Virus record (IMG/VR): IMGVR_UViG_3300050821_012756
Span: 1 to 26,547 of that record
DNA: 26,547 nt
From: a virus
Direction: 5' to 3' (one strand)
Shown in pieces: positions 1 through 26,547 of this stretch (the first letter of the stretch is position 1; each line of letters opens with the position of its first letter). The notes below the pieces were generated by a model that was not told the origin of the DNA, ran no database searches, and saw only the letters and a program-made list of their open reading frames with translations. A program made the translations under genes and the position numbers.

Positions 1-990
1 CCGCCGCTCACCGAGACAGTGCTGCTGCCAGTCGTCTGCGTCACCGCGATGCTGTTCGAGGTCTGGGACGTCGGCGAGGCGGTCGGCGTGGGCAGTGAGA
101 TGCGGCTCGCACTCACGGTGCAAGTAGCCGTCGCCGTCGCGCCGAGCGAATCCGTTACGGTGCAGAGTGCTGTACCGGTATCGGTGCCCCCGGGGCTCAG
201 GCCACTGGCGGTGAAGGTTGTCGTCGCAGCGGTCGGTGAATTGATCGTCACGCCGGTGCCGCCGGATTGCCACGCCCAGGAGTAGCTGTAGGGTGCCGCG
301 CCGCCAGAAGCGGTCGCCGTGGTACTGGCCGTAGTCACTGACGTGGTGCTGCCGGTGGCGCTCAGGCTCGTTGGCGCGACGCTCAGCCCGATCAGATTCG
401 TGCGCGTGCAGGAAACGGTGGCATCGGTCGTCGCCGTCTGCCCGAAGGAGTCTGTAACCAAGCACTGCGCCGTCCCGCTCACGGTGACCCCGGGAGCCAT
501 CGTCGCGGTGAAAAGCGTGGTCTGCGCGGTGGGGCTGTTGATCGTGATGCCGGTGCCGCCGGAGGCCCAACTCCAAGCATATGTGTAAGGCGCCGTTCCC
601 CCCGTCACCGTCACCGCAACACTTCCCACGTTCTGGGGCGAGACGTTTGTGGTGTGGGAGATGTTGCCCGAATTCGTGGCGCTCGGGGCCGTCTCGCGCG
701 CAATCGAAACAGTTACACCAACGTGCGTGGTCTGCGAGGTCACGGTATCCGTCACCGTGCAGGTCGCTGTACCGCTTGCTCCACCGCCAAAAGCAAGCCC
801 GGAGGCGGTGAATGTGGTAGTCGCGGCACTCGGGGAATTGATGACAATACCCGCGCCGCCGCTCGTGAAGGTCCACGAATACGTGTACGACCCGCTGCCG
901 CTCGATACCGAGATGGTCGTCGCGTTAGTGGTCAGCGATGAGGTCGCGCCAACCGCCGTCACCGAGGTGGGCGACGCAGAGGCAGCAATG
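1..990 (-). repeat. Three tandem Ig/PKD-like repeats within the tail protein
   Basis: Translating the minus strand gives three diverged copies of one module. The SY(T/S)YSW-type cores fall near 882, 580 and 289, so the period is about 290-300 bases. Shared positions include SGG.G..INSP, TT.FTA and GTA.C.VTD. The first copy begins right after the N-terminal tail domain and the third reaches the window edge, so more copies may follow. Confidence 0.8.
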
Positions 991-1646
991 TGCGTCTGCA
1001 CACCAACCACGTAGGTGTAGAGCGCTGGCAGATCGAATGCCCCACCTTGAAACGCCGCCTGAAACAGCGTCAGGATATTCGGCGTCAGGTTAGGCGCCAG
1101 CACGCTCAGGAGCGCCTGGTTGATGTTGACGGTGCAGACATCGCCGGAGATGACCGCGCTGATGGCGGACGTATTCTCAGCGCCTACCGTAAAGCCTGCC
1201 GACGTCGGCAATGTGTCAAGCCCGTTGGTGCCCACGAGAAAACGCATGATCCGGCGCTTGAGCCAAGGCAGGGTGAAGCGCTTGCCGTCTGCCTTGTAGA
1301 AATCCCATGTCAGGATGCGCTGAAAGATATCGTCCGACAGCGTGTAATAGGTCGCAGTCGCAAAGACGCCGGAATTCAAAGCTGCGATGTTTAGCGCTTC
1401 AGTGTTAAGCGCTCCCTTTGCGGGAATCGTCGGCGACTCCAGGGTCGTGCGTACGATGCCGTACAAGCCTTCCGCAATCCAGTCGAGCAGCGCGCCGGTG
1501 AGCCCGGGGTAATAGCCCAGATTTATCGTGTAGAACCAGGTGACGTAGTACTGCTGCGCCTGGTTGTAGGCGGTGTTGAACGCCTGGATATTGTCATCGT
1601 CCGCGTACTGTTGATAGACATACGCGGGGATGGTGTTCTGGAGCAC
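1..1646 (-). CDS. Tail/baseplate protein (P2 gpI position) with Ig-like repeats, partial
   Basis: The frame is open from a GTG at 1646 to the left edge, so at least 548 residues are present and the C-terminus is missing. The GTG follows the baseplate J stop in the same frame by one codon, with AAGG about 7 nt upstream. Residues 1 to about 200 form a conserved-looking phage domain: aromatic-rich start (TIPAYVYQQY), LLDWIAEGLYG, then DFYKADGKRFTLPWLKRRIM. The rest consists of about three Ig/PKD-like repeats of roughly 95-100 residues, each with a core like YSWTFTSGG or YAWSWASGG, then INSP..A.TT.FTA and GTA.C.VTD. Its place after J matches P2 gpI, the baseplate protein that anchors fibres. I infer a baseplate-attached protein whose repeats project outward, perhaps for host or polysaccharide contact. 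The domain role is inferred from position. That this is a real coding region is very likely. Confidence 0.85.
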   Translation of the reverse strand, partial: MLQNTIPAYVYQQYADDDNIQAFNTAYNQAQQYYVTWFYTINLGYYPGLTGALLDWIAEGLYGIVRTTLESPTIPAKGALNTEALNIAALNSGVFATATYYTLSDDIFQRILTWDFYKADGKRFTLPWLKRRIMRFLVGTNGLDTLPTSAGFTVGAENTSAISAVISGDVCTVNINQALLSVLAPNLTPNILTLFQAAFQGGAFDLPALYTYVVGVQTHIAASASPTSVTAVGATSSLTTNATTISVSSGSGSYTYSWTFTSGGAGIVINSPSAATTTFTASGLAFGGGASGTATCTVTDTVTSQTTHVGVTVSIARETAPSATNSGNISHTTNVSPQNVGSVAVTVTGGTAPYTYAWSWASGGTGITINSPTAQTTLFTATMAPGVTVSGTAQCLVTDSFGQTATTDATVSCTRTNLIGLSVAPTSLSATGSTTSVTTASTTATASGGAAPYSYSWAWQSGGTGVTINSPTAATTTFTASGLSPGGTDTGTALCTVTDSLGATATATCTVSASRISLPTPTASPTSQTSNSIAVTQTTGSSTVSVSG

Positions 1647-1649
1647 GTC

Positions 1650-2873
1650 TCAACCTTGCACAATGGTGATTCCACTGGGCACGCAGGAGAAATAGCTTTC
1701 CGCATCGCCGGTGATCGCGTAGGTGCCAGAGCCGGGCGCCGTCACGACGCTATTGATGCTGACGGAAAACACCAATCGGGTGAGGAGCGACGGGTCGAGG
1801 ATGTCGGCCACCGCTTCCTGAAACAGTTCGTTCATTTCCAGCACATTGATGGGCTGGCCGATGCCGATGGCATTGATATAAGCAGCTATCACAGGCTGCA
1901 CCAGCGCTGGGAAGGCCGCGCCGCCAGTGAAGCCGGTCGCATCGGTGTTCCATGTGATGGTCATTGTCACGGTCTGCGAGGGCGACGCCACGTACACAAT
2001 CTCGTAGGTGTCCGGGTAATCGATGAGGCCCACGGTCACGTTACGCAGGCTATTGATTGCGGAACCCTGGAGCGTGGAAGGATCGGCTACGGACTGGAAG
2101 ATCGCATTTGCAATCTCATAGGTGCTCGCTGTGCCGCCCACCACGATTCGCAGGCCCACACCCGTGACCACCTGCACGGACACAAGGTTGGACTGCGAGC
2201 CGATCAGGTTGCCGATGAGCGTCTTGATGTAGCGCGACGTGCCGACACTCGCCGCCAGTCCCGCCTGTAACACGCGCGCGCGGAAGGCGGAAGGCGTCTC
2301 GGCCGTGCCACCCGGCGTGCCAGCGCTCGGATTATTCACACTCAGCGTGATCGTACCGGGAACCGAAGTCAGCAGCTGCGTCACCGTATTCGCGGGCACC
2401 GCAAAGGTGGCGCCGGACTGGAGCGCAATCGCGACCATGGGCGACGAGCTCCCCCCGCTGTTGATCGGGCCGCCCCCCTGCACCTGGTAGGCATTCGTGC
2501 CATCGCTCACCAAAAAGCCGTTCGGCACGACATAGCCGACGGTGCCGGCGAATACCACGCTCACCGTCGTGTTGGTCGTGGTGCCCTGCTGCAGCCCATA
2601 GATCGAGGCAAGCGCATTCAGCACGAAAATATTCGCACCGAAAGGAGTCAGCGAGTTAATCAACTCGACACGGTAGGAGTCCGTCAGCGCAATGGCGGCC
2701 ACGTCGGTACTCGACACATCCTCGATCAGCGAGGCTGGCAAACTCGCCGTGTAACCCGGCACCTGCGCTGCCACGGCCGCGAGCAACTGCTGCAAGATGG
2801 TGGCTGGCTGCGTCGGCTGCACGCCGGTGTCCGTCAGCGTCACCGGGAAGTTGAACGGATTGGGTGTACTCAT
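1650..2873 (-). CDS. Baseplate J-like protein
   Basis: This 407-residue protein has the layout of the Baseplate_J family (P2 gpJ, Mu gp47). An N-terminal domain carries IEDVSSTDVAAIALTDSYRVELINSLTP. A beta-rich middle follows (GTVGYVVPNGFLVSDGTNAYQ and the PGTITLSVNNPSAGTPG stretch). Next comes the family hallmark E(T/S)..FR.RVLQAGLAASVGTSRYI, and the C-terminal half is alpha/beta. The protein forms the baseplate wedge that joins hub to fibre-bearing parts. The start ATG overlaps the stop of the upstream 115-residue gene (ATGA), and the gpI-position gene begins right after its stop. Length suits the family. Confidence in the family is high. Confidence 0.92.
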   Translation of the reverse strand: MSTPNPFNFPVTLTDTGVQPTQPATILQQLLAAVAAQVPGYTASLPASLIEDVSSTDVAAIALTDSYRVELINSLTPFGANIFVLNALASIYGLQQGTTTNTTVSVVFAGTVGYVVPNGFLVSDGTNAYQVQGGGPINSGGSSSPMVAIALQSGATFAVPANTVTQLLTSVPGTITLSVNNPSAGTPGGTAETPSAFRARVLQAGLAASVGTSRYIKTLIGNLIGSQSNLVSVQVVTGVGLRIVVGGTASTYEIANAIFQSVADPSTLQGSAINSLRNVTVGLIDYPDTYEIVYVASPSQTVTMTITWNTDATGFTGGAAFPALVQPVIAAYINAIGIGQPINVLEMNELFQEAVADILDPSLLTRLVFSVSINSVVTAPGSGTYAITGDAESYFSCVPSGITIVQG

Positions 2874-3217
2874 ATCGCAACCGTGGCTGTCAGTTTAGCC
2901 CCCTGATGCGTGGTCACCGCCACGTTATAGGTAGGCGATGTCGTGCCGGCCTGCTTCGTGATCAGGAGCGACGCGAAGTAGGGCGCAAATGTCTGCTGCG
3001 TCATCTGGACGTAATAGTCAGGGTAGATCTGCTGTAGGATCGTCTGCACCTGCGGTATGCCAAATGTGCTATAGAAGGGACTCTCGTTTAACGAAAGTTG
3101 AAGTACCTGGCAGAGGGTAGTTAAATAAACAAGATCGTTGAACCCTGCTGTATCGGTATCAACTTCTTGCCAAACTAATGCCCCTGAACTATTGACGATC
3201 CTTCCATAAGTTCTCAT
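2870..3217 (-). CDS. Small baseplate wedge protein in the gpW/gp25 position
   Basis: This 115-residue protein lies directly before baseplate J. In P2-like and Mu-like phages that slot holds the gpW/gp25-type wedge protein. Visible pieces are MRTYGRIVNSSG at the start, LCQVLQLSLNESPFYSTFGIP in the middle and an aromatic IYPDYYVQMTQQTFAPYFASL. The phrase LNESPFYSTFGIP resembles the segment of gp25-like proteins where a short helix is followed by E..PF...G.P. Assignment rests mostly on position and size. Its ATG overlaps the stop of the GIY-YIG gene and its own stop overlaps the J start, so it is translationally coupled on both sides. Confidence 0.75.
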   Translation of the reverse strand: MRTYGRIVNSSGALVWQEVDTDTAGFNDLVYLTTLCQVLQLSLNESPFYSTFGIPQVQTILQQIYPDYYVQMTQQTFAPYFASLLITKQAGTTSPTYNVAVTTHQGAKLTATVAI

Positions 3218-3966
3218 TGGCGCGCTCGACGTAAAGCGGCTTTTCGCAGTTTCTTCTTGGTTTCCGCCGAATGTTTGTGCCCAGTGCGGTGTGTCCAGGC
3301 TTTCCGCATTTTCGCCTTAGTCTCGTCTGAGTGCTTATGCCCAGCGAAGAAGCCCGGCTTACCAAGCAGTCTCGCGCGATTAATATCACGTAGTTTTTGC
3401 GGAATGATCCTCCCCAAGGCCGCCGCGCGCATCTTAATCTTCGTTTCTTCCGTGTGCTTATAGCCGCGACAATTTGTATTTCCTAATTGCCCTCGGCTCA
3501 TCCTCGCGCGCTGTTCTGGCGTCCGCTTCTGCCCGGTATTCTTAGCAACGCGATTCGCAATCTCAGCCGGCGAATGTTTACGACAGCCGTAAGTATTACC
3601 TCTATGAAGAACGCCCAAACGCTTACGCCCCTCTTCGGAAAAACGGCCGCCTGCGAATCCTTCTCCGCCATCTGTCAAATTGACCAACGGACCGCCGTGC
3701 ACTTCGCGACCTATTTGTGCAATGAGGCGCCTTTCCATGGAGAAAGCTGCGCGCTCGGTTAGGGACTCGCCAATTTTAAACTTCGGCAATGAACCGCCCG
3801 CGTTGCGGATGATGAGTGCGAGATGCGGATTGGCATGCGGCTTTCCGCGCCGCACCAGCCGTTCGTGCGATAACAAACGCCGCTTACGTCCCTTGCCGAC
3901 GTAGCAAGGAACGCCGCTCAGCCTGAAGAGTACGTAAACATAGAAACTGCGATCAACGGTGCGCAT
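3214..3966 (-). CDS. GIY-YIG homing endonuclease with NUMOD3 repeats
   Basis: I take the ATG at 3966 (250 residues). It lies 13 nt after the spike stop; an ATG at 4005 would overlap the spike gene and add 13 unlikely residues. The GIY-YIG nuclease motifs are FYVYVL (8-13) and CYVGKG (21-26), with R30, a probable catalytic E78 (SMERRL) and N96 (LVNLTDGG). The C-terminal half is a string of NUMOD3-type DNA-binding motifs of the form GHKHS.ETK.K(M/L)RKA, about five or six copies from residue 106 to 244, very Lys/Arg-rich. This is the build of freestanding phage homing nucleases (I-TevI relatives): nuclease head plus modular DNA-binding tail. It sits between spike and wedge genes in the same direction, with no intron-like flank. 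No clear strong ribosome binding site is seen. Confidence 0.93.
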   Translation of the reverse strand: MRTVDRSFYVYVLFRLSGVPCYVGKGRKRRLLSHERLVRRGKPHANPHLALIIRNAGGSLPKFKIGESLTERAAFSMERRLIAQIGREVHGGPLVNLTDGGEGFAGGRFSEEGRKRLGVLHRGNTYGCRKHSPAEIANRVAKNTGQKRTPEQRARMSRGQLGNTNCRGYKHTEETKIKMRAAALGRIIPQKLRDINRARLLGKPGFFAGHKHSDETKAKMRKAWTHRTGHKHSAETKKKLRKAALRRARQ

Positions 3967-3979
3967 GCACCAGATTATC

Positions 3980-4603
3980 TCACGGCACCACAGGTCCCGA
4001 CACATCCGGACCCGTTTGCACGGCGCTATGAGCGTGGGCTAGGAACAGCACGCCATCGATGGTGACGCCAGAAGAATTGATCACGATGCTGTGACTTCCT
4101 ACCGAAAAGGTCAGCGATGTGTTACCGCTAATCGTGATGCCGCTTGGCGTCAGCGTGAACGTCGTCTCACCGGCCGTGTCCTTCAAGACGACGCCATCGG
4201 GTCCGTAGAGCACAAGGGCATTAGGATTGACAGGCGACCAATTCTTGTTACCGCACGGCACCCACATGAGCGTCGCGAGATTACCTTGCTGCGTGCTGAA
4301 GTCGGCTGCCGTGCCAGTCGGCCCCAGGCCGCTTACCTGCCCGGTATACACGTCCACGGGAAACGTCACACCCTTGTCGCCGACCTGGATCGGGTAGCGC
4401 ACGTACTCCGCGCCGAGAATCGGCATTGTGACTTGTGGCAGCACCGCGCCGGTCACATCGAAATTCACGGTCACAATCGGGCCGTCAACCGCGACCACGT
4501 GCCCCGGCAGAGCGCGCCCACGCTTGCTGATTTCCGCTAGCACGCGCTGCTGCACGAAGTTCGGCAGCGTGCGCGACAGCGGAATTTTCTGCTGGTTACT
4601 CAT
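3980..4603 (-). CDS. Baseplate spike / central puncture protein (gpV, gp45-like)
   Basis: The 207-residue protein has the order expected of P2 gpV/Mu gp45 spikes. An N-terminal OB-fold region carries LPGHVVAVDGPIVTVNFDVTG. A linker follows, then a glycine- and serine-spaced beta region (TFTLTPSGITISGNTSLTFSV...) typical of a trimeric beta-helix. The C-terminal tip contains HAHS, with His190 and His192. An H-x-H pair near the C-terminus is the known iron-binding motif at the apex of P2 and phi92 spikes, where six histidines from a trimer hold the metal. The spike would be the first part to pierce the outer membrane. Hub gene upstream, wedge and J genes downstream (beyond the inserted endonuclease gene) agree. 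Its start overlaps the hub stop (ATGA). Confidence 0.9.
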   Translation of the reverse strand: MSNQQKIPLSRTLPNFVQQRVLAEISKRGRALPGHVVAVDGPIVTVNFDVTGAVLPQVTMPILGAEYVRYPIQVGDKGVTFPVDVYTGQVSGLGPTGTAADFSTQQGNLATLMWVPCGNKNWSPVNPNALVLYGPDGVVLKDTAGETTFTLTPSGITISGNTSLTFSVGSHSIVINSSGVTIDGVLFLAHAHSAVQTGPDVSGPVVP

Positions 4604-5640
4604 GGGACTGGAGTTAGGCCTGCGGGGTAGGCCACATAGGTCGTATTCCAGCTCTCCGCTTCGGGTTGCCGGAAGTTCGCGAAGTAATGCGCCTCCTTGA
4701 TCTGGAACGCACCCTGAAAAGCGACCTTGCTACGGGCAGGGGCGTTCGGCGTCGCGGCTGCGGGGCTCGTGAGCGCGTAGGGCGAAATCACGCCCTGCGG
4801 AAACAGGACTAGGTCGTTAATGTGAATGTCAGTACGCAATACAGTCTTAAAGCTCACTTCGAGTGCAGCAATCCATGTGGGCTGCCCGATCAGATCTTGA
4901 AACAGTAGCTGCGTGGGTTCCTGGGACACCGTGCTGTCAGCGCACACGATAGTGTTGCCGCGCACCGAAATGACCACGCCAGAATATCCCTGATTCGGGT
5001 ATAGCTTCTGGCCGGCCTGCATCGTGATCTCTTGAATGAACTGCGAGAACGCCATCAGCGTGTCGTAGTTCGCGGGCTGTTGCACGAGCGGCTGTATGGC
5101 CGGATCGATGCTCACCTTCACCGTGAATGTCGGATACGCCTGCGCCAGCGCCGAGAACAGCGCGCCCGACAGCGAATTACTTCCCGGCGTCCAGCCGAAC
5201 GAGATACCACCGGACGGATCGATGGTGCCGGGACCGAGCACGAAGCACAGCGTCTGATTCGTACCCTGCCAGTTGCCGAAGGCCTGAAAAATCTGGCCGG
5301 TCGCGATCAGCCCCGCCTGTGCGGGATTCGCCAGCGGCAGCCCTTTTTGCATCCCCGCATACAGCGCGAAATTCTGTTGATTGAGGTCGGTGGCCTGATT
5401 GAGCATCTGCAGGCCGACGCCCCATATCGTCAGGAGCGCATTGCCCTGCGCGGTGTATTCGGCGTAGGTCGGAAAATCAAACTCCACATTAAGCGCGCCG
5501 GCAATCGTCTGGCCGTTCACGAAACTACTGAACGTGGAAGCCGTGCGCGCACCGGTCTTGGTGAGCAGACCACTATTGGGATTGGTAACCCAGACCGTTC
5601 CGGTGTCCGGATCCGAAATGACGAAGTTGTAGTAGCGCAC
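4600..5640 (-). CDS. Baseplate hub protein (gp27/gp44-like)
   Basis: I choose the GTG at 5640 (346 residues, starting VRYYNFVISD), one base after the upstream stop. The longer ATG at 5697 would overlap the plug gene by 56 bases and add a low-complexity Ser/Arg start. The N-terminal part (YYNFVISDPDTGTVW, ALNVEFDFPTYAEY) is beta-rich. The middle (GALFSALAQAYPTFTVKVSIDP, MAFSQFIQEITM) resembles the tube-like domains of hub proteins that recognise diffusion-prone tails. The C-terminus has RSKVAFQGAFQIKEAHYFANFR. Hub proteins form the trimer between the tube and the spike. Position between plug-like protein and spike is the main support; family membership is inferred rather than read from a definitive motif. 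Confidence 0.75.
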   Translation of the reverse strand: MRYYNFVISDPDTGTVWVTNPNSGLLTKTGARTASTFSSFVNGQTIAGALNVEFDFPTYAEYTAQGNALLTIWGVGLQMLNQATDLNQQNFALYAGMQKGLPLANPAQAGLIATGQIFQAFGNWQGTNQTLCFVLGPGTIDPSGGISFGWTPGSNSLSGALFSALAQAYPTFTVKVSIDPAIQPLVQQPANYDTLMAFSQFIQEITMQAGQKLYPNQGYSGVVISVRGNTIVCADSTVSQEPTQLLFQDLIGQPTWIAALEVSFKTVLRTDIHINDLVLFPQGVISPYALTSPAAATPNAPARSKVAFQGAFQIKEAHYFANFRQPEAESWNTTYVAYPAGLTPVP

Positions 5641-5641
5641 T

Positions 5642-6130
5642 TCACGCCGACTCGAATTCGAATTGCTGCGTGTCGTAGTGGAACAGCAGCCAGCCAATCC
5701 CTAGCTGCTCCACCAAGTTCAGCGGCTGCATGATTGTGCCGGTCTCGATCGTCGAGAGGTTCGGATTTGGAAGCGTATAACTGAGCGTCAGGGCGCTGGT
5801 GGAGATCACCTGCCAGTCGCCGTCGTAGGGCGACTGCGTCTCTGACGCGCGCATATTTGCGCAGCTGCCCACCGGCACATTGTGAGGCAGCGCCGTTGTC
5901 GCCACCGCAAAACCCTGCGCCCATGAGAAGGAGGCCATGAAGCGCGGGCCGCTTGAATCCACCGAGCGGCAGATGATCAGATTGTTGGCAGAATCGTAGA
6001 GATTCAGATAATAGCGCTGTCCGGCCACGTTCCAGGTAATGGCGGCGTTGTACTGCACGCCATTGAGCGTCGGCTGGAACGTGAACACCTGCGACGTGGA
6101 AGGCACGAACTGCACAAAGGCGCTGCTCAT
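5642..6130 (-). CDS. Baseplate plug-like protein with an inserted beta module
   Basis: The 162-residue protein opens with FTFQPTLNGVQYNAAITWN and YYLNLYDSANNLIICRSV, then ends with LNLVEQLGIGWLLFHYD. This N- and C-terminal frame resembles small baseplate plug proteins such as cyanophage Pam3 gp18 (field of the DUF6983-type proteins), which close the tail tube inside the baseplate. Between them, about residues 66-133, sits an extra domain: AVATTALPHNV, SPYDGDWQVIS and LTLSYTLPNP. That piece has the pattern of the module found in the sheath gene of this same window. The gene lies between the Dit-like gene and the hub gene, one base from the latter. Plug assignment is moderate; the insertion is visible directly. 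Confidence 0.7.
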   Translation of the reverse strand: MSSAFVQFVPSTSQVFTFQPTLNGVQYNAAITWNVAGQRYYLNLYDSANNLIICRSVDSSGPRFMASFSWAQGFAVATTALPHNVPVGSCANMRASETQSPYDGDWQVISTSALTLSYTLPNPNLSTIETGTIMQPLNLVEQLGIGWLLFHYDTQQFEFESA

Positions 6131-6149
6131 AGAGCACCCTTCGGATGGC

Positions 6150-6905
6150 TCACTGAATCACCGTCGAGGGCACGAGGCTCGAGGTCAAGAGGCTCACCGG
6201 GTTATTTACGGCAAGTCCCGCCACGGACCATGACGGCGTGCCGCCCTGTGGTGCCGTGCCATTCGCCAGTTTCGACATCAGCCCGTTGAGCGCGGTCTGC
6301 GCGGACTGCACGGTCACGAGCGGCTGCACGAAATCCAGCTGCCATACGTCCTGCACCTGCTTGCCCTGACCGCCACTCACGTCTCTCATCCCGGTCATGA
6401 CGCAGTTGGTATAGATGAAGCACGGCGTGATGATCGTGTAGAGGCCGCCGGTGAGGTTGTGCTGCGTGAGCGAGTTCTGCAGCGCAGTCATCGTCACGAG
6501 CTTCAGCGGATAGCCACCGGATGCGTTACCGGCCGGGCACATCATGATCATCGAGATGTTCAGCGGCTGCGCGATGACCGCGTTGGCGGCCACGGTCTGG
6601 TTCGCCATGGGGTACATGGAAACCTGCTGATTCACCAAGGATGAGCCGGGCGCGGCCTGGTAGCTCGCAAAAAAGCCATCGAGGTCGTTATTGACGCCAC
6701 CCGTCAGCAACGATTGCACGAAATTGGCGCCCTCGGTGAGCGCAATAATAGGCAAAGCTCCGCCGAGGTTGGTCGCGATGCCGCTGGTGAGGATGATCGG
6801 TGAGAGCTGGAACGCCAGCTTAAAGGCGATGAAGCCGGCATAGCCCGGCGACGGCAGGAGGGGCGGCAGCGACGGAGGCTGCGCGAACGGGAAGGGCGTG
6901 CTCAT
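6150..6905 (-). CDS. Dit-like tail/baseplate protein
   Basis: The 251-residue protein follows the tape measure with an ATGA overlap. After a proline-rich start, a long hydrophobic first half contains AFQLSPIILTSGIA and GALPIIALTEG. The second half has MYPMANQTVAANAVIAQPLNISM, MTALQNSLTQHNLTGGLYTIITPCFIYTNCVMTG and DVWQLDFVQPLVT. That arrangement (ligand-like strand, a helix before LYTIITP, Y.N.V.T, then D.W...F) recalls the Dit-like domain that starts baseplate assembly in several contractile phages. Such proteins ring the tube end. Cys residues are few and no signal peptide is seen. The functional call is by domain pattern and position; other small tail proteins of this slot remain possible. 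Confidence 0.7.
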   Translation of the reverse strand: MSTPFPFAQPPSLPPLLPSPGYAGFIAFKLAFQLSPIILTSGIATNLGGALPIIALTEGANFVQSLLTGGVNNDLDGFFASYQAAPGSSLVNQQVSMYPMANQTVAANAVIAQPLNISMIMMCPAGNASGGYPLKLVTMTALQNSLTQHNLTGGLYTIITPCFIYTNCVMTGMRDVSGGQGKQVQDVWQLDFVQPLVTVQSAQTALNGLMSKLANGTAPQGGTPSWSVAGLAVNNPVSLLTSSLVPSTVIQ

Positions 6906-8560
6906 TGCGTGCCCGGAGCGAGCGCGGCCACGGTGGTATGGACGGAGCCACCGGTAGCATCGTGAATCTCGATGTGGAAGCCCTGCGGCACGTGGGCGCG
7001 CACGTTGGCCTGAGCTTGCGGCGACAGATAACGCCAGTAGTCACCGGGGTGCTGCTGGTAAATCGCATCGAACTTCGGCGAGTTCATCGCAGCCAGCATG
7101 GCCACCATGTCGCCCTTGTATTTCGCCGCTAAATCGAGGACGTACTTCTCAGAGGCGCGCGGATCGGTTGGATTGAAACCCGATCCCCACTGCAGACCAA
7201 AAGGTCCATTGCCGCCGAGCGGATGCTCGGACGGATTCTTGTATCCTCCGCCGCTGGTTTTATTCCACAGCCCCTCAAGAAATCCTTTCGGGAGGCCGGC
7301 TCTGACTCCCTGAACTCCCAGATCCAAACCATACAGCGCATCCGGGCCGCTACGAGCGGTAGATGCCGCCTTTATCACAGACTCAGCAGTGCCTAAGAGT
7401 GCGCCACCGACCCTCGTACGACTGAATTTTTCGGCTGCAGTCTCGAACGGGTGGGCAATCCCGTCGATATAGTCAGACAGGTCACCGAGCGAGCCGGTGA
7501 ACTTGTTGAACGCGTTGTCCAGATCCGGCCCGTTCAGCCAGTCGGCGAAATGATCGATGCCGGTCGCTAACTTATCAACGCCTTCTTTCGCCCATTGGCT
7601 GCCCATGACCTTGCCAAGCAGGTGCGTGAAGGCCTGCGACAGGTGCTCGATGGGACCTGCGAGCTTGACGAGCCCGGTGGCGAATGTGTTCTCCAGGATG
7701 ATGCCGGCGCGCTGCATCTGCTGCGTGAAACGTGTCCACGCATCACTGGTGGACGCGGGAAGGCCAAGCGCCGTGATGTCGCCCTTGTTACGGGCGAGGT
7801 CTCGGTTGAACTCCGTGTCCGTGCTGGCGCGCAGTCGGCGCTGGCTGTCGGTATCTATCGCGTCGTCCAACCCCCAAGCCGCAAACTGCGTGCCAGTCAC
7901 ATCCAGCCGATGACGTTTCGCGAATGCGCGAGTCGCACTCAGCAGCGCAATAGTGTCTTGTTCGGTATTACCAGAAAGATTGCGGCCGAGGAGACTTCTG
8001 GCTGGACCTTGCTTGGTCTTATCCAGCTCCATCGCGTTGACCCAGTTCAGGAACGCGTCGGTATTGATCAGCGGCTTGAAATTAACGCCGAAGGCGTTGT
8101 ATTCGCCGGTGGAGAGGCCCAAGCCGCGCGCCTCACGCCGCGTGCTCGCGACGCTCTGCGCCATGCGGTTGATGCCCCACAGACCCCCGGCGCCGAGGAG
8201 TCCCGACACGCCCTCCAGGATCAGCGACCACTTCAAGAGGCCCTTGGTGGCCTCCCAGACATTGCTCGCCACATCCTTAGTCGTCTTGGACATAGAGGTC
8301 CACAGACGCTCTGACAGCCGCAGGTGCGTCGCCTGCTTCTGCGATTCCTCGCCCATGCGCTTGTGCGCAGCCTCAGCGAGTGCGAGACGCTTACCGATCG
8401 TTTCAAAGTTCTTGGCGTGCTCCTGATGGATGCCGCCGATCTTCTTCCACATCTCCGGCTGCTTTTGCAGCGCTTCGGTGTAGCGGTCGAAAAGGCCTTT
8501 GTAGCGCAGGAACGAGGCGTCGTTAACTTCGACGTCCACCACCGAGCGAATTTCGGCCAT
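6902..8560 (-). CDS. Tail tape measure protein with degenerate lytic transglycosylase-like domain
   Basis: The 552-residue protein lies where tape measures lie, after the chaperone pair. Residues 20-100 are charged and helical (LQKQPEMWKKIGG, KRLALAEAAHKRMGEES). Residues 104-131 are hydrophobic and glycine-rich (LLKWSLILEGVSGLLGAGG). A helical middle runs to about 400. The region 413-505 looks like an SLT-type lytic transglycosylase: GLPKGFLEGLWNKTSGGG, NGPFGLQWGSG, then DMVAMLAAMNS. Where active enzymes have E-S-G, this protein reads T435-S436-G437, so the catalytic Glu seems absent. The C-terminus FHIEIHDATGGS is common in tape measures carrying peptidoglycan domains. It sets tail length; about 400 helical residues imply a fairly short tail. 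Confidence 0.9.
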   Translation of the reverse strand: MAEIRSVVDVEVNDASFLRYKGLFDRYTEALQKQPEMWKKIGGIHQEHAKNFETIGKRLALAEAAHKRMGEESQKQATHLRLSERLWTSMSKTTKDVASNVWEATKGLLKWSLILEGVSGLLGAGGLWGINRMAQSVASTRREARGLGLSTGEYNAFGVNFKPLINTDAFLNWVNAMELDKTKQGPARSLLGRNLSGNTEQDTIALLSATRAFAKRHRLDVTGTQFAAWGLDDAIDTDSQRRLRASTDTEFNRDLARNKGDITALGLPASTSDAWTRFTQQMQRAGIILENTFATGLVKLAGPIEHLSQAFTHLLGKVMGSQWAKEGVDKLATGIDHFADWLNGPDLDNAFNKFTGSLGDLSDYIDGIAHPFETAAEKFSRTRVGGALLGTAESVIKAASTARSGPDALYGLDLGVQGVRAGLPKGFLEGLWNKTSGGGYKNPSEHPLGGNGPFGLQWGSGFNPTDPRASEKYVLDLAAKYKGDMVAMLAAMNSPKFDAIYQQHPGDYWRYLSPQAQANVRAHVPQGFHIEIHDATGGSVHTTVAALAPGTQ

Positions 8561-8566
8561 TTTCTT

Positions 8567-8875
8567 CTACCCCATTGGCCGTAAGCCGCGCAGCGCGCCT
8601 GTCAGGTAGCGCTGCCTGTACTCCTGCGCCGACGTGTTCCACGGAAAATTGTCGTGCTGGCGGAAGTATTCTTCCCAGCCAGCACCCGCAACCCAATCCA
8701 GGATCGAACCGACTATGCCGCCTTCGCGCCGGAATTCGCGTCCGCAGTCAACGTCGGTAAGGAATTCAAGAAGACCGTACAGTTGGAGGATGTGATTTGC
8801 GCAGCCCACAGTTGCATCGCGCCAGGTAGCATTTCCTCCGACTGCTGGCGCAGATGCATGCACCAGGCCACCGTA
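8567..8875 (-). CDS. Frameshift-only extension (T part) of the tail assembly chaperone
   Basis: This reading frame is -1 relative to the chaperone gene that starts at 9273. It has no good start of its own; a GTG at 8863 is the only early candidate and lacks a ribosome binding site. It is best read as the continuation after a -1 slip at the T7 run 8881-8875. Residues 1-133 of the first frame would then join about 102 residues beginning YGGLVHASAPAVGGN and ending GALRGLRPMG. The fusion would be about 235 residues. The extension is acidic-aromatic (FLTDVDCGREFRREGG, WVAGAGWEEYFRQHDNFPW). In lambda (G/GT), the extended product binds the tape measure and recruits tube subunits. The tape measure starts 6 nt after this stop, as expected. 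Confidence 0.85.
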   Translation of the reverse strand, partial: YGGLVHASAPAVGGNATWRDATVGCANHILQLYGLLEFLTDVDCGREFRREGGIVGSILDWVAGAGWEEYFRQHDNFPWNTSAQEYRQRYLTGALRGLRPMG

Positions 8876-9273
8876 AAAAAAGTGATCGCGCCCTCCGATT
8901 CGGAAATCTCGTGCGGATCAAGACAGATCTTCACACGCGGATCATCGAAGGGGATCATTTCCCAGCCGCGCTCGCCCGGTGCGATCACATTCGTCAGGCG
9001 GCGAATCTCGGCAACGAGGCCGCGCTCGACGCCGGTGGGCCCGTCCCACATGCCGAGTTCCTTAGAGATATCCTTCAGCGCCTTGTTGGCGATGCGCGGG
9101 CCTGCGACTGCGCCTAAGCCTTCGGAATAGATCGTCGCGAAAGTTTTCCCGATGGGCTTCCAGTAGGTGTCGAACACCGTCTCGGAGATGGGCGCGGAAT
9201 GAACGTAAACGCTCGGCTTGTCCTTGCGCACGATCTCGCGCACGAGGTATAGATTTTTATCGATATGTATCAC
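8713..9273 (-). CDS. Tail assembly chaperone (G-like, frame 0)
   Basis: The 186-residue frame starts with a GTG at 9273 (GGTGAG lies 8 nt upstream). It sits between the tube and tape-measure genes, the usual slot of the tail assembly chaperone. The early part reads NLYLVREIVRKDKPSVYVHSAPI and continues to GVERGLVAEIRRLTNVI. Near residue 133 it crosses the T7 slip run, after which frame 0 continues for 53 residues and ends AKAA. Most ribosomes should finish in this frame, while a minority shift into the -1 frame. There is no enzyme motif. The assignment rests on position, the overlap of two frames in the -1 relation and the shift signal; primary sequence of these chaperones is poorly conserved. 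Confidence 0.85.
   Translation of the reverse strand: MIHIDKNLYLVREIVRKDKPSVYVHSAPISETVFDTYWKPIGKTFATIYSEGLGAVAGPRIANKALKDISKELGMWDGPTGVERGLVAEIRRLTNVIAPGERGWEMIPFDDPRVKICLDPHEISESEGAITFFTVAWCMHLRQQSEEMLPGAMQLWAAQITSSNCTVFLNSLPTLTADANSGAKAA
8845..8866 (-). promoter_or_regulatory. Hairpin downstream of the slip site (frameshift stimulator)
   Basis: CTGGTGCA at 8866-8859 pairs with TGCGCCAG at 8852-8845 over 8 bp with one G-U pair, and the loop is TGCATC. The gap from the end of the T7 run to the stem is 8 nt (8874-8867), within the usual range for bacterial -1 stimulators. Confidence 0.8.
8875..8881 (-). promoter_or_regulatory. T7 slippery heptamer for -1 programmed frameshifting
   Basis: The minus strand reads seven T residues here, and frame 0 divides them as T TTT TTT, the canonical X XXY YYZ form with UUU in both P and A sites. 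Slipping one base back keeps full pairing. The codons are ACT TTT TTT ACG before slipping and TTT TTT TAC GGT after it. Confidence 0.88.
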
Positions 9274-9310
9274 GGCTCAGGCTCACCAAAGTAATTAATA
9301 CACCAAGTAG

Positions 9311-9748
9311 TTATCCCCACAACAACGAATTTATGAGGTAATAGCCGCGGGTTGTGACCGAAAACCCCGCATCCTCACCGCTGAACGCCAGTTCGCGAAT
9401 GCCCTCAATAGCCATGTTCTGCAGATTGTACGTTGGCAGAGTGGTTGCGTCCGGCCGCACCACGCAGCTACCGAGCAGGCACGATGATTCCTGCTGCGCC
9501 TTGTAGAGCGCGGCGAGGCCTTGCGTCTTGAGCAAATTCAACACGAGCGTCACCATCTGGTAAGGCTCGGGCGAGGTGACCGCGCCAGCCATGGTCGGCA
9601 GAAACCGCGTCGCCTCACCGTCCAGCGCAAGGCGTATGCCGTCGCGATTCAGAAAGGACGGAGTGACGTTGAGAGCAGGGAAGGAAGTCCACGTGACGCT
9701 GGCAACGAGCCGGTTCAGCGTGCCTTGGGCTACCTGTGGATTCGCCAT
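9311..9748 (-). CDS. Tail tube protein
   Basis: The 145-residue protein follows the sheath gene and precedes the chaperones, the classic tube position. It starts MANPQVAQGTLNRLVASVTW, then FPALNVTPSFLNRDGIRLAL, EATRFLPTMAGAVTSPEPYQMVTLVLNLLKTQGLA and ends FSVTTRGYYLIN. The sequence TSPEPY followed by a helix with L..TQ is the pattern of simple myovirus tube subunits (P2 FII-like fold). Six-fold rings of this protein form the inner tube inside the contractile sheath. A GAGGT ribosome binding site lies about 9 nt before the ATG. No signal or membrane segment is present. Length matches the roughly 140-170 residues usual for tubes. Confidence 0.85.
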   Translation of the reverse strand: MANPQVAQGTLNRLVASVTWTSFPALNVTPSFLNRDGIRLALDGEATRFLPTMAGAVTSPEPYQMVTLVLNLLKTQGLAALYKAQQESSCLLGSCVVRPDATTLPTYNLQNMAIEGIRELAFSGEDAGFSVTTRGYYLINSLLWG

Positions 9749-9766
9749 GACAAGCTACCTCAGCTT

Positions 9767-11146
9767 TTATGGAACGATGAATTGGGTCACGTTGATATTG
9801 AAGATAATCTGCGTGAACCCGCGTTGTGGGATATACACCAGTGTCAGGCCGCCGTAGACGCCCTGTTTGTAGGCACTCGGGTTTTCCGTAACGTACGTAA
9901 TGAATGGCACGGCATTGATTACGCAAAGTCCTGCGTAGACGTCGGTATCCAGATTCTCCTGGAACACCGGACCATCGAGTGCGGTCGAGCCCACCGAACC
10001 ATTCGCAAGGCCAAACGCAATGGCCGTCTGCACGAGAGCAACGATATCGTCCTGCAGGACGTTGATGCCGTTCTGGTTGTAGTAGAGCGGGTTCAGCGGA
10101 TTGTTGGAGCCAGTGATAATGGCATTGCTGATGGTCAGGTCGGAATTGATCTGGATCCAATCGGCCGAATACCAATAAGTGAAGTCGTTACCATCCAGCG
10201 TGGTACCCCACAATAGGATCGCAGTGCTAATACCGCCTTCCGCTCCAGAGCCGACATAGTTGACGCCCGCCGCTTTCAGCGCCGTCAGCAATGCGCCGTT
10301 GCCGATGGCAGGATATTCCGTCACGCCGAAGAGATACGAGAATGCGAACGGCGTCATGCGGTTCGAGGATGACGGCGCATAGGCCAGCGCATGCTGAAAC
10401 ACTGCGGCCATGGAGAACTCCGCCGCCGGCACGCCAGGCGCCTCCACCAGCGCCACGACGCACTTCATCGCGGCCGTGTACTGCGTGTAGGTATTGATCG
10501 AGGTCGTGACGAAAAAGTAGGTGCGGCTGGTGAACGATTCGTATTGCGCAATCAGCGCCATGAGTTCCGTGGAAACATCCCAGCCACGCGGTACGAGGAA
10601 CGCATACATGACGCCGATATTGTTCTGAATCCACGTGCCGAGCAGCGCAGGCCCCGTTGTCTGATCCCCAGCGCCTAGTTCCAGCACATAGACGGAGCGC
10701 CCACCGCCCTGCCCGAAGAACGTCGCCGTCATTGCGAGCAGTTCACCTTGATTTGGCGGGCTGTAGTTGCCGGCGGTGATGGAACTGCCAGGGTTGACCG
10801 CGAGCGCGTACGTGAAGGTATTGGCGCCGGTCACGGTGACGTGATAGGTGCCGTTGTAGCCGGTTGGTGAGGCGCCGGTAATGGTCGTGAGAAAAATATC
10901 GCCGGTGTTGCGACCGGGGATCGCTGCAGCCGTTGTCGCCAGCACCGTGCCACCGCTCCAAACCAGCGAGGACAGCGCCAGAGGCGAGGCAAGGAGCGGC
11001 GTAAGGTCTGAGGCCTGCGTCAGTAGCGAGGTGGCATTCGCTGCCAGAGTGGTCGCGCCCTGCGAGATAAACGCCCCAGTGGACTGCAACGTGCTCGGCG
11101 CAAGTGCGGAAGTAACCGAGACATTTATCGTGACAATCGAAGGCAT
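9767..11146 (-). CDS. Tail sheath protein with an inserted beta module
   Basis: The 459-residue protein has the C-terminal hallmark of phage sheaths: YKQGVYGGLTLVYIPQRGF followed by IIFNINVTQF. The domain before it (LNPLYYNQNGINVLQDDIVALVQTAI, TDVYAGLCVINAVPF) and the middle (VYVLELG, AFLVPRGWDVSTELMALIAQYE) fit the sheath core. An extra domain lies at about residues 61-131: SGGTVLATTAAAIPG, PTGYNGTYHVTVTGANTFTYAL, VNPGSS. It has the same form as the insert in the plug-like protein and resembles a small beta sandwich, probably exposed on the outside of the sheath. The sheath contracts during DNA delivery. An AAGGA ribosome binding site precedes the ATG. Confidence in the sheath call is high. 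Confidence 0.92.
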   Translation of the reverse strand: MPSIVTINVSVTSALAPSTLQSTGAFISQGATTLAANATSLLTQASDLTPLLASPLALSSLVWSGGTVLATTAAAIPGRNTGDIFLTTITGASPTGYNGTYHVTVTGANTFTYALAVNPGSSITAGNYSPPNQGELLAMTATFFGQGGGRSVYVLELGAGDQTTGPALLGTWIQNNIGVMYAFLVPRGWDVSTELMALIAQYESFTSRTYFFVTTSINTYTQYTAAMKCVVALVEAPGVPAAEFSMAAVFQHALAYAPSSSNRMTPFAFSYLFGVTEYPAIGNGALLTALKAAGVNYVGSGAEGGISTAILLWGTTLDGNDFTYWYSADWIQINSDLTISNAIITGSNNPLNPLYYNQNGINVLQDDIVALVQTAIAFGLANGSVGSTALDGPVFQENLDTDVYAGLCVINAVPFITYVTENPSAYKQGVYGGLTLVYIPQRGFTQIIFNINVTQFIVP

Positions 11147-11159
11147 AGTTGCTTGTCCT

Positions 11160-11492
11160 TCAGGAGAATGTGCAGGAGACGATGGCGCCGCCGGTGGGGA
11201 ATGCCGACACCACGATTCCAGTCGCGCAGGGCCATTCCAGCGTGATCACCTGACCCAGCGCCAACGATGCCTGTGCGATGCTGACGATCTGGTTAGCCGC
11301 AGCCGCAGCGCCCGTGGTGAGACAGTCGTTGAATGTCAGCGTACCGCCGCTGCCAATCGCGCTGATGCAGACGCGCATCAGCAAGCCCGGCCCCGCCTTG
11401 ATCACCTGCGCACCGGTGATGTTGAGCGCAGCGGAATTACCGCCGGGCACGCCGGCGTTCAGAACCGCCGGCCCGACTATCGTCGCGGCCAT
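11160..11492 (-). CDS. Small beta-rich virion protein, tandem paralog B
   Basis: This 110-residue protein is about half identical by eye to its upstream neighbour (11496-11819), with only 3 nt between them. Shared pieces are PGGNS, VIKA.PG, NQI..I, GQVITLE and PTGG at the end. The alternating hydrophobic pattern with many Gly/Ser/Thr indicates a single beta sandwich. It is one of two copies between the neck region and the sheath gene. I do not recognise the family. Options include a decoration, neck whisker-like or tail collar subunit. A tandem duplication is the clearest point. It has a few Cys residues (MRVCISAI, FNDCLTT, EWPCATG) that the paralog lacks. Confidence 0.75.
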   Translation of the reverse strand: MAATIVGPAVLNAGVPGGNSAALNITGAQVIKAGPGLLMRVCISAIGSGGTLTFNDCLTTGAAAAANQIVSIAQASLALGQVITLEWPCATGIVVSAFPTGGAIVSCTFS

Positions 11493-11495
11493 CGA

Positions 11496-11819
11496 TCAGC
11501 TCCAAGTGATCGTGAACTGACTGCCGCCGGTCGGGACTGCGGTGACCGCAATGCCAGTCACGGTCGCAGCCTCAAGTGTGATCACCTGCCCGATGGTGAG
11601 CGATCCGAACGGGATCGTGATGATCTGATTGGCTGCCGCGCCACCACTGGTCGTCGCCAGATCGTTGATGGTTAGCGAACCGCCCGTACCGACAATGACG
11701 ACGATGACGCGGAAGATCACTCCGGGGGAGGCCTTGATAACCGCTGCGGCCGTGACATCCAGGGTGGTGCTGTTGCCGCCCGGGCGAAAATTCTGCGTTG
11801 AAATCGGGGTTGCACCCAT
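11496..11819 (-). CDS. Small beta-rich virion protein, tandem paralog A
   Basis: This 107-residue protein is the upstream copy of the pair. It begins with MGATPISTQNFRPGGNSTTL and continues with AAAVIKASPGVIFRV, GTGGSLTINDLATTSGG and GQVITLEAATVTGIAV. All are beta-prone, with no charged active site, so an enzymatic role is unlikely. It has a strong AGGAGTTTC ribosome binding site also found before the major capsid gene, suggesting high expression and a structural role in many copies per virion. I cannot name it. It follows the 322-residue neck-region gene and is followed by paralog B. Confidence 0.75.
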   Translation of the reverse strand: MGATPISTQNFRPGGNSTTLDVTAAAVIKASPGVIFRVIVVIVGTGGSLTINDLATTSGGAAANQIITIPFGSLTIGQVITLEAATVTGIAVTAVPTGGSQFTITWS

Positions 11820-11831
11820 GTGAGGAAACTC

Positions 11832-12800
11832 CTATTGAGAAACTGGAATCGGAACGGGACCCTGAATGATGTAGGTCGGCATTGCCGACAGAATCAGCTG
11901 CCGCGATACCGCTGCCACGCGCGTCTGATCGTAAGAAACCTCGTAGTCCAAGAATTTCTGCATCGCCAGCGCCTCCAGCGAGGGCTCGGTGCGCTTACCG
12001 TCCTTCATGATCGGCGTATTCATCAGCCCGAAATTGCCGGTGTCCACGCTGTACTGATTCACGCAGTCCATGAAATCGAGCGCGGCGTTGTTCTGCAGCC
12101 CGTAGAGCGTGATGCGCACACGGTCGGCGGCCAATTGGTAGTGATTGCGATTACGGTCCAGATACGGCACCGCCTGCAGCGCGCGGGTGTCCTCTGGACC
12201 GATATGCACGGCCCCGTACGGCGGCACCATGTTGGGCGACACCAGAAACGAGGGATACAACACGACTTTATTAGAAAAGCCGTCGTAGTAAATCGAGCGA
12301 TACGCGTTGAGTCCCAGCCATAGCGCGAGACTGTTGCTCGTGACCGCCTGCTTAGGATCAATCGCGCTTGGCGAATCCAGCAGCTGCGTGGTCAGCGCCG
12401 GATAGATCGAATTCCCGACGTAGTGCCAGACGTCAGCCTGCTTATAGAAGCCCTGCTGGCCGGTGAACGCGTAGCGAAAGCCCTTGTGCCACGCGACGTA
12501 AATCGTGTCCGTCGGCGCGGTCGTGAATTCGGTGATCTCGTGTTCGGAAGTGAAGGTGACGGTGGCGTAGCCGACTGTCTCATCCTGACTCTGCCGAATC
12601 TCCTGTGAGAAGTGCAGCGAGCCCTTGAAGCACACCGTATTCAACGGTGACCAGAAGACATAGCCGTCAACCGGTAACACCACGCGGCTGTAGACCTGAA
12701 ATTTAACCTCTTGGTTGAGGTCGATAACCTCCAGTCCCTGCTTCAGCGCGCCCGCCACCGCGCCCTGATTGGCCTTGAGGCTTTCGTCGATCAGCGTCAT
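11832..12800 (-). CDS. Phage virion protein of unknown function, neck region
   Basis: The 322-residue protein overlaps the stop of the preceding gene (TGATG), so the two are coupled. Visible features are a charged N-terminus (IDESLKANQGAVAGALKQGLEVI), a beta-rich middle with many Tyr and Trp (VDGYVFWSPLNTVCFKG, WHKGFRYAFTGQQGFYKQADVWHYVG), then NRNHYQLAADRVRITLYGLQNNAALDFMDCVNQYS and MLSAMPTYI-like hydrophobic end. The segment RVRITLYG.QNNAALDF.D..N is reminiscent of proteins in the neck or tail terminator slot, where a small domain recognises the tail end. I do not recognise the rest. It is not an enzyme by visible motif. Confidence 0.7.
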   Translation of the reverse strand: MTLIDESLKANQGAVAGALKQGLEVIDLNQEVKFQVYSRVVLPVDGYVFWSPLNTVCFKGSLHFSQEIRQSQDETVGYATVTFTSEHEITEFTTAPTDTIYVAWHKGFRYAFTGQQGFYKQADVWHYVGNSIYPALTTQLLDSPSAIDPKQAVTSNSLALWLGLNAYRSIYYDGFSNKVVLYPSFLVSPNMVPPYGAVHIGPEDTRALQAVPYLDRNRNHYQLAADRVRITLYGLQNNAALDFMDCVNQYSVDTGNFGLMNTPIMKDGKRTEPSLEALAMQKFLDYEVSYDQTRVAAVSRQLILSAMPTYIIQGPVPIPVSQ

Positions 12801-13273
12801 CAGTCAATCCACGAACGGAAACTGTTGAGATACATTCCGGTGTCCCTAAAACTTGGGCGCCGCGGATTGCTGCGCGCATACGGGTGTCGGAAACGATGGT
12901 TCACCCCGCGCAGCGCTGCCTTGGTGGGCGTGCCGGGGATGCCAACGCGCTCCGCCTCCTGAGAGGAAATGAACGTGCGAAACATCTGCTCGACCTGCTG
13001 CATAGCGCTGCCGAAGGGATCGACGCGCTGACCCATGGCGTGCGACTCCAGCGCACCGAGCAATGACTGCACGATGTGGCCCGTGGCTTCCTGTCCGCGC
13101 ACGCGCCAGAAGGCGCTCATGATTCCGTACTTCTTTTCCAGAATCTGCGCGACGTCATAGGTGGTCATGCCGCGCCGGTAGTACGGCTGCACCAGCACGC
13201 CCAGATGCAGAATCGGTCTGCCACGGCTGACGGACGCGCTCGCTGGCGCGTTCCTCGCCGCACCGGTATCCAT
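12800..13273 (-). CDS. Neck/tail completion-like protein
   Basis: The 157-residue protein has a basic, disordered start (NAPASASVSRGRP), then YRRGMTTYDVAQILEKKYGI, HIVQSLLGALESHAMGQR and, near the end, RPSFRDTGMYLNSFRSWID. The ending RP-x-F-x-D-T-G-x-Y-x-x-S-F follows the pattern seen in head-tail joining and tail completion proteins of the HK97 gp10/Mu gpG kind (RP.L..TG.L..S). Its place between connector-like and sheath genes agrees. The ATG follows directly after the stop of the 83-residue gene. Confidence is moderate for the gene and low for the exact role. Confidence 0.7.
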   Translation of the reverse strand: MDTGAARNAPASASVSRGRPILHLGVLVQPYYRRGMTTYDVAQILEKKYGIMSAFWRVRGQEATGHIVQSLLGALESHAMGQRVDPFGSAMQQVEQMFRTFISSQEAERVGIPGTPTKAALRGVNHRFRHPYARSNPRRPSFRDTGMYLNSFRSWID

Positions 13274-13525
13274 TTACTGCCCGCGTGGCAGTTGCGTCGC
13301 GACCTGCAAGCCGCGTGCGTGATCGGCGGCAAATGCCTGGAATACGTTCGCGATGAGCGCCATGGTGGCGTTGTCGTGCGCTGTCACCACGATTTCGCCC
13401 ACGTAGATGCCGTCGCTGTACGTATAGATCAGTCGCAGCCCATTCGGCGTCGGCAGCACGGACTGCAGCAAGTTGCGCTGCGGAGGCTGTGCGCTGCCGT
13501 TTGCGCCGTTCTTTTCAGGTGTCAT
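13274..13525 (-). CDS. Small conserved-looking phage protein, function unknown
   Basis: The 83-residue protein has a short Asn/Gln-rich start (EKNGANGSAQPPQRNLLQ) and then NGLRLIYTYSDGIYVGEIVVTAHDNATMALIANVF, a strand-strand-helix pattern. It starts inside the end of the HNH gene with an 11-base overlap and runs directly into the next gene. Before the HNH gene arrived, it most likely followed the 161-residue connector-like gene. I do not recognise a family. Confidence 0.65.
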   Translation of the reverse strand: MTPEKNGANGSAQPPQRNLLQSVLPTPNGLRLIYTYSDGIYVGEIVVTAHDNATMALIANVFQAFAADHARGLQVATQLPRGQ

Positions 13526-14282
13526 AGCCGATCAGCCTCGCTTTGAAAGCTGCGCTCAATTCCGGAAGCCATTCTTTCATGGTCTTGAGGTGCTTTTTTC
13601 TGTTGCATGGCGCGCACAGCCATTGCAGATTGTCGATGTCGTTAGTGCCGCCACGAGCAAGGGAAAGGTCATGATCGATATGGCGCTTAACAGTTCTCAA
13701 ATTAATGCGGCAAAACGGATTTGCGCATAGATAATGTTGGTCAACTAGCAGCTGATTAATCTGCTCTGCCTTAAACTTGCCGCAACCCTGTAACCGCGCG
13801 CCTCGCCTGAGATGATTCTCAACGCGCACCATTTCAGGTGTTCGCCTTTTTCGCCTTGATAAATTAATCCTCGCGCGATTGCGCTTCCTCCATGCGCGCG
13901 CCTTACGAAGCTCGCGTTCATAGTTGCGCTCCAACCATTCACGCTGTTTGCGATAGATGCGCTTGGCATTACGCCTTCGGTACGCGCGGTAATGCGCAAC
14001 CCCTTTCCGTCCCGGCATCGGTCCAATGCGATGACCTATATAAGGGACATTTACGCCGCGTGATCTCAAATAAGCATTTCTATTTAGCTGCTTTATCCGA
14101 AGACGGTTTTTGGCCCTCCAATGCCGCGCATATTTGGCTCCGTATTTCGCGTAGATTTCGCGCCGCCGCTTTTTCTCGCATCGCTTACAAGCGCTTCGTC
14201 GTCTAGGCTTGCCGTAAGCGTCGTAGCCATTGGAGTCAAATTGACTGACTTTCTTAGCGACACCGCATTTCGTACAGCGCAT
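13515..14282 (-). CDS. HNH homing-type endonuclease
   Basis: This 255-residue, very Arg/Lys-rich protein has two zinc-binding parts. An N-terminal finger has C3-C6 and C32-C35 (CTKCG, CKRC), typical of phage HNH proteins that start with CxxC and a later CxxC. The C-terminal nuclease has C186/C191, then H201-I-D-H204, N218 (NDIDNLQWLC) and C223-C226, H231, which is the bacterial HNH pattern. The middle is a basic linker (KRIYRKQREWLERNYEREL) that may wrap DNA. It lies between a connector-like gene and a small gene, with an 11-base overlap downstream and no intron ends, so it is freestanding. The region looks more AT-rich than neighbours. No Shine-Dalgarno is evident. Confidence 0.92.
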   Translation of the reverse strand: MRCTKCGVAKKVSQFDSNGYDAYGKPRRRSACKRCEKKRRREIYAKYGAKYARHWRAKNRLRIKQLNRNAYLRSRGVNVPYIGHRIGPMPGRKGVAHYRAYRRRNAKRIYRKQREWLERNYERELRKARAWRKRNRARINLSRRKRRTPEMVRVENHLRRGARLQGCGKFKAEQINQLLVDQHYLCANPFCRINLRTVKRHIDHDLSLARGGTNDIDNLQWLCAPCNRKKHLKTMKEWLPELSAAFKARLIGYDT

Positions 14283-14289
14283 ATCGCAA

Positions 14290-14775
14290 TTATGTCAGAC
14301 CCCATATCTCCCTGCCGAATTTCTGTGCTATCGCCATATACTGCCGACCAAACGGGGTTTTAAGCGTCTGCAGATCCTGCAGCGTGAGGAGTTTCATCTG
14401 CTCAGGGTTAAGTATCCCGACCGCCGTGCCGCTATCACTGCTCTGCGAAGGCACCCCAACGCTCGTTTCCAACAGTCGCCACTTCACCCGTGCATCCTCA
14501 AAGAACGTTTGCCCGTTCACGTCCTGCGCGTAGTTGAAGAGGCGATCCGTCGCCAAGTTGTACACTGCCAGCACGTAGAGCGATGGCTGCGGCGGCGTCA
14601 GCAGCGGCGGACACGACGCAACCATCAACCACTCCGTCACGATCTCCTGCGCCAGCGCAAGCGTCACCGGAATGACGAGCGCGGTGGCCGGAAGACTCAC
14701 CGGCAGGATGCCGACAATCTGATACAGGAACGTCGTGTAGTCAGCGACGTTGGGCGTTTGCGGATCGGTCCACAT
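14290..14775 (-). CDS. Head-tail connector-like protein
   Basis: The 161-residue protein begins MWTDPQTPNVADYTTFLYQIVGI, with a hydrophobic helix ALVIPVTLALAQEIVTEWLMV, then PSLYVLAVYNLATDRLFNYAQD and later TPFGRQYMAIAQKFGREIWGL. The helix YVLAVYNLATDRL resembles the YL.AH.L helix of gp6/gp15-like connector adaptors, which dock under the portal. It is the second gene after the major capsid, where such adaptors usually lie. No signal peptide is implied, since the hydrophobic stretch is flanked by helix-forming residues. The role is inferred from position plus weak pattern. Confidence 0.65.
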   Translation of the reverse strand: MWTDPQTPNVADYTTFLYQIVGILPVSLPATALVIPVTLALAQEIVTEWLMVASCPPLLTPPQPSLYVLAVYNLATDRLFNYAQDVNGQTFFEDARVKWRLLETSVGVPSQSSDSGTAVGILNPEQMKLLTLQDLQTLKTPFGRQYMAIAQKFGREIWGLT

Positions 14776-14781
14776 CAGCGC

Positions 14782-15315
14782 TCACTGCCGAGACTGCTGC
14801 CGGGAGCGTCGGCCTGGCTTGGAAGCATGACGAGGCGCCTGCCCTTCCGATGACGTCTCGTATCCGCGGGCGATGCGTGGCGTGTCGCCCGGGCGTGCGT
14901 CCTCCACAATTGACACCTCCGCATGCGGTACCGTGACGCCGCGCTCCTGCATCGCATGCTGGATGGAGTTGGCGATGGTGGCAGCGGTGTCCTCGCGGCG
15001 CTGCTCGGCGCGGTCGTTCAGCACGTCGTCATTCATCTCAAGGGTCTGCCCCCAATGTTCCAGCTGTACCGGCGTATCGACGCTGTAGCACAGCCCCACG
15101 AACTCACGATTACGCGGTAGCTCGCGCGCAGCCTTGAGTCCGTAAGGCGTGTGTTGCTCAATAATCTTCGCGATTATTTCGGGCTTCAGGTCCCCGCCGA
15201 TCCGCTGCTGCGTGCCAACGCGGATCATCTGGCTCTTGGTGGCAGGATCACCAGGCAGCCGGAAGGTGAAATCCTGATGCTGCTTGGACATGTTGGCGAC
15301 AAAAAGACTGGCCAT
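14782..15315 (-). CDS. Virion-associated protein of unknown function after the capsid gene
   Basis: The 177-residue protein starts MASLFVANMSKQHQDFTFRLPGDP, has a middle with GGDLKPEIIAKIIEQHTPYGLKAARELPRNREFVGLCYS and a charged helical part (NDDVLNDRAEQRREDTAATI). The end is a basic tail (PRHASKPGRRSRQQSRQ). An AAGGA ribosome binding site precedes the ATG. I do not recognise a family. A head completion or scaffold-related role would suit the position, but the sequence does not decide. The basic tail could bind DNA. Confidence 0.65.
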   Translation of the reverse strand: MASLFVANMSKQHQDFTFRLPGDPATKSQMIRVGTQQRIGGDLKPEIIAKIIEQHTPYGLKAARELPRNREFVGLCYSVDTPVQLEHWGQTLEMNDDVLNDRAEQRREDTAATIANSIQHAMQERGVTVPHAEVSIVEDARPGDTPRIARGYETSSEGQAPRHASKPGRRSRQQSRQ

Positions 15316-15361
15316 AAGTTCTTTTCCTTATCAATGGAATCACGCTACCGCTCAGCGCTAC

Positions 15362-16387
15362 TCAGTAGGTCATGCTGACCAAGGTTATGCTTTCCGGCCG
15401 CACGCACCACCCCGGGCTCGCACGCATCTCGAACAGCACATCGATGGCCCCGCCCGGGAGCGGAGTGGGAATCTCCACCGGAGCTGCCATGTCGGTGTAC
15501 ATCAGCGTGGTGGCTGAAAGCCCCGGAGCGAGCGTGGCAAACTCGTTCGTGTTGATGCCAGCACCCGAGGGCTTCTTCACCTCGGGCATCGTGATGATGA
15601 CAAGGTCGGTGGTGCCGCCTGCACCCTGGTTGATCAGGGTGTCGTCATAGGTCCACTCCACGATGTCGCCATTGAGTCCTGCCACATCCTTCACCATGCC
15701 CGCCGTGGTGGTCGAGCCTGCGCCCGGACGCTGGTAGGAGGTGAGCTGCACGATGCCCGGATACTCAAACAGGCCCAGCGTGCGCTGCGGTCCGAGGATC
15801 ACGAATCGAGCCGGCAGCCCCAGCTGCATGCATCGCACCTTCGTGTTGAGCAGTTGCGTCAGCAGGAACGTGCCCATCTGGCCGTTGTCGTAGGTCAACA
15901 CGGTCGTGTTGCCGAACGAATCCGGCGGCAGGTTCACCGACGTCGCACCGTTGGTGTTGACGAGGCCCTCGCCGTTGGCCGGAATGTTTCCGTACAGCAG
16001 CAGGTTGCGCAGCAGCTGGAAGTGCCCTTGCCGGTTGGCAAGGCGCTGCGCCTCCACGATGCTCGTGCCCCACTCCGCCATCATCGCGGTGTCGTGATGA
16101 TTGTATTCAGCGCGGGACTGATTGAGATACGTGGGCGTGTTGATCATGCTGGGCACGACGGTTGCGGAAGGCAGCACGTTGCCACCGGCCTGGTTCGTGC
16201 GCACTTGCGTGCGAACGTCCAGCCGACGGATGTAGACGTACTTGTCCTCCGAGCCGATGCGCCCGGTGAGCGGATTGCCACTCGCAAGAGAGGCAAACGC
16301 ACCCGAGAACTGATTGTACTGCAGGATCAGTTCTGGCTCGATGAAAGCCGGGTGGGTGATGACCCATGAGGTTGCCAGATTGGCCAT
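15362..16387 (-). CDS. Major capsid protein
   Basis: The 341-residue protein has the HK97-fold order seen in DUF2184/encapsulin-like capsids. It starts with MANLATSWVITHPAFIEPELIL. Then come DKYVYIRRLDVRTQV, AEYNHHDTAMMAEWGTSIVEAQRLANRQ and NLLLYGNIP..GEGLVNTNG. The region QLLNTKVRCMQLGLPARFVILGP and a late hydrophobic domain (AAPVEIPTPLPGGAIDVLFEMRASPGWCVRPES) end the protein. The spine helix EWGTSIVEAQRLANRQGHFQLLRN followed by G..GLVN is characteristic. It carries the strong AGGAGTTTC ribosome binding site expected for a protein made in hundreds of copies. Position after decoration and scaffold supports the call. The N-terminus does not show a long delta domain, matching a separate scaffold protein. 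Confidence 0.9.
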   Translation of the reverse strand: MANLATSWVITHPAFIEPELILQYNQFSGAFASLASGNPLTGRIGSEDKYVYIRRLDVRTQVRTNQAGGNVLPSATVVPSMINTPTYLNQSRAEYNHHDTAMMAEWGTSIVEAQRLANRQGHFQLLRNLLLYGNIPANGEGLVNTNGATSVNLPPDSFGNTTVLTYDNGQMGTFLLTQLLNTKVRCMQLGLPARFVILGPQRTLGLFEYPGIVQLTSYQRPGAGSTTTAGMVKDVAGLNGDIVEWTYDDTLINQGAGGTTDLVIITMPEVKKPSGAGINTNEFATLAPGLSATTLMYTDMAAPVEIPTPLPGGAIDVLFEMRASPGWCVRPESITLVSMTY

Positions 16388-16419
16388 GAAAGAAACTCCT
16401 TAGCGAAGAGGGTGCGGTT

Positions 16420-17031
16420 TCAGATCTCGATGAGGACGGCGGAGCCTGAGCGGTTCCAGGTGACGAAGCCGGTGCCCGAGGAGTAGGTCACCACCTGCGA
16501 GTTGCCGACGTTCACGTCCACCACCTTCACCGGCAGTGCTGTGCCGCCCGGGGAGCCGAGCAGCACCTGGTTCGTGTAGTCCCAGTAGACCGCCTGGTTG
16601 ATGGCGCCGCCGAGGAGAGCGCCCGCCACTCCGCTCGTTGCCTGCACCCAGATGCGTGCCCCCGAACCCATCTCGAAGAAGTTGATGCCCATGCCCGCTG
16701 CCGCCAGTGGTACGGGAGACTGCGGCGACTGGATCATCGCGGAGGCCTGATTGAACACGGTGAACCCGAGCAGGTTCGTTTCCGCCGAAGCCAGGGTGAG
16801 CACCGCGGCGATTTCCAGCGCTTCCGTGCCGGAGGTTGGGAGGGAGATCGTGACACCTTCACCGCCCCACATCGGGGTCGTAGCGTTGGTGGCAACGATG
16901 CCGCTGCGCAGATAGCCGGTGAGCGACACCGGGTTATCGGCGAGGGTTCCCTGTACACCACCGGTGCTCGTCGAATAGAACGTATTCGGCGCGTTGGTGA
17001 CAAGGGAGGGATTGATGGTAATACCGGCCAT
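16420..17031 (-). CDS. Probable head decoration/stabilisation protein
   Basis: The 203-residue protein is beta-rich, with few charges and many Gly, Ser and Thr residues. It begins ITINPSLVTNAPNTFYSTSTGG, then MWGGEGVTISLPTSGTEALEIAAVL, NLLGFTVFNQASAMIQS and SGARIWVQATSG, and ends in FVTWNRSGSAVLIEI. It sits between the protease/scaffold gene and the major capsid gene, the place of lambda gpD. It is longer than gpD (about 110 residues), so homology to gpD is not claimed. A strong AAAGGAGTTTC ribosome binding site implies high expression, fitting a capsid-coating protein. The family is unrecognised; function is inferred. Confidence 0.7.
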   Translation of the reverse strand: MAGITINPSLVTNAPNTFYSTSTGGVQGTLADNPVSLTGYLRSGIVATNATTPMWGGEGVTISLPTSGTEALEIAAVLTLASAETNLLGFTVFNQASAMIQSPQSPVPLAAAGMGINFFEMGSGARIWVQATSGVAGALLGGAINQAVYWDYTNQVLLGSPGGTALPVKVVDVNVGNSQVVTYSSGTGFVTWNRSGSAVLIEI

Positions 17032-17035
17032 GTGT

Positions 17036-17041
17036 AGAAAC
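17036..17041 (-). promoter_or_regulatory. Strong ribosome binding site of the decoration gene
   Basis: AAAGGAGTTTC lies about 9 nt before the ATG at 17031. The same AGGAGTTTC string stands before the major capsid gene (about 16398-16390), the first small paralog gene (about 11834-11824) and the gene starting at 23343. It probably marks abundantly translated genes. Confidence 0.6.
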
Positions 17042-17066
17042 TCCTTTGAAGAGGGTTAGGCGCGCT

Positions 17067-17082
17067 CTGAGCGTGCGCTCAG
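17067..17082 (-). other. Perfect inverted repeat over the end of the scaffold gene
   Basis: CTGAGCG and CGCTCAG form a 7-bp stem with a 2-nt gap (CA) that contains the stop codon of the scaffold gene. No T-run follows, so it is not a normal intrinsic terminator. It may slow ribosomes or protect RNA before the decoration gene. Confidence 0.45.
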
Positions 17083-17927
17083 CGCGAGGGCTGGAACTTG
17101 GTTTGCCAGCCGGTGACGAGTCGCGAGGGCTGCTTGAACGGACCCCAGCACGCTTCCGGGTCGCCGTAGAACTTGCGGATTCGGCGGCCGGTGTCGTCGG
17201 TCGCTGTGACGATGCGCAGTGTGCCGGCCTCCACGTTCTGCGGGCTCATGGCCGCTGCGAGCGCATCCGAATACACCTGCGACTCGACCGTATCGAGCGC
17301 TTTGTCGGCGAAAGGCGTGAGGTCCACGTCCTTCCACGAGCGTGAGTGCTTCTTGAATGCACCGAGCAGGCGCCGGCGATATTGCGACAGACTTTCGCCG
17401 TTCAGATGCCGCGGCGCTCCAGCGGAATCGCCAAACGCCTGCGCGACGCGCTCGGCTTTCGCCTGCGCCTCAACGAACCGCAGACGGTCCTCTTCCGGCA
17501 ACTCGTGGGGCATCCGCTTCTCGAGTCCATCGAGCCGGGCACGGATCGCCGCAGCGTCCGCACGAGCACTGTCGTTCTTGTCCAAGTCGTTCTCCTCGCG
17601 TTCCTCTTTGAGTGCGGCAGCTTCTTTCTTGCCGCCGGGCTGCTCCTCGCCATCGGCCTTGGCAGCGTCTTTCTTGGTCTTGTCGGCTGCGAGTGGCGTC
17701 GGCTCGCCTTCCTCTTTCTCGTCCTTTTCCTCTTTCTTGTCCTCGCCCTTGGACTCTTCCTTCTTTTCCTCTTTCGGAGGTTCTTTCTTTTCGAACGCAT
17801 CCATGCGCCCGCACATGGCGTCCATGCGCTTGTTGATGCTGTCGAGATGAGCGAGCACTTTGTCGAGCGGCTCGCCCTCCTTCTTGTCAGTCGGTAGGCC
17901 GGCGTCGGCCGCAGTGCTCTCACCCAT
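17079..17927 (-). CDS. Scaffold protein from an internal start (Nu3-like)
   Basis: An in-frame ATG at 17927 (residue 338 of the fusion) has AGGAG at 17940-17936 with 8 nt between, a stronger ribosome binding site than most genes here. The product would be 282 residues, starting MGESTAADAGLPTDKKEGE. It begins exactly where the protease domain ends and contains only the charged scaffold part. In lambda the scaffold Nu3 is made from an internal start within the protease gene C, in the same gene order. Expression of this product is inferred from sequence signals; it is not proven. It would supply more scaffold than protease. Confidence 0.7.
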   Translation of the reverse strand: MGESTAADAGLPTDKKEGEPLDKVLAHLDSINKRMDAMCGRMDAFEKKEPPKEEKKEESKGEDKKEEKDEKEEGEPTPLAADKTKKDAAKADGEEQPGGKKEAAALKEEREENDLDKNDSARADAAAIRARLDGLEKRMPHELPEEDRLRFVEAQAKAERVAQAFGDSAGAPRHLNGESLSQYRRRLLGAFKKHSRSWKDVDLTPFADKALDTVESQVYSDALAAAMSPQNVEAGTLRIVTATDDTGRRIRKFYGDPEACWGPFKQPSRLVTGWQTKFQPSR

Positions 17928-18938
17928 GTTGCAATCTCCTGCAGTTGAATCCGTCTTCGCGGCGGATGGACTATCAATGCCGGATGGGCCGGCTCCCCTA
18001 TCCCATGTACCTAATTCACACAAAGCAACGTGATCGATAATGCTTGGCTTGCCCTCGATCAACAGTCGCTCGCCGTTCTCCAACTCATGCGTACTACCAA
18101 TATCTTGCGGCTTAAATACAACGCAAGGACTGGTGGAGAGTTGGCGCTCCGTAATCATGCGCGCCACGGCCATGTCATAAATCTTCGCGATGCCCCACAC
18201 CTCGTTGTCGCTGATATAGGGCAAGAAAATTGTGCCGACGATGCGGTCGCGGAACTCCTGCGTATCCAGCGGCTGACCACTCGTTGGATGGTCTAGGATC
18301 ACTGACAGCCCGTTGCAGCGCTGCACGAAGTGATCATTGAGGTAGAGCGAGGCGTCGCGCCAGACGTACTCTTTCAGGCCAGCGCGATAGGCAGCACCAG
18401 TGCCGGTGATGCGCATGTTGACGAGCATCACGTTGCCGAACATCTGCGGGCTGACGAGTTCGCTAGCGCGCATGGCCTTCGCAACACCTAGCTCGTCAAG
18501 TTCACCCTTCATCAGCGAAATGCCGGCACCCGGGTGCAAGATGCCGTAAGAAGACTGCTCAGACAGCGCGTTCTTCTTACTTACCCACTGCACCGCATCG
18601 TGCTCGGTGGTCAGCTTGGCGTCGAAGCGCGGGCCGGTGGTGACGAACGTCGTGAAATCCACCCCGTCCTTCACGCGCTGCGTCAGGGGCCACAGCACAG
18701 CCGGCGCCACGGCACCGGTTTCCTCGCTGAATTCGCGACGCGCGGCAGCTTCTGCCGTTTCTTCGCCTTCGATGCCGCCGCCGGGAAAAGCCCACGTGCC
18801 TGGATGATCGTGCCCGGCGCGGCGCATCATCAGGACATCGCCGCTTGCGATATCGACATACATGATGCCGCTCGCGCGGCGCACAGGGACGGGGGCTGCG
18901 CCTACTGTCGACGCAGCTTCATCTGCCCCCGCAGTCAT
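17079..18938 (-). CDS. NUDIX-prohead protease-scaffold fusion protein
   Basis: The 619-residue protein has three parts. Residues about 20-145 are a NUDIX domain with a complete box, G54..E60...R68-E69..E72-E73.G75 (GGIEGEE and REFSEETGA). Residues about 165-315 match DUF2213-type prohead proteases: H217 in LDHP, then GTIFLP...VWGIAKIYD and S268/S270 in QLSTSP, with DHVALCE at 302-308, as in the H and S order of capsid proteases. Residues 338-619 are strongly charged, with EEKKEESKGEDKK-like runs to about 450, and end in a conserved-looking segment (YRRRLLGAFKKHSRSW, RRIRKFYGDPEACWGPFKQPS). The last part is likely the scaffold. It precedes decoration and capsid genes, as lambda C/Nu3 do. NUDIX substrate is not evident. 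Confidence 0.85.
   Translation of the reverse strand: MTAGADEAASTVGAAPVPVRRASGIMYVDIASGDVLMMRRAGHDHPGTWAFPGGGIEGEETAEAAARREFSEETGAVAPAVLWPLTQRVKDGVDFTTFVTTGPRFDAKLTTEHDAVQWVSKKNALSEQSSYGILHPGAGISLMKGELDELGVAKAMRASELVSPQMFGNVMLVNMRITGTGAAYRAGLKEYVWRDASLYLNDHFVQRCNGLSVILDHPTSGQPLDTQEFRDRIVGTIFLPYISDNEVWGIAKIYDMAVARMITERQLSTSPCVVFKPQDIGSTHELENGERLLIEGKPSIIDHVALCELGTWDRGAGPSGIDSPSAAKTDSTAGDCNMGESTAADAGLPTDKKEGEPLDKVLAHLDSINKRMDAMCGRMDAFEKKEPPKEEKKEESKGEDKKEEKDEKEEGEPTPLAADKTKKDAAKADGEEQPGGKKEAAALKEEREENDLDKNDSARADAAAIRARLDGLEKRMPHELPEEDRLRFVEAQAKAERVAQAFGDSAGAPRHLNGESLSQYRRRLLGAFKKHSRSWKDVDLTPFADKALDTVESQVYSDALAAAMSPQNVEAGTLRIVTATDDTGRRIRKFYGDPEACWGPFKQPSRLVTGWQTKFQPSR
17936..17940 (-). promoter_or_regulatory. 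Internal Shine-Dalgarno for scaffold start
   Basis: AGGAG on the minus strand stands 8 nt before an in-frame ATG at 17927, at the junction between the protease and scaffold parts of the fusion gene. It decides the internal start. Confidence 0.7.
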
Positions 18939-18943
18939 CGAGT

Positions 18944-19183
18944 TCAGCCAGTTTTCGCAGCGATCACATCAGCAGCCGCTTCATTACGCTGCGTTTGGAA
19001 CTGATCCATCGCGCGTTCTTTCAGCGTTCGCCCGCCAATCAGCGCCTGCGCCAGTGCAATCCACTCGGCTCTGTATTTCGCCTCAATCGCCTGCCGAACC
19101 ACCACATCCCCGCCGCACGCATCCAGGAATCGCTTGGCCGCAGTGCGGATCGCAAGCAACTGTTCGTGACTCGTCTCATTCAT
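18944..19183 (-). CDS. Small helical protein in the head module
   Basis: I use the ATG at 19183 (79 residues, MNETSHEQLLAIRTAAKRF). An upstream ATG at 19399 would overlap most of the 3' end of the head morphogenesis gene and encode an unlikely basic leader. GGAG lies 7 nt before the chosen start, and the preceding gene ends 2 nt earlier. The protein is mainly helical and charged, with LDACGGDVVVRQAIEAKYRAEWIALAQALIGG and an Ala-rich end. The next gene starts 5 nt later. Function is unknown; a role in capsid assembly is suggested only by position. Confidence 0.7.
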   Translation of the reverse strand: MNETSHEQLLAIRTAAKRFLDACGGDVVVRQAIEAKYRAEWIALAQALIGGRTLKERAMDQFQTQRNEAAADVIAAKTG

Positions 19184-19185
19184 GG

Positions 19186-20058
19186 TCAGGCTCCATAGGC
19201 GTGCTCGTGCAGGCCAATCTTCGCGCGCGCCGCGAGTAACGCCTCGCGCCCCTTGGTGGTGATCATCTCGGATGGCAACTGGCGCAGTGAGTATACGAAT
19301 TGGTATCGGCATCGACAGAAAGGCTCGAATCCTGGCTCGGTGATCTGATCCGTATATTCGTGACCAGCCAGCTTCATGAACCCTTTGCGCAGCGCCCAAT
19401 TATCACGCAGCACATAGAACTTACCGTCCCTCTCCTTGTGATCCTCACGGTAGTCGTAGCCTGCTTCGCGCCAATGCGAGTGCCAGATACCCGCGATGGC
19501 GCCGCCATCCACTGCGACAATCTCATTCACTGCCGCGACCAACTTATGTCCCTGATCGATGATGACTCGCCGTTCCTCGAACGGAAGCGCCGTCACTGCT
19601 TTGCGGATGCTGCGTTTAATTGCTGGCCGCTCGGTCGCCTCCGTGCCACCTGCAGGCACGCTTGTGGCCCAGCCGGCGAAGCGTCGCAGCGTGCGCTGGA
19701 TGGAGGCTTCGCGATTCAGCTTGATCAGATTCGCTGATGCCAGAATCCGCCGCTCGAGCTCCGCGTGCAGTTTCGGCTTGATGGATGCGAGCGTGTACTG
19801 GTCGATGCCGCGGTGCTTGCGCTGCAGCGCCGACCCGTTCACGAGCCGGCGAAACTGCTGCGTGAGCGCGTCCCGCATCGCGCGCATCATTACGTCGGCC
19901 GGCAACAGCGCCGCACGCGCCGCCAGCTCAAGCCGCGCCATCCAGGAGTCCAGCCGCTGCTGCGAATCGAATCCGTACTCGGTCAGATCGTCAATCGCCT
20001 CGTTGACGAGCTTGTAGAACGCAGCCCGAGCGCCACGTCCAAAGGTGGTCTTAGCCAC
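19186..20058 (-). CDS. Head morphogenesis protein (Mu gpF/SPP1 gp7-like)
   Basis: The 290-residue protein has a helical first half, then a conserved C-terminal domain: VIIDQGHKLVAAVNEIVA, IAGIWHSHWREAGYDYREDHKERDGKFYVLRDNW and GFEPFCRCRYQFVYSLRQLP. The run R.DHK.RDGK...RDNW followed by P-(x)-C-R-C-R-Y is the MuF/gp7 domain, present in minor head proteins that bind portal and are injected or aid DNA retention. Its ATG overlaps the end of the portal gene by 8 bases. Length fits the family. The domain lacks fused toxin-like C-termini that some MuF proteins carry, so this is the plain form. Confidence 0.88.
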   Translation of the reverse strand: MAKTTFGRGARAAFYKLVNEAIDDLTEYGFDSQQRLDSWMARLELAARAALLPADVMMRAMRDALTQQFRRLVNGSALQRKHRGIDQYTLASIKPKLHAELERRILASANLIKLNREASIQRTLRRFAGWATSVPAGGTEATERPAIKRSIRKAVTALPFEERRVIIDQGHKLVAAVNEIVAVDGGAIAGIWHSHWREAGYDYREDHKERDGKFYVLRDNWALRKGFMKLAGHEYTDQITEPGFEPFCRCRYQFVYSLRQLPSEMITTKGREALLAARAKIGLHEHAYGA

Positions 20059-21592
20059 GACGTTCTAAACGCCGCACGTTCGCCTTGGGCGGTTGCTTCG
20101 CAGGTTGTTTGGCGCCGCTGCCGTTATCCTGCGCCCCTCCACCGCCGGGCGGCATCATGCCGTTCTTGAGCGCTTCAGCTTCCTGATCGGCTTTGTCTTC
20201 CGCGTGATCCGAGAGCGCTTCGTAATCCAGTTCCAGTCCATGCGGGAACATCATCTTGTTCTCGTTGATGTTGTCCGCGGCCCAATTCATGATGCGGCCG
20301 AGATTTTCTGGGTCAACCAGAGGAAGGGCCACTTCCATGAACTCGATGATGCCGTCGAGCTTGGTCTGCTCCACCTTGATCTGCTCGCTCTCCGGCTCGA
20401 TCAGTAACGAGGGCCACCCAGCTTGGAACGAATTGCGCCACTGGAGAAACGCTTCGCGATACTCCATGTCGCCATAGGTGTCCGGATACTGCGATTGAAT
20501 GCGCTCGTAGAACTGCGGGTTCCACACGCGGTACTGCACGATGTTGTCGAAGAACGCATACAGCGGCTGCATCTTCATGCGCATGAGGTCGATGTAACGC
20601 GCAATGTTCTTGGCATCCTCCGTGCCTTCGCCGAATCCTGCGACCAGCGTCTCGTTCTCCAGAAGCTTCGCCGGCATATCGGCAGCGGTGGCAATATTCT
20701 TCAGAATGTTGGTACGCGAATAGGTGCCCGCGCCATCCACATTCATCATGTTGAGCGTCTCGATCTCTTCTTCGATGCCGATCGAGAGCACCTGGTTCGT
20801 CTGCGCCTGCCTGAGCAGTGCCCGTTTTACGCCCGCGATCAGTTGCATCGCCCGGTCGAGAATGGAGCCGGGGGCCTTCTGCTTCGCGATCAGCAGCCCC
20901 AGCTTCGTCGCGATCATGTCATCCGCGATCATGCTGCGGATGAAGGACTTCAGCGGGAACAGCGCGCGCTGATAGACACTGCGGCCGACGAAGCCGAACG
21001 CCGACGTCGTATAGGCCAGATAAATCGGCGATTCGTTCAGCACCACCTGATAGCGCGAGCGGTGGAACACCTCACCATTCACACGAATCGACACTGGCTT
21101 ATTGAAGTCGGGCGACGTCGGCACCTGGCTCAATACCATGCTGCCAGCCGTGTTGAGCGGATCGAGTTCGCTGAACCAAAGGTCCTGCTGCCAGATCTTT
21201 TCCATGTCCAGCGGCTGATCGGCTTTTACCTGATCGCAACCGATAATTAGCGAGGCAATGCCGTAGATCCGCGCGAGCCGCATCACGTTGTGGATATGGC
21301 CGTTGGCGTTAATCTTCTCCCACTCGCGCAGGAACTCGGAGGTCACTTCATCAGGTGCATCCTGTACCGCCACCTTGCGAGACTGGCTCTGCGCCATGTT
21401 GATCGGCGACTCGGCCATCTTCTGGCCAAGCGGGTGATACAGGTAAATCAGCTTCGCCAGCTCGTAGCTTAGATCTGATCCTGTGACGACGCTGTCGTCC
21501 ATCAGGATCTGCATGAGGCCGCTGCCGACGGAGGATGTGATCACCAGCTCGGAAGGGCCGGCATTCTGTCCGTCGTTAGTGGTGAAGGCCAT
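20051..21592 (-). CDS. Portal protein (DUF1073 type)
   Basis: The 513-residue protein begins with a Gly/Ser-rich lead and then DLSYELAKLIYLYHPLGQKMAESPINMAQS, GHIHNVMRLARIYGIASLIIGC and later DPLNTAGSMVLSQ. The central part includes RSVYQRALFPLKSFIRSMIADDMIATKLGLL and GEGTEDAKNIARYIDLMRMKMQPLYAFFDNIVQYRVWN. This last motif is the portal alpha-helical stem/wing pattern. The C-terminal 120 residues are acidic, then Pro/Lys-rich (PPGGGGAQ, KQPAKQPPKANVRRLERRG). The gene starts 3 nt after its neighbour. DUF1073 proteins are sometimes mislabelled Acb1-like; nothing here has Acb1 features. It forms the dodecameric DNA gate. Confidence 0.92.
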   Translation of the reverse strand: MAFTTNDGQNAGPSELVITSSVGSGLMQILMDDSVVTGSDLSYELAKLIYLYHPLGQKMAESPINMAQSQSRKVAVQDAPDEVTSEFLREWEKINANGHIHNVMRLARIYGIASLIIGCDQVKADQPLDMEKIWQQDLWFSELDPLNTAGSMVLSQVPTSPDFNKPVSIRVNGEVFHRSRYQVVLNESPIYLAYTTSAFGFVGRSVYQRALFPLKSFIRSMIADDMIATKLGLLIAKQKAPGSILDRAMQLIAGVKRALLRQAQTNQVLSIGIEEEIETLNMMNVDGAGTYSRTNILKNIATAADMPAKLLENETLVAGFGEGTEDAKNIARYIDLMRMKMQPLYAFFDNIVQYRVWNPQFYERIQSQYPDTYGDMEYREAFLQWRNSFQAGWPSLLIEPESEQIKVEQTKLDGIIEFMEVALPLVDPENLGRIMNWAADNINENKMMFPHGLELDYEALSDHAEDKADQEAEALKNGMMPPGGGGAQDNGSGAKQPAKQPPKANVRRLERRG

Positions 21593-21595
21593 GCG

Positions 21596-22129
21596 TCAAC
21601 TTTCTTCCACGATGGGCGTCTGCTGGAACGCGGTCTGGAACGCAGGCCCCTGGTAGCCGGCGCTGAAGATATAGAAGCCGCCCAAGTTTCGGATCAGTAC
21701 GTAGAGCGTGCGCGCGTATGCCACGTTGCCGTAAAAGTCGGTGATCTGGAACAGGACCTGCCGCACTTCATGGTTGCGCGTATAGGAAATCATCGCGTTC
21801 TGCACCGACGAGATCACGATCTGATTCGTCGTCTGCGGAATCGGGATCGGCGTCCACGACACCACGTTCTGCTGGCTCGTGATGTCATCGAGACGCCACT
21901 GCACGGCCGCCGGCTGCCACGAGTCCCCCGCGATGTCGAACCACTGTGCCGTGACATAGCACATCGAGCCTGCGAGAAACGCCGCGCGCGCGGGCTGGAA
22001 ACCACCGGCCTGCGCCTGCGCCCAGCACTTCGTCCAGCCGTACTCGAGGAGCGGATTCGGTGCGCTCTGGTACGCGGGGATCTGGAAGGCGGGCTGGAAC
22101 GCCGTGGGCTGTTGAGCGCCAACGGCCAT
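21596..22129 (-). CDS. Beta-rich virion-associated protein of unknown function
   Basis: The 177-residue protein carries the same short motif at both ends. The N-terminal TAFQPAFQIPAYQ and the C-terminal GPAFQTAFQQ share FQ.AFQ, separated by a core with ARAAFLAGSMCYVTAQWFD, DSWQPAAVQWRLDD and EVRQVLFQITDFYGNVAYARTLYVLI. The core pattern, with VQW..DD and F.ITD..GNVA, recalls an Ig-like fold. The gene is just before the portal gene and after the methyltransferase. Two copies of a tail-like peptide at both ends could be interaction tags. I do not recognise a named family. Confidence 0.65.
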   Translation of the reverse strand: MAVGAQQPTAFQPAFQIPAYQSAPNPLLEYGWTKCWAQAQAGGFQPARAAFLAGSMCYVTAQWFDIAGDSWQPAAVQWRLDDITSQQNVVSWTPIPIPQTTNQIVISSVQNAMISYTRNHEVRQVLFQITDFYGNVAYARTLYVLIRNLGGFYIFSAGYQGPAFQTAFQQTPIVEES

Positions 22130-22134
22130 GGGCT

Positions 22135-22698
22135 TTAGCTCCGCTTGGTCTTCGTCAGCGTGAAGATGTAGTCGCTGAGACTATTCACGTAGCGTGCCAT
22201 CGCAAACACCTTAACCTCATCGTGCCGCACCCCAAGCCATGGGTCCCAGTTGCCGGCTGACTGCCAGTCGAAATCGCATGTATAGCCGACGTGTGGCGCG
22301 TTCACGTCGCGCCAACCCTTCAGCAGGTACATCACGGACCAGCCGGACATGGGAGGCCACTTATGACTGGGATCTCCATAAGCTCGATCATGCGACCATG
22401 CGGGCACAACTATCGTGCACTGCGCGCCCCACGCCATCACGCGATAGAGCTCGTTGAAGAACGGGATGCGCTCTTCCCCAGAGAGGTGCTCTACGAAGTG
22501 GCTCGTGAACACGGCCGCTACGCTATCGTCTTCCCACGGCCACGGCGTCTGGCGCACATCCATGACGTGATCGACCCCTTCGAAGGGAAGGATGTCGATG
22601 GTCTGGAAGTCCGCCGCGTGCCGATTTTTTCCCGCGCCAATATCGAGTTTGATCGGCTTCGCTTCAGCTGGCGCGGTCTTTTCTGCCGTTGCTGTCAT
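22135..22698 (-). CDS. Class I SAM-dependent methyltransferase-like protein
   Basis: The 187-residue protein has a class I methyltransferase pattern: motif I KLDIGAGKNRH (16-27), TIDILPFEGVDHVMDVR (motif II area), SVAAVFTSHFVEHL (post-motif) and NELYRVMAWGAQCTIVVP. The VEHL motif is typical of Methyltransf_11-like enzymes acting on small molecules or glycans. A DNA methylase catalytic motif (DPPY or PCxxP) is not seen, so DNA modification is less likely. The end is Tyr/Phe-rich (YVNSLSDYIFTLTK). It lies near a glycosyltransferase-like gene and surface proteins. It may methylate a glycan or another virion-related product. Start overlaps the 50-residue gene by 35 bases. Confidence 0.85.
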   Translation of the reverse strand: MTATAEKTAPAEAKPIKLDIGAGKNRHAADFQTIDILPFEGVDHVMDVRQTPWPWEDDSVAAVFTSHFVEHLSGEERIPFFNELYRVMAWGAQCTIVVPAWSHDRAYGDPSHKWPPMSGWSVMYLLKGWRDVNAPHVGYTCDFDWQSAGNWDPWLGVRHDEVKVFAMARYVNSLSDYIFTLTKTKRS

Positions 22699-22816
22699 CC
22701 AATTGCTCCTCGATCAACTGTGTCAGTTCCTCGCGCGTCACCTCGCGCATATGCTCTTCGTGGCCGTGCCGCACCCAGATGCCGCCGTCCGCGAAGATAT
22801 GGACGACAAGCGTCAC
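22664..22816 (-). CDS. Small 50-residue protein overlapping its neighbours
   Basis: A GTG at 22816 overlaps the stop of the upstream gene (GTGA). The frame then gives VTLVVHIFADGGIWVRHGHE, a middle HMREVTREELTQLIEEQL and the end DDSNGRKDRAS, followed by TGA. Its 3' end overlaps the methyltransferase start by 35 bases. The frame fills the 114 bases between two otherwise non-adjacent genes, and the strand-then-helix pattern with EELTQLIEEQL looks coding. No other start fits better except an ATG 22 codons in. Function is unknown. Evidence is composition and the fit in the gap. Confidence 0.6.
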   Translation of the reverse strand: MTLVVHIFADGGIWVRHGHEEHMREVTREELTQLIEEQLDDSNGRKDRAS

Positions 22817-23343
22817 TGCTGCGGCGGTTCCTGCGGGACAGGTTCCGGCTGCGGAGATGGTTCAGGCTGAGGCGCCGCTTCATGATGGCGCTGAAACCAG
22901 CGTCGGTGATCCTCGCTATCTTTCAACGCCACCGCAAGACCGGTTGGGATCAACACTGTGACCGGCGACTCCGCCTCCACGTTGCCCGGGATATGGCCGC
23001 GCGGAATGCGATGCGGCTTCACGACGACGCGTGAATCGGCATCGATGGTCACGTGGAGCGCCGGATCAGGCGTGCCAAGCGCGCGTTCGCGAATGTTCTT
23101 GCTTTCATCCGCGGCCGTCATAGCGCGCGCCGAAAGGATATAGGTGTCCGGCGGCAGCCGGCCGAATTCGCATTCGGTCGCATCCGGCGCCAGCTTCTGC
23201 GGCTCAGGCGAATTGGCGGGATTGTTCTGCGCGCGGCACACCACGAGCACATGGTCCACGATGGTGGGCGTCTGCAGATGCAGCGGGCCGTGAGTGATAT
23301 GCACGACCACGTCCGTGGTCCGGGGCTTTTCTACGTCAGTCAT
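22813..23343 (-). CDS. Protein of unknown function with proline-rich tail
   Basis: The 176-residue protein has a strong AGGAGTTTC ribosome binding site. The first 100 residues are beta-rich (TDVVVHITHGPLHLQTPTIVDHVLVV, DTYILSARAMTAADESKN). A middle domain with HRIPRGHIPGNVEAESPVTVLIP follows, and the last residues form a proline/glutamate/glutamine tail of PQPEP repeats. The tail probably is disordered and may hold a short interaction element. It sits between the glycosyltransferase-like gene and the 50-residue gene. I do not recognise a family; the strong ribosome binding site suggests a structural or abundant protein. Confidence 0.7.
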   Translation of the reverse strand: MTDVEKPRTTDVVVHITHGPLHLQTPTIVDHVLVVCRAQNNPANSPEPQKLAPDATECEFGRLPPDTYILSARAMTAADESKNIRERALGTPDPALHVTIDADSRVVVKPHRIPRGHIPGNVEAESPVTVLIPTGLAVALKDSEDHRRWFQRHHEAAPQPEPSPQPEPVPQEPPQQ

Positions 23344-23358
23344 GGAAAGAAACTCCTC

Positions 23359-24096
23359 TTACCAAATAGTATTTTTCGGGCCGTATTTCCCGTCGAAATC
23401 CAGGTGTCCTACGCAAATCCCGGTGTCCACGGCTACTCGATACCCGTGCTTGCGGATATCTGAAGCGAAATACAGATCCTGTGTGCCCATGCCCTCTTTG
23501 CCAGCCACAGTCTTGAACCAGGGGCGGCGCAGCCGTTCGTCGCGAAAGAGGCTCATGCGCCACAGGTTGAATCCCATGGACGTGCCGCAGCACTCCTGGA
23601 TCGTATTCGGAATCGGCACCTGCGGTCGGAAGTTGATCTGCGGATCTTTCGGATCGCCCCAGATGTGTGGCGTCCCGTTTTCGCCCTTGCACCAGTAGAG
23701 GCCGCCGATGCAGGCGAACTCCGGGTGCTCCTCCATATCCTTCACCAACTGCACCACGCCATCCGATGGCGGCATGTTGTCGCACTCGATGGTGAGAATG
23801 TATTCCCACTGCGAAAGGTCTGGATGCGCGATGATTTCGCTGATGCAGTTGCTATAGGCCTCGCCCACTTCTTCGCCGAGCGCCAGCATGCGGATCACGG
23901 ACTGGTTTGGCGGAAACACTAGCGACCAGTGGCTGAGCGCCACTTTCGCTGGGATAAGGTCCGTGGATGGCAATACGACACAGATGCGTTGCCTTTTCCA
24001 GCTACCGCCCTCGCGAATGCGCTTTGCAGAGGCTTCCGGGTTGCTGTTGTGCCGACCCTTGAACGATTCGGAAGAAATAATCTCGGCCTTCGGCAT
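23359..24096 (-). CDS. Glycosyltransferase-like protein (GT-A fold)
   Basis: I use the ATG at 24096 (245 residues), which follows the preceding stop by one base; the ATG at 24123 would overlap it. After a basic lead (KGRHNSNPEASAKRIREGGSWKRQ), the core has ICVVLPSTDLIPAKVALSHW and EEVGEAYSNCISEI. It continues with the acidic IECDNMPPSDGV, a DxD-like donor-binding position with the order E-C-D-N, then ACIGGLYWCKG, TSMGFNLWRMSLFRD and GTQDLYFASDIRKHGYRVAVDTGICVGHLD. The QD before a helix and the late H are GT2-like. It could decorate virion or host glycan. The substrate cannot be read. Its neighbour methyltransferase suggests glycan modification. Confidence 0.82.
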   Translation of the reverse strand: MPKAEIISSESFKGRHNSNPEASAKRIREGGSWKRQRICVVLPSTDLIPAKVALSHWSLVFPPNQSVIRMLALGEEVGEAYSNCISEIIAHPDLSQWEYILTIECDNMPPSDGVVQLVKDMEEHPEFACIGGLYWCKGENGTPHIWGDPKDPQINFRPQVPIPNTIQECCGTSMGFNLWRMSLFRDERLRRPWFKTVAGKEGMGTQDLYFASDIRKHGYRVAVDTGICVGHLDFDGKYGPKNTIW

Positions 24097-24097
24097 A

Positions 24098-24799
24098 TCA
24101 GGTCGTCCAGGCAATCGCGGCACCGCCGCCGGGCGAGATGTTGGTGTCCGCGAAACTCACCACCTGCATGATCCAGTGCGCCGACACGGTATAGGTGGCG
24201 GCACCGGAATAATTGCCGGTCGCAGAAACGATGTTGTAGCCCACGAATATGTTCGGCGCACTGCCAGAACTCGCCGAAGTACAGCTTGTGGTCGTGCCTG
24301 TTGTGCCAGCGATGTTACCAATGGTATAGGTGCCACTGCTCGATGTATCGACTGAGCCAACGGCAAACACAATCTCATTCGGGAACGAAGTCAGATTGCT
24401 GTTGTTCGAAAGCAATGAACCGCTATTGCCGGTGCCGCAAAGCGGCGTGGCAGCCGTATCGTACGGCGTCGAGGTAGCCAGTCCACCTACATGGCATGCC
24501 GCGCCGGTGATCTGCCCAGAAGCTCCGCCGGTCCATGTAATGGTGCGGCTAGCATTGCTCGCCACATTCGGCTGGATGGCCTGATAGAGCGAATAGTTGC
24601 GTGAACCGCCGGTAGGCCCTCCCAATGCAACCACTGATGACCATGCTCCACTCAAGCTGTCAGCGATGGACGGCAATCCATTGTTCGAGAGGCACCAGGA
24701 AATAAGGCAGTCACCAACGAGAGGCGCGTGCGTAACAAGTACGCAGGTCGTAGCATTGGTCTGCGTCGTGCCCCAGAACCCGTTGAACGCAATGGTCAT
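24098..24799 (-). CDS. Beta-sandwich surface protein, function unknown
   Basis: The 233-residue protein is Ser/Thr/Gly/Asn-rich with few Lys/Arg residues. The first half has TNATTCVLVTHAPLVGDCLISWCLSNN, IADSLSGAWSSVVALGGPTGGSRNYSLYQAI and ASRTITWTGG. The second has EIVFAVGSVDT, IAGTTGTTTSCTSASSG and WIMQVVSFADTNIS. The alternation G.LI.W..SNNG...I.DS.G..W and late W..Q...F...N is common in beta-sandwich proteins of phage fibres and bacterial surface proteins from metagenomes. Its stop touches the next gene. Likely a virion surface or receptor-contact component. No enzyme motif is seen. Confidence 0.7.
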   Translation of the reverse strand: MTIAFNGFWGTTQTNATTCVLVTHAPLVGDCLISWCLSNNGLPSIADSLSGAWSSVVALGGPTGGSRNYSLYQAIQPNVASNASRTITWTGGASGQITGAACHVGGLATSTPYDTAATPLCGTGNSGSLLSNNSNLTSFPNEIVFAVGSVDTSSSGTYTIGNIAGTTGTTTSCTSASSGSAPNIFVGYNIVSATGNYSGAATYTVSAHWIMQVVSFADTNISPGGGAAIAWTT

Positions 24800-25953
24800 T
24801 GCTGCCAGATCCCATAGCCCGCATAGATCGCGGTGCCGTAACCGGTTTGAACGAACAAGCTGTAAGGACTCCCGATGCTCTGCGCTCCGCGGCGCAGGTA
24901 GTAATCAATCTCAGTGTCGGTGCGCAGCGTCTGAATCTGAATCTCACGGAAGCGGTCGCTGCCGGTGTTAATCGGGTGCGTCAGCTGCGTCGTGTAGTAG
25001 CTAGTTCCCTCGTTCGAGGTGAAGCTCTGCAGAAAATTCGTGTCGAAGTAGTGCAGCCCGTAATACATTATGTCGGTCGTGCCGTTTGGCACGTGCGTGA
25101 TAGATCCAGACGTAAACTCATCGAGGTTCACGAATTGGTACGGCGTGTTATTGCCGTTCGCCGTATTGTTCTGGCTCCAGCGCCCTGCCAACGCGTACGC
25201 CATCTGCGCATTACGCGCGATCTGCAAAATTCCGTCGGTATTATTGAGCGTGCTTTCCTGCCAAAAAAGCTCATCGGTGAACCATTGGTTGACCGCAGTC
25301 GAGTACGGGATCGCACTTGAGCTGGATCCGCCGAAACTGTTCAAACCGCTGAAGACAGGATTGCCCGTCACGCACTCGATGGTGGTGGTGTAATCGCCAA
25401 ATCCGGAGTTATAAGAAAAGTACGCATCGGGGTGATTGCCAATGCCCGCGGCAGGCCAAAGGCGCAGTGTCTTAATATTGTCGGCAATCGCCGAGAAGGC
25501 ACAGTAGGTCTTGCGCCAGATATATAGCTGCGAGCCGTAGCCGCCCGTAACGTTGATCGTCGAAGCGCCATTGCCGAAGCAGGCGCTCGAATTCGATGCG
25601 TTGTAATTCGGAATCCAGCTCAGCGCTGCCTGCGCATTGCCGCCCGGCAAAATACTCGTCTGATACGCCACCTGCGCGGCGGTGCTTGCCGTCTGCGTGA
25701 ATGTGTTCGCTGAATACGTCGGATCAGTGTTGTAGGTGGTGGTCCCGTCCTCGCCAAACTGGAACAGCGCGTAAGGCAGCGCTGGTGACTTTGCGCCTAG
25801 GCCGCCCGCCGGATAGTTCAGCGTGAAATTCTGGTAGTTACCAAAAACGCCGCTATATGTGAATCCAGGTGCCGGGAAAAAACTCGGCACGCCTGCGGCT
25901 GCGCCTCCTGCCATGGTGCATATCTGCCCTCCGAGTGTGTAAATCTGCGCCAT
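24796..25953 (-). CDS. Beta-rich surface protein (jelly-roll-like), function unknown
   Basis: The 385-residue protein has Gly/Tyr/Asn/Trp-rich composition. It starts MAQIYTLGGQICTMAGGA and contains YALFQFGEDGTTTYNTDP, GSQLYIWRKTYCAFSAIADNIKTLRLWPA, VNQWFTDELFWQEST, YQFVNLDEFTSGSITHVP and DIMYYGLHYFDTNFLQ. The pair FTDELFWQES and W..QF..LDEF resembles the spaced strands of polysaccharide-lyase/concanavalin-type jelly rolls, and the many aromatics suit sugar binding. A catalytic pair cannot be named. The gene overlaps the next by 4 bases (ATGA). It is likely part of a host-recognition set with its two neighbours. Confidence 0.7.
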   Translation of the reverse strand: MAQIYTLGGQICTMAGGAAAGVPSFFPAPGFTYSGVFGNYQNFTLNYPAGGLGAKSPALPYALFQFGEDGTTTYNTDPTYSANTFTQTASTAAQVAYQTSILPGGNAQAALSWIPNYNASNSSACFGNGASTINVTGGYGSQLYIWRKTYCAFSAIADNIKTLRLWPAAGIGNHPDAYFSYNSGFGDYTTTIECVTGNPVFSGLNSFGGSSSSAIPYSTAVNQWFTDELFWQESTLNNTDGILQIARNAQMAYALAGRWSQNNTANGNNTPYQFVNLDEFTSGSITHVPNGTTDIMYYGLHYFDTNFLQSFTSNEGTSYYTTQLTHPINTGSDRFREIQIQTLRTDTEIDYYLRRGAQSIGSPYSLFVQTGYGTAIYAGYGIWQQ

Positions 25954-25959
25954 ACATTC

Positions 25960-26547
25960 CTATGGCAGCGGGTAGATGCCCGGAAAGTTGCAACCAATCT
26001 GCGTCACGGTGCCGTCCCAGGCTCCTATGTTGATGCCTCCGGTGCCGGTCCCGATGCATGGCGAGCCGCCCTGATACTGAAACTGCGTTGGGCCGCCGCC
26101 GCCCACGATGCTGGCCGTGCCTGGGATGAATAGTGGGTCGCTGCCAGAGAATCCGTGGCTGTCGCCGCTCGATGCGGTTTTCCAGGCAGAGAAGCTGTTA
26201 TAGGTCGTGGTCGCGATGCCCCACATGCCGGTGTAGGTCCCGTTGACCGCGTAGTAGCCGTTGTAGTCGAGCGTCGTGTAGCCGCCCGACCCAACGTTCA
26301 ACTTGCCGCCGTAGCCTGAGCCTTCTGAGCCGCCGCTGCTCTGCAGCGTCACCGTCAGATTGTCGTGAATCGTCAGCAGGTTCGCACTGCTGTTCAAAAT
26401 CGCGCAACCGCTGGAGCCAGACCGAGCGTCAAATACAGTGTTGCTGTACCACTGCATCAGCTGTTCAATAGTGTTGGTATTGAACTCCGCCCGATGCACC
26501 CGCCCGCAGCTGTCGAAAATATTGTGGTGCATCAGGTACGGATTGCC
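25960..26547 (-). CDS. Right-handed beta-helix protein, partial
   Basis: The reading frame is open to the right edge (GNPYLMHHNIFDSCGRV at the edge), so the N-terminus lies outside. At least 195 residues remain. Coils of a beta-helix are visible: IHDNLTVTLQSSG, TTLDYNGYYAVNGTY and the C-terminal SDPLFIPGTAS...GGSPCIGTGTGGINIGAWDG. The ending (DP.F then GSP.I..G....IGA) is typical for right-handed parallel beta-helix proteins, such as pectate lyase-like depolymerases or tail spikes. Such a protein could digest or bind host polysaccharide. The catalytic part, if any, is outside the window. Confidence 0.75.
   Translation of the reverse strand, partial: GNPYLMHHNIFDSCGRVHRAEFNTNTIEQLMQWYSNTVFDARSGSSGCAILNSSANLLTIHDNLTVTLQSSGGSEGSGYGGKLNVGSGGYTTLDYNGYYAVNGTYTGMWGIATTTYNSFSAWKTASSGDSHGFSGSDPLFIPGTASIVGGGGPTQFQYQGGSPCIGTGTGGINIGAWDGTVTQIGCNFPGIYPLP

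Follow-up and report, generated by a model that had tools for sequence, protein, structure and literature searches.

A conserved T run as the probable site of −1 ribosomal frameshifting in an unrecognised family of phage tail-assembly chaperone genes

The gene at 9273–8567 on the minus strand of a 26,547-base virus record is very probably the source of two tail-assembly chaperones, produced through −1 programmed ribosomal frameshifting, as judged from comparison of nucleotide sequences. The recoding site is true and conserved and of a known kind. It lies in an unrecognised family, and the overlap between its two reading frames is unusually long.

Gene order and reading frames

The window analysed here is the whole virus record of 26,547 bases. 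Its tail genes are located on the minus strand in the order sheath, tube, chaperone gene and tape measure (Table 1). As in a G/GT pair, the chaperone gene is situated between the tube and tape measure genes and has a −1 extension ending beside the latter. The −1 frame is open from the T run to a TAG at 8569–8567, and the fusion of both frames comprises 235 amino acids (...AITFFYGGLV...), leaving a gap of 6 nt to the tape measure ATG (8560). A product of about 235 residues with this end point had been proposed in a preliminary description of this DNA, and the reading frame for it was confirmed on the minus strand; the coordinates and phase given there for the run of seven T, read as T TTT TTT in frame 0 with the second frame in the −1 relation, were likewise correct. 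In some relatives, the 3′ neighbour position carries a tape measure or transglycosylase annotation.

Table 1. Positions of the tail genes and of the sequence elements of the chaperone locus in the window
Feature	Position	Strand	Remarks
Tail sheath, 459 aa	9767..11146	(-)	phrog_205, E 5e-28
Probable tail tube, 145 aa	9311..9748	(-)	phrog_6566; between sheath and chaperone genes
Frame-0 product, G-like tail assembly chaperone, 186 aa	8713..9273	(-)	GTG at 9273, stop at 8713; phrog_11810; AlphaFold2 pLDDT 90.7; weak Foldseek matches
SD-like GGAGGG	8891..8896	(-)	9 nt upstream of heptamer; candidate upstream stimulator
Slippery heptamer T_TTT_TTT	8875..8881	(-)	frame 0 ACT TTT TTT ACG; −1 frame TAC GGT GGC
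8-bp stem, 6-nt loop	8845..8866	(-)	8 nt after T7; arms 8866-8859 / 8852-8845
Two-frame overlap, 162 nt including frame-0 stop	8713..8874	(-)	frame 0, tail of G; −1 frame, T linker and start of T domain; substitution rates per position from 45 pairs
−1 frame extension, T-like domain, 102 aa	8567..8875	(-)	phrog_14324; kept in all relatives
Tape measure protein by position, 552 aa	6902..8560	(-)	phrog_7694, listed by PHROG as unknown function

Relatives of the locus

Phages of Yersinia, Klebsiella and Shewanella, identical in both cases, were retrieved when each frame was used separately in tblastn, at approximately 30–40% identity. Frame 0 additionally matched Rac-SA53 and an Actinobacillus phage, and the −1 frame a Pantoea phage. 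Electron microscopy has shown the Yersinia relatives to be myoviruses (PMC9224151). A viral scan with the single protein of the source record gave no relatives, and alignments were required. IMG/VR was scanned twice, with a frame-0 peptide pattern and with a T-domain peptide pattern that excluded the slip site, and bacterial genomes were scanned once. The set used below (n = 170) consists of the source record, eight phage records, 159 IMG/VR contigs and two bacterial contigs and collapses to 31 groups at 75% identity; locus L009, the source record's own stretch, was omitted from the relatives. The Rac-SA53 stretch with the chaperone locus was matched by 92 of 5,426 complete E. coli genomes.

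Conservation of the slip site

The T7 run at 8881–8875 (minus strand) lies in phase as (AC)T TTT TTT. Its significance comes from the relatives, since in the source sequence alone both T7 (one found, 0.83 expected in shuffles) and the downstream fold are at chance level. In all 170 sequences the second frame is shifted by −1 against frame 0, at the same codon throughout; no fused gene and no +1 relation occurred. A run of at least seven T was found in phase in 165 sequences (L051 included) and in 30 of 31 groups below 75% identity, which supports the earlier claim that a tail-chaperone gene of the G/GT type is recoded by −1 at T7. All of the first phage loci read carried T7 or T8 at this codon and in this phase, and T7 was present in all 79 loci (L090–L168) retrieved by the T-domain pattern without the slip site. 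The length of the run spans 6–8 across the relatives and is 7 in the source record, with T8 in 24 of the 31 groups; T8 in phase and no fused version were also seen in two complete E. coli chromosome copies. Relatives with a broken T7 had been named in the preliminary description as evidence against recoding. A single clade among the 170 sequences departs (L046, L047, L048, L050, L053), having G_TTT_TTT and retaining both frames.

The site has the form of an X_XXY_YYZ heptamer placed in phase within the overlap of two −1-related frames, and its retention exceeds amino-acid need. Both slip-site Phe codons are TTT in 31 of 31 representatives, in loci where TTT makes up 34% of the Phe codons. The T preceding TTT_TTT, present in 30 of 31, is the third base of GTT (24), ACT (3) or TGT (3), codons that account elsewhere in these loci for 22%, 13% and 32% of synonyms, respectively; outside the G_TTT_TTT clade this degenerate last base of a Val, Thr or Cys codon is always T. 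Further runs of at least seven T on the coding strand of the same loci were limited to 4 in 269,463 nt. Therefore, as codon choice and the rarity of such runs indicate, the heptamer is conserved for itself, beyond the amino acids encoded.

A run of this kind could also act during transcription, if RNA polymerase added one U in some transcripts and ordinary translation of these yielded the fusion. Slippage of the polymerase at T7–T8 would give the same product, and the T8 of most relatives agrees with the homopolymers of eight or longer that are given as typical (PMC3711429). However, T runs of n > 8 are cited for this mechanism in the same study, which also takes a constant direction as a criterion for ribosomal shifting (PMC3711429); the runs here do not exceed eight, and all 170 sequences are −1. 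Moreover, both frames are retained in the clade with T6 after G. We consider transcriptional slippage unlikely, and less likely than a ribosomal −1 slip.

Candidate stimulators

A stimulator is common at −1 frameshift sites but not obligatory. The preliminary description had assigned this part of the signal to a hairpin of 8 bp with a 6-nt loop, 8 nt downstream of T7. The hairpin (8866–8845) exists, and its stem is perfect and correctly spaced, but its proposed role did not hold. The 50 nt after T7 in the source record fold with a z of −0.90, a value equalled by 35 of 200 shuffles, and over 49 representatives the z for downstream structure averaged 0.00 and did not fall below that of control positions. 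Conservation of the stem, suggested as a check, was not seen: the pairs hold in 39% of cells in the relatives, equal to slid controls, and are broken even in the nearest relatives. An 8-bp stem at such a placement was obtained at 2.4% of control positions, and similar stems are as frequent elsewhere in the gene. A conserved downstream hairpin was thus rejected as a signal by its unremarkable fold and by pairs kept at chance. From the sequence comparison, the stem is best taken as chance, and it appears quite improbable that a real slippage at T7 is driven by it.

Upstream of the heptamer, anti-SD pairing across the family peaks near the GGAGGG region. This signal is no stronger than what synonymous recoding of the conserved Glu/Gly codons gives, and a conserved SD stimulator was rejected as not significant against that recoding. 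Neither conserved downstream structure nor an upstream SD-like signal beyond its null was found.

Selection on the two frames

The overlap of the two frames is 162–264 nt long including the stop, with frame 0 running 53–87 codons beyond the slip in the 31 representatives. Openness of frame 0 against chance gave a combined p of 0.02. As this test is weak, the members not being independent, the substitution pattern was used instead. Among 45 related pairs, mismatch at frame-0 codon positions 1, 2 and 3 was.102,.059 and.338 before the slip, which is the pattern of frame 0, and.044,.229 and.063 after the frame-0 stop, which is the pattern of the −1 frame. Within the overlap, codons 2–23 past the slip showed.066,.049 and.206; here frame 0 is dominant and the stretch is slower overall. 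From codon 24 to the frame-0 stop the values were.037,.146 and.093; the −1 frame is dominant, and the free position is slower than in T alone. These position-specific rates show that the overlap codes in both frames, with the weight shifting from G to T. Judged by them, purifying selection is acting on both frames.

The T frame might instead be translated separately from an internal start, for example the GTG at 8863, which lies four codons past the slip in the source record, with T7 being incidental. This explanation was rejected as very unlikely. The −1 frame of three relatives (L105, L113, L049) is entirely free of ATG, GTG and TTG, so T cannot come from a usual internal start there; several relatives either share this lack or have no such codon before the conserved domain, and conservation of T7 would be left unexplained. 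An error in sequencing or assembly of the homopolymer, or a broken or phase-variable gene whose true form is one fused frame, was rejected as hardly conceivable: T7 runs are error-prone in some technologies, but the arrangement is constant over 170 sequences and two complete E. coli chromosomes without a fused version, and selection is purifying on both frames of the overlap.

Protein products and proposed mechanism

Neither the G nor the T domain matched a Pfam or NCBIfam family. In the AlphaFold2 model of the frame-0 protein, the slip codons F132–F133 are located inside a helix (120–139), followed by a helix, a strand and a helix modelled with good confidence to about residue 172. The −1 extension is modelled as helical with moderate confidence. 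The viral matches of the frame-0 model in Foldseek included several proteins named as tail assembly or tape measure chaperones (for example at ranks 3, 8, 10, 15, 21 and 42), all of them weak (E 0.06–1.6); together with synteny, these matches support a chaperone role. For the T domain no structural match was found. PDB sequence and fold searches with G and a PDB sequence search with T gave nothing convincing, and a profile comparison of G with the T domain for internal duplication gave nothing.

For the preferred ribosomal −1 slip we suggest the following course. The majority of ribosomes would pass T_TTT_TTT unshifted and produce the 186-aa G-like chaperone. In a minority, the two Phe-tRNAs on UUU UUU would slip back by one base, re-pair perfectly and enter UAC GGU, giving a GT-like protein of 235 aa. 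GT would consist of residues 1–133 of G, without the last 53 residues of G, and the helical T domain. On the lambda model, G would serve to coat the tape measure protein, with the T domain bringing in the tube protein. Full re-pairing of the P-site tRNA-Phe would still be possible in the G_TTT_TTT clade. We infer a ribosomal rather than a transcriptional shift, as well as its efficiency and the functions of G and GT. Because the long overlap has a frame-0 tail that is predicted to be folded, GT would seem to carry a replaced end of G, not an addition to it. The models leave about even chances that the frameshift exchanges one folded C-terminal segment for another, using U_UUU_UUU without a conserved RNA structure. 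The G_TTT_TTT clade is a natural test of P-site-only slippage.

Comparison with known systems

The slip sequence of lambda G/GT is GGGAAAG, unlike the U_UUU_UUU found here, a difference that had already been pointed out in the preliminary description. Both systems are located between the tube and tape measure genes, use a −1 relation and specify a short and an extended product, the extended frame ending beside the tape measure gene. The G/GT frameshift is established in long-tailed phages, and −1 shifting on U_UUU_UUU, when tested in E. coli, was lower than on A_AAA_AAG (PMC5009743). The shift in lambda takes place near the 3′ end of g (PMC5009743), whereas frame 0 here goes 53–87 codons further; the lack of a Pfam or NCBIfam match also distinguishes the family from lambda.

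A T7 site with a stable stem had been regarded as a less common form. However, pure-T slip sequences are already described for P2 (T6G) and for Smp131-like phages (T7G, T7C) (PMC3931495). P2 E/E+E′ and Smp131 resemble the present case in belonging to contractile-tailed phages and in having a slip site with a pure T run, located in the gene that precedes the tape measure gene (PMC3931495). They differ in that the base after the T run is G in P2 and Smp131, or C in prophages, and always A here, and in that E′ of P2 extends only 37 nt back into E, compared with an overlap of 162–264 nt. Profile searches revealed no family shared with these phages, and the Pfam scan gave none. The HK97-like tail assembly chaperone cluster is of the same functional class, with 6–7% frameshifting measured there by reporter (PMC3711429); again, profile searches gave no shared family. 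The seven heptamers of that study are A-rich (PMC3711429), so they would miss a family with a T7 site. In the PRFect sets, the mean distance from the slip to the frame-0 stop is 26 nt (training set) or 36 nt (Xu phages) (PMC10885494), against 162–264 nt including the stop here.

Annotation and significance

Ten annotated records were read at the locus (eight phages and two E. coli chromosomes), and nine of them list G and the following gene but lack any annotation of a −1 extension. The exception is Klebsiella phage RothD with a 34-aa hypothetical protein (L006:3103-3207, plus strand) in the T frame including its stop; this stub at the 3′ end is the only −1-frame annotation among the ten. No description of a frameshift in the phrog_11810/phrog_14324 family was found in the open-licence papers searched, and the word "frameshift" is absent from the main text of the paper on the Yersinia phages (PMC9224151). 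The near-absence of the extension from annotation, the upstream GGAGGG and the long two-frame coding overlap did not appear in the preliminary description.

A likely role and a second product can now be proposed for phrog_11810 and phrog_14324, both presently listed as unknown function. The family occurs in phages and prophages of Enterobacterales, Shewanella and Actinobacillus and in many environmental contigs. Its T6, T7 and T8 sites share one conserved context and form a natural set for testing the determinants of frameshift level without conserved structure, and the long two-frame overlap is likewise useful for testing what sets this level.

Other genes of the record

Two further minus-strand ORFs of the window carry endonuclease-like features. 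The ORF at 3214–4005 (263 aa), located between baseplate genes, has a NUMOD3 motif and a weak GIY-YIG match and is, by these motifs, a probable free-standing homing endonuclease; the ORF at 13515–14282 (255 aa) has an HNH endonuclease domain and lies inside the structural gene cluster. The ORF at 17079–18938 (minus strand) lies on the side of the portal gene (20051–21592) that faces the sheath, a place at which one might expect a protease or scaffold gene; its product has 619 aa and carries a NUDIX domain at the N terminus (E 2e-16). After the baseplate genes, the minus-strand ORF at 3–1646, cut by the end of the record, has repeated PKD/SprB-like domains, which suggest that its product is perhaps a tail fibre or spike.
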